DNA of 64,000 nt from positions 1 to 64,000 of the forward strand of contig CALFBP010000018.1 of assembly GCA_937951625.1 (NCBI GenBank), in the 5' to 3' direction. The notes below the pieces were generated by a model that saw only the letters and a program-made list of their open reading frames with translations, made no database searches and had not been told where the DNA came from. Source of the stretch: an uncultured Thermoguttaceae bacterium. GTDB lineage: Bacteria; Planctomycetota; Planctomycetia; Pirellulales; Thermoguttaceae. Positions 1-64,000 of this stretch are shown here, in pieces. Position 1 is the first letter of the stretch; each line of letters starts with the position of its first letter. Made by a program: the position numbers and the translations under genes.

Positions 1-1007
1 TCGCCCGCCTGGAGGAAAGCGTCGCCCGCGTGAAAACGAATCGCCGCCGCCAGCCGCCCTTGGGGATCGGCTTCCGCGGCTGATAGCAGTGTCTTGGCCG
101 CAGTGGACCAGTCTTTCTGCGCCTTCTGAGCCAAGCCGAGCCAGTAGCGGGCCTCGACGGCCAATCGGGGATCGGCGGCCGCCTGCTCAAACTTCTTGGC
201 TGCTTCCTTGGCCCGGTCGAGCCGCATCAGGGCCCAACCGTGGCCCATGCACGCGGCGCCGAGCTGTGGGTGCTGGGGCCATCGTGATTCCAACGCCGCA
301 AACGACGCGGCCGCCTCGGCGTACTTGCCGGATGCGTATTGCACGGCCCCGAGACGGAATTGGGCGTCGGCCGCCAGACGGCTCTTGGGCTTGCCCGCCA
401 ACGCGAGATACAACCGCTCCGCTTCGGCGTGCTTATTCTGGCGTTCCAAAACCCGGGCAAGCCCGAAACGACAGTCGTCTTGAAGGCCTCCGTTGGGAAA
501 ACGATCCAATCCTTGCCGGAAATATCGTTCCGCGACCGAAACATCGTTTTCGTCCAGGGCCAGTTCGCCCAGGTAAGGAAACACGTAGGCATTGAGGTCG
601 TCGTTCGGATACTTCTCGGCAAATTGCCGCAGCAGGGATTTCGCCTCCGCGGTCTTGCCGACCAGATAAGCCGCCTCGCCAACACGGAACAACGCAGAAC
701 GCGCATAGGCGCCGCTGGGGGCCCGACTCAGATACTGTTGAAACCTCGCTTCTGCGTCCGCGTGGCGTCCAAGCTGCACCAGGGCCTCGCCAAGAAAAAA
801 CAGACTTTCAGCCGCACGGCGATCGTCGGGGTGCTTTTTGAGGAAGGCCTCGAATTCTTCGACCGCGAATTTCCACCGCTGCTGGGCGTAGTGGCCGGTC
901 GCCACCGCATACTGATCGTCGGCCTCGTCGGCCGGGCTTGGCGTCTGCCAAAGGACCAATCGGATGAGAACAATCAACAGGCAAGCTCGAACTCGCGGCG
1001 ATTTCAT
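1..1007 (-). CDS. Secreted tetratricopeptide (TPR) repeat protein, 3' end beyond window
   Basis: The frame is open from an ATG at 1007 to the left edge, so about 335 codons are visible and the C-terminus is missing. The first ~20 residues (MKSPRVRACLLIVLIRLVLW) are a basic then hydrophobic stretch consistent with a signal peptide. What follows is a regular series of ~34-residue helical pairs with TPR spacing, for example 'ADEAEARFQQYL'-like and 'YAEAAASFAALESRW' segments, each with small residues at the A/G positions. TPR arrays bind proteins or peptides, and in planctomycetes such proteins are common in the periplasm. The partner is unknown. The terminator of the upstream gene lies between the two genes, so this gene is probably transcribed separately. 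Confidence is high for the coding frame and fold, low for function. Confidence 0.85.
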   Translation of the reverse strand, partial: MKSPRVRACLLIVLIRLVLWQTPSPADEADDQYAVATGHYAQQRWKFAVEEFEAFLKKHPDDRRAAESLFFLGEALVQLGRHADAEARFQQYLSRAPSGAYARSALFRVGEAAYLVGKTAEAKSLLRQFAEKYPNDDLNAYVFPYLGELALDENDVSVAERYFRQGLDRFPNGGLQDDCRFGLARVLERQNKHAEAERLYLALAGKPKSRLAADAQFRLGAVQYASGKYAEAAASFAALESRWPQHPQLGAACMGHGWALMRLDRAKEAAKKFEQAAADPRLAVEARYWLGLAQKAQKDWSTAAKTLLSAAEADPQGRLAAAIRFHAGDAFLQAG

Positions 1008-1033
1008 GGACTTTTCCGATTCCCATCCCTCAA

Positions 1034-1080
1034 GAAAAAGCCTCGGCGGCCGCGATCGCCCCATCGCTGCCGCCGAGGCC
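1034..1080 (-). terminator. Rho-independent terminator of the lipoprotein gene
   Basis: Read on the minus strand, a perfect 11-bp stem (GCCTCGGCGGC with GCCGCCGAGGC; arms at 1069-1079 and 1040-1050) is followed at once by TTTTTCTT. It lies 40 to 90 bases after the stop at 1121 and before the start at 1007. Confidence 0.8.
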
Positions 1081-1120
1081 GGGTATGGCGCCGCCTTCTC
1101 TTTCCGTTTTGAATTGCGGC

Positions 1121-1687
1121 TTAAGGCCCTGCCCCCGGATCGACATTTCCGACCATATGGAGATGGTCGTGGTCGATGTACACGACCTCGCGGCAGTCCT
1201 CGTTCTTCGTTGTGTACGGCACTGGCCACCCTACCCGAGTGGTCTCGGTGAAGTACACCGTACACTTGTACCGGACGTGGTGCAGTTGCGCCGGTCCAAT
1301 CAACGGATACACCCGCGGCGGATCGATCGAGTCGGCGATCAGCTCCTTGGTGATTCTCACATTGTTCCGTTGAACCTCGTGGAGCAGGGGGATGCCTCCT
1401 TCGACAGGCCGCGCCTTTTCCAAGGCCCGCATCACCTCGTCATCGGACGGAGGATCCAGCGCGATACACGGGGCCCCGGGCACGATCGGCTCGAGGATCG
1501 GCACCCGCTCATAACGCTCCTTCATCCAGAACGCGTCTTCCTGCCGGTCCTGAAAATAGGGACTCAAGGGGATCGGATACCCAAAGATCCCGAATCGGGG
1601 ACCCAAGGTCATATGGCAACCCGTCAGCCCCAGTACGGAAAAGAGTACCAGGCCAACCGTGGCTAGACAAGCAGTCTTGTGTGTCAT
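1121..1687 (-). CDS. Predicted lipoprotein of unknown function (188 aa)
   Basis: The ATG at 1687 is preceded by GAGGGG about 8 bases upstream. It gives a classic lipoprotein leader: a short basic start, a hydrophobic core (CLATVGLVLFSVLG) and the lipobox LTGC, so the mature protein should be lipidated at Cys ~23. The frame stays open further upstream, but those residues look like non-coding translation, so I reject the longer start. The mature part is hydrophilic with no domain I recognise; 'VVYIDHDHLHMVGN' near the C-terminus has three closely spaced histidines. A strong terminator follows. It probably sits in the inner or outer membrane. Function unknown. Confidence 0.75.
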   Translation of the reverse strand: MTHKTACLATVGLVLFSVLGLTGCHMTLGPRFGIFGYPIPLSPYFQDRQEDAFWMKERYERVPILEPIVPGAPCIALDPPSDDEVMRALEKARPVEGGIPLLHEVQRNNVRITKELIADSIDPPRVYPLIGPAQLHHVRYKCTVYFTETTRVGWPVPYTTKNEDCREVVYIDHDHLHMVGNVDPGAGP

Positions 1688-1866
1688 GAGTAACCCCTCG
1701 CCTGATCGATCCGAGACTTGTTTGGCGGCGTGCCGTGTCGCGCGGTCTAGCGGATTTGCTCCGCTCCTAACTCGCTGCGAAGCTACCAGTACATATCGTG
1801 TCAAACTGTGCCAAACTTGCGGGTTTTTCGGCGCTTGTTGATTATTCAGGAACTTTTCCGACAAGA

Positions 1867-1908
1867 AAACGAAAATGCCCCCGCGCCGTGCGTGCCGTGC
1901 GGGGGCAT
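1867..1908 (-). terminator. Rho-independent terminator of the BON-domain gene
   Basis: On the minus strand a 9-bp perfect stem (TGCCCCCGC with GCGGGGGCA; arms 1899-1907 and 1876-1884) is followed by TTTTCGTTTTC. It lies 33 bases after the stop of the BON protein. Confidence 0.8.
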
Positions 1909-1940
1909 CCATCTCCCTGCCCGAGTCGTTTGGAAGCGAA

Positions 1941-2867
1941 TTAGTACTTCCGGCGGCCTGGGCGATACAGACCCGAGAAGGGGCCTTTCGCCGAGCCGTC
2001 GTCGAAGTCCAACGCCCACCAACCGTCATGCCATTCCAGCGTCACCTTACGCCACCCCAAAGGCACTTGTGGATAGGGATAGAAAGGCCCAATGTACGGC
2101 CAAGCCGTGGGCGAGTATTGCTTCGGATAGGTTACGGCCGCATAGTTCGGGTAAGGGGCATAAGAGGGCCAAGCATAGTTGGGAACATTGGGCTGGTCGT
2201 ACCGCGCCGGGGCTGCTCCCATAGGAATTGCCATCGGCATCTGGGACGGAACCGCTCCGTTCGTCCTCGCCATGGGCAATGGGGGTTGATAGCCGCCCGT
2301 CGGGATGGGCTTCGGTGGCAGAGCTTCTTTCGCAACCTCCATGTTTAGGGGGGCGAGCGTTGGCTCTTCAACGGCAGTCCGTTGGATACGTTCGTCTTGT
2401 TTTAGCCGCATGGGAGCGAGATTCAAACGTGCCGGCACGTTGGCAACCTCGGGAGCGGGCTGGGTCGTCGGGCCTGGTGTTACTGGTTGTGCCGCCGTCT
2501 GCGATGCCGTGGGCGTCGGTAAATTCGCGGGAACCGTCCCCGCGACCGCCTGATTCTCCACCGTATGTTTGACTCCCCCCTCAACAGGCTGGATCGGTTG
2601 GATGGTCAAATGGTTCATCACCCGCGTTACGCCGGGGACGCTGAACGCCAAATCCAAGGCTGTTGCCATCTCTTCTTGCGTGGCAACCTGGCCTTTGAGC
2701 CACACCGTGCCGTCTTGGTACTTCACTCCGATCCGATAACCGTGCAACTTGCCGCTGTCCCTGAGGGCGGCGGCGATTTGCTCGGCAACCTGTTGGTTCC
2801 CAGCCGTCGCCACCACGGGGACACAAGCGGCAGCGGCAACCACTAATCCAACTATCCAACGTCGCAT
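1941..2867 (-). CDS. Secreted BON-domain protein with Pro/Tyr-rich C-terminus (308 aa)
   Basis: The ATG at 2867 has a strong GGAGG ribosome-binding site 6 bases upstream. Residues 1-22 form a signal peptide ending ATA-G. Residues ~24-92 match the BON (bacterial OsmY and nodulation) fold: an N-terminal helix with 'AEQIAAALRDSGKL', the glycine-centred strand 'DGTVWLKGQV', and 'VPGVTRVMNHL'. BON domains are thought to bind membranes or envelope ligands. The middle (95-200) is a Pro/Ala/Thr linker, and 205-285 is rich in Tyr and Pro ('YAPYPNYAAVTYPKQY'), a low-complexity composition often seen in planctomycete envelope proteins. The last ~25 residues (GWRKVTLEWHDGWWALDF) look like a small folded cap. 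The exact role is unknown. Confidence 0.82.
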   Translation of the reverse strand: MRRWIVGLVVAAAACVPVVATAGNQQVAEQIAAALRDSGKLHGYRIGVKYQDGTVWLKGQVATQEEMATALDLAFSVPGVTRVMNHLTIQPIQPVEGGVKHTVENQAVAGTVPANLPTPTASQTAAQPVTPGPTTQPAPEVANVPARLNLAPMRLKQDERIQRTAVEEPTLAPLNMEVAKEALPPKPIPTGGYQPPLPMARTNGAVPSQMPMAIPMGAAPARYDQPNVPNYAWPSYAPYPNYAAVTYPKQYSPTAWPYIGPFYPYPQVPLGWRKVTLEWHDGWWALDFDDGSAKGPFSGLYRPGRRKY

Positions 2868-3246
2868 GCCTTCCCTCCTGTTTGGGAACAACCCGCGGGT
2901 GGGCACCGGGGGGAACACGAACCGCCTGATGGTGCGTCCGTCCGCTTCCGGTGTTCCGCCGGTCTCTCAACCGCCGCCGGCGGGTTTGAACCTCTCGGGC
3001 GTCTCGTGGTGATCCGTGTTTTCGACCTTAGCAAAAACTCGGGCGGAGGCCGCAGGAGGGCGATTGCGTCCTTTCGAGAGCAATGCGCGGAATGTCGCGT
3101 CTAGGCCCCCCTGCGCAACTTCCGGTTCCGATTCATTGCTACCTGATATTAGGTTTTCGGTTGCCTGTTTGTGTGGAACGGAAGTTTTTTTTCGATTTTG
3201 CCAGGGGTTTAGCTTGCAGTGATAAGATGGATAAAACACACTGCAT
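2868..3246. other. Intergenic region upstream of the BON gene
   Basis: 379 bases with no convincing gene. A 90-codon minus-strand frame at 2967-3239 has no recognisable ribosome-binding site, no domain and no codon bias. The region must hold the BON gene promoter but I cannot place it. Confidence 0.4.
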
Positions 3247-3531
3247 CTACCACCGCGATTGCCTCGCGCCGCGGCTGAAGTCGCAGACCGCCGTCAAGAC
3301 CATCAGCGAGAACGTGGCGCCGGACGAGAACCAGGCCCCCGATTTCTCGCCTACCATCCAGATCGCGCTGAAGGCAACGATGCCCAAACAGGCGAAAAAC
3401 ACCCCTCGGCAAATACGAGCGTCGCGAGAGAGTCGCCCCACCCGGGTGGCAACTGCGCTCGTGACCCCTAACAAGTGGATTACGCCCAAAGTGCAGAGGA
3501 TGGCCGGATGCTCCAGTCCGTATTGCGGCAT
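3247..3531 (-). CDS. Small integral membrane protein (94 aa), unknown function
   Basis: ATG at 3531, with AGGAAAGG about 7 bases upstream. The product has three hydrophobic stretches: residues ~9-28 (AILCTLGVIHLLGVTSAVAT), ~43-60 (GVFFACLGIVAFSAIWMV) and ~66-84 (AWFSSGATFSLMVLTAVC), which suggest three transmembrane helices joined by short charged loops. The C-terminus is basic (RGARQSRW). No family is recognised. The hydrophobic pattern and ribosome-binding site support a real gene. Two perfect palindromes lie within 250 bases upstream and could serve its regulation. Confidence 0.6.
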   Translation of the reverse strand: MPQYGLEHPAILCTLGVIHLLGVTSAVATRVGRLSRDARICRGVFFACLGIVAFSAIWMVGEKSGAWFSSGATFSLMVLTAVCDFSRGARQSRW

Positions 3532-3671
3532 GATGGGAATCCTTTCCTAAACGGTTTTTGGCCAAGCGTGGCCAAGGGGTTGACGGGCAGCCTTGGGCTG
3601 TCAAAAACCCAACCGTACAGCGATTCCCGTGCCAATCGCCTTAAACAATTCCGGTCCGCTTTCTAGGGAGT

Positions 3672-3691
3672 CAGTTTAAAGTATTAAACTG
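3672..3691. repeat. Perfect 20-bp palindrome, possible operator
   Basis: CAGTTTAA-AGTA-TTAAACTG: 8-bp arms with no mismatch and a 4-base centre. It is A+T-rich in a G+C-rich setting and has no following T-tract, which favours an operator over a terminator. It lies ~140 bases upstream of the start at 3531. Confidence 0.45.
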
Positions 3692-3768
3692 AAGCAGGTT
3701 ATGGCGAACGCGAAGGCCTGTTGGACGCCCTTGGGCGAAGTTAAGGCTTCGGGCCCGTCACGATCCTG

Positions 3769-3781
3769 TGTAAAGTTTACA
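3769..3781. repeat. Perfect 13-bp palindrome TGTAAAGTTTACA
   Basis: TGTAAA-G-TTTACA, odd-centred and perfect. It shares the AAGTTTA core with the palindrome at 3672-3691, 78 bases away, so the same regulator may bind both. This is inference only. Confidence 0.4.
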
Positions 3782-3881
3782 AACGTTGAGTCGCCGCCAA
3801 ACTAGGGGCCTACCTTAACTTTAACGACCGGTTTGCCCGCTACGGCCGCTCAAGGAGCCACGGGCCGGGCGGCGCGAGGCG

Positions 3882-6089
3882 TCAGCGAACGATCTTCTTC
3901 AGTTCCGCCGCCAACTCCGAGGCGTTGACGTTGCGGTGGATCACCTTGCCCTCGGCGTCGACAAGGATCATCGTGGGCAGCGTCAGGATACCCAGCTCCA
4001 CGGCAGGTCGGGAGTCAAGCCCCCCTTCTTCAAAAATCTGCGGCCAGGGCAACCGGTTCTCCGAGAGATAACTCGACACGGTCTCCGCGTTGCTGTCGAG
4101 ATTGACCCCGATCACGGCAAAGCCCTGCTGATACTTCTCGAACAGGTCCTTGAGAATGATCATGTCGGCCTTGCAAGGCTCGCACCAAGTGGCCCAAAAC
4201 TGAATCAGGACTACCTTGCCGCGGAACTTCGACAAGTCGATCAATTCTCCGGCAAGGGACTTCCCTTGCAAGTCAATCAATTTGCCAACCGACTCCAATC
4301 GGTTCTTAGCGCCTGCGGCCTTCTTTGCCACAGTAGCATTTGGGAATTGTCGCACGATGTTGCCATACCACTTCTTGGCTTCGTCATCTTGCCCGGCGAA
4401 CTCTTGGGCAATGGCCAATTGCAGCATCGCCTCAGCGGCGTCGGGGCTATTGGGATAGTCGGCTACGAACTGTTCGAGCTTCTTCAGCCAATCGGCCTGG
4501 ATTTTGGCGAAATCGGCACCCTTGGCCTGCACGGCAAGGCCGTACTCGGCCGCTAGTTGACGGAACCGTACGTAGGCGGCCAAGGAAGTGTCGGCCTCCT
4601 TTTCAAGCCGTTGCCAGAGGGCTTCGAGTCGCTTCACGCCCTTGGCATAGCCTCCGGTTTGCACCGCAGCGCTGACCGTATCAGCCAGTTGCCGAATCCA
4701 TGCCGCCCGATCCTCCGCCTTGGTCGATTCGGCGGCCAAGCGTTCTAAAAGGTCGGCATATTTGGCGTTCAACAATTCTTTCTCTTCAAGGCTGGTGGCC
4801 CGGCTTAAGGCGGCCTCGACTTTTTCCAACTCACTGAAGACGGCCTGGGTCTTCTCGCTTGCCAGCCCCTCGGCCATCGGGTGTCGGTTCGATGTTGGAG
4901 TCCGAAAGAAAATCCCTTGTACCAGTGCATCGGCATGGCTTTCGGAATCGAGTTGCGGCGCGTCGATCAACCGCCAGGCTTGGCCAACCCTGACCAGCGT
5001 CCCGACGGGAACCTCGGCATGGTCCTTGTCGGCTTGCACGATCGCCACGACCCCTTCGTACACCTCCAGGTCTTTGGTCGATCCCTCTGTGCCGGCGGGC
5101 ACCAAGCCTGGTCGACTTCCACTGAACTGGAGCCATTTTGCTTCTCGCCCCACGGCCTTTTGCTTGCCTGCCACGGCTCGAAACTTTTCCATCGCTGCAT
5201 TCAGCTTGGCCGCGATTTCCGCTGCCTTCGTCTCACCCAAACCTAACGTTTGGAGCTCTTCCCGAGTAAGCAGAAGCCGGGCGAATCGATCGCTGTCCTG
5301 TTGGGCCAAGGCGGCGACGAGTTCCTGGGTCACTTCTTCTGCGGAAATCGCCTTCCAAACATCGATGATGCCATCTTGGTCGCGGTCAATGCCCCAGCGG
5401 GTTCCCGCGGTGTTGAACCACCGGCACTGATCCACCTTGCCGTCGAAGTTCGTGTCAATGTCGCGGTAAACCTCCAGTCCGTCCTTGAAGTAACACCATT
5501 GATCGATGCGCCCGTCGCCGTTGGTGTCGAGGAAGCGACGGAGCACAGCCCCACGTGCGTCCTCCACTACCCAGCCCACAGCCCCAGCGGTCTTTTGCGC
5601 CGACACCTTCAGTTGCCCAATTTCGTCGGGCGTGGGACGTGCGAACTCAACGTCCGCCTGAGTGGGCATAAGTTTCAGGGCGTCCGCGACCGCGGGAGCA
5701 GCGACTTTTTCCGAACCAGCAGGATCCGTCTCTCGGGCAGCCTCAGCACGCCTGCTGGCCTCCACACCCGGCCTCGCGCTGCTGGCCGACTGCGGGGCAA
5801 CAGACGCTCCTTGCGGCCTCATTTCTGTCCCTCGATTCCCCAAAGTGCCCCCTTGGCCCGAAGCATTGGGGTGCGGAGGTTGGCTTGGGACGGGCTGAGC
5901 AGCGGGCCGAGGCGCGGTTGGCGTCCCGCGAGAACCGGTTGTGGCATATCGACTCGATTGCCCCGTGCCGCGGTTCTGGTACCCTGGGTAGGAATATCCC
6001 CCTGCTTGGCCAAATGCGGTCGGACGATTGCCCCACGCCGCCACCGTGATCAGACCCGCACTCAGAATCGCTCGAATCAGCACTTTCAT
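3882..6089 (-). CDS. Secreted thioredoxin-fold protein (TlpA/ResA type) with EF-hand-like loops (735 aa)
   Basis: ATG at 6089. Residues 1-28 form a signal peptide; ~30-130 is a Gly/Pro/Ser-rich disordered region. Residues 186-245 hold three calcium-loop-like motifs: DTNGDGRID (188-196), DTNFDGKVD (212-220) and DRDQDGIID (235-243). A helical middle region (~250-600) ends in TPR-like 'YPNSPDAAEAMLQLAIAQEF'. The C-terminal 130 residues are an AhpC/TSA-Redoxin domain: 'VVLIQFWATWCEPCKADM' with the redox pair Cys636/Cys639, and the cis-Pro loop 'TLPTMILVD' near 705. Family knowledge gives disulfide reduction, often in cytochrome c maturation or protein repair, in the periplasm. Proteins of this family are usually under 400 aa; the long N-terminal extension with calcium-like loops is the unusual part. 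Confidence 0.88.
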   Translation of the reverse strand: MKVLIRAILSAGLITVAAWGNRPTAFGQAGGYSYPGYQNRGTGQSSRYATTGSRGTPTAPRPAAQPVPSQPPHPNASGQGGTLGNRGTEMRPQGASVAPQSASSARPGVEASRRAEAARETDPAGSEKVAAPAVADALKLMPTQADVEFARPTPDEIGQLKVSAQKTAGAVGWVVEDARGAVLRRFLDTNGDGRIDQWCYFKDGLEVYRDIDTNFDGKVDQCRWFNTAGTRWGIDRDQDGIIDVWKAISAEEVTQELVAALAQQDSDRFARLLLTREELQTLGLGETKAAEIAAKLNAAMEKFRAVAGKQKAVGREAKWLQFSGSRPGLVPAGTEGSTKDLEVYEGVVAIVQADKDHAEVPVGTLVRVGQAWRLIDAPQLDSESHADALVQGIFFRTPTSNRHPMAEGLASEKTQAVFSELEKVEAALSRATSLEEKELLNAKYADLLERLAAESTKAEDRAAWIRQLADTVSAAVQTGGYAKGVKRLEALWQRLEKEADTSLAAYVRFRQLAAEYGLAVQAKGADFAKIQADWLKKLEQFVADYPNSPDAAEAMLQLAIAQEFAGQDDEAKKWYGNIVRQFPNATVAKKAAGAKNRLESVGKLIDLQGKSLAGELIDLSKFRGKVVLIQFWATWCEPCKADMIILKDLFEKYQQGFAVIGVNLDSNAETVSSYLSENRLPWPQIFEEGGLDSRPAVELGILTLPTMILVDAEGKVIHRNVNASELAAELKKIVR

Positions 6090-6510
6090 GCCCTAACTCC
6101 TCGCGGATAGACTCTAGCCACGCAACCCCAGTTAGCTCTACCGGGGCCTCACCCTATTTCGGCCCAAAAGAATTGGTAACATAAGCGATTTGTACCGATT
6201 ATTCCGAATAGGATAGTACTGTTGGGTAGTTGAGAGTTTATCTTCGGTGGGGATTGTGGTTCACTTTAGTAAGTCATGTACGCCGCCAACCCAATTAGGC
6301 CCTACGCTTTGAAGCCGAGACCGCACCTGCTAAAATGCAACTCAATTGGCCACACTTGGGAACAGAGCAACGCGGCGAAAAACGCAAGAGTTTGCCTAAG
6401 GTTGGCTGATAAACGGATAGATACCTCCCCATACCCAAATTGCCAGGTATGGTGTAATCTAAACGGATCCGAGACGTAACTGGTTTTCAGAGAAAAATAC
6501 GGATGAGCAA
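6090..6510. other. Intergenic region between thioredoxin-fold gene and tRNA-Ile
   Basis: 421 bases without a supported gene. It is more A+T-rich than its surroundings. It should hold divergent promoters (minus for the thioredoxin-fold gene, plus for tRNA-Ile), but no pair of consensus boxes is convincing. Confidence 0.4.
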
Positions 6511-6584
6511 GGGTGCATAGCTCAGTTGGTTAGAGCGCTACCCTGATAAGGTAGAGGTCTCTGGTTCGAATCCAGATGCACCCA
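6511..6584 (+). tRNA. tRNA-Ile (anticodon GAT)
   Basis: A complete cloverleaf: 7-bp acceptor stem GGGTGCA/TGCACCC, D arm with AGCTCAGTTGGTTAGAGC, anticodon stem CTACC/GGTAG with loop CTGATAA (anticodon GAT at 6545-6547), variable loop, T arm CTGGTTCGAATCCAG and discriminator A at 6584. CCA is not encoded. The 3' half is duplicated at 9168-9217, which marks this gene as the attachment site of an integrated element. The present 3' half is therefore probably element-derived. Confidence 0.97.
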
Positions 6585-6586
6585 CT
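6536..6586 (+). repeat. attL-type direct repeat (tRNA-Ile 3' part)
   Basis: 51 bases from the anticodon stem through two bases past the discriminator. They are repeated at 9168-9217 with a single-base deletion (GATAAGG becomes GATAGG). This is the expected footprint of tyrosine-recombinase integration into a tRNA gene. Confidence 0.9.
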
Positions 6587-6591
6587 CGGCA

Positions 6592-6626
6592 AAACCCGTT
6601 GACAGCAGTTGTCAGCGGGTTTTTTC
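6592..6626 (+). terminator. Terminator downstream of tRNA-Ile
   Basis: AACCCGTTGACA and TGTCAGCGGGTT form a 12-bp stem with one G-T pair, closed by a short loop and followed by TTTTCTTTT. Because the att core ends at 6586, this terminator is on the element side and would have been brought in on integration. Confidence 0.8.
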
Positions 6627-6786
6627 TTTTGACGGCATAAAAACTTACGTCAACAAACCCCGGTTTCGGTTTTGTGTCCAATTTTTCTGGCAAATTGCCC
6701 ACAATTGCCCCGATTTGTCTTGTTTTGCCAACAGTTGGTGCGACATTTGGTGCAAACTTTGGTGCAAACTCACGCCCCTCGGGCCG
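6606..6786 (-). pseudogene. Remnant of integrase C-terminal tail
   Basis: Directly after a TGA at 6787-6789 the minus strand reads RPEGREFAPKFAPNVAPTVG and continues KTRQIGAIVGNLPEKL... towards the tRNA. The 'LAPxLAPN(x)GK' tail style resembles the C-termini of planctomycete tyrosine recombinases as I know them, and the position next to the att site fits. There is no start codon and no catalytic domain, so this is a remnant at most. The family assignment rests on a short low-complexity tail and is tentative. Confidence 0.4.
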
Positions 6787-7009
6787 TCAGCCGTGCTTGA
6801 ACGGGCGCATTTAGTTGGACCACCACCGCCAGGCCAGCCCACGCCGGCACCGCGTGCCGGATTTCGTCGGGCAAAATGCTCGTGCGTTCGGCGTCAATCC
6901 AGACGCCGCAGGCCGTGGCTTCAAAGTCCAGGCCGGACTGACTTATCCAGGCCCGGCCGGAGAACCGCAGGTCCACCAGGCCGGCTCCGCAGAGCAAGTA
7001 CACGGCCAC
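6770..7009 (-). CDS. Small hypothetical protein (79 aa), GTG start
   Basis: The frame runs from the GTG at 7009 to the stop at 6770. The same frame is open back to the TGA that ends the upstream gene at 7046, reading ADWIPCDSADN before the GTG. The chosen start is only the first plausible one, and a truncated gene is equally likely. The product is compact and well mixed (LVDLRFSGRAW, GVWIDAERTSIL, DEIRHAVPAWAGLA), unlike random translation. No family recognised. It overlaps the integrase remnant by 17 bases. Confidence 0.4.
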   Translation of the reverse strand: MAVYLLCGAGLVDLRFSGRAWISQSGLDFEATACGVWIDAERTSILPDEIRHAVPAWAGLAVVVQLNAPVQARLTARGA

Positions 7010-7045
7010 GTTGTCCGCGGAGTCGCAGGGAATCCAATCCGCGCC

Positions 7046-7660
7046 TCACAACTTGATGGGAATTCGCACCCTGCGCAGACTCTTTCCGCACCCGCAGCAT
7101 TCATCATCGGTAGCCAACACCTCAGCCTTACAAAATGGGCATGGAAACGTGTAGTCTTCCAAGAATTCGATTATCTGCCTTGCCTCGCCGCGCGTCACAG
7201 CGCGGGGTAGAACACCGTGGTAGGACTTTATGGTTTGAAGTTGTTCCTTCGTAGCCGGTTCCGCAGCGCGCAGCGATTCTATCGCTTCGTCGATAGCATC
7301 CGACAGCATCCATTTGGTCATTCCATCCTCAACCACCACCCCTAGGGCCATGGCATAACCGAATTGTTTTCTCGATGGCGGCGGGTCGCCGAATCGGAAG
7401 TCTTCATACCGCAACCCAGTGTGTTGCCGCGTTGGATGCCCCGGCGATCCTCTTGGATCTAGCTTGGCGACCACGCCATCTTTCTGCCGAAGAAAGCGAA
7501 GGCCGATGACCAGCAGCAGGATGGCCGCGCCGCCGATGACGGCGGCAACGGTGCGGCCTTCGCCCGTTTTGTCGGTCAAGAAGCCGAAAAGCGCGAACAA
7601 GCTGAGCACCGCAGCCACGGCAACGCACAGCAAGCCCAGCAGGCGCTTAAACGCTCCCAT
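7046..7660 (-). CDS. Membrane protein with C-terminal zinc-ribbon-like motif (204 aa)
   Basis: I choose the ATG at 7660, which puts a charged start directly before the first helix; a GTG at 7711 would add 17 residues. Two hydrophobic helices occupy residues ~7-27 (LLGLLCVAVAAVLSLFALFGF) and ~36-53 (TVAAVIGGAAILLLVIGL), so both ends should be on the same side, probably the cytoplasm. The soluble part contains 'CPFC' and, 13 residues later, 'CCGCG', a four-cysteine set consistent with a zinc ribbon, in the last 40 residues. Before it lies a helical segment (EAIESLRAAEPATKEQLQTI). It is element cargo. Function unknown. Confidence 0.65.
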   Translation of the reverse strand: MGAFKRLLGLLCVAVAAVLSLFALFGFLTDKTGEGRTVAAVIGGAAILLLVIGLRFLRQKDGVVAKLDPRGSPGHPTRQHTGLRYEDFRFGDPPPSRKQFGYAMALGVVVEDGMTKWMLSDAIDEAIESLRAAEPATKEQLQTIKSYHGVLPRAVTRGEARQIIEFLEDYTFPCPFCKAEVLATDDECCGCGKSLRRVRIPIKL

Positions 7661-7750
7661 TATGCCCACATTGACGAGCCTTTCGGGAACCGGGGCCACC
7701 TCATTGTACACTTTCCACGCCCACCGCCGGCTCGATTCTACACGCCGGGC

Positions 7751-8101
7751 CTACCAGTCGCTAAGATACTCGAGCCTGTCCTGCATCGTGCCGGCGTCCG
7801 GGGTCTTGGCGAGGTGAAGTAGCCGCCGGAGAACGTCCCCGATGTGACGTTGGCTAGAAACCACGATTCCGGCGTGGTGTCGGCCTTGGGCCAGCCAGGT
7901 CGCGTGGATTGTCGCGAAATGCGCCACGTTGAACGTCACCAGCACCCGGCCTTGGTCAGCCGCAAACGCCAGTTGCGATTCATCGCTTTCGCCCAGGCGG
8001 CCGGCTTCGGGGGAACTCAAGGCTTCCAGGCCCGCTTTACGTAAGGCTGGGGCAATGGCCGCGTATACATCTTCATCCGTGAAGAACGCCGGGGCGGCCA
8101 T
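7751..8101 (-). CDS. PIN-like toxin, DUF5615 family (116 aa)
   Basis: ATG at 8101, overlapping the stop of the upstream antitoxin gene (CTGATGG). The sequence shows the DUF5615/Mut7-C-like PIN pattern: an early acidic 'FFTDEDVYAAIAPALRKAG', central 'DESQLAFAADQGRVLVTFNVAHFATIH', and 'HHAGIVVSSQRHIGDVLRRLLHL'. The acidic residues in 'TDED' and 'DESQ' are in place for metal binding. Known biology of the family: putative RNase toxins paired with DUF433 antitoxins. Length is normal for the family, so it may still be active. It is the only intact selfish module in this element. Confidence 0.85.
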   Translation of the reverse strand: MAAPAFFTDEDVYAAIAPALRKAGLEALSSPEAGRLGESDESQLAFAADQGRVLVTFNVAHFATIHATWLAQGRHHAGIVVSSQRHIGDVLRRLLHLAKTPDAGTMQDRLEYLSDW

Positions 8102-8379
8102 CAGGGGGCCTCTCCGGCGTGCCGGGCCTTGACCGTGGATTCCTCATCGGCCGCCAAGTCGGCTTCGATTTCGGCCAAGTGGTCGTAGGCGTAGGCCAAA
8201 GCGTCGTGAACGTCGGCCGGCCGCAGCAAGGGATATTGTTGGACGATTTCTTCGACGCTCATTCCCTGCCGATAGCAGCCCAGAATCGTCGCAACCCGGA
8301 TGCGTGTTCCGCCTACGACAGGCTGCCCGCCGCACCGTTCAGGGGCTTGCTCGATGTTACGATAGTCCAGCTTGGGCAT
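8101..8379 (-). CDS. DUF433 antitoxin (92 aa)
   Basis: ATG at 8379, with AAGGA 10 bases upstream. It contains the DUF433 signature 'CGGQPVVGGTRIRVATILGCYRQGMSVEEIV' (split here over residues ~16-46) followed by 'YPLLRPADVHDALAYAYDH', a predicted helix-turn-helix fold. Partner antitoxins of DUF5615 toxins typically repress their own promoter. It overlaps the toxin by one codon, so the two should be translationally coupled with the antitoxin first. The C-terminal ~20 residues are acidic and then basic and may wrap the toxin. Confidence 0.87.
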   Translation of the reverse strand: MPKLDYRNIEQAPERCGGQPVVGGTRIRVATILGCYRQGMSVEEIVQQYPLLRPADVHDALAYAYDHLAEIEADLAADEESTVKARHAGEAP

Positions 8380-8473
8380 GACTGGAGTTCCTTGCGCCGG
8401 GGGTGGCTTTGATCTATTCTACCGTGCACCGCCCAGAGCGTCGCGTTCATAAACCGGATTGGGGGTTCGCAGT

Positions 8474-8824
8474 TCAACGCGCCATCGGCTCGGCTGGCCC
8501 CAGCACGGATTCTAGGGACCCATTCCATGCCGCCACGTCGATCATCGCCCAAGCGTTAACTGCCGCCCGCTTACGCTCGTCGGCCAGGCCGATGCCCGCC
8601 GCCGTCAACCGCATTTGCATCCGACTAGTCGCCCGTCGGATTTGTGCTAACCCCCGGGCCTCCCGGTTGCGGGCTAGCCGCCCGATGAAGTTGTGTTCAC
8701 CACTCAGGTTGCAAAGCGTCGCCCACTCGCCTAACTCGGAGTAGCAAACCTACCGCCCACCCCCGTCACTAGCCAGAAAGTCGAGCAGGCCGTTGCCAGT
8801 CTCATCGGAAACCAAAGTCTGCAT
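8474..8824 (-). pseudogene. Hypothetical element gene interrupted by an in-frame amber codon
   Basis: An ATG at 8824 opens a frame MQTLVSDETGNGLLDFLASD that meets TAG at codon 25 (GGGCGGTAGGTT) and then continues without a break for about 90 codons: 'ELGEWATLCNLSGEHNFIGRLA', then 'GLAQIRRATSRMQMRLTAAG' and 'NAWAMIDVAAWNGSLESVLG' before TGA at 8474. The continuity of sensible protein on both sides argues for one ancestral gene with a nonsense mutation, or for a sequencing error. No family recognised. Confidence 0.5.
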
Positions 8825-9167
8825 CCTAAGTCTTTTCGTTATAAGCCTAAATAAACTCTCCACAGGTTTACGACTGTTCTGGCGGCCCGCGATAGAAGGG
8901 AAGCCCTTCGGAAGAAGCTATGTTGGTGGGGCTGGTGACGCAGTGATACACCCATAGCTACCCCGCCGTGGGAGGATCATCAGAATTCCGATGATCCTCC
9001 GTTGCTGGTGGTCGTGACGGTTCCCTTCACCGTTTCGCTGATACCCGGTAAACGACGCGGTGAGTCGTTCGCGGCCGGTCGGCGTGAATATTTTCGCTTT
9101 CTCTGGTGCAAACCGACAACATGCGTTGACGTAAGATATTGCCAAACAACGACATGCAATACTACAT
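8825..9167. other. Right end of the element, no supported gene
   Basis: 343 bases of degraded sequence before the fossil att site. Short minus-strand frames (such as the one starting at 9216 with GASGFEPET, which is simply antisense tRNA) do not look like genes. Confidence 0.4.
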
Positions 9168-9217
9168 CGCTACCCTGATAGGTAGAGGTCTCTGGTTCGA
9201 ATCCAGATGCACCCACT
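9168..9217 (+). repeat. attR-type fossil of tRNA-Ile 3' part
   Basis: 50 bases identical to 6536-6586 except for loss of one A in the anticodon loop. It has no 5' half, so it is not a functional tRNA. It is probably the displaced original 3' end. Confidence 0.9.
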
Positions 9218-9458
9218 TAGAAAGACCTGGTGGCATTCGTGGCACAAGACCGGACGCGGCCCCGTTTATAGGGTTGTTGATGTGTATTCTAGCCAATCGT
9301 TTAGCCACGGCCAAAACGAGCTTCTTGACGAGCCATTCTTAATGATCCGGCCCCAAAACCGCTCGGCTTGCGCTGAGGCGCGGTCTTCGGGGTGTTGAAG
9401 GTGTTCGATTGGAGAGGGCTTTCAACGTCGCCTCCCCTGCGGACTCCTGCTCCTCGGT

Positions 9459-9661
9459 TTACGGCGGCGCGGGCTTGATGTCGGCCCCGGAGACCGCCAC
9501 TCCCATCGCCTTGGCCCACTCAACGCCCGACTTCGTGTACACGTCCGCCAAGCCAGCCGCTTGACTCCCAAGGCAAACCTACGCCCTTCGTCGCCGTTCG
9601 CTGTGCTTACCGCCGTTATCCCGACCACCAGAATCCGGAAGCAGAGCAATGATCGGACCAT
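9459..9661 (-). pseudogene. Frameshifted small secreted protein
   Basis: From an ATG at 9661 the frame reads a plausible signal peptide (MVRSLLCFRILVVGITAVST, then ANGDEGRRFALGVK). After about 35 codons sense continues in another frame: 'AAGLADVYTKSGVEWAKAMG', then VAVSGADIKPAPP and a TAA at 9459-9461. Neither frame alone gives a coherent product. A one- or two-base indel near 9560 would join them. There is no strong ribosome-binding site. Low-confidence call. Confidence 0.35.
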
Positions 9662-10028
9662 AGCAAAATCTCCCTTAGGCGGCGTTTCGTATCGTCCTTA
9701 AGGTAGTTCGTATCGATAAGGCACCTGTTGGGCGAGGCCAAGTGCATTGGCCACAGAAAAAAACCTGCGGCGGAAACCTTGCCAAGGACAGTCCAATTGC
9801 CCCCCGATTTTCCATCGCTTAAGGTTTCCGATTGGGGGGACGCGATTTGACGTTAGTTTCCCAAGCCGTTTATAATTTCCGGCGGGAGTCGAGGATTGCG
9901 CTGGCACCACTCCTTAAAACTGGGGGATCACCGTTCCTTCATCTTGCTTCGGACCGGTCCAACCAGGGCTTGGCGCTTCAAGGCCGGGGGAGTCGTAGAG
10001 ATCCTCGGGGCAGTGGGTGGTAATCGCT
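9662..10028. other. Upstream region of the NfeD cluster
   Basis: 367 bases without a gene. It contains a C6/G6 inverted repeat (about 9800-9840) and the promoter at 9847-9876. The likely 5' leader is about 145 bases. Confidence 0.5.
9847..9876 (+). promoter_or_regulatory. Sigma70-type promoter for the NfeD/FloA cluster
   Basis: TTGACG at 9847-9852 and a perfect TATAAT at 9871-9876, separated by 18 bases. Transcription would start near 9883. Confidence 0.6.
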
Positions 10029-12329
10029 ATGGCAGCCATTAGAAGGCCGTTGTGGCCACGCGCCGAATTCAGGGGCTTAGCAGGCAGGCGAGACGAAGAA
10101 GCCGCGAGAGGCGGTGCTTTTTTAGGAGGGGCTGTTCCAATCACGGGAAGAATTGAATTTTGGTCTGTTGGGGCGAACCTGCTTATTCTCGCGGTCTTGT
10201 CTTTGGCGTCCGCGACGATAGGCCACGCCGAGGCGGCGGAGAGCGATGGTGTCAAACCGCGCGTAGGGCGATTGTTTCGGGTAGCGCTCCCGATCACCGG
10301 CCGGACCACGGAAAGGCTCCGCCAGCCGGTTTTGAAGGCCATCGAGCAGGCCCAAGCCGAAAAGGCCCAGCCGGTTCTGATCTTCGAGTTCAGCGTGCCC
10401 AAGGAACAAAGCGATTACGGCGTCGGCAGCAAAATCGGAAATGCCTACGACTTGGCCGATTTCATCTCTGGCGGGAGCCTCAACGCGGCCACGACCGTGG
10501 CCTACGTGCCGCAAACGATCCGCGGTCACGCGGTTCTTGCCGTCTTGGCTTGCGACGTGATTCTCATGGCGCCAGAGGCCGAGCTTGGTCCCGCCGGTGT
10601 CGACGAGCCCAACATCACAGAGTCGATCCGCGCCACGTACCGGGAAATCGCCAACCGGCGGAAGCACGTCCCCGTCGAGGTCGCCTTGAAGCTGCTCGAC
10701 CCCGCCCGCGAACTGTTGGAAGTCGAAACCGACGTCGGCACGGAATACACGACACCAGAGGGCCTGACCGAACTGGCGAAACGGCGGGCGGTGGGCAAAA
10801 AGACGGTATTGTTGGCGGCGGGGCAACCGGGCCGGTTTTCAGGTACGGAGGCCCGGCGCAAAGGCTTCATTAGCGGTCTGGCTAGCGATCGCATCGAAGT
10901 GGCCCGGGCCGTCGAGGTCGCCCCGGAAATGGTCAAGGAAGACGTGGCCTTGGACGGCGTGTTCCATGCGGTTCGCGTCGACGTGAAAGGGCCGATTCGC
11001 GCCGACGCAGTGACGAAGGTCCAAGGCGTCATTCAGGATGCCATCGCGCGGCAGAACGCCGACTTCCTCTGCCTGCGGATCGAAAGCGCGGGCGGCTCGC
11101 CTGCTGACAGTATCCGCTTGGCAAGCTACCTGTTGGACCTCGATTCCTCGAAGGTTCGTACAGTTGCCTATATTCCCAAGGAGGCCCGCTGCGACGCGGC
11201 GCTGATCGCGTTGGCGTGCGACCAGATCGTGATGCATCCGCGGGCGGTGTTGGGAGGCGAGGGCGACGCGGTGCTCTCGCCTGAAGACATTCAGCAGATT
11301 CGCACGGTGATTCGCGACGAGATCGCCGCGCGGAAGACACGGTCGTGGTCGCTCCCAGCGGCCATGTTCGACCCGAAGTTGACCGTCACGCGCTACACTC
11401 ACAAGGGCCAGTCGGCGTTCTTTTCGGCCGAGGAACTGGCCGCGCAGGCCCAGCCCGACCAGTGGACCCCCGGCGAAACGGTGACCACGCCCGGCAAGGT
11501 GTTTTTTGCGAAAGGAACCGACGCGGTGACGTATCGCCTGGCGTCGCACGTCGTCGAGGATTTCGGGCAATTCAAGGAGCTTTACGGCCTGGAAAACGAT
11601 CCCTCGCTGCTGGAGCCGCGGTGGCTGGATGCGGTGGTCGAGGCGTTGGCTTCGCCGGGCGCGGCTGTGTTGCTGCTGATCCTCGGCGGCGTGGCCTTGT
11701 ACGTGGAATTGCACACGCCGGGCGTGGGCATCGCGGCGTTCGTGGCCTTGCTCTGCTTCGCGCTGTTTTTTTGGAGTCGCTTTTTGGGGGGCACGGCAGG
11801 CTGGCTTCAAGTGATTTTGTTCGTGGCTGGGGTGAGCTGCCTGGCCCTGGAACTGTTCGTTTTACCTGGCTTCGGGATTTTCGGACTGGGCGGCGGGGCC
11901 ATGATCCTGGCGTCGTTGGTCTTGGCGAGTCAAACGTTCTTTCTGCCGCGTAACGCTTATCAGATGGCCGAATTTCAAAACTCGCTGTTGATCGTGGCCT
12001 CCGCTCTGGTGGGAATCGTGGTGATCATCGCCACCATCAACCGATGGTTGCCGCGGGCGCCGATCCTCAGCCAGATGGTGCTCCAGCCGCCTTCCGAAGA
12101 AGAGGCCGCGGCCATCAGCGAAAGCGAGGCCCTGACCCATTTCGAGAGTCTGGTGGGGATGTCGGGCTACGCCACCACCCCGTTGGTCCCCGCCGGAAAA
12201 GCCATGATCGCGGACCAGTTGCTCGATGTGCTCACCCACGGCGAGTTCGTCGCACCCGGTTCACCGGTGGTGGTCGAGGCCGTCCATGGCAATCGGATCA
12301 TCGTTCGAGAGTCGAAGGCGCAAGGGTGA
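10029..12329 (+). CDS. NfeD-like membrane protein with two ClpP/SppA-like domains (766 aa)
   Basis: Start uncertain: ATG at 10029 gives ~45 polar residues before the first helix (NLLILAVLSLASATIG). A strong AGGAGGG at 10124-10130 inside the frame has no standard start behind it. Two ClpP/SppA-like crotonase-fold domains follow, around residues 80-230 and 310-440, each with 'TVAY(V/I)P...ALACD.I.M.P.A.LG'. Then comes a cluster of helices (~545-670) and a C-terminal NfeD OB-fold (~690-766). In active NfeD proteases a serine sits in 'ASAG(A/x)(M/L)IA'; here the positions read RGHA (codon 10524-10526 = Gly) and RCDA (11190-11192 = Cys). The protein may be a catalytically altered scaffold. It starts the NfeD/FloA cluster. 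Confidence 0.85.
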   Translation: MAAIRRPLWPRAEFRGLAGRRDEEAARGGAFLGGAVPITGRIEFWSVGANLLILAVLSLASATIGHAEAAESDGVKPRVGRLFRVALPITGRTTERLRQPVLKAIEQAQAEKAQPVLIFEFSVPKEQSDYGVGSKIGNAYDLADFISGGSLNAATTVAYVPQTIRGHAVLAVLACDVILMAPEAELGPAGVDEPNITESIRATYREIANRRKHVPVEVALKLLDPARELLEVETDVGTEYTTPEGLTELAKRRAVGKKTVLLAAGQPGRFSGTEARRKGFISGLASDRIEVARAVEVAPEMVKEDVALDGVFHAVRVDVKGPIRADAVTKVQGVIQDAIARQNADFLCLRIESAGGSPADSIRLASYLLDLDSSKVRTVAYIPKEARCDAALIALACDQIVMHPRAVLGGEGDAVLSPEDIQQIRTVIRDEIAARKTRSWSLPAAMFDPKLTVTRYTHKGQSAFFSAEELAAQAQPDQWTPGETVTTPGKVFFAKGTDAVTYRLASHVVEDFGQFKELYGLENDPSLLEPRWLDAVVEALASPGAAVLLLILGGVALYVELHTPGVGIAAFVALLCFALFFWSRFLGGTAGWLQVILFVAGVSCLALELFVLPGFGIFGLGGGAMILASLVLASQTFFLPRNAYQMAEFQNSLLIVASALVGIVVIIATINRWLPRAPILSQMVLQPPSEEEAAAISESEALTHFESLVGMSGYATTPLVPAGKAMIADQLLDVLTHGEFVAPGSPVVVEAVHGNRIIVRESKAQG

Positions 12330-12332
12330 GGC

Positions 12333-12908
12333 ATGGATCCCTGGATTTGGGCAGTGCTGCTGCTGTTGGTGGGCATGGGCTTGGTGGTGATGGACATTTT
12401 TCTGCCCTCGGGCGGGATCTTCGCGTTTTTGGCGGTGGGCGCGATCCTCGGCGCGATCTGGCTGGGATTTTCGCATAATTCCGTGGTCGGCGTCATGGTC
12501 CTTGGCGGGGCCGTCGTGGGCACCGTGGTGGCCGTGGCCGTCGCCTTGAAATACTGGCCCTCCACGGCCTTGGGAAAGCAGATGCTCCTCCAGGTTCCCT
12601 CCAGCAACGACGTTCTGCCCGAGAACAGTCCCCGAAAAACCTTGGAAGCCTTGGTCGGTCGGACTGGCCGGGCCAAAAGCCCCATGTTGCCCAGCGGCAT
12701 GATCGCCATCGATGGCTTGACTTTGGACGCCATCAGCGAGGGGATGCCGGTGGAGGCGGGGCAAAGGGTCCGGGTCGTGGAGATCCGCGGCAATCGCGTG
12801 GTCGTCCGTGGATTGCCCGACGAGCCTCCGGACGCGGCAGAAAATGACCCCCTCGCTCAGCCCATCGATTGGGACAACTCCGAGCCATTTCGACCATCCC
12901 AGGCTTGA
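12333..12908 (+). CDS. NfeD family protein, short form (191 aa)
   Basis: ATG at 12333, three bases after the previous stop, with GGGTGAGG just upstream. Three to four helices in residues ~6-70 (IWAVLLLLVGMGLVVMDIF, IFAFLAVGAILGAIWLGF, VVGVMVLGGAVVGTVVAVAV) and an OB-fold C-terminus (~105-170) with 'ALVGRTGRAKSPMLPSGMIAIDG' split by short loops and 'RVRVVEIRGNRVVVR'. This is the protease-lacking NfeD architecture, known to pair with flotillin-like SPFH proteins in membrane microdomains. Tight coupling to the upstream gene and floA downstream fit that. The acidic tail after 170 is a lineage variation. Confidence 0.85.
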   Translation: MDPWIWAVLLLLVGMGLVVMDIFLPSGGIFAFLAVGAILGAIWLGFSHNSVVGVMVLGGAVVGTVVAVAVALKYWPSTALGKQMLLQVPSSNDVLPENSPRKTLEALVGRTGRAKSPMLPSGMIAIDGLTLDAISEGMPVEAGQRVRVVEIRGNRVVVRGLPDEPPDAAENDPLAQPIDWDNSEPFRPSQA

Positions 12909-13201
12909 ACCCCGTCTTCCCCGTCGGGAGGGGATTGCAAAGTTCCTTTGACAAGTGTCCAATGGACGCGGGTTGGGAAGGAGGCCTTTCGCTGAGAAGT
13001 TCCCGAAGTCGAAGGGCAAACCGACATGGCCCCCCGAATTGTGATGCCGATGCCGTCGCTGCCGATCGCCGCGCTCCTATCGGGGCGCGGGGGGCGGATG
13101 CGCGGTGGACGCCACCAGTTCCCCTGTCCGGGTATCGTGACTACGATTTCCAGATACGCCCAGTTTCCTGAACTGAATCCTCGAGCCCAGGTTTCGCCTC
13201 C

Positions 13202-14242
13202 ATGCCTGCTGACCAGCTTCGCCAGTTGATCACCGTCGGCGTCATCGTCGCGGTGCTACTTGTGTGCATCATCGTGCTCGCGGTATTCATCCGCTACTTC
13301 CGTTATTGGATCCAGTCGAAGACAACAGGAGCGGGCATAGGGATTTTCGATTTGCTGGGAATGACGTTCCGGAAAGTCGATCCCAAAGTGATCGTTCGGG
13401 CCAAGGTGATGGCCGTCCAGGCCGGTTTGGGCGACGCGGAAGGGATCACCAGCAAGGCCCTCGAAGCCCACTATTTGGCCGGCGGCAACGTTCCCCTGGT
13501 AACCAAGGCGATCATCGCTGCCCACAAAGCCAAGCTCGATCTCACCTTCAAACAGGCCGCGGCGATCGATCTGGCCGGACGCGACGTGCTCGAAGCAGTC
13601 CAAACCAGTGTGTACCCCAAGGTCATCGATTGCCCGCCACGCAACAGCAATCAGGCCTTGGCCGCCGTGGCCCGGAATGGAATCGAACTTCGGGTCCGAG
13701 CCCGAGTGACGGTCCGCGCGAATTTGAACCAGATCATCGGCGGGGCCACGGAGGAGACGATCATTGCCCGCGTCGGCGAGGGAATCGTCAGCGCCATTGG
13801 TTCGGCGGAAACGCATTTCGAGGTCCTAGAAAATCCTTACCAGATTTCGAAAAAGGTCCTTTCCCGACGATTGGATTCCCAAACGGCCTTCGAGATCGTG
13901 TCGATCGACATCGCCGACATCGAGGTGGGCGACAACATCGGGGCCCGCTTGCAGGCGGACCAGGCGGAGGCGGATATGCGAGTGGCGCGGGCGAGGGCCG
14001 AGGGACGCCGCACCCTGGCCGTGGCCGCCGAGCAAGAAAACATCGCGCGGATTGAAGAGAACCGGGCCAAGTTGGTCGAGGCGGAGGCCGAAGTTCCCAA
14101 GGCCATCGCCGCCGCATTCCGCGACGGCACGTTGGGGATTCTGGATTATTACCGGTTGCGGAACGTTCAAGCCGACACGGAGATGCGGACCGCCATCGCC
14201 CACGGCTCCACCCTGCCCGCCAAATCAGGAGCTCCGGCATGA
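13202..14242 (+). CDS. floA: Flotillin-like protein FloA (346 aa)
   Basis: The product matches the FloA/YqfA SPFH family along its length: one N-terminal membrane helix (~9-30), a short '[20 protein letters not shown]', the SPFH core with '[24 protein letters not shown]' (two pieces) and '[21 protein letters not shown]', then the Ala/Glu-rich coiled coil '[17 protein letters not shown]' and '[24 protein letters not shown]' region, ending in '[18 protein letters not shown]'. FloA organises membrane microdomains and affects protease and secretion activity in other bacteria. Length is normal. It is 293 bases after the NfeD gene and its stop overlaps the next start by ATGA, so it may also have its own promoter. 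Confidence 0.93.
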
Positions 14243-14940
14243 TCCTCCGCGGAATCGTGTTTGCCGACGGCGAATGGCTGGGGCTGGTGGTGTTTGTTAT
14301 CTTCGTGGTGTTCAGCCTCTTGTCGCAAGCAGCCGCCCGATGGAAGGAGATTCAACGGGAAGCTGCCCGCCGGGACCGAGTCAACCCACCGGAAGTCGGC
14401 CCCAAGCGGGCGGATTCCGTCGAGGATGAGATTGCCGAGTTCCTGCGGCGTGCCGCGGAACGTCGAAAACCGGTGCAGGAGCGGGGCTCTCCCCCGGCGC
14501 CTCCACCCTTGCCGGAGGATTCGCAGCGGCCTTCGATCCCCCCACCTCTTACTTCTCCGCCCACGCGTGCTGCCGAGCGCGAACTGGCCTCGGAGAGCAA
14601 GGCGGTGAAATCCAGCGGTAAACGCAAGAAGCGCCGGCAAGTTAGCAGCGTAGGTTCGGGGGAGCTAGGGTACGAGGTCGCCCTGGCCGACGACAAGCTC
14701 GAGCAACGGCTGCGCGAAACGTTCGACCGCCAGGTGAACGCCGTGGCGACGCGGTACATCGAAACTTCGGTCGCCGGGCCCCAGCCGAGTCAGTCAACGC
14801 CCTCAGCCGAGGATGCCCCTTCCTCGGCGGGACCCGATACTGCCGCCCTCGTTGCGCTGCTTGTCAATCCCGCCTCGCTCCGGCAAGTCTTCCTCGCCAG
14901 CGAAATTCTCCGCCGCCCCGAGGAACGGTGGCTACGCTGA
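14239..14940 (+). CDS. Membrane-anchored protein of unknown function coupled to FloA (233 aa)
   Basis: ATG at 14239 lies inside the floA stop (ATGA overlap), implying translational coupling. One helix at ~14-29 ([19 protein letters not shown]), then a long charged, Pro-rich region ([20 protein letters not shown]) and a basic patch [11 protein letters not shown], and a helical C-terminus with '[20 protein letters not shown]'. The final motif looks like a conserved docking helix. The layout is a single-pass protein with a cytoplasmic disordered tail. By position it is a candidate FloA partner. No known family. Confidence 0.7.
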
Positions 14941-15052
14941 CGCGCCCTCAAACGACAAACCAAACGTAGGACGTGTTTCAGGCCTTTTGGGCCTGCGTGG
15001 CCAATAACACTCCGGCGTTTTTGAACACAATGCCCACAGATCGAGGTTGCAA

Positions 15053-15982
15053 ATGAATAACATAAAGGTCCATCCATCTGCGACACGCATCGGTTGGATT
15101 GGCACGGGCGTGATGGGACGGAGCATGTGCGGCCACCTGATGGCGAAGGGGTATCAGACGACGGTCTATAATCGAACGAAAACCAAGGCCGAGGGGTTGC
15201 TCGCCCAGGGGGCGCGTTGGGCCGACAGCCCCCGCGCCGTGGCCGAAGCCTCGGACGTGGTGTTCACCATGGTGGGCTATCCGGCCGACGTCCGCGAGGT
15301 GATTCTTGGGCCAAATGGTGTCCTTGTCGGGGCCAAGCCGGGGACGATCCTCGTCGATATGACCACCAGTCAACCCAGCCTGGCTGTCGAAATCGCCCAG
15401 GCCGCCAAAGCCCGAGGAGTTCACGCTGTCGATGCCCCCGTCTCCGGCGGCGACGTTGGGGCCCGAGAAGCAAGGCTTTCGATCATGGTGGGCGGCGAGG
15501 AGCAGGTCTTTCATGCCCTCATGCCGTGCTTCGAGGCGATGGGTAAGACCATCGTCCACCACGGTGGGCCCGGCGCTGGCCAACACGCCAAAATGGTCAA
15601 TCAGGTGGCGATCGCCGGCACGATGATCGGCGTTTGTGAGAGTCTCCTGTATGGCTATCGTGCGGGGCTGGACCTCGATAAGGTCCTTCAATCCATCGCT
15701 TCAGGGGCGGCGGGGAGCTGGAGCCTCTCCAATCTGGGGCCCCGCATTCTCGCAAACCGTTTTGAACCTGGATTTTTCGTCGAGCACTTCATCAAAGACA
15801 TGGGCATCGCCTTGGAAGAATCCCGGCGGATGGGGCTGGCGATGCCGGGACTTGCTCTCGTCCAACAACTCTATTTGTCCCTGGCCGCCCTCGGTCATGC
15901 GCGAGACGGCACTCATGCCCTGCTGTTGGCCCTGGCTAAAATGTCCGGGATTGATTGGATGTCAAGAACGCACAAAAAATGA
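15053..15982 (+). CDS. 3-hydroxyisobutyrate-dehydrogenase-type NAD(P)-dependent oxidoreductase (309 aa)
   Basis: ATG at 15053 with GAGG 7 bases before it. The N-terminal Rossmann motif is GWIGTGVMG (residues 14-22), followed by substrate signature '[11 protein letters not shown]' (~127-137) and catalytic Lys180 in '[11 protein letters not shown]'. This fixes the beta-hydroxyacid dehydrogenase family (HIBADH, tartronate semialdehyde reductase, GlyR1-type). The exact substrate cannot be read; Asn/Arg after the second strand ('[12 protein letters not shown]') favours NADP. Length is typical. The gene stands alone. Confidence 0.9.
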
Positions 15983-16200
15983 CTTTCGGTTGTATCATTT
16001 ACAACGCAGATTAGCCTGCATGAAGTCATTTTGACAACATTCGCTGTAAAGCACTCCTACCTAGGACTTTCCGCTGAATTCGTAAACATTTAAAATAAAA
16101 TGGGTTATGACAAATTGATCAGTATCGCAATCTGATTGGCACGCTGTTGGCTATTGCTGAAAAGCGAAGTCGAGGTGCTCTTCCCAGGAGGACAGTCGCC

Positions 16201-16290
16201 ATGTTGGCTCACGCGATCCTGATCATGCTGGGGCTGATTCCGCTGCTCTATTTGGCCGTCACTGTATCGGTGCGTCCCTTGGCTCGGTAA
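16201..16290 (+). CDS. 29-residue hydrophobic peptide with strong ribosome-binding site
   Basis: AGGAGGA at 16186-16192 sits 8 bases before ATG 16201. The frame MLAHAILIMLGLIPLLYLAV then TVSVRPLAR and TAA is a single predicted membrane helix with a basic C-terminal end. It stands alone in a 377-base intergenic gap. The quality of the ribosome-binding site and the hydrophobic bias support a real small membrane protein. Role unknown. Confidence 0.55.
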   Translation: MLAHAILIMLGLIPLLYLAVTVSVRPLAR

Positions 16291-16360
16291 GCAAATCGGA
16301 GGGTGTAGCTCTAGTTGGGGGACTGCTATCCGCCAGTCAGAAGACGGCTTGATATCGCTC

Positions 16361-17404
16361 CTAACGCCTAGAATCGCCGCGACTGGCCAGTTGCAGCGCC
16401 CGGCTCAAAGCCGTTAGCAGAAATCGGTCTTCTGGATCGGCGGAACCTGGGACATGAACGTATTGGCCCGTGCGGATCAATAGGGGCAAGATGGGAACTG
16501 GCCGGGGTAAACGGTAAGACACCCAGTCCGCGGTACTCCGGCCTGGCAGATAGGGGTGCAATAACAGCGGACGTTGATTTTCACTCGTCGCGAGATATTT
16601 GCTCGCCAACTGCGCGAGACATTCCCGCTCGGCGCCTGTCGTGACGCCGTGGCCAATCAGCACAGCCCCCCTCGCCGGCTGGAGCGGCGGGCGCTGAAGA
16701 TACGCCGGAACCGTCAAGAGGATGCCGTCGCGTGGTCCCGGCATCGATCCTTCGGTCGGCCGCGTTTCGGCGCTGCCCGCCGGCTCATCCGCGACCACCA
16801 CAATCTGATCGCAACCGGCGAACCAATCCACGAGGAGCTGGCACGAATCGACGGCGGCACTGACTTCTGGCATGAGCGGCTGTTTGCGGCCCCGTTCCCA
16901 GCGATCCAAATAGCCCGAGTTCCAGCGAGGGTCACGTCGGATGTCCGCCTCGACCTCTAGCGGCTCCGCGGGCCGGTCCTTACACCGCATCGTTCCCCAG
17001 CATTGGCCCAGGTGGTTGTGCTCATGTTCCCAAACTTCGACGCCGACCTGGTCGAGCAGCGGAATCATCCAACCCATGCAATGGTCGCAATAATCCTCGT
17101 CGGCGTTGCAATCCTGGGCGATGAGAAAGCCCTTGCTTGGGCAACGGCGCATGTCCCAGCGGAGCACATTCCGCGCTTCGTCCAAGGTGAAGGTCCAATC
17201 ACAGGCCTCGTCCTGGCCGGTTTTCACCCATGTGTGATAAAGCCCCGCCAGGCCGGCCTTTCGCCCCGCATCAAGGTAATGTCGCTGACTTTCGCCGCCG
17301 ATGGCCTCGGCCCAGAGCCGGGCCACCGCCTCCTGTCCCCAGCGGCGACGAAAGAAATGGAACGTCCATTCGTACCAACCGCAAAAGTCGTGGCAGCCGA
17401 GCAT
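16361..17404 (-). CDS. Cys-rich protein related to its neighbour, with extra C-terminal domain (347 aa)
   Basis: ATG at 17404, no clear ribosome-binding site, 53 bases after the upstream paralogue. The N-terminal ~150 residues follow the same plan as the 139-aa neighbour: aromatic 'FHFFRRRWGQEAVARLW', a strand block, 'RWDMRRCPSKGFL', 'DYCDHCMGW' and a final Cys in 'LGQCWGTM'. This CP...CxHC...C layout is reminiscent of the L-2-amino-thiazoline-4-carboxylic-acid-hydrolase-like family, but I cannot confirm it. Residues ~175-347 are an additional domain containing 'CDQIVVVADEPAG' and 'ILLTVPAYLQRP' that I do not recognise. It is the last gene of the aldolase operon. Confidence 0.7.
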   Translation of the reverse strand: MLGCHDFCGWYEWTFHFFRRRWGQEAVARLWAEAIGGESQRHYLDAGRKAGLAGLYHTWVKTGQDEACDWTFTLDEARNVLRWDMRRCPSKGFLIAQDCNADEDYCDHCMGWMIPLLDQVGVEVWEHEHNHLGQCWGTMRCKDRPAEPLEVEADIRRDPRWNSGYLDRWERGRKQPLMPEVSAAVDSCQLLVDWFAGCDQIVVVADEPAGSAETRPTEGSMPGPRDGILLTVPAYLQRPPLQPARGAVLIGHGVTTGAERECLAQLASKYLATSENQRPLLLHPYLPGRSTADWVSYRLPRPVPILPLLIRTGQYVHVPGSADPEDRFLLTALSRALQLASRGDSRR

Positions 17405-17457
17405 GGGAGGTTACAGGGTTTGGAAGACCAATGTCGAGGGGCCGTGGCCATGAACGG

Positions 17458-17877
17458 CTACTTTGTTTTCGGAACGAACCGCTGGCGGCACGCTCCCATG
17501 CCGCCGGCCCGCTGGAAATCCATGTGGGCCAATTCGGCCATGGCGCCACAGGTGTGGTCGCAGTGCTCGCAGAAATAGGGAACGATGTCCCGGCCGTGGT
17601 TTCGCAGGTGTCGGATCGCCGGACAAACGCGGACGATCAATTCCACCGCGTTTTCTTCGAAGATCACGTCGATCTCCGCCGCAGGCTCCAGGGCGAAATA
17701 GGCCCGCCAGTCCTCGGCGACGGCCTTCAACCCGCCCGATTTCCACGCCTCGATGCGGCCGCGATAGTACTCCGTAGCCAGCGACCGCCAGTATTCCACG
17801 AGGGCCGCTTTGCCGTAGCGGTCGTGCAGGTGCCGGAAGATGGCGTTGGCGGCGAAGTAGAAATCAGGCGCCGACAC
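17458..17877 (-). CDS. Cys-rich protein with CP...CEHC...C motif (139 aa)
   Basis: GTG start at 17877, overlapping the 3' end of the aldolase gene by 14 bases (GTGTCGGCGCCTGA), so translation is probably coupled. An N-terminal helical part (FRHLHDRYGKAALVEYWRSL) leads to a strand 'VELIVRVCPAIRHL', then 'PYFCEHCDHTCGAMAEL' and a last Cys in 'GMGACRQRF'. The cysteine pattern and the 'CPAI..L' phrase resemble the L-2-amino-thiazoline-4-carboxylic-acid-hydrolase-like family; that assignment is tentative. Cys and His spacing would suit metal binding or thiol chemistry. It is a clear divergent paralogue of the next gene. Confidence 0.75.
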   Translation of the reverse strand: MSAPDFYFAANAIFRHLHDRYGKAALVEYWRSLATEYYRGRIEAWKSGGLKAVAEDWRAYFALEPAAEIDVIFEENAVELIVRVCPAIRHLRNHGRDIVPYFCEHCDHTCGAMAELAHMDFQRAGGMGACRQRFVPKTK

Positions 17878-18661
17878 GCGCGTCTTGCTCCTTAAATGCT
17901 TGGGCGATGCGTCCGAAATACTCCGTCAAGGCGAGGACGTCGGCGCCCACGTTGATCATTTGGGCCCCGGCCGCTATCTTCCGCGGCATGCTCTCCATCG
18001 TGGCGACAGCGGCGGCGAACTTGCCGTGACGCCGCGCGGCCTCGATCACTTGCCGTTCGGCCTCAACTACCCGCGGATCGTCGAAACAGCCGATGCAGCC
18101 GATGGCGTGGCTGAAATCCCCGGGACCGAACAAAAGGATGTCGATTCCGGGGACTTTGGCGATTTCGTCCAACTCTGCCAGCGGTTCGGGGTCTTCGATC
18201 TGGACGATCACGAAGCGTTCCTCATTCGCCTGCCGCACGTACTCAGCGGCGGGGATAGTGCAGTAGGCGCCGTCGGCGTTGCCGCCATCCAATGGGCGGC
18301 GTCCGATGGGGTGAAACCGCGTTTGCCAGGCGATTTTTCGGGCGTCGTCGGCGCTCATCACGTGTGGGACCATGATTCCCGTCGCGTCCATCTCCAGCGG
18401 ATAGACCAGGTCGCTGTAGCTCCCGCGGGCCACCCGGACGACGGTATCCACGTCATGGACCTTGGCCGCCCTGATTTGATTTTCAATTTCCCGAAGGTCA
18501 TTGGGGATGTGCTCCAAATCGAGCCAGAGGCAATCCACGCCGCTGGCTGCCGCAATCTCGGCCACCCGCGGGTCTCCCAAGTTGAGCTTCACGCACCCAG
18601 CGATCTTACCCGCCCGCAACTTCTCCAGCACGCGACTGCGACGCATCCGCGCCATGTACAT
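17864..18661 (-). CDS. HpcH/HpaI-family aldolase (265 aa)
   Basis: Two in-frame starts are possible: ATG 18661 with AGGAG only 3 bases away, or ATG 18655 (MARMRR) with 9-base spacing, which I think more likely in practice. Family marks are 'VDCLWLDLEHIP' (metal/substrate region), 'GIMVPHVMSADDARK', 'HPIGRRPLDGGNADGAY', 'VIVQIEDPEPL' with the acidic metal ligand, and 'GPGDFSHAIG'. The family includes 2,4-dihydroxyhept-2-ene-1,7-dioate and 2-keto-3-deoxy-sugar-acid aldolases that form or cleave pyruvate-type aldols with a divalent metal. The substrate here is not known. It is the first gene of a three-gene minus-strand operon with the Cys-rich paralogues. Confidence 0.9.
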   Translation of the reverse strand: MYMARMRRSRVLEKLRAGKIAGCVKLNLGDPRVAEIAAASGVDCLWLDLEHIPNDLREIENQIRAAKVHDVDTVVRVARGSYSDLVYPLEMDATGIMVPHVMSADDARKIAWQTRFHPIGRRPLDGGNADGAYCTIPAAEYVRQANEERFVIVQIEDPEPLAELDEIAKVPGIDILLFGPGDFSHAIGCIGCFDDPRVVEAERQVIEAARRHGKFAAAVATMESMPRKIAAGAQMINVGADVLALTEYFGRIAQAFKEQDARVGA

Positions 18662-18912
18662 TTTCTCCTGAATCGAGGTAAGGCGTCCGGGCAGCCGATT
18701 GCCACCTCATGATGCCTTCGGCATAATGCGATGCTTGAGTTTCCTACGCTCCGCGAGCGAGAGCGACATGCAGCCATCGGAGACCGGTCGCGGTAGGCCG
18801 TGGCGTCGTGTTCGCACGGTTGGGTTCCTCAGGGCTGGTGTGCCTCGCCTTTGCGGAGAATCCCGAACAGCAAATAGACACCAAGCCCAGATTGATTGTC
18901 AAGGAGTATCCC

Positions 18913-19923
18913 GTGCGCCATCGCGTGCTGGTCATCGGCGTCGGATCCATCGGAGAACGTCATTTGCGGTGTTTTCAAGCGACAGGCCGGGCCGACATGG
19001 CTTTGGTCGAAATTCGGGAGCCTGTGCGTCGCGCGGTGGCCGAACGTTACGGCATCCAGCACGCCTTCGCCGATCTGGAATCCGCGCTGGCGGATCGTTT
19101 CGATGCCGCCGTGATCGCCACGCCAGCGCCGCTGCATGTGGCGATGGCGACCCGCTTCGTGGAGTCCGGTGTTCATGTCTTGATCGAGAAACCGTTGAGC
19201 GTCTGTCTGGACGGGATCGAGGCCCTTCGCGAAGCGGTGCAGCGCCGTGGCGTTATCGCCGCCGTAGCATATGTCTACCGTTGCAACCCCTTGTTGGTCG
19301 GCGTGCGCCAAGCGATCCTCGGCGGACGTATTGGACGACCGGTCGAACTCGTTGCGGTTGCTGGACAGCACTTTCCGTTCTATCGTCCCCAATACCGCGA
19401 AATCTACTATGCGGACCGCGCGACGGGCGGCGGGGCGATTCAGGACGCCCTTACCCACCTCGTCAACGCTGGCGAGTGGCTGGTCGGCAAGGTCGATTGC
19501 CTGGTGGCCGACGCAGCCCACCAAGTGCTCGACGGCGTGAACGTCGAGGACACGGTGCACCTCTTAGCTCGCCATGGCCAGGTGATGGCCTGCTACAGCT
19601 TGAATCAATACCAAGCCCCGAACGAGGTGACGATCACGGTCACGGGTACTTCGGGCACGGTTCGCTGCGAGCTTCACCAGCACCGCTGGCGCTGGATCCA
19701 GAAACCTGATGAACCATGGCACGACGAGTCGATTGCCCCGTTGGAACGCGACACGTTGTTCATCGCCCAAGCCCATGCCTTTCTCGACGCCGTAGAAGGT
19801 CGGGCAAGCGTGCCGTGTTCCTTAGAAGAAGGCATCCAGACGTTGAAAGTCAACCTCGCTGCGTTGGCGAGTGTGGAAAGCCGGTCCTGGAAGAAAATCG
19901 ACGACTTCTCCGTGATGGCGTAG
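18913..19923 (+). CDS. Gfo/Idh/MocA-family oxidoreductase (336 aa)
   Basis: I choose GTG 18913 because AAGGAG lies 7 bases upstream and the product then begins right at the Rossmann strand. Motifs: GVGSIGERH (residues 9-17), 'EKPLS' with the conserved Lys (92-96), 'AYVYRCNPL' and 'GGGAIQDALTHLVNAGEWL', which carries the His/Asp-type active-site region. It oxidises or epimerises a sugar or inositol-like substrate with NAD(P). It is divergent from the aldolase (250 bases between starts) and upstream of the class-III aminotransferase, so these genes may serve one sugar or amino-sugar route. That link is inference from position. Confidence 0.88.
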   Translation: MRHRVLVIGVGSIGERHLRCFQATGRADMALVEIREPVRRAVAERYGIQHAFADLESALADRFDAAVIATPAPLHVAMATRFVESGVHVLIEKPLSVCLDGIEALREAVQRRGVIAAVAYVYRCNPLLVGVRQAILGGRIGRPVELVAVAGQHFPFYRPQYREIYYADRATGGGAIQDALTHLVNAGEWLVGKVDCLVADAAHQVLDGVNVEDTVHLLARHGQVMACYSLNQYQAPNEVTITVTGTSGTVRCELHQHRWRWIQKPDEPWHDESIAPLERDTLFIAQAHAFLDAVEGRASVPCSLEEGIQTLKVNLAALASVESRSWKKIDDFSVMA

Positions 19924-20127
19924 TTCCGAGGCCTGGAAACCTACCCCACACTTTTTCCCAGCGGCTTTTTGATTCATGTTGGCCTTTGGAAGCTGTAACG
20001 GAGTCGGGGGGCGTAGCGGTAGGACCCGAGGCGCGGCAGTAAGCAGCGTACTGGCGGTTGCGGACCGCGGACAGTTAGCTCAAAATGTCCGCAGAGCGCG
20101 CCTTTTGACGGATCACGCGGTTTTCTG

Positions 20128-21561
20128 ATGACGGGCAGGCCTCAGGTGAATTCTTCCGAATGCCGACTAGCCTCGCTCTTGGGTCGCAATGGTCGCGAGA
20201 TCATGACCGCCGTCGAGGCAGCCCAGCGCTTTTTGCGGGAACGCGACGTGGGCGAACTTTTGGAGGCGGTTGGGCAGCGCCTCTGTCAGATTCCCGCGGC
20301 CGCGCATCTGGACAAGCGTTTTTTCCAGGCGTCGTATGGGGGTGGCGTTGGCCAGACGCCCGATGATTTATTGACCGGTCGCGGCGTGTTCTACGTCAGC
20401 GAGCAAGGCAAGCTGTATTTGGACTGCACGGCCGGGCACTATCAGATGACGTGGGGATACAACCACCCGGACCTCAACGCGCTGGTCCAGCAGGCGATCG
20501 AAGCGGGCATCGTCTGGGACGATCACAGCAACATCCCCGGCGCCAGCGTCAAGCGTCTGGCCGAGCGCTTGGTGGCAGCGGCCAACGACGTGGAGTCCCC
20601 CAGTGAGGAGCTTCTGGACGACTCCAAGGCCCTGAATACGGTACTTTTGGGCATTTGCACGGGCTCGGTGGCGGTGAATGCGGCTTTGAAGCTCGCGTTG
20701 GCGCATCATGGGTCGGTGCGGCTGGATACGGAACCCGTGGTGATCGCATTGGCGGGGAACTACCACGGCACCGATTTTCTCGCCCAAAGGCTTCGCGGCA
20801 TGTGGCAAGAGTTATTCCAGAATCTCCAAGTGGTCGAGGTGGAGCCGAACGATCTTACGGGGCTGCGCAAGGCGTTCGCGTTGCACCGCGGTCGGGTGGC
20901 CGCGATGTTCTGTGAGCTGGTCTTAATGAATCGCGAAGCGATTCTGTTGGACGAGGACTTCGTGGGCGAGGCCCGCACCCGCTGCGACGAGGCCGACGCC
21001 TGCCTGGTCATTGACGAGATCCAAAGCGGGTTTTGGTATCCGCAGTTTTTTCTCTACCACCAATACGGGATCATGCCCGACATTCTCGTCATTGGCAAAG
21101 GCATGACGGCGGGTTTGCATCCGCTGTCGGCCGTGGTCTATCGCCGTCAATATGACCGCTTGGCGCAATACGACGTGATCAGCACCAACGGCAATGCCCC
21201 ATTGGCGGCGGTCGCTGGCCTGGGGTGCATGGACCTCATCGAGCGAGAAACCACACACGTCGCGGCATTGAATCGCCATTTTTTCGACCGACTTCAGGAA
21301 CTGCCTCAGGCTTGGCCCTCGCGGGTCGCGGCGATCCACGGACACGGACTCTTGGCCGGGGTGAAGTTCCACCGAGTGGAAGACGCGTTGGAGGCCCATC
21401 GCCGCCTGCTGCACCGCGGACTTTGGACGAGGGTCCACGCTTATCACGAAGGCCATAGCACGATCCTTACCAAACTGGCCTTGGCGGCCGATCATCGGGT
21501 GGCCGATTTCGTCGTCGACGCCTTTCACCAGGTCCTTCGGGAGATGGACGCCGGCAATTGA
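20128..21561 (+). CDS. Class-III pyridoxal-phosphate aminotransferase (477 aa)
   Basis: ATG at 20128 or, 25 codons later, 20203; neither has a strong ribosome-binding site, and 20203 fits the family length better. PLP motifs are clear: 'CTGSVAVNAALKLA' (phosphate-binding, ~178-191), 'VIDEIQSGFW' (Asp296) and the Schiff-base Lys324 in 'VIGKGMTAGLHPLSAV'. Late elements 'STNGNAPLAAVAGL' and 'HGLLAGVKF' complete the fold. Class III covers omega-amino-acid, glutamate-semialdehyde and sugar-linked aminotransferases; the substrate is not predictable. 'CTAGHYQMTWGYNHPDL' in the N-terminal part is the usual substrate-site loop. Confidence 0.9.
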   Translation: MTGRPQVNSSECRLASLLGRNGREIMTAVEAAQRFLRERDVGELLEAVGQRLCQIPAAAHLDKRFFQASYGGGVGQTPDDLLTGRGVFYVSEQGKLYLDCTAGHYQMTWGYNHPDLNALVQQAIEAGIVWDDHSNIPGASVKRLAERLVAAANDVESPSEELLDDSKALNTVLLGICTGSVAVNAALKLALAHHGSVRLDTEPVVIALAGNYHGTDFLAQRLRGMWQELFQNLQVVEVEPNDLTGLRKAFALHRGRVAAMFCELVLMNREAILLDEDFVGEARTRCDEADACLVIDEIQSGFWYPQFFLYHQYGIMPDILVIGKGMTAGLHPLSAVVYRRQYDRLAQYDVISTNGNAPLAAVAGLGCMDLIERETTHVAALNRHFFDRLQELPQAWPSRVAAIHGHGLLAGVKFHRVEDALEAHRRLLHRGLWTRVHAYHEGHSTILTKLALAADHRVADFVVDAFHQVLREMDAGN

Positions 21562-21648
21562 ACCCCGAAGAGGCAGCTTGGCGCAGACGTGATTGGTCTT
21601 GAGTCCCTTCGCACGGTTTTCTCACGTTCTTCGGACTTAGGTTCTTCG

Positions 21649-21661
21649 CCTAATAATTAGG
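21649..21661. repeat. Perfect 13-bp palindrome CCTAATAATTAGG
   Basis: Odd-centred perfect palindrome, 37 bases upstream of the extended -10 box of the M16 gene, a suitable place for an operator. Confidence 0.35.
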
Positions 21662-21697
21662 TCGCGGCACTCAGTGGGTTTTCCGCACGCGGGCAAC

Positions 21698-21706
21698 TGC
21701 TATAAT
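21698..21706 (+). promoter_or_regulatory. Extended -10 promoter of the M16 peptidase gene
   Basis: TGC-TATAAT: perfect -10 (21701-21706) with the TGN extension. The -35 region is weak (TTTTCC near 21679). A start near 21713 leaves a 46-base leader. Confidence 0.55.
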
Positions 21707-21758
21707 GCGCCGCGTGTGGTGCGCCACAGGTTGCTGCAACACAATCGAGGAAAGCGAA

Positions 21759-24602
21759 ATGAGCGTGATGATGGCGTTGGCTTGGGCGACGGCGATGGCG
21801 GGTATTGGGCAAGTGGAAGGGGCGGAAGCCCAGGGGGCAGGACGCGTGCCGCGACTCGCCTTCCAAAAGTATGAGCTTCCCAATGGTTTGGACGTGATCC
21901 TCCATGAGGACCATTCCACGCCGATCGTCACGGTGAATCTTTGGTACCACGTGGGCTCGAAGGACGAGCGGCCAGGTCGGACCGGCTTCGCCCACCTCTT
22001 CGAGCACATGATGTTCCAAGGCTCGCAACATTACGACAAGGACTACTTCGGCCCGCTGCAAAAGGCCGGGGCGAAGCTCAACGGCTCGACCAATCCCGAC
22101 CGCACAAACTACTGGCAGACCGTGCCTTCGAACTTTCTCGAACTGGCTTTGTGGATGGAGTCCGACCGGATGGGCTTCCTTTTGCCGGCGATGACCCAGG
22201 AGAAGCTCGATAATCAGCGCGACGTGGTCAAGAACGAACGGCGGCAGAGCTACGAGAACCGCCCCTACGGTTTGGCTTACGAGGTGATTCTGGCGGCCAT
22301 GTTTCCGCCAGAGCACCCCTATAGTTGGCCCACGATCGGCTCGATGGCCGACATATCCGCCGCCTCGCGCGAAGACGTGGCCGATTTCTTCCGCCGCTAC
22401 TATCACCCGGCCAATGCCAGCTTATGCATTGCTGGGGATTTTGATCCACAGGAAGCCAAACGCCTGGTGGAGAAGTATTTCGGGCCGATTCCCGCCGGCC
22501 CGCCCGTGGAGAAGATGAAATCCGCGGCCGTGGCTCTGAAGGAAACAGTTCGGGTGAAGATGACCGATCGGGTGGGGTTGTCGCGGCTCTACTTGAACTG
22601 GCCTTCCGTGCCGATTTTCGCCCCGGACGACGCGGAGCTTGACGTGCTGGCGGACGTGCTGGCGGGCGGGAAGACCTCGCGGCTGTATCGGGCTTTGGTG
22701 CGCGAGAAGCAAATCGCCCAAGACGTGCAGGCCTCGCAGAACTCGGGCGAGATCGCGGGCAGCGTAAGCATCATTGCCACGGCGCGGCCGGGCCACAGCT
22801 TGCAGGAATTGGAAACGGCCATTTTCGCCGAGATCGAGCGGTTGCAGTCCGAACCGCCCTCGGCCCAAGAGGTCGCCCGCGCCGTGGCCCATTTCGAGTC
22901 CCAAACGATTCGTGCCTTGGAATCTGTCAGCGATTTTGGCGGCCGGGCAGATCGGCTCAACATGTACAATGTGTACACCGGCGATCCCGGCTTCCTGGAA
23001 AAAGACTTTGCCCGATACCTGAAGGTCCAGCCCGCCGACGTGCAGCGCGTGGCGAAAAAATATCTCGGCGGCCATAAGGTCGTTCTGGAGGTGACACCCG
23101 GCAAGGAAACCACCATCACCCCCGATCCCCGCGTGGCGGCGGAACAGGTCCGCAACACCCTGGCCAAGACGCATTCCTTGCCGAATCTCCCCGAGCCGCC
23201 GGCGATCGCCGTGGACGAGGATCGGCAGCGTCTTCCGGGTCCGGGCCCCACGCCAAGATTCCAGTTGCCGCCCATCCATCGGCGTCAGCTTTCCAACGGG
23301 ATGCAGGTGCTGGTGGTCGAGAACCACGAGCTGCCCAGCGTGTCGATCCACGCGGTGTTCCCGGCGGGCCGCTTTAGCGATCCACCGGACAAAATCGGCC
23401 TGATGAATCTGCTTGCCGCGGTATGGGACGAGGGCACCCAGAAGCGGACCGCGGACGAGATCGCCGAGGCGCTAGCAGACGTCGGGGCAAGCCTGCACGT
23501 ATCGGCCGATTGGGACGCTACGGCCGCCCGATTGTTCACCCTCAAGCACGCCTTGGAAAAATCCTTGGACGTGTTCGCCGACGTGCTTCAGAATCCCTCC
23601 TTTCCCACCGAGGAGTTGGAACGCGAACGCAACATTGCTTTGGGCCGGCTGGACCAGGTTCGCAACGAGCCGATGGCCCTGGCGAGCATGGCCGTAGCCG
23701 CGACGCTCTATGGTCTCGATCACCCTTACGGAAAACCGCAGTTCGGCACGGCGAAATCGCTCCGAGCGGTCACGCGCGAGGATCTTGTGGCGTTTCATCG
23801 CGACCGCATCCGCCCCGATCAAGGCACGCTGATCGCCGTGGGCGACGTATCGCCGGACGAGATCGCCGCGGCCTTGGAAAACGCCATCGGCGGGTGGAAG
23901 GCCCCCGGCAAGCCGAGCAACCCAACGTTTCCCGCGTTGCCGCCGAAGCAGCCGTCGCGGATCATCTTGGTGGACAAACCCGGGGCGGCCCAGTCGGTGA
24001 TTGCCGTCAGTCTCCTCGGCGCTGAGCGCAATTCCCCGGATTATTTCCCCTTGGTCATGATGAACAGCATATTCGGCGGACAATTTTCCAGCCGCCTGAA
24101 TATGAACCTTCGCGAGGACAAGGGGTACACGTATGGGGCGCGTACCTTGTTCGATTGGCGCGTCCACCAACCTGGGCCTTTCGTGGCCATGGCCGCGGTG
24201 CAAACGGCCGTAACCGCTCCTGCTTTGGTCGAATTTCTCAAGGAGTTCGACGGAATGGTCGGTGGCCGACCAGTGGACAAGGATGAGTTGGAGTTCAACA
24301 AAAATTTCTTAACGCGGGGCTTTCCGGCCCAGTTCGAAACCCCGGGCAACGTGGCCTCGCAACTTGAGACTTTGGTCCAGTTTCGACTTCCCGACGATTA
24401 CTTCAACACGCTCGTGCCGAACATCTTGGCCGTCACTGAGGCCGACGTGCTCCGCGTGGCCCAAAAGTATTTGGACACAAAGCACTTATCGGCCATCGTG
24501 GTGGGCGATCGTGCAGGGATCGAATCCAGCCTGCGGGAACTGCCCATTGGTAAAAACCTCACGGTGGTCCACTTCGACGATGATTTTCGTCTGGTGCCCT
24601 GA
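21759..24602 (+). CDS. M16-family zinc metallopeptidase, two-lobe form (947 aa)
   Basis: ATG 21759 follows CGAGGAAAG. The first ~25 residues are a signal peptide (MMALAWATAMAGIGQ). The first lobe has the inverted zinc motif HLFEH (His79, Glu82, His83) with the distal ligand Glu160 in 'KNERRQSYENRP'. The second lobe (~from 520, 'LSNGMQVLVVENHELPSVS') has 'LMNLLAAVWDEG' where HxxEH would be, so it is the inactive half, as expected for pitrilysin-like proteins that act as two-lobe clamshells. The signal peptide places it in the periplasm. It probably degrades peptides. Length is normal for the two-lobe form. Confidence 0.92.
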   Translation: MSVMMALAWATAMAGIGQVEGAEAQGAGRVPRLAFQKYELPNGLDVILHEDHSTPIVTVNLWYHVGSKDERPGRTGFAHLFEHMMFQGSQHYDKDYFGPLQKAGAKLNGSTNPDRTNYWQTVPSNFLELALWMESDRMGFLLPAMTQEKLDNQRDVVKNERRQSYENRPYGLAYEVILAAMFPPEHPYSWPTIGSMADISAASREDVADFFRRYYHPANASLCIAGDFDPQEAKRLVEKYFGPIPAGPPVEKMKSAAVALKETVRVKMTDRVGLSRLYLNWPSVPIFAPDDAELDVLADVLAGGKTSRLYRALVREKQIAQDVQASQNSGEIAGSVSIIATARPGHSLQELETAIFAEIERLQSEPPSAQEVARAVAHFESQTIRALESVSDFGGRADRLNMYNVYTGDPGFLEKDFARYLKVQPADVQRVAKKYLGGHKVVLEVTPGKETTITPDPRVAAEQVRNTLAKTHSLPNLPEPPAIAVDEDRQRLPGPGPTPRFQLPPIHRRQLSNGMQVLVVENHELPSVSIHAVFPAGRFSDPPDKIGLMNLLAAVWDEGTQKRTADEIAEALADVGASLHVSADWDATAARLFTLKHALEKSLDVFADVLQNPSFPTEELERERNIALGRLDQVRNEPMALASMAVAATLYGLDHPYGKPQFGTAKSLRAVTREDLVAFHRDRIRPDQGTLIAVGDVSPDEIAAALENAIGGWKAPGKPSNPTFPALPPKQPSRIILVDKPGAAQSVIAVSLLGAERNSPDYFPLVMMNSIFGGQFSSRLNMNLREDKGYTYGARTLFDWRVHQPGPFVAMAAVQTAVTAPALVEFLKEFDGMVGGRPVDKDELEFNKNFLTRGFPAQFETPGNVASQLETLVQFRLPDDYFNTLVPNILAVTEADVLRVAQKYLDTKHLSAIVVGDRAGIESSLRELPIGKNLTVVHFDDDFRLVP

Positions 24603-24904
24603 AGCTTGCTCGGCATCGTCCCTACAGGAAAAGGCGACCTCAGCAGCCCAGGGGGGATGACATGCCCTTTCCGTCGAGCCGCGGAGACCTTTATCCCCGG
24701 CATGGGGCGAAAATCGAACACCGTCCGAAACGCGATTGCGTGCGTTCTGTAGGAAAACAGCTCTAAGGCGGCGACAGCGCCGCCATGCCATCAGCATCCC
24801 AATTACGCCAATTGGGTGGTTGCCTTGCGGCGATGGCCTCCGAACACTTTCTTGCGCGGAAACTACGCAAGAAACTGGCCCGAGGCGGCGTTGGGAACTG
24901 AACG
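24603..24904. other. Intergenic region before the vWA gene
   Basis: 302 bases without a gene. A short GGCGGC/GCCGCC inverted repeat near 24770-24783 has no T-tract. Nothing else is recognised. Confidence 0.35.
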
Positions 24905-26608
24905 ATGGGCGGTGAGAAGGTTCGGATTGGCGGGATCATTCATACCTATCAGAAATACGATCCCAAGAATTTTCCCAGCCCGACGCAACCACCCCCCGAC
25001 CTCGTGTCGGGCGCTTTCCAGCACATGCTCGCCTATGGCAGCCTCCGCGAGTTGACCGACGAAGAGCTGGCCAAGGCCGTTAAGCTCGATCCCAGCCAGA
25101 TCGCCGGATTGGGGCCGAGTCTCGATTACTTGATCGAGAAACTCCGGGAACGGAAACGAAAAATCCTCCAAACCTACGAAACCAGCCGAGTACAAGCCGA
25201 GGCTGCCGGGCGATATCGTCAGTGGGGCCTCCGCATGAAGCCCCCGTCGAACTTGGAAAAGCGATTTCAAAAGGCGTTTGCTGAGGAACAACTCTACGAT
25301 CTGGAACGACTCTGGTATGCCGCAGGCGACGAACGCAGCGCCTTTGCCCGAGAGCTGATTCAACTCATCCATCGCCTGGGCGACAAGTACCAGATCGACG
25401 AGCTGGCGTCGAAGTATGAATTCACGGGCCGGACCGAGTTGTCGATTCCCAGGGCCTTGGAGATCAAGGACGAATTGGAAACGATCGACCGGCTGCTTAA
25501 GCAGCTCGAAGAGGCCCGAAAGACCGCCCGCGTCGGAATCATCGACCTCGACGAACTTCGAGAATTCGTCGAGCAGGCCGACGTGGAGCAACTGAAGAAC
25601 CTCGCGCGGCAGGTCGAGGACTATGTGCGACACATGGCCGAGCAGCAAGGGCTGGAGCGCACGGCGTCGGGGTACCAGCTCACGCCCAAGGCCTATCGCA
25701 TCTTCCAAGGCCGCCTTTTGGATCGGATTTTCAGCAATTTGGAGGCCGCCCGCACCGGCCGACATCACGGACCCGTTGTCGGCGAGGGGGCAGTCGAACT
25801 CCAACAAACCAAACCCTACGAGTTCGGCGACTCGATCGCCAATCTCGACATCCCCGGCTCGATGATCAACGCGATGGTTCGGGCCGGTCCGGGACTCCCG
25901 GTTCGGCTCCGCGCCGAAGACCTGGAGGTCCACCGCACACGGAATTCGCCCAAGTGCGCGACCGTAGTCCTCATGGACATGAGCGGTTCGATGCGTTACG
26001 ACGGGCTGTACATGGACGTCAAACGCATGGCGTTGGCCCTCGATGGTCTGATTCGTCGCGAGTACCCTGGCGACTACCTCCAGTTCATCGAGATGGCCTC
26101 CTTCGCCAAGCCGCGTCACCCCAGTGAGATTGCGGCCCTGATGCCCAAGCCGGTGACGATCTACGAACCGTTGGTGCGGCTCTATGTGGACATGAGCGAT
26201 CCGCGGATCAGCGAATTGGACGTGCCGCCGCATTTCACCAACATTCAGCACGGGCTGGCCATGGCACGGCGGTTCCTGAGCGTTCAGGACACGCCGAATC
26301 GGCGGATCATCCTGATCACCGACGGCCTGCCCACCGCCCATTTTGAAGACCATCTGCTATACCTTCTTTATCCACCGCATGAGCGCACGGAAGAAGCGAC
26401 CTTGCGCGAAGGCCGTTTGTGCCAGCGGGAGGGAATCACGATCAATATCTTTCTCTTACCTAGCTGGTCGCAGTCGCGCGAAGACGTGCAGTTCGCTTAC
26501 CGGCTTGCGGAATCGACCTCGGGCAAGGTCTTTTTCACGGCCGGCAAGAGCTTGGACCGCTACGTGGTTTGGGACTACCTCAACCGGCGTCGGGAGATCG
26601 TGGGCTGA
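24905..26608 (+). CDS. Cytoplasmic von Willebrand A-domain protein (567 aa)
   Basis: ATG 24905; no signal peptide. The N-terminal two thirds are helical and charged, with coiled-coil-prone segments (for example 'EIKDELETIDRLLKQLEEAR'). The C-terminal vWA domain has an intact MIDAS: DMSGSM (Asp358, Ser360, Ser362), a Thr-containing 'RRIILITDGLPT' strand with the second Asp, and 'NIFLLPSWSQSREDVQF'. Such proteins usually work with a MoxR-type AAA ATPase in maturation of other proteins. No such ATPase is next to it here; the DUF58 and DUF4129 genes downstream are the other normal companions. Confidence 0.85.
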   Translation: MGGEKVRIGGIIHTYQKYDPKNFPSPTQPPPDLVSGAFQHMLAYGSLRELTDEELAKAVKLDPSQIAGLGPSLDYLIEKLRERKRKILQTYETSRVQAEAAGRYRQWGLRMKPPSNLEKRFQKAFAEEQLYDLERLWYAAGDERSAFARELIQLIHRLGDKYQIDELASKYEFTGRTELSIPRALEIKDELETIDRLLKQLEEARKTARVGIIDLDELREFVEQADVEQLKNLARQVEDYVRHMAEQQGLERTASGYQLTPKAYRIFQGRLLDRIFSNLEAARTGRHHGPVVGEGAVELQQTKPYEFGDSIANLDIPGSMINAMVRAGPGLPVRLRAEDLEVHRTRNSPKCATVVLMDMSGSMRYDGLYMDVKRMALALDGLIRREYPGDYLQFIEMASFAKPRHPSEIAALMPKPVTIYEPLVRLYVDMSDPRISELDVPPHFTNIQHGLAMARRFLSVQDTPNRRIILITDGLPTAHFEDHLLYLLYPPHERTEEATLREGRLCQREGITINIFLLPSWSQSREDVQFAYRLAESTSGKVFFTAGKSLDRYVVWDYLNRRREIVG

Positions 26609-26807
26609 GCCACCCGACCAGTTTGCGCGCTCTTTTTTTCCCCAACGCCGCCGCGTGGGAACACGATCGACCGCTTTCCCTGCGAGGACAAAGGTCGTAG
26701 AGTGGTAGGGGGCGTCGTGGCGGCGGCCACGTGAGGAGACGTTGTTCTCGGCCTCTTGCCCCCGTCGCTCGCACGGTTCACGCCATGCTCAAAAGGCAAC
26801 GCTTGCC

Positions 26808-28130
26808 ATGAAATGGTATCTGGGCGCGATCGTGCTTCTCGCGTTGGCCTTGGTGTTCGAGCTGGGCCTCATGGCCTACGCCATGTACGCCCTCCTGGGC
26901 GTGCTGCTTGTGAGCCGGTTTTTGGCGCGGAGGTGGGCGGAAAGCCTGGACGCCGAACGCGAGTGCAACCGGTTTTCGGCCCACGTGGGCGAGACAGTGG
27001 CGGTGATCTTGCGGGTGAGCAATCGCGGCAGCCTTCCGGTCGCTTGGGCGCTCTTGGAGGACTTGCTGCCCACGCAAGCGATCGGCGGCGCCGCCCCGCG
27101 ATTGGAAGTGATCGGTTCGCGGTTGCACTTGGCCATGCTGTTTCCTCGGGGACGCAAGACGCTTTTTTATCAACTGCGTTGCCGAGGACGAGGGTATTTC
27201 CAGATCGGGCCGCTGATGGTGGAAACAGGGGACCTGTTCGGCTTGCATCGGCGTTTTCGCATGGTCACGGCGCCGCATTTCCTCTTGGTCTACCCCAAGG
27301 TCGTGGCCTTGGAGGGCTACAACATCGCCTCGCGGCGGCCGATTGGCGAGGTCCGGCTCACCCACCGGCTGTACGAGGATCCCACGCGAATCGCGGGGGT
27401 CCGGGAGTATCAAGCGGGCGATCCGCTGAATCGGATTCATTGGCGGGCCACGGCGCGGACGGGGGCGATTCACAGCAAGGTGTACGAACCCTCTTCGGTG
27501 GCCGGGGCCACGGTGGTGGTCGATTTCCACCGCGACAGTTTCGACCCGAGCCAGGAACCTTTCCGCTCCGAGTTGGCCGTGACCGCGGCCGCCTCGATTG
27601 CCCATGCCTTGTACCATTTGGGCCAACAAGTGGGGCTGATGAGCAATGGTCGGGACGCGGTGGACCGGATCCGCCGCGAAGGTTGGGATCCCGACCCCCA
27701 AAATCGCCTGGTGGCCCGGCAAACCGCGGCCATGCTGGACACAAGCGACCGCCTCCAACCGGTGATGGTCGAGACACGGCGCGGTGCGGACCAGTTGCTG
27801 CGGATTCTGGAAACCCTGGCCCGACTGGAATTGACCGACGGCCTGCCCCTCGACCAAGCGCTGGACGAAACCGTCGGTCGCATGCCGCGAGACGCCACGG
27901 TGCTGGCGATCGTGACCAAGGTCACGCTGGCCACGGCGATGGCCTTGGGCGAGCTGCGGCGGCGAGGATTCGCCGTCACGGCCCTGGTCAATGCCTACCA
28001 CTTGCACGAATTCGAGGCGGCGTGCGGTCCCCTATTGGCCGAGGGCGTCGAGGCCCGTCACTTGCCCAACGAGGCCGCCGTGGCCGCCGTCTGTGAAGAT
28101 TGCCTGGTGCGGGGGTCGGTACTCCGATGA
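26808..28130 (+). CDS. DUF58 protein (440 aa)
   Basis: ATG 26808 (MKWYLGAIVLLAL) is preferred over upstream non-ATG starts; AAAAGG lies ~10 bases upstream. Two N-terminal helices (~4-40) are followed by a beta-rich domain and the DUF58 hallmark 'REYQAGDPLNRIHWRATART' at ~199-218. DUF58 proteins carry a degenerate vWA fold and occur beside MoxR ATPases and transglutaminase-like or DUF4129 membrane proteins. The stop overlaps the next start (ATGA), so the two are coupled. Confidence 0.9.
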   Translation: MKWYLGAIVLLALALVFELGLMAYAMYALLGVLLVSRFLARRWAESLDAERECNRFSAHVGETVAVILRVSNRGSLPVAWALLEDLLPTQAIGGAAPRLEVIGSRLHLAMLFPRGRKTLFYQLRCRGRGYFQIGPLMVETGDLFGLHRRFRMVTAPHFLLVYPKVVALEGYNIASRRPIGEVRLTHRLYEDPTRIAGVREYQAGDPLNRIHWRATARTGAIHSKVYEPSSVAGATVVVDFHRDSFDPSQEPFRSELAVTAAASIAHALYHLGQQVGLMSNGRDAVDRIRREGWDPDPQNRLVARQTAAMLDTSDRLQPVMVETRRGADQLLRILETLARLELTDGLPLDQALDETVGRMPRDATVLAIVTKVTLATAMALGELRRRGFAVTALVNAYHLHEFEAACGPLLAEGVEARHLPNEAAVAAVCEDCLVRGSVLR

Positions 28131-30007
28131 GCAAACTCCGTCCCACCCTGGCCGACTATCTGGTAATTGCCGTCAGCCCGGCAATGATCATGACCCTGAT
28201 CGGCAGCTTGGTCTTCTTCCTGATCGACTTGTTTTATCAAGGCCAGTACGTCGAGCGGCTGCACTTCATCTTCGCTTTGTTCGTGATGGCTTCCGTGTTG
28301 GTGGGAAGGATCGCAATCGAAATGGGCTCCGGCCACGCCACGATGTACGCCGGACCGCTGGCGGTAGTCACGTTCCTGGCCTTGCAGCGACTCGTCCAAA
28401 TCCCAGGGGACATGGCGGCCTATACGATGTTCGTGAACGCGGGCCTGGTCGGGCTGATCTTGTGGTGTTCCCAAAAACTGACCTGGAATTGCACGTTCAT
28501 CGACGAATCGCTGGAGGAGTCGGGCGAAGGAGTGCTCCGCACGATGGGGCTGGACCCGCCGCGGGCGAAACAACGGCTTGCTGCGTCTGGCGCTTCCGGC
28601 GACCAAGCCGCTCCAACTCGATCCGACCAGCCTCGCCCACACTCCGGTGGTATTTGGGTGGTCTACTTTTCTCTCGCCGCCTTGCCCTTGTTCGGCATCG
28701 GACAGCGATTCCTTCCCCCGGCTGACCTCGATCGTCGCCGCTATGCCTTTCTGTTGTTGTGCGTCTACGTGGCCAGCGCATTGGGGCTGTTGATGACGAC
28801 CAGCTTTCTCGGGCTGCGGCGATACCTGCGGCGGCGGCGCTTGCAGATGCCGGCTGCGATGGCCGGGGTTTGGGTCGCGACGGGCTGCCTCTTGATTGCC
28901 GCGATCCTCGGCTTTGCCGCCATGTTGCCACGCCCCAACCCAGAGTATGCCCTCGCCGAGGTCCCTTGGAAGCTGTCTTCCGAAAAGCGATCCGCATCGC
29001 GCCACGCCGTCGGCAAGGAAGGGGCGGAGATTTCGCGCAAGGGCGACGCGGCCAGCGACGCTCGCCCGCCGGACGCAATAAAACAACAAGCGTCCGGTCA
29101 ACCGCTCCAACAGCCTGATGCGTCGCCGCGCCAAGACAGCAGCCAAGGCGGACAAAGGAAACCGCCGACCGTCGGCGGCCCTATCCCGCCAGGCGATGCG
29201 GCGTCAGACCACGGCCGCCACCGCCAGCCGAAGGTATCCTCAGAGGCGGAGGGCCGCGCCCCAAGTCAATCCGAAGAACAAGGCAAAAGCAGCGCCGTCG
29301 GCGGCGGCGAGAAACCGTTTCAAAAGCAGAAACGAGAAACCTCCTCAGGCGGCCAAAAGACTGCCCAAGGCCAGGAGTCCGGCTCGCAGGACGAGACCAA
29401 GGCTCAGCAGTCGGAAAAAAATGCGCCGCCGCAAACTCAGTCAAAGACGGCGCCGCCTGCTACGCCTCGCCGTTGGTCCTCGTGGAGCTTCTCGCTGGGC
29501 GAGATGCTGAAGTGGCTTTTTTATCTCGTGTTGTTCTGCTTCGTGGCGTATGTTGTTTGGCGTTCGCGGGCAGTGATGGTCCAGGCCGTGCGGGAGTTTT
29601 GGCAATCGCTGCGGGCGTTTTGGGCCGCCCTGTTCGGTTCCAAGGGCGATGGCAGGCAGACAGCGGCGGATGTCAGCGCTAGCGAGGCGCCCTCGGCCCC
29701 GCCGGCGTTCGCCTCGTTTGCCGACCCCTTTGCCGCTGGCTGGGCCGAGCGGTGGACCCCCGACGAATTGGTCCGCTACAGTTTTTCGGCCTTGGAGGCA
29801 TGGGCCCGCGAGCACGGCTGCCCGCGCGCTGCGGAGCAAACTCCCCACGAATTTGCGGAACGGATCGGGGACCGCGTGCCTCGCCTGAGAAGTCCGAGCC
29901 TGACGATGGCCAAACTCTATTGCCAAGTGGCCTACGCTGGCGGGCAGTTGCCGGTAAGCATCGTGGCCTCGCTTCGCGAATTCTGGCAGCAGCTTACCTC
30001 GGCTTGA
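28127..30007 (+). CDS. Multi-pass membrane protein with C-terminal DUF4129 (626 aa)
   Basis: ATG 28127 overlaps the DUF58 stop. Several helices in residues ~10-130 and ~180-275, then a long Gln/Ser/Lys/Pro-rich hydrophilic stretch (~285-455) that looks disordered, one more helix (~470-490) and a C-terminal DUF4129 domain with 'WTPDELVRYSFSALEAWARE', 'QTPHEFAERI' and 'YCQVAYAGGQLP'. DUF4129 is usually the tail of transglutaminase-like membrane proteins; here no transglutaminase Cys-His-Asp domain is visible, so the enzyme part is missing or replaced by the disordered stretch. It converges with the next gene, overlapping by 14 bases. Confidence 0.82.
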   Translation: MSKLRPTLADYLVIAVSPAMIMTLIGSLVFFLIDLFYQGQYVERLHFIFALFVMASVLVGRIAIEMGSGHATMYAGPLAVVTFLALQRLVQIPGDMAAYTMFVNAGLVGLILWCSQKLTWNCTFIDESLEESGEGVLRTMGLDPPRAKQRLAASGASGDQAAPTRSDQPRPHSGGIWVVYFSLAALPLFGIGQRFLPPADLDRRRYAFLLLCVYVASALGLLMTTSFLGLRRYLRRRRLQMPAAMAGVWVATGCLLIAAILGFAAMLPRPNPEYALAEVPWKLSSEKRSASRHAVGKEGAEISRKGDAASDARPPDAIKQQASGQPLQQPDASPRQDSSQGGQRKPPTVGGPIPPGDAASDHGRHRQPKVSSEAEGRAPSQSEEQGKSSAVGGGEKPFQKQKRETSSGGQKTAQGQESGSQDETKAQQSEKNAPPQTQSKTAPPATPRRWSSWSFSLGEMLKWLFYLVLFCFVAYVVWRSRAVMVQAVREFWQSLRAFWAALFGSKGDGRQTAADVSASEAPSAPPAFASFADPFAAGWAERWTPDELVRYSFSALEAWAREHGCPRAAEQTPHEFAERIGDRVPRLRSPSLTMAKLYCQVAYAGGQLPVSIVASLREFWQQLTSA

Positions 30008-31223
30008 AGTCCGAGGAAAGTGGGGTTTTTTCGGGTGTTGGGGCTTTTGCGCCTGGCGGCCGCGACGGGCCTTCGGCAGGGGCTTGGGGGCCCTTTGCTC
30101 CAGGCCGCTTCTCCTTAGCGGGTCGAAGCGGAGGCAACTGGCGGAGCTTCCATCCGAGATACATTTTCCACAATGCCCGCTGCATCTCGTCCGGCGGGAG
30201 CGTGATCAGAAATTCGCGTTGCTGGGCGGTAAGTTCGCGTTCAAAGAAGTCCGCCATTTCCTTTTCCGTCACTGACTGGATCGGCACGCCGGCCTGCCGC
30301 GCTGAATGTTGGCGGAGCATGAACGCCGTGAACAGTCCGGAAATCGTGCGCCATTGCTCGGCGGGCGGCCGGGCTTCGAGTTTCTCCCGAGTCGCTGGCG
30401 AAAGTCGCGATCGCAAATCCGCAAGGTCGCGATCCGTGAAGGAAGGCGGCTGGCCGCGATTGTCCAACTGCCACCAGAGCCAAATCCAAGCGATCAACTC
30501 TTGGCGGCGCAGCGGGTCGGTCACTCGCTTCAATTCCTGCCGGACGCGTTCCCGATCTTTTGGAGGAAGCCTGGCAAGCATCTGGTCCGTATTCCGTCTG
30601 GTGTAGTCGTCCATCCAGGCGAACAGGCCTTCCATGTCAGCCGGATCAAGACGTCGGGGCGTTTTCTTGGAGCCGGAGACGTTACCTGCCCCGGATTCCC
30701 GTCGTGCCAATTCACCCCACGTCTCGCCGCGGCCCGGCCGCCGCGCCTGCTCTTCCAAAAGCGCTTGCACCCGCTTGACCCGCTGCTCCGGGGGCAGTTC
30801 CCGCAACTGCGCCCGTTGATACGCTGGCAACGTCTTCAGCCAGTCGTAGTAGCGCTGCATGACGAGGCGAAGCTCCGCGCTGCGGGGGGCGTTCTCGAGT
30901 TCGCGGCTCAGACGCCGCAGCCGGTCCTGCTCCTCGGGCGGGAGTTTACGGAATTTTTCGAGGTGTTCCAGCAACTCTTGTTTTTGAGCGGGGCTGAGCT
31001 TTTCGATTCGCTCGCGTCGCTCGGCCAAGACGTCTTCCGTCAGCAGGGACCCGCCAGACATCGGTCCCGCCCATGCCGCCAAACCCCAGGCCACCAAGGC
31101 CGAAAAGACCAAGCCCCACAAAGCCCGCCAACGACTGGGCCCTACGTCCGCAAGGCGAAGCCTCCGCGGTAGTTTTTCGGCGGGCGTTTCCAAGCGGTTG
31201 CTTCGAGGGGATTGGTTCGGCAT
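29994..31223 (-). CDS. DUF3106-like protein, third gene of a sigma/anti-sigma operon (409 aa)
   Basis: ATG 31223, 52 bases after the anti-sigma gene. One helix near residues 34-52 (ALWGLVFSALVAWGLAAWAG), then repeated helical segments with the DUF3106-like phrase 'LSPAQKQELLEHLEKFRKLP' and 'PPEEQDRLRRL', again 'LPPKDRERVRQEL' and 'LTAQQREFLITLPPDEMQRAL'. The last 45 residues are Lys/Pro/Ala-rich and disordered. Likely membrane-anchored with a periplasmic helical part. Such proteins often travel with ECF sigma factors in planctomycetes; the role is unknown. Its 3' end overlaps the convergent DUF4129 gene. Confidence 0.75.
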   Translation of the reverse strand: MPNQSPRSNRLETPAEKLPRRLRLADVGPSRWRALWGLVFSALVAWGLAAWAGPMSGGSLLTEDVLAERRERIEKLSPAQKQELLEHLEKFRKLPPEEQDRLRRLSRELENAPRSAELRLVMQRYYDWLKTLPAYQRAQLRELPPEQRVKRVQALLEEQARRPGRGETWGELARRESGAGNVSGSKKTPRRLDPADMEGLFAWMDDYTRRNTDQMLARLPPKDRERVRQELKRVTDPLRRQELIAWIWLWWQLDNRGQPPSFTDRDLADLRSRLSPATREKLEARPPAEQWRTISGLFTAFMLRQHSARQAGVPIQSVTEKEMADFFERELTAQQREFLITLPPDEMQRALWKMYLGWKLRQLPPLRPAKEKRPGAKGPQAPAEGPSRPPGAKAPTPEKTPLSSDFKPR

Positions 31224-31275
31224 GGTCGGGGTGTCGCAAATCGTCCGCGCCGCGGCATCTTTCGCAAGCGGCGGC

Positions 31276-31809
31276 TCAGGCGTCGTCGTCGGCTTCTTTG
31301 ACGAACAGTTTGTGCTCGTATAACAGGTTCAAAAATTGCAGGTCTTGATCTTCGCGATTGAATACGTGTTGCAACTCGTCGAAATCTTCCAAGACGGGCA
31401 GGTCTTCGAGCAATTGGCGATTGGGATTCGACCAAAATAAAACGACGGCGAAAAAACCGGCCAAGCCACAAGCGACCATCAGACCAGTGGCAGCCAGCCA
31501 TCGCCGACGCCGACGCCGCGGGAGTTCCGCCTCGTGCTGGGCCAGCTCTTCGGCGGCCTTCAGCGATACCATCTCCAGCGTCGTCCGCGTGAACGACTCG
31601 TCGACCGAGTCGGCGGCGGCCTTGTCGAGCAGCGACCAAGCCCGCTCCAAGGCGGACAAGGTCTGCCGGGCCTTGGGGTCGGCGGCCAGCAGCGACTCGA
31701 CCTCGCGGACCTCCTCGTCGTCCAGTTCGCCGTCCAGATACGCCACGAGCCGTTCCTCCAGCGGGCTAGGCGAAACGTGGTCGATTTCTTCGACAGGGTC
31801 AGGAGTCAT
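31276..31809 (-). CDS. Anti-sigma factor-like membrane protein (177 aa)
   Basis: ATG 31809, 18 bases after the sigma-factor stop, typical of an anti-sigma partner. The N-terminal part 'LEERLVAYLDGELDDEEVREVESLLAADPKARQ' (in two pieces) is the zinc-less anti-sigma 'zinc-finger-like' helical pattern seen in RskA-like proteins: a short acidic helix followed by the 'yLDGEL' phrase. A basic run RRRRRRW precedes one transmembrane helix (~105-127). The C-terminal ~50 residues are acidic (LEDLPVLEDFDELQHVF). It should hold the sigma factor at the membrane. Confidence 0.8.
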   Translation of the reverse strand: MTPDPVEEIDHVSPSPLEERLVAYLDGELDDEEVREVESLLAADPKARQTLSALERAWSLLDKAAADSVDESFTRTTLEMVSLKAAEELAQHEAELPRRRRRRWLAATGLMVACGLAGFFAVVLFWSNPNRQLLEDLPVLEDFDELQHVFNREDQDLQFLNLLYEHKLFVKEADDDA

Positions 31810-31827
31810 CGTTTCAACCGACGTGCT

Positions 31828-32586
31828 TCAAGGCCTCGAACCGCCATTCTCTTGCCCCGTTGCCCGCCCCAGCGGTTCCTCTTCGGCGGGCCCCGCTCGG
31901 GAAACCGAGCCATCTTCGTTGGCGTCGGACTGTTTTTCGACCACGCGGTCGCGGTTGGGCCGCTCGCCGCTTTCGAAGTAAGGTTCCAGCACCGCACGCA
32001 GGTTTACCCGGGCACGCGACAACAACGACTTAATCGCCTGGGGTGATAAGGCCATGGTCTCGGCGATGTCCGCGTAACTCATGCCCTCGAACTTGCTCAA
32101 TAACACGGCCAGCCGTTGGCGCTCGCTCAGCGAACTCAAAGCCAGCCGGACCACGTCGCGAATCTCGGCTTTGTCGAGTTGCCGGGCGGGAATCTGGCCC
32201 GTGGAGGCCAGCAACATCTGCTCCATCGGCGGCAATCCCGTCGAACCCCCCGAGCGCGTCCGCAAGCTCACCTCATGGCGTCGGAACCGCGACCGGTTGG
32301 CATTGGACGCCACGTTGTTGGCGATCGTGAACAACCACGTCGAAAACTTGGCGTCCGGCTGGTAGCTTTTTCTAGCGCGATAGACGCGAAGAAATACTTC
32401 CTGGGCCAAATCCTCGGCCAGATCACGGTCGCCGACCATGTGTTCCAAGAGGTTGACCAGCCGCGACTGGTAGCGGACGACCAACTCCTCGAACGCCTCG
32501 GCATCGTCGTCGCGCACGGCGAGCATCAAGCGGACGTCGGGATCGCGCAGGGCGCGCAAGCGGGCGGAGGACTGGCTGCTAAGCAA
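31828..32586 (-). CDS. ECF-type RNA polymerase sigma factor (252 aa)
   Basis: TTG 32586 is the first possible start; ATG 32526 is the alternative and would remove 20 residues. Region 2: 'AFEELVVRYQSRLVNLLEHM' and 'DLAEDLAQEVFLRVYRARKSY', then 'FSTWLFTIANNVASN'. Region 4: 'LSERQRLAVLLSKFEGMSYA' followed by 'DIAETMALSPQAIKSLLSRA', the helix-turn-helix that reads the -35 box. The extended C-terminus (~45 residues, acidic) is additional. It forms an operon with the anti-sigma and the DUF3106-like protein, so this operon may regulate itself in response to an envelope signal. Confidence 0.92.
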   Translation of the reverse strand: MLSSQSSARLRALRDPDVRLMLAVRDDDAEAFEELVVRYQSRLVNLLEHMVGDRDLAEDLAQEVFLRVYRARKSYQPDAKFSTWLFTIANNVASNANRSRFRRHEVSLRTRSGGSTGLPPMEQMLLASTGQIPARQLDKAEIRDVVRLALSSLSERQRLAVLLSKFEGMSYADIAETMALSPQAIKSLLSRARVNLRAVLEPYFESGERPNRDRVVEKQSDANEDGSVSRAGPAEEEPLGRATGQENGGSRP

Positions 32587-32799
32587 GATAGACTCTACCG
32601 TTGGGGTGTTTCCGAGCCGTTGCGGAAATCACGCATCGTGGTTCAGTCTATCCAGTTTAGGCTGCCATTCGGCCCCCGACCAGTCATCCACCCCTGCGCG
32701 ATCCCGGTCCGACTAATTGAACCCCGAAAGCCCCGGCAAGTTTCTCCGCATTTAGGCAAAACGGCGGGAGGGAGTTCAAGCGTGGCCGCAACAGCCCCG

Positions 32800-35253
32800 C
32801 TACGGCTCGATCAAGTAAGCGGTCCCCTCGAGATTGAGAAGCACCGGTTCGTCGAACACCAAGTAGGGGGCCAAGTTACGGCCGTGGCGTCGGGCAAGCT
32901 CGAAATACTTGTCGCTGAATTGTTTCACGCGAACAGGATTCTTTTCCTGTTCCTTGGAAACCGTGGAGTCGATCCACTGGTTGTTCCGGCGGTAAAAGGC
33001 GCGATTGCCAATCTGGCGCACGGTTTCGGCGGCTTGGGCGATTTCCTTCTCCGCGCCCGCGATCACCGCGGGCAAGGCACTGGGCGTGCTTGCAGCCATG
33101 CCGCCGCGGCCGCCAATGTTCCTGCCGCCGCCTGGTCCAGCAGCGTTGGCGTGAATACCGTAAAGCAGACCGGGCGATGTTCCACCTCCCATCATCCCGC
33201 CCGCGTCCATCGCGAAGCGGTTGGCCTCGGCCAGCGACGATCGGGAGTCGGCCGACTGCGCCTGCTGAAGCGCGTTTTTCAGGCTGCGTTGGGCGAAGCC
33301 GGCCTGGCCCGACGATTCCCGCAGCGCTGCCACGCGGCGGTCAGCACGGCTGACGTTCCCTGCTAGATCGCGGATGTTGGCGCCCTCGTCGGCCAGAAAC
33401 GAGGTGTATGGCGTGAGAATCCCGTGCCGCGTGGCCAACTCGACCAACTCGCGGACGAGCTCTTCCGTCTTGCCTGTGAGATCAATTTCCTCCAAAATTT
33501 CACCCACGCGGCGAACCGCCCAAAGCTTTTCGACGAAGGCGTTGGTTTCATCCGTACTGCGCTCGACGAGTTTCGCTGGGAAGTCGAAGCGTTGGACCTT
33601 GCCGTCGAGGGAGCCGGTGACCACCACCTTGGCGTTGCCCCCCAGCCGGTATCGCCCCACCATCACGAGTTGTTCCCCCGCAAACAGGTCCAGCGTCCCT
33701 TTGGGATAGACGCGGTTGACCACGCTGGGAGAATCACCACCAGGGGCGTCGACCGAGACCTCGATCTTCACGTCGGTCATCACAGGGGCCTCGATGCGGC
33801 GATAGAGACGGCTGACGCGATCCTCGATGTCTTCATTGGGGCGGACGTACTCGCTCTGGCCATGGGAATCGCGCGTCAGGCGGTCCAACAGGCGGCTGTT
33901 GACGTCGTAGCCCACGCCGAAGGTGAAGATTCGGGCCCGCACGCGATTCGCCTGCCGGGCGTTTTCGGCGATTTTCGCCTCATTAGTCACGCCCGTCGTG
34001 GGAAGCCCATCGGTAAGGAAGACCACGTAACTAGGCCGGCTGGAGTCCTGCAACTGCCCCAAAGCCGCGCGGAGCGCCCCGTCGATGTTCGTATTGCCCC
34101 CGGCGTAGATTCCATCGGCGAAGGCCAAGGCGGCCTTGCGGGTCGCGTCGTCGAACCGCTGGAGCTCCGGCCGGAAGGACTCCACCTCGCTGTCGTAGGC
34201 GATGATGTTGAACAGGTCGCCTGGCCGCAGGTTTTCGATCACGAACTTCAGTGCCCCCTTGGCCTGCTCGATCTTCTTGCCGCTCATGCTGCCCGAGCGG
34301 TCGACCACGAAGACCACGGTCTTTTTCACCGGCTCGCGAGCGGAGGACTTGACCTCCGGAGTGGCCAAAAGCAGAAAATAACCGTCCTTGTCTTCATTGC
34401 GCTCCGGCCGGTAGCTCAACACCCGCGCACTCACCACGCCTTTGCCCACGTCGTAGAGTAGACGGAAGTCGGTGCTGGGTACCTCGTGCTTGGCCGTATA
34501 GGTGACCGTGGCGTGGCGTTCGTCAGCGCGGCGGACCTCAACCGAGTGCGTAGGACTGTAAATGTTTTTGATGTCCACGCCGCTTTCAATTGTCGCCCGG
34601 ATGACGATGTTTTCCACGGCATCGGCGGTGTATTTGGCCGTGCTCAATGGGAAGAGGAAATCGGTCAGACCCTCCACCGAACGGCACAACTGCGAATAAC
34701 GAAGCGACACGGTCCGCTTTTGGCCCGGGGGGATGGGAAAAACGTTGGTCCGAAACAGGCCCGTGCCGATCCACTCCAGCAAGGCGGGATCCCGATTCTT
34801 CCGCACAATATCCTCGTAGAGCCGTCGGGCCTCGTCGGCTTTCAACAGCTTGGCGGGCAACTCCTTGCCATCGACCAACAGGGTCATCTGATCCACTGCC
34901 CCATCGTAGGGGAGCGGAAAGATGAAAGCGACCTCCAGTTGCCGACTCCCCGTGTTGACAAACGTCTGCGACACCCGGACCTGGGCCACCTGGTCGGTGA
35001 TTCGGGCCTGAACGTCCAACTCCTGGATCTTGTACGAAATGGGAGGCGGCTCTGGTCGGGGGATTGGGGGGTGTGGCGGAGGATACGGAGGATGCGGCGG
35101 ATATGGGGGCCAGATAATGATCGGTGGTCGTGGCAACCGAACTACCTGATCCGGGTCGACCACGACAAGCAAGCCTTGGCCCCAACACAACGTCGGCCAG
35201 ATGACCGCCCAAATCGCTATCGCCCCGAGTCCCCACCGCCAGTGCCTGCCCAT
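32800..35253 (-). CDS. Secreted VIT-domain / vWA-domain protein (817 aa)
   Basis: ATG 35253. A signal peptide (WAVIWPTLCWG) is followed by a Pro/His-rich stretch (PPYPPHPPYPPPHPPIPRPE), then a VIT domain ('ARITDQVAQVRVSQTFVN', 'FPLPYDGAVDQM'). The vWA domain has an intact MIDAS at Asp318 (VVDRSGSM) and 'VVFLTDGLPTTG'. After ~560 comes a beta region and a 'TPYTSFL'-type linker, with the Gly-rich segment 'GPGGGRNIGGRGG' near 715. VIT/vWA proteins resemble inter-alpha-trypsin inhibitor heavy chains and are thought to mediate envelope adhesion or complex assembly. Stand-alone gene, 213 bases before the sigma operon in the opposite order of transcription sense (both minus). Confidence 0.88.
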   Translation of the reverse strand: MGRHWRWGLGAIAIWAVIWPTLCWGQGLLVVVDPDQVVRLPRPPIIIWPPYPPHPPYPPPHPPIPRPEPPPISYKIQELDVQARITDQVAQVRVSQTFVNTGSRQLEVAFIFPLPYDGAVDQMTLLVDGKELPAKLLKADEARRLYEDIVRKNRDPALLEWIGTGLFRTNVFPIPPGQKRTVSLRYSQLCRSVEGLTDFLFPLSTAKYTADAVENIVIRATIESGVDIKNIYSPTHSVEVRRADERHATVTYTAKHEVPSTDFRLLYDVGKGVVSARVLSYRPERNEDKDGYFLLLATPEVKSSAREPVKKTVVFVVDRSGSMSGKKIEQAKGALKFVIENLRPGDLFNIIAYDSEVESFRPELQRFDDATRKAALAFADGIYAGGNTNIDGALRAALGQLQDSSRPSYVVFLTDGLPTTGVTNEAKIAENARQANRVRARIFTFGVGYDVNSRLLDRLTRDSHGQSEYVRPNEDIEDRVSRLYRRIEAPVMTDVKIEVSVDAPGGDSPSVVNRVYPKGTLDLFAGEQLVMVGRYRLGGNAKVVVTGSLDGKVQRFDFPAKLVERSTDETNAFVEKLWAVRRVGEILEEIDLTGKTEELVRELVELATRHGILTPYTSFLADEGANIRDLAGNVSRADRRVAALRESSGQAGFAQRSLKNALQQAQSADSRSSLAEANRFAMDAGGMMGGGTSPGLLYGIHANAAGPGGGRNIGGRGGMAASTPSALPAVIAGAEKEIAQAAETVRQIGNRAFYRRNNQWIDSTVSKEQEKNPVRVKQFSDKYFELARRHGRNLAPYLVFDEPVLLNLEGTAYLIEP

Positions 35254-35999
35254 GATCCAGCCTCCTTTTGTCGTGTTTGCTTAACTAACTTCCCATCCAC
35301 AGCGAACACCCGCTTATCGACTCCCGCTATCATTGACGCAGCAAGTCTTCAAGAAGTTTCTCTGTCTTCGCCGATGCAGCGGATTTTTCGGAAAGAGCGG
35401 AGTGTGGCTGCTAACACTCAAGCAACCAGGTGAGGATTCTCAGTATGCTAGGTTTCCTAAAACGGCATGTAATCCAAGCGATCCAGCCAATAGCCCCCGG
35501 CCGTTTGGCAGTTGGAATCAAGGTACACAGCGACCGCTTAGGTTTGGAAATGACGGCCGATGCGTTCCCACTGAGTAAGCACAACTATGGAATGGTGTTA
35601 TTCCACCCGGAAGCATCGCTTGCCAAAAAATGCGGAATTATGCCCCAAAGCCGGACGCTTGTGGCTGAGGGGAAACGATTCGATTACGGCTCGTTCCTGG
35701 GATGACGATGAACAAACGGTGTGGCCACCCATCAACGTCGCGGGGCGTCTGTTCAGCCGTCTCGAACCGAGGGGGTTGCTCGGGGTCTAGCACGGTTAGC
35801 CGGGGGTGATTAGATTGATGGTACGCCCGGTAGGAACCATGTGGTGGCCCAACACGGGCAGATGCTTGCGGCCAACGAAGGAGCCAGAGGGGCCGGGACG
35901 TTTGTGCGATCCCGCTTCGATGCGATAATTTGAACGTGTTTGTTTCCAGCGGCGAAAGTCAGGCCAATTTGACATCGAGTTGAAAAGTAGGAGAAGTCC
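35254..35999. other. 746-base region with at most one small gene
   Basis: Between the VIT-vWA start and the corrinoid gene. Only one low-confidence frame is worth listing (35445-35705). I see no structured RNA that I recognise, no repeat array and no transposase remnant. Base composition is more A+T-rich than the flanks. Confidence 0.4.
35445..35705 (+). CDS. Possible small protein (86 aa), unrecognised
   Basis: ATG 35445 with AGGTGAGGA 8 bases upstream. The product (MLGFLKRHVIQAIQPIAPGR then LAVGIKVHSDRLGLEM) has a mixed composition and no long hydrophobic run. The ribosome-binding site is the only support; codon use is less G+C-ending than in nearby genes, so it may be spurious or recently acquired. 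Confidence 0.3.
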   Translation: MLGFLKRHVIQAIQPIAPGRLAVGIKVHSDRLGLEMTADAFPLSKHNYGMVLFHPEASLAKKCGIMPQSRTLVAEGKRFDYGSFLG

Positions 36000-36635
36000 A
36001 TGTCGAACCCTTCAGAGCTTTACGACGCCATTTTGACCGGCAACGCGAAAAAGGCCGAGGAAGTGACCAAAGCCGCCTTGGAGGCCAATGTCGATCCTTC
36101 GGAGTTGCTTTCCAAGTACATGATTCCGGCGATGGACGAAGTCGGCAAGCGTTTCGAGTGCAACGAATATTTCGTGCCCGAGCTGCTGATAGCGGCGCGG
36201 GCCATGAAGACCGCGTTGCAGTTGCTGACGCCGAAGCTCGCCGCATCGGGCGCGAAGGCGAAGGGCCGGGTGGTGATCGGCACGGTGCAAGGCGACTTGC
36301 ACGACATCGGCAAAAATCTCGTCGCTTCGATGCTCGAGGGGGGCGGGTTTGAGGTGGTGGACCTAGGCGTGGATGTCCCGCCGCAAAAGTTCATTGAAGC
36401 GGCCAAGGAAAAAGAAGGCACGATCATCGCCATGTCGGCCTTGTTGACCACCACCATGACCCAAATGAAGACGGTCATCAAGTCGCTGGTGGACGGCGGG
36501 CTTCGCGACAAGGTTCGAGTGATGATCGGCGGCGCGCCGATCACCCAGCAATATGCCGACGAAATCGGCGCCGACGGCTACAGCGACAACGCTTCCGGCG
36601 CGGTTGCTTTGGCCAGGAAATTGGTGGCTGTTTGA
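36000..36635 (+). CDS. Corrinoid (cobalamin-binding) protein of methyltransferase systems (211 aa)
   Basis: ATG 36000 with AGGAG 8 bases upstream. Residues 1-80 are the helical cap 'YDAILTGNAKKAEEVTKAAL' and 'YMIPAMDEVGKRFE'; residues 88-211 are a B12-binding Rossmann domain with the DxHxxG signature GDLHDIG (Asp99, His101, Gly104), 'MSALLTTTM' and 'IGGAPITQQYADEIGADGYS'. His101 should be the lower cobalt ligand. Such proteins (MtbC/MtmC-like and relatives) shuttle methyl groups between a methylated substrate and folate. No dedicated methyltransferase is visible, but a folate enzyme follows at once. Confidence 0.93.
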   Translation: MSNPSELYDAILTGNAKKAEEVTKAALEANVDPSELLSKYMIPAMDEVGKRFECNEYFVPELLIAARAMKTALQLLTPKLAASGAKAKGRVVIGTVQGDLHDIGKNLVASMLEGGGFEVVDLGVDVPPQKFIEAAKEKEGTIIAMSALLTTTMTQMKTVIKSLVDGGLRDKVRVMIGGAPITQQYADEIGADGYSDNASGAVALARKLVAV

Positions 36636-36693
36636 GTTGAGCGCGGGCACGCAGCGCGTCCCCTCCAGGATGCCCACGCCGGGATCGGGAGGG

Positions 36694-36709
36694 GCGCGGC
36701 CCGCCGCGT
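36694..36709. repeat. 16-bp near-palindrome, copy 1
   Basis: GCGCGGCCCGCCGCGT: 7-bp arms, one mismatch, 2-base centre. It is 47 bases before an almost identical copy at 36741-36756. Confidence 0.5.
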
Positions 36710-36740
36710 GCGCCGCTTTCACATCATCATCTCAACTGGG

Positions 36741-36756
36741 ACGCGGCCTGCCGCGT
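36741..36756. repeat. 16-bp palindrome, copy 2
   Basis: ACGCGGCCTGCCGCGT: perfect 7-bp arms with a 2-base centre, only 8 bases before the chosen start at 36765. Differs from copy 1 at two positions. A third, shorter ACGC-AGC-GCGT lies at 36649-36659. Confidence 0.5.
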
Positions 36757-36764
36757 TTGGCATC

Positions 36765-38420
36765 ATGACAACTGTAGTCAGTTCCTCTCTGCGAGAGATA
36801 CTCACGGGCGACCGCTTCGGCTACGGCGCCGAAATCGTCACGACGCGAGGCTACAGCACGCCGGGCACGGTGAACCAACTGGTGGAAATGGGCTCGGCGC
36901 TGCTCCAGGACCCACGCATCGGTTGGATCTCGATCACCGACAATCCTGGCGGCGCTCCCATGCTCCCGCCCGACTGGCTGGCCCGCCAGGTCGGCGCCGA
37001 TCCCAAGCGAATTGTCATCCACCTGACCTGCAAGGACCGCAATCGCAACGCCATCGAGGCGGCGGCCTGGGGCTATGCCGCCGAGGGCTTCGAGAACATC
37101 CTTGCGGTGACGGGCGATTACCCGACCACCGGTTTCGGCGGCACGGCCGACCCGGTGTTCGACTTGGACTCGGTCGCCTTGATTTCCCTGTTGAAGTCGA
37201 TGAACGAGGGGCTTCGGGTGCCGGGACGCAAGGGCGCGATCGAGACGTTGCCCAAAACCAATTTCTACATTGGGTGCGCGGTCTCCCCCTTCAAACAGCA
37301 CGAGCGGGAATTGGTGCCCCAGTATTACAAGCTCCTGCGGAAGATCCGCGTGGGGGCCGATTGGGTCATCCCTCAACTCGGCTATGACATGCGGAAGTTC
37401 CACGAAATCAAGCTGTTCCTCGCCGCCCGCGGCTATGAACACGTGCCCGTCATCGGCAACGTCTACATGCTCAACCGCGCCGTGGCCGAGTTGTTCCACA
37501 GCGGCAAGCTGGCTGGATGCGTGGTTTCCGACAGGCTGTTGGAGGAGTGCAATCGTTACGCGAAAGGGCCTGATAAGGGGAAGACCTTTTTCCGCGAACT
37601 GGCGGCCAAGCAGTTGGCAGTATTCAAAGGATTGGGGTTCGCTGCCGGGTATCTCGGCGGGATCAACAAGGCCGAGACGTTTTTCGAGGTCATCGACCTG
37701 GCCGAAAGGTATGGGCCGGACGATTGGCGGCAGTTCATCAAGGAGATCCAGTATAGCAACCCCGGCGAATTCTTCTTCTTCGAGCACGATCCCGAGACTG
37801 GGTTGAGTTCGCCTGACCGCATCAATCCCGAGTATCTGCGCTCGCTCAAGTCGCCGCCCAAGTCCAAGCACGTCACCCTGGGATACCGATTTTCGCGGCG
37901 CGTTCACGAACTGGCCTTCCATCGTGGCAAAGGGATGTACAACCTGCTGACCAAAGTCTTTGCCCGCTGGGACAAAAAGCCGGGTTTCATGAGCCGGTTT
38001 TCCTATTGGCTGGAGCGCGAGGCGAAGCACCTTGGTTACGGATGCCAGGATTGCGGCGATTGCAGCCTTCCCGATACCGCCTATCTTTGCCCCATGGCCG
38101 CTTGTTCGAAGCATTCGCGGAACGGGCCGTGCGGCGGGTCGGCCGGTGGGCAATGCGAGCTGCTGGACAAGGATTGTTTCTGGGCCCGCGTCTACGAACG
38201 GCTGAAATACTACGGCGAGTCGGAGAAGATGTTCGACGGACCGGTGGTGATCTACGACGCCAAGCTGAAGCACACCTCCGCCTGGGCCAACACCTATTTG
38301 GATCGCGATCATTTCGGCCGAGAGCTTCAGAAACAGCAGGCGGCCTCTGCCGTGGCGGAAAAGCCCGAGACCACAACGAAATCGACCGATCCTCCCGCCG
38401 AACCCAAGCCCGACCGTTGA
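36765..38420 (+). CDS. Methylenetetrahydrofolate reductase with C-terminal cysteine cluster (551 aa)
   Basis: ATG 36765 is preferred; the GTG at 36708 overlaps the palindromic repeat. Residues ~1-290 follow the MTHFR TIM barrel: 'YGAEIVTTRGY', 'ISITDNPGGAP', 'HLTCKDRNRNAIEAAAWGY', 'ILAVTGDYPTTG', 'IGCAVSPFK' and 'GADWVIPQLGYD'. The C-terminal domain (~426-490) has the cysteine-rich 'CQDCGDCSLPDTAYLCPM' and 'CSKHSRNGPCGG', as in the MTHFR C-terminal (PF12225-type) domain known from Wood-Ljungdahl-type and corrinoid-linked enzymes. It probably interconverts methylene- and methyl-folate and may hand the methyl group to the upstream corrinoid protein. The tail after 525 is a Lys/Pro/Glu linker. 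Confidence 0.87.
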   Translation: MTTVVSSSLREILTGDRFGYGAEIVTTRGYSTPGTVNQLVEMGSALLQDPRIGWISITDNPGGAPMLPPDWLARQVGADPKRIVIHLTCKDRNRNAIEAAAWGYAAEGFENILAVTGDYPTTGFGGTADPVFDLDSVALISLLKSMNEGLRVPGRKGAIETLPKTNFYIGCAVSPFKQHERELVPQYYKLLRKIRVGADWVIPQLGYDMRKFHEIKLFLAARGYEHVPVIGNVYMLNRAVAELFHSGKLAGCVVSDRLLEECNRYAKGPDKGKTFFRELAAKQLAVFKGLGFAAGYLGGINKAETFFEVIDLAERYGPDDWRQFIKEIQYSNPGEFFFFEHDPETGLSSPDRINPEYLRSLKSPPKSKHVTLGYRFSRRVHELAFHRGKGMYNLLTKVFARWDKKPGFMSRFSYWLEREAKHLGYGCQDCGDCSLPDTAYLCPMAACSKHSRNGPCGGSAGGQCELLDKDCFWARVYERLKYYGESEKMFDGPVVIYDAKLKHTSAWANTYLDRDHFGRELQKQQAASAVAEKPETTTKSTDPPAEPKPDR

Positions 38421-38432
38421 AAACCGACGCCT

Positions 38433-39056
38433 ATGTTTTTTTCCCTCGACGGCGGCGACGGCGCCGGCAAGACCACGCAGCTCCCCTCGTTTTGCGACTG
38501 GCTGCGAAGCCGCGGGTTGGACGTGGCGGTGTGCCGGGATCCGGGGAGCACGCGACTGGGAGAGGCCGTGCGGCGAATCCTGTTGGAAGCCCAAGACTTC
38601 CCGATCGCACGCCGAAGCGAGATGTTGCTTTACATGGCTGCCCGTGCGCAGCTCACCGAAGAGATCATTCGCCCCGCGTTGGCGGCAGGCAAGACGGTCG
38701 TGAGCGACCGGTATCTGCTGGCGAACGTGGTGTATCAGGGTCACGCGGGCGGGTTGGATCCCGAGTTACTTTGGCAGGTGGGATTGATCGCCACCGGCGG
38801 GCTGCTGCCTGACTTGACGATCGTGCTCGACCTGCCCGTCGAGAAGGCTGCTGACCGACGCACGCGGCCTTGGGACCGCATGGAACAACAGGGCCGAGAG
38901 TTTCACGAGCGGGTACGTCGCGGCTTCCTCGACGAAGCGGCCCGCCAGCCCGATCGGATCGTTGTCGTCTCTGCCGATGCTTCTGTCGAGGAGGTGCAGC
39001 AAGCCATCCGTCGGGCGGCATCACGCTGGCTCGACGAGCGTCCGCAACGCCGTTGA
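38433..39056 (+). CDS. tmk: Thymidylate kinase (207 aa)
   Basis: ATG 38433, 12 bases after the previous stop. P-loop GGDGAGKTT at 7-15; 'VCRDPGSTRLGEAVRRILL' covers the DR-x-P substrate loop; 'VVSDRYLLANVVYQG' is the conserved DRY; 'RPWDRMEQQGREFHERVRRG' is the LID. It phosphorylates dTMP to dTDP in the cytoplasm. Length is normal. It probably shares a transcript with the folate enzyme and is followed by a clear terminator. Confidence 0.95.
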   Translation: MFFSLDGGDGAGKTTQLPSFCDWLRSRGLDVAVCRDPGSTRLGEAVRRILLEAQDFPIARRSEMLLYMAARAQLTEEIIRPALAAGKTVVSDRYLLANVVYQGHAGGLDPELLWQVGLIATGGLLPDLTIVLDLPVEKAADRRTRPWDRMEQQGREFHERVRRGFLDEAARQPDRIVVVSADASVEEVQQAIRRAASRWLDERPQRR

Positions 39057-39063
39057 GTCAACG

Positions 39064-39108
39064 ATGCGGCCCTCGCGGACGCTGGGATCCGCAAGGGCCG
39101 CATGTTTT
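39064..39108 (+). terminator. Rho-independent terminator after tmk
   Basis: ATGCGGCCCT..GCGGA and TCCGC..AGGGCCGCAT form a ~15-bp stem with small internal mismatches, loop CGCTGGGA, followed by GTTTTC. It lies 8 bases after the tmk stop and between convergent genes. Confidence 0.8.
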
Positions 39109-39169
39109 CAGTACCGGGTTTTCGGTCCTTCGTTGGCGGACTACCGAGACCGCGCCTCGTGTCTTCCGC

Positions 39170-42100
39170 TTACGGAGGCGGCTGCTGGATGCCGAGCCGT
39201 TCTTCTTCTTCCTCTTGGATGATGATCCGCGGCGTGACCATCATCATCAAGCTTTGGGTTTCGCGGCCAATGCCGACGTTCTTGAAGAGGCGGTTGACAT
39301 AGGGGATCTTGTTCAGGATCGGCACGCCGAACTCGTTGCGGCCCTCGCTGAGCCGCTTGATGCCGCCCAGGAGCACCGTGCCGCCGTCGGGCACGCTGAC
39401 GGTAGTGGTGACCGTGACGAAGGAATAGGTTGGCAACTGCACCGTCGTCCCTTGTCGCGACGTGGTGGTGGTGTTCGCCTTTCTCGTGTTGTCGTTGGGC
39501 TGGTCCTGCTGGCCCTCTTGCGAGCTGCTGGTCGTCGAAGTCTCCGAGCCGGTGAAGGTGAAGGTGTCCACCTTGCCGATGGTGCTGAAGTAGGGGACGA
39601 CGGTGAGGCGAACGAATCGCCGGTCGCTCGACACGACCGCCTGAACGGTCAGGAACGTCCCTTCGGAAAGGATGACGATCACTGGCTGTTGGGCGGCGGC
39701 GAAGTCGCCGACGACCGGGATGACGCTGATTACGAAGGGGCTGTTCGAGGTATCGGCCACGAAGGCCATCTGGCCGTTGAACAGCGTCACCTTCGGGGCC
39801 TGGAGCACGTTGCTGCGGCGGTCGCCTTGGGCGGCGTTGATGAAGAAGAACGCCTCGATCTCGCTGAGGATCGCAAATCCCATTTGCATGCCCGCCTCCG
39901 GCGTGAAACCGCCGAATTGCGGGACCGCCAGCCCGAAGCTGTTCTGCGAGAAGGGAATGTCCAGGTCGGCTTGGAACACGCCCGGCGCCGACATCCCCAC
40001 GGTGCGCGAGTGCTCGTGACCGAATTCGTTGAAGATGTTCTTGCGATTGTCGCGGACGGGCTCGGTGCCCGGCGGATCGCCCACGCCCACCATGCGGCCG
40101 AACTGCATGCCGGGATGGTCCGTCTTATCGTTAAGCTGGAAGTCGAAGTCCACGCCGATCCGCTCGAAGAAGTTGTCGTTGAGCGTGATGAAGCGGACTT
40201 CGATGGTGACCTGGAGGTCCTGGATGCGGCGGAGCTGCTCCAGGAGGTCCGCGATCTCCTCATGCACCTCCTGGGTCTGGCTGACCACGAGACTGAGGTT
40301 GGTCTCGAAGGGAGCGATCGAACCGGGTCCACCCACCTCGTCCCAGGTCGTGGGCTGGATGGTGGAGGTGATCAGGTCGATCAAGCTGTCGAAATCGGCC
40401 ATCGCGGCCCCGCCCATGTTGCCCGGCCCGCCAACCGGAGTCGTTGTGGGGGTCGCGTTGCGGCTGCCGTTGGAGATTTGGGCGAGGACCGTGGGATCGA
40501 TGGCCGCGCTGGCCTTCCGGCCGTCGCGGCTGGCCACCACGGCCAAGGGCGCCGAGGAGCTGGCGCCGAAGGGCCCCACGCCGCCGAAATTCACGTTCGA
40601 CATCGCATCCTTGTACGCCCCCGCCAGCCCGAGGTTGCCGTTGGGAACGAAATTCGGGATAGGAATGACCAGGTCCGCCACATAGTAGGTCTTCGTGTAG
40701 ACCTGGACATTCTTGTATTGTTCGCTCGTGATCTTCAAAACCTCATCCTTGATCACGTAGCTGAGGTGCAGCGGGTTGAGAATGAGGTTCAACGCGCTTT
40801 CCAGCTTGATCTCATTGCGCAAGTCGATCGTTACCGGACTGTCGGTCGACACGCCCTGTTCGGCCAAGCCTTGCGGGTCCAGGTAGAAGTTGACGCCCGC
40901 CAGCTTGCCGAGATGATCGATGACTTTGGCCAGCGGCGTGTTCTCGAACTGGACCGAGACCGGCGTCTTGAGCTTCTGCTGGATCTCCAACTCCCGCTCC
41001 GAGAGCTTCCGGCCCTGTTCCTTGGCGTACTTGGCCCGCCGGGCGCTGAGTTCCTTCCAGGTCTTGGCGTCGCCATGGACGTAGGGAATGCTGTCGTCGA
41101 TCGGCACGGAAGCCACATCGACGTTGTGCAGGGCCTTGATGAAGCCGTCGGCCTTTTGGCTTCGCACGTCCATCGCGTTGGCGAAGTTGTTGATGAATTT
41201 GGCCTCCTCGAGCATCATCTGGGCGACCAGGTTTTCCGGGTCCAGTTCCATTGCCCGCTTGGCCACCACGAGCATCTCGGCGAACCGGTGTTCGTGACGC
41301 AGCGTGTTGTACTCATCGACCATTTGGGCGAGCTTGTTCTGCGTGTCCAACTTGGCCTGCTGATCGCGTTCGACGGCCTGTTTGACCTTGCGGTTCAGTT
41401 CTTCCTGACTGATCTTGGACTGATTGTCCTCGATATACTTTTTGGTTTGCGCTAATTGCCTTTCAATGCGGCGGAGGAAGAGGTCCTTGGAGGCCTGATC
41501 CAAAGCGGCGGACTCGACTTTGGCCTTGGCCTGCTCCAAGGCCGCGATCGCGCCCTTCGGGTCCGTCTCCCGAAGTCGTTCGGCGGTGCGCTCCTGGAAC
41601 CCGATCTCCGCGGAAAGCTGGCGAGCTAGCAACTGTTGCTTGTTGGCCACGTCGTCGACCATCGGAAGTTGGTCAGGAGACGGCCGGGGAGGGGCCGTGG
41701 CGGCGGAAAGCAGTTGCAGCCGGTCTTGGAGTTGCCGTGCGGTAAACGGATCGAGTTCGTGGACGCGGGCGTAGGCCTGCCGGAAGAAGTTCAAGGCAGC
41801 CTTCGGGTCATGGGCCCGCAGGGCCGCCTCACCCTGCTGGTACAAGGCCATCGCCGAGGCCGACTGGCCCGCCGAGACATCTTCGCCTTGCTGGTTGGAG
41901 GCCAGAATGTTCCGTGTGGGGTCCCGGCTTGGATCATAGACGGCGCTGGACGCCTGGCGATCGAAATCGAATCCCGTGGCTGGGGCCACCGACTCCGCCC
42001 CCGTCGGCATCACGCCCGAGCTACTTGTCGCGGCCCGCGCCTGCCGCTTGGCCGCTGCGACTTGATCCAGGATCGTCTCCGGCCGGCGTTCATAAGGATT

Positions 42101-43159
42101 GTAATTGACCCGCAGCCGCGCGGCCTCGGCGGCTAGGCGTTCGGCCTCGGCGTAGTCGCGCCAACGCAGCAACGCATCGGCCTGCTCCAAGAGCAACCGG
42201 GCGTGTTGGCGTCGCCACGCTTCGCTCGTGCCGCGTTCATTTTTTTGCGCCATCAGGTCCGCGTAGGCGTTGATCGCCGCTTCGACTTTCTCGGGAGTGT
42301 CATCCGCAGGATTGAAGGCGGCACCCGACGCCCGGGCCTGCTGCACCTTCTGCATGGCCCGACGCGTATCGCCGACGGCCAAAGCTCGCCGGGCCTCCAG
42401 CAACAGATCGTTGCCAGCCATCGAGTCCACTCGTCGTTCCCCGCCGGCTTGACCCTCCATGGCGGGACCGCTCGAATGATGGCCGACAGCATCCACGGGC
42501 GGCAAGCGTTTGGGGCCGTGTCCGGCAAAGGGCATTTCCAAATCCTCCGGCCGAACGCCCATGCGCCGCAGGTCCGCGGCCAGCCGCTCGGGCGAGTCTT
42601 CGTTCGGACCGAAGGTGGCCGACTGTTCGGCTGCCTTGCGGTAATAATAGACTGCGCCGCTCAAATTGTTCCGAGCCATTTCGGTTCGGGCATTGAGAAT
42701 GTTCGCTTTGGCCACGGATTTGGGATCGTTGGATCCGGCGAAGGCATCCCCACCTCGAGCGAGGAACGGATCGGCCGGTGGCGCGCCGGTACGACTAGCC
42801 GCCTGGCCCGGTTGCCTGCCGACCGCTTGGTAGCGAGCCTCCAAATCGCGGCGGAGCCTTCGTGGCGTGTCCCCCAGGTGCAAGGCGCTATAAGGCACGT
42901 CCAATGCCTCGACCTGGGTGAGCAACTGATAAGCCGCGTCGAGGTCGTTTTCGGCCATGGCTCGCCGGGCTCGCAACATCAAGTCGTCGGCTTGTCGCCG
43001 ACGTTCCTCGACCCCGCTTGCTGCGGGTTGGTCGGCGTCCGTCCGATCGACCATGTTGCCCGATCCGTTCAGACGCGGCTGCGCCGAGACAAGGGCCGCC
43101 GAAAAACCCAGTGCCACTGTGAACAGTGCGGGCAGGATTCTTGCGGTGGACTTTAGCAC
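39170..43159 (-). CDS. TPR-type secretin, GspD/PilQ-like outer-membrane protein (1329 aa)
   Basis: GTG start at 43159 because AAAGGAG lies 6 bases before it and a signal peptide follows directly (LPALFTVALGFSAALVSA). Residues ~40-700 contain TPR-like repeats and long helical stretches ('EEAKFINNFANAMDVRSQ' near 640-660). Near 740 an N-domain begins: 'TPVSVQFENTPLAKVIDHL' and 'GVNFYLDPQG'. The secretin channel is near 960-1300: 'LQVTIEVRFITLNDNFFERI', 'QAPKVTLFNGQMAFV', and 'VPDGGTVLLGGIKR' at ~1256, then 'VPILNKIPYVNRLFKN'. Secretins form outer-membrane gates for type II secretion, type IV pili and related systems. No other secretion component is nearby, and planctomycetes often carry many such orphan secretins with enlarged TPR parts. 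Confidence 0.9.
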   Translation of the reverse strand: MLKSTARILPALFTVALGFSAALVSAQPRLNGSGNMVDRTDADQPAASGVEERRRQADDLMLRARRAMAENDLDAAYQLLTQVEALDVPYSALHLGDTPRRLRRDLEARYQAVGRQPGQAASRTGAPPADPFLARGGDAFAGSNDPKSVAKANILNARTEMARNNLSGAVYYYRKAAEQSATFGPNEDSPERLAADLRRMGVRPEDLEMPFAGHGPKRLPPVDAVGHHSSGPAMEGQAGGERRVDSMAGNDLLLEARRALAVGDTRRAMQKVQQARASGAAFNPADDTPEKVEAAINAYADLMAQKNERGTSEAWRRQHARLLLEQADALLRWRDYAEAERLAAEAARLRVNYNPYERRPETILDQVAAAKRQARAATSSSGVMPTGAESVAPATGFDFDRQASSAVYDPSRDPTRNILASNQQGEDVSAGQSASAMALYQQGEAALRAHDPKAALNFFRQAYARVHELDPFTARQLQDRLQLLSAATAPPRPSPDQLPMVDDVANKQQLLARQLSAEIGFQERTAERLRETDPKGAIAALEQAKAKVESAALDQASKDLFLRRIERQLAQTKKYIEDNQSKISQEELNRKVKQAVERDQQAKLDTQNKLAQMVDEYNTLRHEHRFAEMLVVAKRAMELDPENLVAQMMLEEAKFINNFANAMDVRSQKADGFIKALHNVDVASVPIDDSIPYVHGDAKTWKELSARRAKYAKEQGRKLSERELEIQQKLKTPVSVQFENTPLAKVIDHLGKLAGVNFYLDPQGLAEQGVSTDSPVTIDLRNEIKLESALNLILNPLHLSYVIKDEVLKITSEQYKNVQVYTKTYYVADLVIPIPNFVPNGNLGLAGAYKDAMSNVNFGGVGPFGASSSAPLAVVASRDGRKASAAIDPTVLAQISNGSRNATPTTTPVGGPGNMGGAAMADFDSLIDLITSTIQPTTWDEVGGPGSIAPFETNLSLVVSQTQEVHEEIADLLEQLRRIQDLQVTIEVRFITLNDNFFERIGVDFDFQLNDKTDHPGMQFGRMVGVGDPPGTEPVRDNRKNIFNEFGHEHSRTVGMSAPGVFQADLDIPFSQNSFGLAVPQFGGFTPEAGMQMGFAILSEIEAFFFINAAQGDRRSNVLQAPKVTLFNGQMAFVADTSNSPFVISVIPVVGDFAAAQQPVIVILSEGTFLTVQAVVSSDRRFVRLTVVPYFSTIGKVDTFTFTGSETSTTSSSQEGQQDQPNDNTRKANTTTTSRQGTTVQLPTYSFVTVTTTVSVPDGGTVLLGGIKRLSEGRNEFGVPILNKIPYVNRLFKNVGIGRETQSLMMMVTPRIIIQEEEEERLGIQQPPP

Positions 43160-43482
43160 ACGTTTCTCCTTTCGAAACTCGCAGGATTCACGCTTTTTTT
43201 CTTGGCGGTGGAGAACAGTTCCAAGTCGCAGCAGCCGCGGTGAACACGACGGGCGACTTGATGTTGGCATAGGGCTTTGAGTGATTCGGCAGAAGAGAGC
43301 GGGATAAATACTCGCGATGCCCAAATGGGTCAAGGGCAGTTCTAAAAAAAATCACGAAGGCATCACGCTGCCAAGCTCACCGCAGTCCGACGGCTCCCGC
43401 CCCACCATCCCGCTAAACAACGGGTCCCCGCCTTTCACTGCCAAAGCATGATTGGGGACACTTCAGATCCCTTCCCGAAAGT

Positions 43483-43505
43483 CCCCTCTTCCGCTCGAAG
43501 AGGGG
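43483..43505. repeat. Perfect hairpin CCCCTCTT...AAGAGGGG
   Basis: 8-bp arms at 43483-43490 and 43498-43505, 7-base loop. It lacks a neighbouring gene end and a T-tract, so it could be an RNA hairpin in a non-coding transcript. A similar C/G-rich hairpin at 51105-51138 is a likely terminator. Confidence 0.4.
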
Positions 43506-44065
43506 CAAGATAACCCAAGATCTTTTCAGACGACACGAAAAAATGCTTGCGTAATAGCTGTCGCCACCTCCGGTTGCTCTCTCCCATTCGCGGTAGACGG
43601 GACGTTGTGGGAAAAGCACTTAACTCGAGCTTTCGAGATGATTAAGGGCGTTGAACCAGCGATTTCGAAACACCAACCTCTCATGGTGGGCAAGCCAGCA
43701 CCGAAGTAGGCTGCCATAATCGCGGCACCCGAGGGACTGAAAATCTTTGCACGCCGCGCCGGAGCGATTTGCCATGCCCGAAAAAGGTGAACAAGTGCCG
43801 AGGCCTAGGTGCTGCGAGTTCGTAACTCCCGTCGAGGCGTGTAGTTAGACGCTGGGGCCGCAACACGGGGAAATAGGCCGACTCGCTTGAGCCAAAATGC
43901 ATTGGGGTAACAAAGATTCTCATCCAACGGCTGAATCCCCCTCGCAATAGCAAGTTGCCAACTAACCATTTCGAAGGATTTTTTTGTTGACAGCTATGTC
44001 ACCACAAGGAAAAATCGACAGGTAGTAAACTCCAATTATCAAGTTTCTTTTCTGCCAAGTTTTAC

Positions 44066-44077
44066 CGTTAAGTTTTC
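44066..44077. repeat. Direct repeat CGTTAAGTTTTC, copy 1
   Basis: Twelve bases identical to 44099-44110, 33 bases apart (about three helical turns). Both lie in the A+T-rich leader of the repeat-protein gene. Confidence 0.55.
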
Positions 44078-44098
44078 TATTTTTTCTATTTTCTCAAA

Positions 44099-44110
44099 CG
44101 TTAAGTTTTC
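44099..44110. repeat. Direct repeat CGTTAAGTTTTC, copy 2
   Basis: Second copy, two bases before the AGGAG ribosome-binding site (44112-44116) of the gene at 44125. A protein bound here would block translation initiation or late transcription. Confidence 0.55.
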
Positions 44111-44124
44111 CAGGAGAATCCACC

Positions 44125-47100
44125 ATGCGCCGGTTCCAGCACGCCCGAAGGAAGAATAGTGGGTTGTTTTTTGGTTTGATCCGTAGTTTATTCAGCGGTC
44201 GCACCTTGTTTGGAAGCGACTTCAGCGGGGCCAAGCGAAGCAAAACTTCGCACCGTCGCTTGCGTTTGGAAGGATGCGAAGAGCGACGGCTTTTGACCGT
44301 CACCATCAACTGGGCGAATCCAGTTCTCACGTTGACCAGCGACGCCGCGAGCGACTCCGTGAGCGTAGTCGGCCGGGCCTCGTATGTCGATATTTTCGTC
44401 AACAACAATTTTCAGGCGAGGCTCCAGACCGCCAACGCCAACAACGTCGGGGAGATCCGATTTGACGGTGGCGGCGGGACCGATTCACTCACCGTGCAAG
44501 GCATCCAGCCCACCGGCACGCTATTGATTGGATCGGTGGGCAACGAACTGCTCAGCGTCGAGAACCTCACGGTCGTCAACGGCAACAACGTAACGGTCCG
44601 CAATGGTAGCGATGCTTTGAACTTCGGCCTTTCCAAGTTCAACGGGAGCCTGTCGGTCTTTTCGGGCGGCTCCCTCACGCAATCCGGCGCTTTGTCGGTG
44701 AACGGCGTTGCGACTTTCACAATTACCGGGGCAGGCAATGACATCACCCTGGATAACCCAGCGAATAACTTCAATGGTACGGTGACAATCGTCGCGGGCG
44801 GGGCTGGCCAGGACGTTTCCCTCCGGGATGTGAATGGGATTGTGCTTGGAAATGTCAACGTCGGCGGCAACCTCTCGATTGTCGCCAACAACAATTCCAC
44901 GAAGCGCGTGGCGATCTCCCAGACGGGTGCCAGTACGGTAACGGTCGCCGGTTCCACAACACTTACGGTCGGTTCCGCCAGCACGATTACCTTGAACAAC
45001 GCCGGCAACGATTTCCACGGCCCGGCCGGCAGCCTATCCGTAACGGCCGGGGCGAACGCCACACTGCGCGACACCGGGGCCTTGAATCTTGGGACCTCGA
45101 ATCTGAGCGGTAATCTCACCGTCATTGCAGGTGGCGACGTGACCGACGCCGGAAATCTGGTTGTTGGCAAGGTGGCCACGTTCACCGCCACCAATGTGAT
45201 TTTGGACCAGGCCAACAACGATTTCGGCACCGTCGCTGCCACGGCCGGTACAGTGACCCTTAATGATATGAACTCCGTCGTCCTGGGCCCGATCAACGCT
45301 GCGGATTTGAACGTGACCGCAAACGGGGCGATCACGCAAAAGGCCGCCTTGGTCGTCACCGGAACTACCACACTCGACGCTGGCGCGTCGAACGACATCA
45401 CGCTCAGCAAGTCGACCAACAACTTCAACGTGGTGCGGATCGTTGCGGCCGACGACGTGATTCTCCGCGATAGCAACGCGATTCAGATCGCTCCCGATGC
45501 GTCCACGACAACCGTTTCGGGCAACCTCACGGTGACCGCAGGTGGTGCGATCACGGAGGGAACCGGCAACGTCCTGGTGACCGCCGGCAAGACCACGCTC
45601 AAGGGAACGGTCATCACCCTCAACAGCCCCGCCAACAACTTCAACGAAGTAGCCATCACGTCGGGAACGAACGTTACCATTCAAGACGTTGATGCCCTTA
45701 TCCTGGCGGCTTCAAAAATCTCCGGCGCGTTGACGGTTCAGACCGGCGGCGAGCTGAGCCAATCGGGCCCGCTGTCGGTCAAGTCGGGAGCGACCACGCT
45801 GAATGCTGGCGTTAATGACATCGTTTTGAACCACCCAGGCAACGATTTCCTGAGCGTCGCTATCCCCAACGCGAACCAGGTGACCCTTCGCGACACCAAC
45901 GCAATCGTGCTGGGACCATCTAACATCGCCGGCGATTTGAATGTTCAGGCGAATCTCAATGCCAGTAATCGACTGGCAATTTCGCAGTCGGCCGCGCTCG
46001 TTATCGGCGGCAACACCAAGTTGGAAGTTGGATCGAATAGCACCATTACGCTCAACAATCCGGGCAATGAGCTGCATGGTCCCGCCGGAAATGTCTCGGT
46101 CGTGGCCGGCGCGAATGCAACCCTTCGCGACGCTACCGCTGTTCGCTTAGGCGCCTCAACGCTGACCGGCAACCTCAACGTCACCGCTGGCGGCGCTGTC
46201 ACTCAAGACGGCCCCTTGACAGTCGCCAAGACGGCGACTTTCACGGCCGGGGCCAACAGTATCACGCTGGACGATGCGGACAACGATTTCGGCACGCTGG
46301 CTGTGACCAGCGCCAACAACGTGACCGTCAACGACAAGAACGCGATCATCCTCGGCGCCTCGACCGTCAGCGGCGCGCTGGTCGTGACAACCGACGGCGC
46401 GATCACGCAAAGCGGCGCCTTGACCGTCACCGGGCCTGCCACGCTCAGTGCGGGCGCGGCCAACGATATCGTCCTGCTCCACGCGGCTAATGACTTCTCG
46501 AGCATCGGTATTGATTCGGCGGGCAATGTGGCCCTGCGCGACGCCAACGCGATTGATCTCGCCTTGTCCACGATTTCCGGGACCTTGGGCGTAACCTCCG
46601 GGGGCGACATCACGGACAGCGGCGCCTTGGACGTAGCTGGGAAGGCCACGCTGAACGCCGGGGTAGCCAACGACATCACCCTGGACCACGTCAACAACAA
46701 CCTCGGCGAAGTATCCATCGTGGCCGCCCTGAACGTGGTGCTCGTCAACAGCGACGCTCTGATCCTCGCGGCTTCGACCATCTCCGGCACGCTGGATGTG
46801 ACCCTCGCGGCGGCCGCCAGCGGCGGGATCAGCCAGAGCGGCGCGCTGACCGTCGTCGGCACGGCTACCTTCGACGTGCCCGGCAACGAAATCACGCTCA
46901 CCAACGCAGCCAACAATTTCTCCACCGTGGCCATCCTCGATGCCACGAACGCCTCGCTCCGCGACATCAATGCGATCGAACTCGGCAGCGCTGCCGACGG
47001 TTTGACCGTGACGGGCAACCTGACGGTGACCGCGGGTGGGGCCATCACCGACGGCGGCACGCTCGACGTGGGCGGACTCACGGCGCTTGCCACCAGCCCC

Positions 47101-47838
47101 TTGGCCAACATCACGCTCGATACCCCCACGAACTCGTTCGCCAACGCAGTGGCGATCGCCTCAGCCCAAAACGTGACCCTCTATGCTACCGGCGGTCTGA
47201 CGCTCGGGGCCTCGACGATCTCCGGCGCCTTGAGCGTGACCCTTGCGGGTGTAGGCGATCTGACCCAAACCGGCGCGCTCGTAGTGGGGGGACTGACCAC
47301 CCTTACCGCCTTGGGGAACAACATCGACCTCAGCGATGCCGACAACAAATTTACCACGGTGAGCGTCGCGTCCGCCAATAACGTGACGCTGCGGGACGCC
47401 AACGACGTGGATCTTGGAGCGATGATTGTTGCCGGTGCTCTGAGCGTGACCGCCAACGGCTCGATCACGGACAGCGGCATCTTGGGGGTGACGGGCAACG
47501 CGACCTTCAAAGCCGACGCCGACGGAAACGCCACGGGCGACATCGTGCTCGACAGCGTCTCCTCTTTCAATGGTACGCTGTCGGTCCAAGGCGGTGTGAA
47601 CGTCCAGGTCTATAACAACGTGGCGACCCGGCTGGGCGACCTCTTCGCCACGGGCAACCTGTCGATCACGGGCAACGACGACCTGGACAACGGCCCGTCG
47701 GGCGGACCCTATGGGATCGTGAGCGTCGTTGGCGATGTCAAACTGGACATCGGGACGAACGACATGTTCCTCAACCAGAATGGTTGGTCCTACGGCACGC
47801 TGACGCTGATCTGCGGCTCCTTGACGCCGCTGCCGTAA
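44125..47838 (+). CDS. Planctomycete LEPR-type surface protein with ~15 tandem beta repeats (1237 aa)
   Basis: ATG 44125 with AGGAG 9 bases before it. The N-terminus is basic and long (RRKNSGLFFGLIRSLFSG) and then has 'RLRLEGCEERRLLTVTI', the planctomycete export-type signature. From ~150 to the end there are 14 full repeats and a partial 15th of ~66-80 residues, each built as 'L.V...G.IT.SGAL.V.G.ATL..G...ITL....N.F..V.I..A.NVTLRD.NAI.LG.S..SG'. The glycine/aspartate-rich, aromatic-poor pattern predicts a parallel beta-helix or adhesin-like rod. Repeats 2 and 7 share a rarer longer form ('HGPAG..SV.AGANATLRD'). There is no C-terminal anchor, dockerin or PEP-CTERM-like motif; the frame ends inside repeat-like sequence at CGSLTPLP. 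It may be secreted or cell-wall bound. Confidence 0.85.
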   Translation: MRRFQHARRKNSGLFFGLIRSLFSGRTLFGSDFSGAKRSKTSHRRLRLEGCEERRLLTVTINWANPVLTLTSDAASDSVSVVGRASYVDIFVNNNFQARLQTANANNVGEIRFDGGGGTDSLTVQGIQPTGTLLIGSVGNELLSVENLTVVNGNNVTVRNGSDALNFGLSKFNGSLSVFSGGSLTQSGALSVNGVATFTITGAGNDITLDNPANNFNGTVTIVAGGAGQDVSLRDVNGIVLGNVNVGGNLSIVANNNSTKRVAISQTGASTVTVAGSTTLTVGSASTITLNNAGNDFHGPAGSLSVTAGANATLRDTGALNLGTSNLSGNLTVIAGGDVTDAGNLVVGKVATFTATNVILDQANNDFGTVAATAGTVTLNDMNSVVLGPINAADLNVTANGAITQKAALVVTGTTTLDAGASNDITLSKSTNNFNVVRIVAADDVILRDSNAIQIAPDASTTTVSGNLTVTAGGAITEGTGNVLVTAGKTTLKGTVITLNSPANNFNEVAITSGTNVTIQDVDALILAASKISGALTVQTGGELSQSGPLSVKSGATTLNAGVNDIVLNHPGNDFLSVAIPNANQVTLRDTNAIVLGPSNIAGDLNVQANLNASNRLAISQSAALVIGGNTKLEVGSNSTITLNNPGNELHGPAGNVSVVAGANATLRDATAVRLGASTLTGNLNVTAGGAVTQDGPLTVAKTATFTAGANSITLDDADNDFGTLAVTSANNVTVNDKNAIILGASTVSGALVVTTDGAITQSGALTVTGPATLSAGAANDIVLLHAANDFSSIGIDSAGNVALRDANAIDLALSTISGTLGVTSGGDITDSGALDVAGKATLNAGVANDITLDHVNNNLGEVSIVAALNVVLVNSDALILAASTISGTLDVTLAAAASGGISQSGALTVVGTATFDVPGNEITLTNAANNFSTVAILDATNASLRDINAIELGSAADGLTVTGNLTVTAGGAITDGGTLDVGGLTALATSPLANITLDTPTNSFANAVAIASAQNVTLYATGGLTLGASTISGALSVTLAGVGDLTQTGALVVGGLTTLTALGNNIDLSDADNKFTTVSVASANNVTLRDANDVDLGAMIVAGALSVTANGSITDSGILGVTGNATFKADADGNATGDIVLDSVSSFNGTLSVQGGVNVQVYNNVATRLGDLFATGNLSITGNDDLDNGPSGGPYGIVSVVGDVKLDIGTNDMFLNQNGWSYGTLTLICGSLTPLP

Positions 47839-47856
47839 ACGGTCGGTTTATCTCAC

Positions 47857-47907
47857 CCTTCCCGCCCCCGCGCGCCGGGAGCGGGGAGGCAGTGAGGAAG
47901 TTTTTTT
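47857..47907 (+). terminator. Probable terminator after the repeat protein
   Basis: A C-rich/G-rich imperfect stem (CCTTCCCGCCCCC with GGGAGCGGGGAGG) near 47857-47890 is followed by AAGTTTTTTTCCC. The stem is not perfect, so this is a moderate call. Confidence 0.5.
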
Positions 47908-47970
47908 CCCCTCGCGGCTCGACGTGTAGCGCCACCGACGGCGAAAAACCGATGTCGCAGGTCATCGACT

Positions 47971-48594
47971 TCATTCGCTTCGGTCTTCGGCCACGCACGA
48001 TCCGTCGGGACTGAGGTGATATCGCGCGCCGCAAACCTCGCAGCGAGCAACGCCCGAGGCATCGAAATCCAATCGCTGGGCGGCGCATCGGCACATCCAA
48101 CCGATCTGGCGAGCAGGCACGCCCGCGACCAAGGCATAAGCGGGCACGTCGCGGGTGACCACCGCCCCGGCGGCCACGAAGGCATACTCGCCAATCGTGT
48201 GACCACACACGATCGTGCAATTCGCTCCCAGCGTGGCGCCCCGTTTGACCAGCGTGGGGCGATACTCACTCTTGCGCACGATCTCGCTGCGAGGGTTGTT
48301 CACATTGGTGAACACCATCGAGGGGCCGCAGAACACGTGATCTTCAAGGATCACGCCATCGTAGAGCGAGACGTTGTTCTGGATTTTCACCCCATCGCCG
48401 ATCACGACCGTGGAGGCCACCACCACGTTCTGACCCAATGTGCAATGGCGCCCGATCTTCGCCCCCTTCATGATGTGGCAAAAGTGCCAGATTTTGGTGC
48501 CCTCGCCGATCGTGCAAGGCTGGTCGATGTAGGCGCTTTCGTGGGCGAAGTAGCGGATCTGGGATGATTCCGTCGCGACGACTGATTCGCTCAT
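47971..48594 (-). CDS. Left-handed beta-helix N-acetyltransferase with C-terminal zinc-ribbon-like tail (207 aa)
   Basis: ATG 48594. Hexapeptide-repeat pattern: '[20 protein letters not shown]', '[20 protein letters not shown]', '[20 protein letters not shown]' and '[10 protein letters not shown]'. The '[10 protein letters not shown]' loop is typical of WbpD/WlbB-like enzymes, which acetylate 3-amino groups of UDP-2-acetamido-3-amino-sugar acids for surface polysaccharide. The final ~40 residues add '[22 protein letters not shown]', a four-Cys ribbon. The tail is common in this family's aminosugar branch. No glycosyltransferase cluster is nearby. Confidence 0.9.
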
Positions 48595-48773
48595 CGGGTC
48601 CGTCCGTGAAAGAAAAAAAACGGCTCAAAGGCAAGAAATCAATAGAACGACGGCTTTGTTGAGTCGCCCTAATCTTCCCAGTATCATAGCAAAGGGAAAA
48701 CTTGGAACGAAAGGCCGTTTTCCCTGAAAACCAGGGGAAGGGGGCCGCACGCCTTTTCGTCGCGGAAATCGTC

Positions 48774-50114
48774 ATGAGCGAGTCGTCCCCGATGGCCGAC
48801 GACGTCCGTATGCGGGGGTTTACTCGTCGGACCCCGGTTCGTGATGCGCTAAAGTGGCTGGATCAGCAAATACACCAACTTCCCGCGGAACTCGTTTCCC
48901 TGCACGCAGCGGCAGGACGTGTTTTGGCGGTCGACGTCACCAGCTCGGTGAACGTGCCGTCTTTCGATCGGGCGATGATGGACGGATTCGCGGTCCGCGC
49001 CGCCGACACGTTGGGAGCGGGACCGCTGCGTCGCATGGCTTTGCAGGTCATCGGGACGGCGATGCCAGGCCGGGCCTTTGAGGGAGTGGTTGGACCGGGC
49101 CAGGCCGTCCGCATCATGACCGGCGCCCCGATGCCTAAAGGCGCCGATGCCGTCTTGCCCGCCGAATTCACCGAGGCCCAAACAGAGATGGTTTTCGCTC
49201 TGGGCGAGGTCTCGCCGTTGAAACACGTGGGCCGGGCGGGGGAGGACATCGCCGCGGGCGCGACCGTTTTCGCTGCCGGCAGGGTGCTTCGCCCCCAAGA
49301 CCTCGGTGTGCTTTCCTCGATCGGTTTTGCCCAAGTGAGCGTGGTTCGGCGGCCTCGCGTGCGGATCGTGGTGACGGGCAATGAGCTTCTGCCAGCGGGC
49401 TGCCTACCGGACTCGGCGAGAAGTCAGCCCCCTACTGATGAACCCCCGTCTGTACGCGCCGACCTTGTTACGAATCGATTGCCCGAGTCCACCGCGGAGG
49501 ACGTGAACTGTTACAGGATCCCCGATGCCAACGGCCCGATGCTGGCGGCGCTCGTCGCTCGCGACGGGGGCATTCCAGTTCAGCCCGGCCTCGTCCCAGA
49601 CGACCCAGAGGCGATCCTCGCAGCGATGCGCAGCGAAGCCGACGTGGTGTTGGTTTCCGGGGGATCGAGCGTTGGCATGGAAGATCACGCCGCGGTCCTG
49701 CTTGCCCAGCACGGCCACTTGCCCATCCACGGCATTGCCATGCGTCCGAGTAGCCCGACGGGAATGGGATTGCTCGACGGACGGTTGGTGTTCCTGTTGC
49801 CGGGCAATCCCGTGTCGTGCCTGACCGCCTACGATTTCTTCGCTGGTCGAGCCATCCGTCGCATGGGCGGGAGGTCCGCGGATTGGCCTTACCGCCGCAT
49901 AGTCGCCCCGCTTGCGCGAAAGATCGTCTCGGTGATTGGCCGATTGGATTATGCCCGCGTACGCATGATCGACGGCCGCGTCCATCCCCTGGCGATTGGT
50001 GGGGCCGCGATCCTCTCTTCCACGACCCGCGCCGACGGCTTCGTCATCGTCCCCGACGACAGTGAGGGATATGCCGCCGGCTGTGATGTCGAGGTTTTCC
50101 TGTACGACGCCTGA
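48774..50114 (+). CDS. moeA: Molybdopterin molybdenumtransferase MoeA (446 aa)
   Basis: I choose ATG 48774; a TTG 72 bases upstream is in frame but adds non-conserved residues. Landmarks of MoeA: 'SVNVPSFDRAMMDGFAVRA' (~60-80), 'GQAVRIMTGAPMPKGADAV', 'VVTGNELLPAG', the MoaB/MogA-type core 'EADVVLVSGGSSVGMEDHAA' (~290-310), and 'GRLVFLLPGNPVSCLTAYDF'. MoeA inserts molybdate into adenylated molybdopterin. A 60-residue hydrophilic insertion after TGNELL (~220-260) is longer than usual. No other molybdopterin gene is in the window. Confidence 0.93.
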   Translation: MSESSPMADDVRMRGFTRRTPVRDALKWLDQQIHQLPAELVSLHAAAGRVLAVDVTSSVNVPSFDRAMMDGFAVRAADTLGAGPLRRMALQVIGTAMPGRAFEGVVGPGQAVRIMTGAPMPKGADAVLPAEFTEAQTEMVFALGEVSPLKHVGRAGEDIAAGATVFAAGRVLRPQDLGVLSSIGFAQVSVVRRPRVRIVVTGNELLPAGCLPDSARSQPPTDEPPSVRADLVTNRLPESTAEDVNCYRIPDANGPMLAALVARDGGIPVQPGLVPDDPEAILAAMRSEADVVLVSGGSSVGMEDHAAVLLAQHGHLPIHGIAMRPSSPTGMGLLDGRLVFLLPGNPVSCLTAYDFFAGRAIRRMGGRSADWPYRRIVAPLARKIVSVIGRLDYARVRMIDGRVHPLAIGGAAILSSTTRADGFVIVPDDSEGYAAGCDVEVFLYDA

Positions 50115-50471
50115 GCTTGAGCCTTGCCTTTCTGGCGTAAATTCAAAGGGGGGGCATTGCCCACCCTGCGATGCTGTGATGCTAGAATGACGGGTTGAAT
50201 GTCCAGTTCGCCGGGTGCGGGGTAGAACACTTGATTCGCTTGTTTTCCAGCACTTTTGAGCAATTTTAAGGGGTGCGGATTGACAAATTCGGGCTACCTG
50301 CATAAATAGCCATCAAGAGACAGGCCGATTTTGGGCCTGGCCGTTGTCTTGGAGAGGAACGGCTGTTGAGGGGAAGGTTTTGTTTTTGGCGGGGAGGCCC
50401 GCGGGAAAATGCCTTCCTCGTTCGGCCACATGGATTTACACACTCTAGTTTGACACGAGGAGGACCTACGG
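50115..50471. other. Leader region of the peroxiredoxin gene
   Basis: 357 bases without a gene. It has the promoter at 50280-50308, an extended -10-like TGC-TAGAAT at 50180-50188 with a poor -35, and inverted repeats CAGGCC/GGCCTG around 50321-50343. If transcription starts near 50315 the untranslated leader is over 150 bases long, unusual for a housekeeping gene. Confidence 0.5.
50280..50308 (+). promoter_or_regulatory. Candidate promoter for the peroxiredoxin gene
   Basis: Perfect TTGACA (50280-50285), 17-base spacer, TAAATA (50303-50308; 3 of 6 matches). Moderate support. Confidence 0.4.
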
Positions 50472-51059
50472 ATGAGCGTATTGGTTGCCCGCGAAGCCCC
50501 TGATTTTTGCGCCAAGGCGGTGATGCCGGATGGGTCTTTCAAGGACATCTCGTTGAAGGATTACCGCGGCAAGTATGTGGTGTTGTTTTTCTATCCCCTG
50601 GACTTCACGTTTGTATGCCCCACGGAGATCATCGCGTTTTCCGAGGCCGCCCCGCAATTTGAGGCCCTCGGGGTTCAGTTGCTTGGTTGCAGCGTGGATA
50701 GCCACTACACGCATCTTGCTTGGCGCAACACACCGCGCAAAGAGGGCGGATTGGGCGACATCCGCTATCCGCTGATTGCTGATCTGGACAAGAAGATCGC
50801 TCAAGCCTACGACGTGCTCCTGCCCGCGGGCATTGCCCTGCGTGGCTTGTTCCTCATCGACAAGCAAGGCGTCGTGCGGCACCAAGTGGTCAACGACCTG
50901 CCGCTAGGGCGCAGCGTGGACGAGGCCTTGCGCTTGGTCAAGGCCCTCCAATTCGTGGAGACTCATGGCGAGGTTTGCCCGGCCAACTGGAAAGAGGGGT
51001 CGCTGACCATCAAGCCCGATCCCAAAGAAAGCAAGGCTTTCTTCAGCAAGGCGTATTGA
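50472..51059 (+). CDS. 2-Cys peroxiredoxin, AhpC/Prx1 type (195 aa)
   Basis: ATG 50472 with GAGGAGG about 9 bases upstream. Peroxidatic Cys49 in '[12 protein letters not shown]', with the catalytic Thr/Pro context and Arg further on, and resolving Cys169 in 'GEVCPANW'. The C-terminal 'FFSKAY' corresponds to the YF-type helix of typical 2-Cys enzymes. It reduces peroxides in the cytoplasm with an external thiol donor. No AhpF or reductase is adjacent. Length is standard. Confidence 0.95.
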
Positions 51060-51104
51060 GGCGTAGGCACTCGAGAGGAGTGCTTGGAACGAAAGTTTTC
51101 TGCA

Positions 51105-51138
51105 AGCCCCCCTCTTCCAGTAAGACGGAAAGGGGGGC
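51105..51138 (+). terminator. Terminator between peroxiredoxin and TolC-type genes
   Basis: GCCCCCCTCTTCC and GGAAAGGGGGGC pair over ~11 bp with one bulge, loop AGTAAGAC. A second 6-bp hairpin (GCACTC/GAGTGC) lies at 51066-51082. As a strong inverted repeat between convergent genes it may stop both transcripts, although no long T-tract follows. Confidence 0.55.
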
Positions 51139-51152
51139 GGCTTCGTTGAGCC

Positions 51153-52544
51153 TCAGCGCGTGGGTGGCCAATCTTCCTCAAGCAACAGGCCCGCGATCTC
51201 GCTGGCAGCAAGCCAGAGTTCGGTCAAGGCCCGGACGTATTCAAGTTTCGCCTCTGCCAGGGCCCTTTGGGACTGAAGGACGCGGAGGTACTCGAACTGA
51301 CCACCCTGAAAGGCCTGTAAGGCAAGTTCATACGCCTCGGTGGCGTCGCGAAGGATGGAGTCTCGATACCGTTCGGCCCGCTCCCGGGTTGCGGTGTATT
51401 GGCCGAAGGCCGTGGCCAGGCGAGCGTGGAGTAGGTTTTGCACATGCTCCACCTCTGCGGCGGCACGCCCAACCTCCGCGGCTGCGGCCTGAATGTTGCC
51501 TTGGTTGCGATTGAATACGGGTAGGGGTAAGCTCGCACGGAACACCCATTGGTCTTGCCGCTCCACGTTGTCCCGCTCGTAGCCGCTGCCGAAAGTCACG
51601 TTGGGGATCGGTTCCACACGCGCGCGGCGGAGCGCCCATTGGGCTTTCGCAACACCAACTCGCGCGGCGTTCACGTCGGGGTGGTGCTCCAGGATTTCGC
51701 GGACCGCGGCATCGAATTGATAGTCGGGCCAGGGCCCTTCGAGCGTCCCCACGACGAGCGAATCGGGCAGATCGGGGGTTCCCAACGTAGCTGCCAGACG
51801 CCGCCAGGCGGCGAGGCGTTCCTGCCGGGCGGCATCCAGCTCCGCTCGAAACCGGTTCAGCTCCACTCGCATTTGAATCAGGTCCAAGTGGGCTGCCTGG
51901 CGTCCCTTGACAAGGGTTTCGGTGGTCTGGGTCGCCTTGCTCGCCAGATCGAAGAGTTCGGAGTAGATTTCGACGCGGCGCTGGGCGGCCAGCACCTCGA
52001 AATAGCCGCGGCGGATGGCAGTCAGTAGCACGAACCGCTGGGCCAAGAGTTGCCATCGGCTCTGATCCGCATCGTGGAGTCCGACTTGCCGGTCCAGCCG
52101 CAGTTTCCTGGCCGTCACGACTTCCTGGGTGATAATCGGGGCGGTGATGAAGCCACCGGGCCCGCTGCGGCCCCCGAGCTCTGAACCCTCGGCTGACACG
52201 GTGGGGTTCGGGTAGAGGCCAGCTTGCAAGGCTCGTCCGACCGCCGCATCTACCCGAAGGCCCGCTTGCCGCAGCTCGGGATTGTTCTCCAAACCGATTT
52301 GGATCAGTTCTGCGAGCCCAACGCCATGCGTGGGGGCCTGGGTAGTTCTTAGAAGTTCTACCTGCCGGGGGGGTGAGGAACTCCTGGACAATTGCGGGTC
52401 GATCACCGGAGGGGTGTTGCTGGCCGGCAGTTCGGGCATCGGAGCCGAAGGGACCTGGGCAAGCCCCCTCTCGCTGGGAACGAATAGCAAGAGGGCTGCG
52501 GCGAGCGCCTTCGCCAAGTCGGGTACACACTTCCAATGTAGCAT
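51153..52544 (-). CDS. TolC-family outer-membrane efflux protein (463 aa)
   Basis: ATG 52544 is preferred: GGAGGGG is 5 bases upstream, and it starts a signal peptide (LAKALAAALLLFVPSERGLA). The TolC/CusC pattern of long helices with periodic Asn/Gly turns follows twice: 'IGLENNPELRQAGLRVDAAV', 'LPLPVFNRNQGNIQAAAAEV' and the second-half copy 'EHHPDVNAARVGVAKAQWAL'. It should form the trimeric outer-membrane duct. It is the last gene of the minus-strand efflux operon, 175 bases after permease 2. Confidence 0.88.
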   Translation of the reverse strand: MLHWKCVPDLAKALAAALLLFVPSERGLAQVPSAPMPELPASNTPPVIDPQLSRSSSPPRQVELLRTTQAPTHGVGLAELIQIGLENNPELRQAGLRVDAAVGRALQAGLYPNPTVSAEGSELGGRSGPGGFITAPIITQEVVTARKLRLDRQVGLHDADQSRWQLLAQRFVLLTAIRRGYFEVLAAQRRVEIYSELFDLASKATQTTETLVKGRQAAHLDLIQMRVELNRFRAELDAARQERLAAWRRLAATLGTPDLPDSLVVGTLEGPWPDYQFDAAVREILEHHPDVNAARVGVAKAQWALRRARVEPIPNVTFGSGYERDNVERQDQWVFRASLPLPVFNRNQGNIQAAAAEVGRAAAEVEHVQNLLHARLATAFGQYTATRERAERYRDSILRDATEAYELALQAFQGGQFEYLRVLQSQRALAEAKLEYVRALTELWLAASEIAGLLLEEDWPPTR

Positions 52545-52719
52545 GAATGCCCCCTCCATGGACCTAAGCAAGGCCAACTTTTTCAAGTGGCCGCAATCCT
52601 TTTTGTCGGCTCCGCGTGATCAATCATTTCCGCCTAATGTACCCATGAGAGAGGCGGCACCCGAGAATAAATTCCCTCCTCACCCTTGATCTTGCTTGCC
52701 CGGCTGATGCCTTGAAGAA

Positions 52720-53862
52720 TCACGCCCCCCGGAGCGAGGCCACGATGTCGGCCCGGGCCGCCTGCAAGGCAGGCATGAAGCCGGCCAGAATGCCCACGGT
52801 CGCCGAAACGCCCAGGCCCAAAGCCGCCAAAGTGGGCGAGGCGGCAAACGTGATGTTGATTCCTTCGGTGGCGATGGCCAGCCCACTCCACTGCAACGTG
52901 GCTAGCGCGGCCCCGACGCCAAGCACGCCGCCGGCTGCGCTGAGGATCAGGCTTTCGACCAGCACCAGGGCGAAAATCTGGTAGCTCGTCAGCCCGAGCG
53001 TTTGCAAGACCGCGTGTTCGCGGACCCGGTCCTGCACGGACATCATCGTGGTTGTAGAGACCAAGGTGAGGACGAGGATGACGCAGGCATAGCCGAGATA
53101 GTTGGTAAAGCCGATCATTTCGCCGAGATCGCCGACGGCAAAGGCTTCAAACACCCCTTTGCCGCGGGTATCGGTTTGCACGCGGTCGGCCTGGAAGGCG
53201 GCGTCGATGTTCTTGGCCACTTCCACCGGGTCTGCTCCGTCGGCCACCTTGACCTCGAATTGCGTGACCATCCCCACGGAATTTTGGCCGGGAGCGTATT
53301 GCAGGAATTCCAGTTGCGTGTAGATCATGTTTTCTTCCACGGGCGAGGGCGACGAGAAAATCCCGACCACGCTGACCGTGATCTGGCCGACGGTGAACTT
53401 GTCGCCGGTTTTCAGCCCGCGCCGCGAGGCCACGGTCTTTCCCACCAGGGCTGCGTCGCGCTGGCGCTCGAAGGCCGCGAAATCGCCCGAGATCAGCGAC
53501 AGGTTGCGGTACGAGCGCAGCTTTTGCGGCGGCACGCCGTGGAACACGATCAGGTCGATCGTGGCCCCGCAATTGTTCATGAAGACTTTGACGGGCAAGT
53601 AGTCGGCGACGCCCGGGATCTTGGCGATGACCCTGCCGTAGTCCTCAGGTAAACGGCTGGTCTCTGGGCAAAAGCGGTAGCGTTGGAAGACGATGAGCGA
53701 GCGGTCGCTGTCCTTGTTCTGGCTGAGTTTTTGCATACCCTCCTGGATGCCGCTCACGAAGGCGAAGACAAACAAGGCCACGGCCGTTCCGCTCAGCGTC
53801 AACAGCGAGCGCGTGCGGTGGCCCCAGAGGGTTTTCACGACGTAGGGGAGGAACTTGTACAT
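52720..53862 (-). CDS. ABC transporter permease 2, FtsX/MacB type (380 aa)
   Basis: ATG 53862, two bases after the ATPase stop. The FtsX topology is clear: helix 1 (~22-42, LLTLSGTAVALFVFAFVSG), a ~200-residue extracytoplasmic domain, and three C-terminal helices (~257-275, ~305-330 and ~345-370) with 'MMSVQDRVREHAVLQTLGLT', the usual coupling region contacting the ATPase. The protein lacks an ATPase of its own, unlike full MacB. With permease 1 it may build a heterodimer. Confidence 0.9.
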   Translation of the reverse strand: MYKFLPYVVKTLWGHRTRSLLTLSGTAVALFVFAFVSGIQEGMQKLSQNKDSDRSLIVFQRYRFCPETSRLPEDYGRVIAKIPGVADYLPVKVFMNNCGATIDLIVFHGVPPQKLRSYRNLSLISGDFAAFERQRDAALVGKTVASRRGLKTGDKFTVGQITVSVVGIFSSPSPVEENMIYTQLEFLQYAPGQNSVGMVTQFEVKVADGADPVEVAKNIDAAFQADRVQTDTRGKGVFEAFAVGDLGEMIGFTNYLGYACVILVLTLVSTTTMMSVQDRVREHAVLQTLGLTSYQIFALVLVESLILSAAGGVLGVGAALATLQWSGLAIATEGINITFAASPTLAALGLGVSATVGILAGFMPALQAARADIVASLRGA

Positions 53863-53864
53863 GG

Positions 53865-54575
53865 CTAAGCCCTCGCCTTTTCACGAACGTGCAAATGATG
53901 GTCTCTGTCGAGCAGCTTGCCCTTTTCCAAACGCAGTCGGCGGCGGGCGATGGCGGCGGTCTTGGGATCGTGCGTCACCACGAGGAATGTTGTTCCCAAC
54001 TCTTGGTTCAATCGTTGCATCAACTCCAGAATCTGTTCCGTGCTTTGGGCATCGAGGTCGCCCGTGGGCTCGTCGGCCACGACGAGGACGGGGTCGGCGA
54101 CAATCGCGCGGGCAATGCCGACTCGCTGCTCCTGGCCGCCGGAGAGTTGGCGCGGGTAATGCTCGGCCCGATCCAATAGACCGACGGCTTCCAAGGCGAG
54201 CATGACCCGCTTGCGCCGTTCCGCCTTGGAAAAGGGGAGCAGCAGCAGCGGCATTTCCACGTTTTCATAGGCCGTCAGCACGGGGATCAAATTGTGCGTT
54301 TGGAAGATGTAGCCGATGTTCGCGGCCCGCCAGTGGGCCATTTTTGTCCGCGATAGCTTGGTAATCTCAGTGCCGTTGACAATGATCGTGCCTGAAGTCG
54401 GCTTGTCGATGCCCGCGATCAGGTTCAACAGCGTGCTCTTGCCCGAGCCGCTGGCCCCCATCAGCGACACGAAGTCGTGGCGCTCGATTTGCAAGCACAC
54501 CTCGTCGAGCGGCCTGATCGTGTGCTCGCCCTTGCGAAACTCTTTGGTCACGTTGACGACTTCCACCAGCGCCAT
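53865..54575 (-). CDS. ABC transporter ATP-binding protein, LolD/MacB type (236 aa)
   Basis: ATG 54575 is preferred because AGGAG lies 9 bases upstream; an in-frame GTG three codons earlier is unlikely. Walker [10 protein letters not shown] (40-48), Q-loop '[19 protein letters not shown]', signature LSGGQ (144-148), Walker B VLVVADEP (163-170) and 'VTHDP'. It energises the two FtsX-type permeases. Its gene lies between the membrane-fusion protein and permease 2. Confidence 0.95.
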
Positions 54576-54643
54576 GATCTGCACTCCTGTTGGTTTCCTG
54601 CGGGACGCGAGGGCACGCGGGGTGACTCCGCCAAGTCCTAGGA

Positions 54644-56350
54644 CTAGCTGCCCGCAGCTTCTCCCACGATGACCCGCTTGATCTTTTTCGAGGGTCCGCG
54701 TTTCGCCGTGAGTTCGACTCCCTGCGTCGTGTCTTCACCGGTCACGGTGATTCGAGCACCGTCTTTGAGGCCCTCGCGGCCGCCAACGATGAGCTTGTCC
54801 AATTCGTTCAGCCCTTCGAGGACTTCGACGAGGTCGCCTGGTCCGGTGCGCTCGCCGATCTTTATCGAACGCAGCCGCGCCCTTCCCGCCAGTTGATCCG
54901 CCAGCCAGACGCGGCTGCCGCCCTCGCCGCTTTCCACCAACGATCCGGGGATAAGCAACCGGAATTGTTCGGTGGGTTTGGTTTCAGAGCCGGCCTCGGG
55001 CCCTGCTAGGTAGGTGCAGCGGGTGAGCATATCGGGGCGGAGGTCGGGCGGCGGGTTTTTGATCGCCACTTTGACATCCAGGGTGTTTTTCTGGAGGTCG
55101 GTGTAGGCGGTCTTGTAGAGCACCTCGCCCTCCAGCCCACCGGGCACGGCCTCGGTCTCGATTTTGACCGGCTGACCAGGCCGCACGCGCGGCACCTGGT
55201 CCAAGGGGACGTCGGTTCGCAGTTGCAGCATGTTGGGGTCGTAGAGCGTGACGATGGTGCTCGAGTCTTCCATCGAGTGGGGAGACAGCCCGGAAACACG
55301 CCGCCCGGGCCGAGCCACCAGACGCAGCACCCGGCCCTCCTGCGGCGCCCGCACCACCATCCGCTCCAGGCGGAGCTTGGCGGTGTCCACGGCGTTTTGG
55401 GCTTGGCGCAGGAGGGCCTCGGCCGCCTGGACCTCCGCCTCTCCCTCGTCGACTGCCCGATGCTCTTCGATCAACAGGTCCCGTTGTCGTTGCAGCGTGC
55501 CGCGTCGGGCCTCGAGGGCCGCGACCTCGGCTTGAAGCTTCTCGGACCTGGCTTTCAACTCGCGAACCGTCGCCGCGGCGGTTTGTAGATCGCTTTGCGC
55601 CTGGTCGATGGCCCGCTGCGACAAGGCCGCGCGGGCCGCCATCTTTCCCTCCAAGTCGAGACGGCAGAATTGCTCTCGGGCTTCGGCGGCGGCGAGTTGC
55701 TCGGGCAGCGTGGCCAGTTCGGTCTTGGCCTTGGCCAGTAACGCCTCCGCCTCGGCGAGGGGGGCGTCAAGATGGACCGGGTTTTCCAGGCGACGACGCG
55801 CGGCAGTCAATTTGGCTCGGGCCCGATTCAGTTCAGCCTCTCGAAGTCGCAGTTCTGCTTCGGCCCGCTCCAGGTCCAAGCGGGCGTCGACTTGGATCAG
55901 GGTGGCCACCGGCTCGCCTGCCTTGACCGCCTGGCCCTCGACGACCAAGAGCTGTTCGACCACACCTTCGGCGAGGGCCGTGACCACGATGGGCGTCGGC
56001 CGCGGCTCGACCCACCCGGCGCATTGGAACAGAGGTGTGCCGGCCTGCCGCACTTCGGAGCGGGCGGTGAGCACCGGCATCACCGTCACCGCCCGCGATG
56101 GCAAAAGACTCGCCCGCGCCGACCAGCCGATCAAACCGCAGAACCCCACCAACAACGCGCCGGGGAGAAGGTAACGGGTCACCAAGTGCGACCGGTGTTT
56201 AAGGCCCACGGCAGAACCCTTTACCTCCCCCGTCCCACGATCGACGGCGAGTTGCCGAAGATCCAGACGCGAAGCCGTGGCAACGCTTGGCTTCACCGAC
56301 GCGCCATCGTCGTCGGGTGGGTGTTGGATGGAATCCAGATGGGGTTTCAT
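54644..56350 (-). CDS. Periplasmic adaptor (membrane-fusion protein, HlyD/MacA type, 568 aa)
   Basis: ATG 56350. An N-terminal cytoplasmic segment (~55 residues) and one anchor helix (~61-77, [17 protein letters not shown]) precede the first lipoyl half ('[20 protein letters not shown]'), a long coiled coil (~155-310, many Glu/Ala/Leu/Arg), the second lipoyl half and beta-barrel '[20 protein letters not shown]', and a C-terminal membrane-proximal domain. It links the permeases to the TolC-type duct. The long coiled coil is at the upper end for MacA-like proteins. Most residues fit the family pattern. Confidence 0.9.
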
Positions 56351-56409
56351 CTTCCTTCATCTCCTGGCGGACGCTGTTTCGCCCTTTGGCGGAACGATCC
56401 CCAAGCAAT

Positions 56410-56991
56410 TCATTTCGACGTCCGGAATCCCGTGTTGAATACTGCGAGTTTCGTGGGATTTTCGGTGTATCCGCGGTTGTATAAGCCGCTGGCCGCGATG
56501 GCGTTCACCGCTCCGTCTTCGCTGCACTCCAGGCGGCCGCGAACCACGACCACGCACCCTTCTTTGATGCCCAACAGCTCGCGAGCGTCTTTGGGGATCG
56601 TCTTGCCGTTGTCGTCCACGAACTTCACCATGATCAAGTTCGGCAGCAGGGCGTCCTTGGACAGGCAACAGAACGAATAGGGCTTCTCGGTGCATTCCAG
56701 GGGCGGCATCGAGAGGTCGACCATCGTGAACGCCGCCCGACCTTGAACGATCGGCGTTTCGCTGCCACCGATCCAACCAGCGACGACGACCTCCTCGCCG
56801 TCTTTGCCATGCTTGCGGACTTCGGCCACGTTCTTGGGGCTGGCCGGCTCTTCGCTCAACACGAACGCCGGGTCCGGCGCCGCGGAAGGCGCCCGCGCCG
56901 AGGAGGTGGGGGTGGCTGTGGAAGCGCCGCCGCAGCCCGACAAAAGGAACCATGGAGAAACGGCTAAAGCAATCGTCGCAATGCGAATCAT
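56410..56991 (-). CDS. Lipoprotein with OB-like fold in the efflux operon (193 aa)
   Basis: ATG 56991 with AAAGGAG 7 bases upstream. Leader and lipobox LLSGC (Cys ~20) mark a lipoprotein. After an Ala/Ser/Pro linker comes a compact domain: 'EVVVAGWIGG', 'AAFTMVDLSMPP', two Cys pairs ('LECTEKPYSFCC'), 'LIMVKFVDDNGKTIPKDARE' and 'GCVVVVRGRLEC', which reads like an OB-fold of strands. It lies between permease 1 and the adaptor, so it may be a subunit or ligand of the efflux complex. No family match known to me. Confidence 0.7.
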   Translation of the reverse strand: MIRIATIALAVSPWFLLSGCGGASTATPTSSARAPSAAPDPAFVLSEEPASPKNVAEVRKHGKDGEEVVVAGWIGGSETPIVQGRAAFTMVDLSMPPLECTEKPYSFCCLSKDALLPNLIMVKFVDDNGKTIPKDARELLGIKEGCVVVVRGRLECSEDGAVNAIAASGLYNRGYTENPTKLAVFNTGFRTSK

Positions 56992-57022
56992 CCCTCACTC
57001 CTTTCCTGGCATCCGAACACAC

Positions 57023-58192
57023 CTAGAGCGCTTTCAAACTGTCGCAAATCGACATCCGCATGGCGCGGATGGCCGGGGGCAGCGCTCCTAAGACCCCCAG
57101 CAGTAGTCCTACACCGCATCCGATCAACACCGCCGTGTTATCGATCCTCAACGTGAAGGCGCCCATCGTGAATCGAAATGCCGCACCATCGATCCACACC
57201 ATGGCTAGCGCCGCCGCCAATAGCGAAGCCGCCGCGGCCAACAAGGCCCCTTCCTGGATCAGACTGACCAAAATGGCCTGACGCGTGTAGCCCAAGGTCT
57301 GAAGCATGGCCAATTCGCGGATGCGACCCAGCACGTTGCCATACATGGTATTCAGCCCCGCGAACACGCCCGCCCCTGCCACGAGGAGCATCACGATCCA
57401 GGCCAGCATCCGCACGGGTCGATAATGGGCTTGGAGGTTTTCGTAATAGTAGGTCTCCGGCGTGGCTTGGAGTTCCAGATCCAAGCGTTCTTTGCAGAAC
57501 TCGTCGATCGCGCCGAAATCGGCTCCTGGCCCTAGCGTGATTGCCACGAGGCTGATGTCCTGGCGTTTCAGGGCTTGCTGGAACTCCTCCAGCGGCCCCC
57601 AGATTTCCGATTCCAGGGCGGAGCCGACGGCCGCAAACATCCCGCTGATCCGCCAGTCTTGGCCTTCGATCTTGATGCTCTGGCCGACTGCCAGCATTTC
57701 CGCTGGTCGGCCGAGCTTGGTGGACGCCAGCCGACCCACCATGACCTCCCCCGTTCGTGGCCAACGGCCTTCGACAAGCTGCACTTGCCTCCGCACCAGA
57801 ATGGCCGATGGCGTCACGCCGCGAATCAGCCCCAACGTCCCCTCTTCGTCGCCCTGAGTGTTCACTTGGGTGGCGAGGTAAAGCTCGGGGGAAGCGTAGG
57901 TCATCCCATAGCGCCGCTGCACCCCTTCCAGGCTGGCCGAGAGCAGGGCGAGCGATCGGGCGGGAATCGACGAGCTTTCCATGTTCTCGCCGCCGCCGAT
58001 GGAATGAATCAGAATCACACGTGGGTCGCCGCTGACGGCGAGCGAAGTCTCCAGCCCGCGGATGAATCCCACCACCACAAACACCAACAGCACCACTAAG
58101 GCCAGTCCGCTCAACGTCAGCAGGGTGCGGCCCGGCCGGCGAAACAGATTCCGAACGCCGTATTCCCAAGGCAGTAACCGAAGCCGAAACAT
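57023..58192 (-). CDS. ABC transporter permease 1, FtsX/MacB type (389 aa)
   Basis: ATG 58192; upstream frame extension looks non-coding. FtsX layout: helix 1 (~20-45, [20 protein letters not shown]), extracytoplasmic domain (~50-250) with '[17 protein letters not shown]' and three C-terminal helices, with '[18 protein letters not shown]' as the ATPase-coupling segment. It is the first gene of the operon. It shares the plan but not close sequence with permease 2, so the pair is probably an old duplication. Confidence 0.9.
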
Positions 58193-59288
58193 GAACAACA
58201 ACACCTCATCGCAGGAGACAGACGCGGACACCAAGCCAGCCCCGACTAGGGTCATTCGGGGTGGCGAGCCCTCGACCGCGCGACCCTATCGCTGCGGCAG
58301 GCGATAACGGAGCCGTGGGCGATTCCGAGATAGAAAGGCCTCGCCACGCATCCTTACCGCGCACACTTCGAGCGCGGCAAAACCGATCAACCCATCGGGG
58401 GACGGATCAATTCGCCGAGATGCGGCTCCCAAAGATGCGGCGACGCGTCAGCGCCGACTCGCCCAGAACAATTGAGAGGTTGCACTGAGACGGGAGGGGT
58501 GAAGCAAAAAGCAATCACCCCGGTACTGCACAACCAACACTGGATCGGACAATTTTGTCCCCGTGGGCACGAGGGGCAATCCCCACCTTCCAGAGGGTAG
58601 CTACAAGGTGCGGTCCGACAGGACTTTTCCGCCCCAGGTCCAGCGGAACGACACAGGACCTGACCTTGCTTCTCTACGGGCCTATCTGAATCCCAAGCCA
58701 CCGAAGCTCGCAGCCAGCACTTTTGGCAACATGCCTGGTCGGTTTCCCGCCAAGACAGGGTACCACGCCAAAAATCCACCCTGGTGGCGGGAGAGGTTGC
58801 GGCGAAATAACCCACTAGGCACGCCGCAATCACCAAGCGTTGGCCCAAGGATCGCATGGAAAGAACAAAAAGTTTGATTGGGTAGTCTATGAGCATTATA
58901 CGGCTTGTTCCTTTATCGGTCCACAGACGGATCAAGCTGAAGTAGACCGATTAAAAGCAAGCTAGTTTTTCCGCAGTGGCTACGCGACATACTCACATAG
59001 GTGGATTATAACTACACTCGAAAGGTTATTTCTCGCGCCGAGCGGCCTACATGAATCCGAATTAGTTTGCGCAATTTGTGACCTTTCAACTTCTCGACTC
59101 GTTTCCAGAGGAGATGTAGCCGGTTTCTGAGAAGCCACTTTGTTCAACCAGCAATCGATAGAAGGGCCGATGTCTAAAGAGCCTTGTTTCGGTCGACTGT
59201 TGTGTAATACGATGGACGAGCCTGGCGGATCGCAACAGATCCTAGGGTGAGGCGAGAAAATTCAGAGAAGTTGGCGAAACCCGGGAAC
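58193..59288. other. 1.1-kb intergenic region
   Basis: Between the efflux operon (minus, start at 58192) and the sulfotransferase (plus). The largest frame is minus 58387-58935 (182 codons from a TTG), rich in Cys (CCQKCW, CPSCPRGQNC). It lacks an SD-backed start and a domain, so I do not call it. No repeats, RNA or transposon parts recognised. The operon promoter must be in here. Confidence 0.4.
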
Positions 59289-60488
59289 ATGAAAAAAGAA
59301 TCGTCGCCGAAAATGATTGCCTCGGCTGGGGGCTACAAGGACCGGGCCTGGTTTCTTCGTTTTTGGAACGGCATGCCGTTTTCCGTGTGGTTGTCGCTGA
59401 TGCTCCGCAACCGATTTCAAGTGGGCCCGTGGCGGATCGGCATGGCCGTGATGATGGTGCTGAGTTCGCTGGTCAACAGCCTTTTAGGGGCATTGCAGCA
59501 ATTGCTTTGGGGCCGCAAGATTGCCCAGACCCAGATACAGCAGCATCCGATTTTCATCGTGGGGCATTGGCGGACGGGAACGACGCTTTTGCATGAGCTG
59601 TTGGTTCTGGACCGCCGCCATACCTATCCGGGGAATTATGCGTGTTTTGCGCCGGGCCATTTTTTACTGTCACGGCGATTTCTGGCGCCGGTATTGCGAT
59701 TCCTTTTTCCCAATCGCCGGCCTATCGACAACATGGAGTTGACCTGGGACAGCCCCCAGGAGGACGAGTTCGCGATGTGCAATCTGGGGGCGCGTTCCCC
59801 TTACTTGACCATGGCGTTCCCCAATCGTCCGCCGCAGGATCAGGAGTACCTTACCCTGGAGAGTTTGCCCCCCCAGGATGTGCAGCGGTGGAAGGACACC
59901 TTCCTGTGGTTTTTGAAGTGCATCACTTTTCGCGAGCCGAAGCGGATCGTGCTCAAGTCACCGCCGCACACGGCGCGGATCAAGGTCCTGCTGGAGATTT
60001 TTCCAGAAGCGAAGTTCGTTCACATCGTACGCGACCCCTATGTGGTATTTCCCTCGACGGTGAGCCTATGGAGGCGTCTTTATAAGGACGAAGGTTTTCA
60101 GACGCCACGCTACGAAGGATTGGAAGAGCACGTCTTCGAAACGCTCGTGCGGATGTACGAATCGTTCGAGCGCGATCGGACCTTGATTCCGCCTGGGCAT
60201 TTTTGCGAGATCCGCTATGAGGACTTGGTGGCCGATCCGATAGGGCAGATGCGGCGAGTTTACGAAGAACTTGGCTTGGGCGGCTTCGACGAAGTCCGGC
60301 CGGAGATCGAAAAACACATGCAGGCCAAGGCCGGTTACAAAAAAAACCGGTATGAAATCTCGCCCGAACTGCGAGAGGAAATCGCCCGCCGTTGGAACAA
60401 GTACCTCGTCAAGTACGGCTATGGAGTAAGCGAAAAGCAAGCTGCCGGCGAGAAAGCGGAGACGATCGGGCAGAGTGTGATCCAATAA
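59289..60488 (+). CDS. Sulfotransferase family protein (399 aa)
   Basis: ATG 59289 is preferred to a GTG 14 codons upstream; ribosome-binding site weak. The PAPS 5'-phosphosulfate loop is GHWRTGTTLL (~92-101), and the 3'-phosphate region is 'FVHIVRDPYVVFPST' (~245-260). 'CEIRYEDLVADPIGQMRRVY' is a typical late motif. Hydrophobic residues ~45-75 form one membrane segment (MAVMMVLSSLVNSLLGALQ), suggesting membrane anchoring. It transfers sulfate from PAPS to a sugar or lipid acceptor, which is not identified. Convergent with the next gene. Confidence 0.88.
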   Translation: MKKESSPKMIASAGGYKDRAWFLRFWNGMPFSVWLSLMLRNRFQVGPWRIGMAVMMVLSSLVNSLLGALQQLLWGRKIAQTQIQQHPIFIVGHWRTGTTLLHELLVLDRRHTYPGNYACFAPGHFLLSRRFLAPVLRFLFPNRRPIDNMELTWDSPQEDEFAMCNLGARSPYLTMAFPNRPPQDQEYLTLESLPPQDVQRWKDTFLWFLKCITFREPKRIVLKSPPHTARIKVLLEIFPEAKFVHIVRDPYVVFPSTVSLWRRLYKDEGFQTPRYEGLEEHVFETLVRMYESFERDRTLIPPGHFCEIRYEDLVADPIGQMRRVYEELGLGGFDEVRPEIEKHMQAKAGYKKNRYEISPELREEIARRWNKYLVKYGYGVSEKQAAGEKAETIGQSVIQ

Positions 60489-60650
60489 TGGCGGAGCCGC
60501 ATGGCCGTCGCGCGTCGGCGGTCCGTTTGACTACCCTTGTCATACCGTTCGCGACGCTGTCGGGACGCCGCCGCACCGAATCGTTCACGGCGCACCGATG
60601 GGACCTGCCTCGGCAAAAGCCTCAGCCCGGGGAACAGCGCTGGATGGCGA

Positions 60651-61781
60651 TTACCTACCATTCATCTTGCGGAGAGCGTCTTTGGCGGCCTGCATTTCGT
60701 GGAAGGCGGCCATGGTTTCCGCGGGCCTTTGCAAGTCGTTGGTTTCTCCCTTCGACATCTGGCTCGGCGTCGAGGCGCCGGACGCAGCTTTCGCTTCCCC
60801 TTCGTCAATAAGCGACTTGGTGATGGCGCCGCCGGATCGAGTCCGCGGCATGGTCAGCGCCAAATTGTTTTCCTCGATTTGACAATGAATGGCGGCGCCG
60901 ATCACCTTTGTAGGAGTCTCACCAGGCCGTTTGGCGCTTTCGGAAAGGAACCGTTCCCAAGCGGTGGCGGGAATGGGCAACCCCAAGGGCCGTTGCGGCT
61001 TCGCTTGTTGCGTTAATTTGTCGAGATACGCTTGTTGTTTCTTGGCAAACAGCGCGGCGCAGCGGCGAGCCTCCCCATCCTCGCGTTTGTACAGCCCCAC
61101 GCTCAGCAGGCCCGCGCCGCAAGGGACCTCCGCATCGAGTAAGCCCGCCAAGCCTCGTTTGATCCCCTTCGCCTTGCAGCGCACGATCACCGCATCGGCC
61201 CGCCAACCCAGCGGGACTTCGAACAAGCAGGCGAATTCCCGTTGCTTTTGCAAGGTATCCTGAGTGGACCTTCGCAGCTCGAAATAGACGCCGTAACCGC
61301 GCTCGATCGTCCCAGCGGCAAGCAACAAATGTTTCGGAGCGAGGAGGTTGAACTGGGCGTGCGAGGCCTCCAGGTCGCCTTTCAACTGCCCATCCCCCTT
61401 GCCTGGTAGAATCAAGTAACGAAAACTGATCTCCCCGTGATGGCTGCTGTTCTGGATGGCGATCGTGCCGTTGACCACGTCCGTGGCGACTTCGGCATTG
61501 GGCAAGAAGTGGACCACGGGCATTTGCTGTTCCGTGGAAATCTCGTAGTGCAGGCGTGTGAGATCCTTTTCCTCGCCTGCCAGAAGCTTTGGCGAAATCT
61601 TGAACACGGCCTCAATGATTTCGCGCTGATAGGCTTGGCGGAAGCCTTGGGGGGTCACATCGCGACATTCCGTGGTGAGCGGCACGTCAAACACCACGAC
61701 GGGGACTTCCGCTCGACTGGCCACCCCACCCAGGACCACCGCGGCCGCAACAACCCCGTTCCTCAGGCCTGTGAATGCCAT
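60651..61781 (-). CDS. Secreted protein of unknown function (376 aa)
   Basis: ATG 61781 with GGGAGGAG 6 bases upstream, followed by a signal peptide (NGVVAAAVVLGGVASRAE). The mature part contains many mixed beta/alpha segments ('VPVVVFDVPLTTECRDV', 'YGVYFELRRSTQDTLQKQ', 'AIVRCKAKGIKRGLAGLL' type) with scattered Cys and no domain I recognise. The last ~45 residues are charged and flexible. Likely periplasmic. It is a planctomycete-type unknown. Confidence 0.7.
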   Translation of the reverse strand: MAFTGLRNGVVAAAVVLGGVASRAEVPVVVFDVPLTTECRDVTPQGFRQAYQREIIEAVFKISPKLLAGEEKDLTRLHYEISTEQQMPVVHFLPNAEVATDVVNGTIAIQNSSHHGEISFRYLILPGKGDGQLKGDLEASHAQFNLLAPKHLLLAAGTIERGYGVYFELRRSTQDTLQKQREFACLFEVPLGWRADAVIVRCKAKGIKRGLAGLLDAEVPCGAGLLSVGLYKREDGEARRCAALFAKKQQAYLDKLTQQAKPQRPLGLPIPATAWERFLSESAKRPGETPTKVIGAAIHCQIEENNLALTMPRTRSGGAITKSLIDEGEAKAASGASTPSQMSKGETNDLQRPAETMAAFHEMQAAKDALRKMNGR

Positions 61782-62001
61782 GGGCTCCTCCCTGATTGCT
61801 GAGAGCGGACGTAGTATAGACAAATTATGCGATTTAGGACAAGTCGGATCAGTCTTCACGCAAGCGTCAAGGCGATGCTTTGCGCGGCGACGGAACAAGC
61901 ACGTTTTCCGACCGGCGATGGGCGAAAAATAAACTCAACCCCCGTTTGGAAACGCCGGCTTTCTCGGACCTGCGCGCTGAGTAGCCCTCGAAAACCACCA
62001 G

Positions 62002-64000
62002 CTACCCCTTGGCTTCGGCCTCGAAGATGCGATCGAAGCGGGCGCGGGTCTCGCCGGTGAATCGCTCGAAATCCGCCAGAACGGCCTCACTATTCGGGGC
62101 GTGGAGCAGGTGAGCCAGTTTGGCCAGCTCGGTGGGATCGTCGGGCAGTCGAGCTCGGGCAGTGGAGTTCATCAGGCGCAATCGGCCCTCGACGGTACGG
62201 AGAAAGCGGTAACTTCGGGCGAGGAAATCGGCATCGTTTTGCGGCAGGGCCTCGACTTGAACGAGCGCCTCCAGTGCGGCCAGCGTATTGGGAATGCGGA
62301 CGCGGGGGTGGCGACGACCATGCTTCAACTGAAGCATCTGCACTAAGAACTCGATGTCCACGATCCCGCCCGGTCCGAGTTTCAGATTGGCCGACACGCC
62401 GGACGCTCCCGAGGCTTGACCCGCTGCGGCCGCGCTCTCTTCCATGCGAAGCCGCATGTGCCGAATTTCCCTGGCTTGCTCCGGACGCCAAGGGTGATCG
62501 AACGCCGCACGATGGATGATCCGCATGACAAGCTTGGCCATCCGCGGCGAACCGTAGACGACGCGGGCCTTGCACAATGCCTGGCGTTCCCAAAGCTGTC
62601 CGCTGCCCGAGGCGAAGTAACGCGCGAATTCTTCCAAAGAAGTTGCCAGCGCGCCGCTCTTGCCCGTGGGACGCAATCGGGCATCGATCTCATACAGCCG
62701 GCCCATCGCGCTGAGGCGGCTTGTGGTCTTGATGATCCGCTGGCCCAACTCGCTGAAGAAATGCTGGTTCGAAGTCGTTTGGTTTCGGGGTGCGAACCGG
62801 GTGGGAACGGTCGGGCCGTCGGCTTCGAAGAGAAATACGATGTCCAGGTCGCTGTGGTAGTTCATTTCCCGACCGCCAAACTTCCCCATGCCCACGATGG
62901 CCACCTCGCAGGGTTGCCCCTTGCGGGGCCCTTCGCCCACGGTCGGGATGCCGTACTTGGCGACGAGACGGTCGTATTCGCGGGTAGCGATCTGGGCCAG
63001 GCATACTTCGGCGATGTCCGACAACACGCCGGTCACGGCCGACACGTCCTCCTTACCCAAAATGTCGCGCACGCCCACGCAAAGCTGCTGGTCGTGCTTG
63101 AAACTGTGGAGGATCGGCTCCAAGTCCTCGGCTGCTCGACATAACTCGGCCAGCCGCTCTTCCAACCATTCCCGCGTCGGAAGCTTGTCCAACACGAGGC
63201 TGTCCATGAGGCTGTCGATCATGCCCGGGTTGCTGATGAGAATCCCAGACAAATACGAACTGTAGGCACAGACCTCCACACACAATTTGAGCGAGGGCGG
63301 ATTGAAACTGAACAACTCCCAAAGCACCGTTTTGCCGCCCAACGAATCGCTCACCTGATTGAGGTTCACGAGGGTGAAGTCGGGATCGGGCGTGGCGGCA
63401 ATCGCCGCAAGAAGCTCTGGGGCGATGGCCGCCAAAAAGTGCCGGCAACGCCGCGTGGAGAGGAAGCGGATTTTTTCTTCCCCCAAGGCCATGAGGTTGC
63501 GGTAGGCCTGCTTCACGTCGCGGAAGCGATACTTGCCAAGCACTTCGACGATCCGGTCCTCGGGCGGAGAAGGGTCGAGCACCAGGTCCGACTCGGCGTG
63601 GCTGGTGTTGTCCTCGCCGAAGGCGTCGTGCAGCAAGTGATTGAGAATCTTGCGGTTCAGGTCCGTCGTGGTCTGGTAATCGGCCAGGAAGGCGGTTAAG
63701 GCTGGCCGATCTGGCGTATCCATGTAGCCCAAACGCAGGGCTAGCTTGCGGAGTTCCGCGGGTTGCTCGGGGAGGAGGTGGGTTTGAAGATCGAAAAGGA
63801 TTTGCAGGCGGTGTTCGACTTTGCGGAGAAATTGATAATTCCGTTCCAAGATCGTCCGCTCCTGATTATTCAGACAGCCGGCCGCCTCCAGCCGTACGAT
63901 GGCCTCCAAGGTATTCGCAGTCCGCACGCCCGGCAAATCTCCCCCGTTGAGCAATTGGAGGAATTGGATCACGAACTCGATGTCACGGATTCCACCGTGG
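62002..64000 (-). CDS. glnE: Bifunctional glutamine synthetase adenylyltransferase/deadenylylase (N-terminus beyond window)
   Basis: The frame is open to the right edge, beginning 'HGGIRDIEFVIQFLQLL', so the N-terminal end is missing and ~666 codons remain. The first nucleotidyltransferase lobe ends in the visible N-terminal part. The second lobe has 'VAIVGMGKFGGREMNYHSDL' and 'DIVFLFEADG' with the catalytic Asp pair, and 'KLGPGGIVDIEFLVQMLQL'. GlnE adenylylates and deadenylylates glutamine synthetase in response to PII and glutamine. The length of the visible part and both GGI(R/V)(D)IEF boxes fit the family. No glnA or glnB is near in the window. Confidence 0.94.
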   Translation of the reverse strand, partial: HGGIRDIEFVIQFLQLLNGGDLPGVRTANTLEAIVRLEAAGCLNNQERTILERNYQFLRKVEHRLQILFDLQTHLLPEQPAELRKLALRLGYMDTPDRPALTAFLADYQTTTDLNRKILNHLLHDAFGEDNTSHAESDLVLDPSPPEDRIVEVLGKYRFRDVKQAYRNLMALGEEKIRFLSTRRCRHFLAAIAPELLAAIAATPDPDFTLVNLNQVSDSLGGKTVLWELFSFNPPSLKLCVEVCAYSSYLSGILISNPGMIDSLMDSLVLDKLPTREWLEERLAELCRAAEDLEPILHSFKHDQQLCVGVRDILGKEDVSAVTGVLSDIAEVCLAQIATREYDRLVAKYGIPTVGEGPRKGQPCEVAIVGMGKFGGREMNYHSDLDIVFLFEADGPTVPTRFAPRNQTTSNQHFFSELGQRIIKTTSRLSAMGRLYEIDARLRPTGKSGALATSLEEFARYFASGSGQLWERQALCKARVVYGSPRMAKLVMRIIHRAAFDHPWRPEQAREIRHMRLRMEESAAAAGQASGASGVSANLKLGPGGIVDIEFLVQMLQLKHGRRHPRVRIPNTLAALEALVQVEALPQNDADFLARSYRFLRTVEGRLRLMNSTARARLPDDPTELAKLAHLLHAPNSEAVLADFERFTGETRARFDRIFEAEAKG

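Follow-up and report, generated by a model that had tools for sequence, protein, structure and literature searches.

The topology that our models assign to the gene pair reported here has been described for V4R domains and Bet3, in a study that also proposes a V4R ancestry for Bet3 (PMC2253512). In the V4R domain of DmpR, the zinc ligands are Cys151, Glu172, Cys177 and Cys185 (PMC7264223). We compare these systems with two adjacent genes, A and B, from an uncultured Thermoguttaceae bacterium (contig CALFBP010000018.1, positions 1 to 64,000; this whole 64,000-nucleotide stretch is the window). The two genes form a module that spans about 19 bacterial phyla; its carriers include Clostridia from the gut as well as Verrucomicrobiota and Planctomycetota from the environment. 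Pfam and NCBIfam scans name neither A nor B, in agreement with their description as uncharacterized in the original prediction. The genes of the locus are as follows.

17458..17877, minus strand: gene A, 139 aa; predicted V4R/Bet3-like domain carrying the C-P, C-x-H-C and C elements; A subunit of type I
16361-17404, minus strand: gene B, whole, 347 aa
16970..17404, minus strand: N-terminal domain of B, residues 1-145; predicted V4R/Bet3-like; CPS - YCxHC - HEHNH-GQC; paralogue of A
16361..16969, minus strand: C-terminal extension of B, ~200 aa plus stop; for the full-length homologue L068, a CstII/GT42-MptE-like fold is predicted
17864..18661, minus strand: HpcH/HpaI aldolase of 265 aa, the gene immediately upstream of A; PF03328 E 1.6e-27
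18808..19923, plus strand: GFO/IDH/MocA oxidoreductase, divergent from the aldolase
15047..15982, plus strand, convergent with B: dehydrogenase of the GarR/GlxR family, tartronate-semialdehyde-reductase-like; TIGR01505 E 6e-81, under the cut-off of that model

Gene A begins with GTG, and its two closest homologues (L050 and L051, 67-70% identity) have ATG at the same residue (MSAPDFYF). The plan of A is an aromatic helix FYFAANAIFRHLHDRYG, followed by CPAI, FCEHC and GACRQ; the plan of B is an aromatic helix WYEWTFHFFRRRWG, followed by CPSK, YCDHC and GQCW. The A and B genes are separated by 53 nt, and A shares 14 nt with the reading frame of the aldolase. The aldolase belongs to PF03328 (96.7 bits, cut-off 25), and its best NCBIfam matches are HpaI and GarL, both under their equivalog cut-offs. 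Promoter and terminator scans found matches at chance level only. The original prediction had presented A and B as adjacent paralogues with the order aromatic helix - CP - CxHC - C, an extra domain of ~200 residues in B and a link to an HpcH/HpaI aldolase; the reading frames, the family profiles and the recurrence of the aldolase with the pair elsewhere bear out each of these points. The aldolase-A-B block is also flanked by a class III aminotransferase gene (20128-21561) and the tartronate-semialdehyde-reductase-like gene. A few further loci (L097, L104) also have a class III aminotransferase close to the pair, none of them a close homologue of the window's.

We assembled the locus set from a protein search and one gapped DNA pattern scan of 84,980 species. 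The pattern scan yielded at least 119 loci, and the combined non-redundant set holds at least 128. One pattern locus, L094, is a chance match and was rejected; it is the sole pattern locus lacking a homologue among the matches listed. The pattern requires CP(S), YCxHC and one Gly in B, so the conservation of B at these positions is partly built in for the at least 119 pattern loci; gene A lies outside the pattern. About 19 phyla are represented among the loci listed, with names taken from record titles: Planctomycetota, Verrucomicrobiota, Kiritimatiellaeota, Lentisphaerae, Armatimonadota, Zipacnadia, Bacillota, Actinomycetota, Omnitrophota, Hydrogenedentota, Latescibacterota, WS1, Chloroflexi, Calditrichia, Nitrospinota, Acidobacteria, Bacteroidota, Spirochaetes and Aerophobetes. 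Single-protein and profile searches of 392 Planctomycetota genomes found the pair in the window's genome and a few others only; of 101 genomes from the family to which the window belongs, about a dozen carry it, and there are weak single matches besides.

A direct BLASTP comparison of A and B gives a weak match (23% identity, E 5e-4, single comparison). Alignment of the family profiles with hhalign raises this to 99% and E 3e-18 across 139 columns (E 7e-19 with about 100 sequences in each profile), and the two families were co-aligned on the B-A fusion L126. At the level of sequence profiles, the paralogy of A and B is beyond doubt. Their wider kinship is more distant. The original prediction had placed both proteins near the amino-thiazoline-carboxylate hydrolases (PF14196, ATC_hydrolase), a placement that holds in part for A: the A profile aligns to PF14196 at 91% and E 1e-6 over 86 columns that include the three Cys positions, and matches to PF14196 occur in 8 of 15 A homologues, all below its curated cut-off of 28.1 bits (best E 9e-4; the L002 A protein reaches 18.5 bits). 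For B, profile-profile comparison with PF14196 found nothing, and the window's own A and B proteins do not match it. By these comparisons, A is a distant relative of PF14196 and neither protein belongs to that family. Pfam scans at E<=1 gave no match to V4R (PF02830), hhalign gave 5% or less, and a search of PDB chains by sequence with A, B and the extension found no significant match. PF14196 itself is weakly linked to V4R (hhalign 63%, E 7e-5).

We next consider the predicted folds. The AlphaFold model of the L126 B-A fusion has a pLDDT of 93.7 and a pTM of 0.89, and that of the L068 B protein has a pLDDT of 81.6. Each A or B domain is modeled with nine elements in the order alpha3-beta2-alpha2-beta2, five helices and a four-stranded antiparallel sheet, which is the V4R/TRAPP-Bet3 topology. 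The A and B models share it, excluding the possibility that the two proteins have unrelated predicted folds. The top natural Foldseek matches to the A/B domain are Bet3, Trs31, Trs33, MopR and PoxR, with probabilities up to 1.00, weak E values of 6.5e-3 to 0.1 and TM scores of about 0.5 by target length; a Thorarchaeota TRAPPC3, BcsD and H-NOX are also matched. Because the direct profile link to V4R is not significant, kinship to V4R rests on the fold together with the weak PF14196-V4R link. We therefore speak of a V4R/Bet3-like fold and not of V4R members: as modeled, A and B have the fold and are outside the family, since by sequence only A reaches PF14196, which in turn weakly reaches V4R.

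The conserved residues suggest a possible metal site. Cys85, Cys104, His106, Cys107 and Cys133 (alignment numbering) are invariant in all 17 B proteins from the protein search. In type I loci (the window, Verrucomicrobiota, Phycisphaerales, Armatimonadota and others), the Cys4/His set is kept in both subunits; B carries HEHNH-GQCW, and A, which is independent of the search pattern, keeps CP, C-x-H-C and C. In type II loci, C-x-H-C is lost from A and the full set is kept in B. Glu66 of B and Glu61 of A, both outside the search pattern, are about 99% conserved. Compared by sequence position, the Cys/His set lies at places similar to the V4R zinc site (three Cys plus Glu/His). The metal binding raised in the original prediction is plausible, as a prediction from the conserved set, and we consider it likely that A:B binds a metal. 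By analogy with the MopR, PoxR and DmpR sensor domains, that metal would most likely be zinc. The thiol chemistry also suggested there finds no support, as these nearest structural neighbors with a comparable Cys set use their cysteines for zinc.

Several observations bear on whether A and B act as a unit. Gene A lies directly before B in 101 of the 128 non-redundant loci listed, and single-frame fusions occur in 12, of which 11 are B-A (mostly gut Clostridia, one Zipacnadia) and one is A-B (L144, Hydrogenedentota). In another 13 of the 128, B has no detected A, several of these at the end of the available stretch. Among the loci listed, the two frames overlap by 4 nt in 64 pairs, 1 nt in 15 and 7 nt in 6, with some starts mis-called. 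Mirror-tree distances of A and B correlate with r 0.925 over 99 pairs, where shuffles reach at most 0.07, uncorrected for the kinship of the species. Fusion in both orders and overlapping genes suggest a heterodimer, and A:B is very likely one in solution. In one Pirellulales MAG (CSMAG_3026; L062/L123, 3351-3878), an in-frame deletion appears to have joined the two paralogues, such that about 35 residues of A run into B near residue 12; this may reflect either genuine recombination or an error of assembly.

We then quantified the gene neighborhood. Within 4.5 kb of the 128 loci listed, DHDPS-family genes are found at 35 loci, HpcH genes at 19 and both at 1, for a union of 53 (41%). The window's 4.59-Mb genome has only two DHDPS and two HpcH genes over cut-off, and from these four genes an aldolase is expected near a locus by chance in about 0.9% of cases. 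The two aldolase families co-occur once where about five co-occurrences are expected (p 0.013; within type I, p 0.12, not significant). Other families within 4.5 kb are SDR (24 of the 128), NanM-type kelch (16), BNR-type (15), ceramidase-like (13), GFO/IDH/MocA (11) and NagA-like (7). Some of the GFO/IDH/MocA loci also have an HpcH aldolase and an SDR (L051, L180). A scan of 150 flanking genes gave DHDPS 23, SSF symporter 9, NANM 9, SDR 7, HpcH 6 and MFS 5, and the classical sugar-acid dehydratase families are absent from the 25 commonest families among these 150 immediate neighbors. Free variation of the neighbors therefore holds in part: they do differ between loci, but pyruvate aldolases occur far more often than by chance, and A and B themselves stay together almost without exception. 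An aldolase is missing from the available stretch of 75 of the 128 loci listed, many of which are contig ends or 8-kb blocks; because over half of the loci show none nearby, the pair may also work outside an aldolase context. Two recurring neighbors were seen in passing. A GFO/IDH/MocA subtype with a GNGHPYSWSA motif recurs near the pair at 5 loci (for example L139, L051 and L180), beside SDR and other GFO genes, and a ~500-aa protein lacking a Pfam match lies beside or near the pair in several Opitutaceae (L099, L142, L082, L070; cluster c7).

The layout in the window, an HpaI/GarL-like aldolase and a tartronate-semialdehyde-reductase-like gene beyond B, would recall hexarate catabolism, from what is known of these families. 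Overall, the neighborhood moderately favors a role for A:B in a sugar-acid pathway, and the aldolase neighbors make its function testable. The best explanation as a whole, to which we give somewhat less than even confidence, is that A and B together make up an obligate heterodimer, with a V4R/TRAPP-Bet3-type domain in each subunit, in which the Cys4/His set (always in B and, in the window's subfamily, also in A) would probably hold the metal. The heterodimer would bind a sugar acid of the 2-keto-3-deoxy or nonulosonate type and most likely process it through a metal-dependent hydrolysis or hydro-lyase step, and the neighboring pyruvate aldolase, which in the window is the HpcH/HpaI aldolase, would cleave that sugar acid. 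For the catalytic step, the balance between catalysis on one side and sensing or scaffolding on the other is about even, perhaps leaning slightly toward catalysis, and the fact that most characterized V4R/Bet3-fold proteins are sensors or scaffolds argues against it.

The alternative that survives best, though we hold it only tentatively, is that A:B is a non-catalytic ligand-binding heterodimer, sensory or allosteric, that reports or buffers a sugar acid, with a regulatory effect on the neighboring aldolase or transporter. It draws on the fold neighbors of known function, such as the V4R domains of DmpR and MopR, on the absence of the catalytic-type Cys from type II A and on the SSF and MFS transporters that are common beside the pair. 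However, we saw no output domain (DNA-binding, kinase or ATPase) fused to the pair or consistently next to it, and the near-complete conservation of Glu66 of B and Glu61 of A is a better fit to an active site.

The C-terminal extension of B bears on a second, rather unlikely alternative, in which the pair is specific to the metabolism of sialic-acid-like nonulosonates, acts on a nonulosonic acid, and carries the extension as a relic of a CMP-nonulosonate transferase. Extensions of about 180-250 residues occur in seven B proteins among the loci listed, all from Planctomycetota. The L068 extension model matches the GT42 fold of the CstII sialyltransferase (Foldseek E 5.5e-4, probability 1.00), which with the human sialyltransferases is its top match, and archaeal MptE-type HPPK is matched as well. 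NanM-type kelch and NagA-like deacetylase genes nearby fit this alternative too, as do the frequent SSF symporters, BNR-type proteins and lyases of the DHDPS family, whose superfamily includes NanA. Against it, kelch and BNR proteins also serve other roles, and none of the DHDPS neighbors reaches an NCBIfam equivalog cut-off, that of NanA included, most scoring higher for dapA. A PF06002 search of 199 Planctomycetota genomes gave no match, but neither did its controls, so it says nothing either way; for the NeuB family, the genome of the window yields no more than a weak, partial match. By sequence, the extension has no significant match in Pfam or among PDB chains, and its alignment to an MptE-like profile is co-linear and not significant. 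In the window's copy, ADEPAGS replaces GRGPSA and the domain stops before the AGIDLY segment (alignment A7); because the G-x-GPS motif and the domain end are missing, this extension is probably not an active transferase.

It is improbable that the pair is unrelated to the aldolase and that A and B alone make up the unit. The wide differences among neighbors and the many loci showing no aldolase would suit such an accident, but an aldolase at 53 of 128 loci against about 1% expected, the involvement of two unrelated and nearly mutually exclusive aldolase superfamilies, and the overlap of aldolase and A in the window argue against it. Slightly less probable still is that A:B belongs to the L-2-amino-thiazoline-4-carboxylate hydrolases and hydrolyzes a cyclic amidine or thiazoline, since the sub-threshold PF14196 matches of A homologues and the A profile alignment are offset by the absence of any match for B and the window proteins and of cysteine- or carbamoyl-hydrolyzing genes among the common neighbor families. 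A thiol/cysteine pathway was dropped on the same grounds.

Returning to the obligate, probably metal-binding heterodimer in sugar-acid catabolism, we compare it with the known systems. PF14196 shares with A a distant homology and the C...C...C plan, but A falls below its curated cut-off, B has no detectable kinship to it, and A and B are always paired. CstII (GT42) and MptE-like proteins resemble the L068 extension by eye in its VLGRGPS and PTSG...AGIDLY segments, whereas the extension is limited to Planctomycetota members, has no significant sequence match and, in the window, is truncated and lacks the first motif. V4R (PF02830; DmpR, MopR, PoxR) shares the predicted topology and a Cys-rich set in the second half of the domain, the same half that holds the three Cys and one Glu of the DmpR zinc site (PMC7264223). 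Unlike V4R, A and B would form a stand-alone paralogous heterodimer beside metabolic genes, with no fused regulator domains and no profile match, and they have an additional CPS motif and HEHNH segment. The TRAPP pairs Bet3-Trs31 and Bet3-Trs33 include the best Foldseek matches and, as proposed for A and B, consist of small paralogues that adopt one fold and partner each other, whereas A and B are bacterial, Cys/His-rich and located in catabolic neighborhoods, with no link to vesicle tethering found. The resemblance of the paired A and B paralogues to Bet3-Trs pairing in fold and size bears on the origin of V4R-type heterodimers. More speculatively, and with a low probability, A:B could be an undescribed, phylum-spanning bacterial enzyme, an obligate Bet3/V4R-type heterodimer with a Cys/His metal site that supplies a missing hydro-lyase, deacylase or amidino-hydrolase reaction in the breakdown of nonulosonates or 2-keto-3-deoxy sugar acids, and whose B subunit gained a CstII-like domain in Planctomycetota. 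If so, the Bet3-Trs31/33 pairing would have a counterpart in bacteria that is catalytic and depends on a metal.
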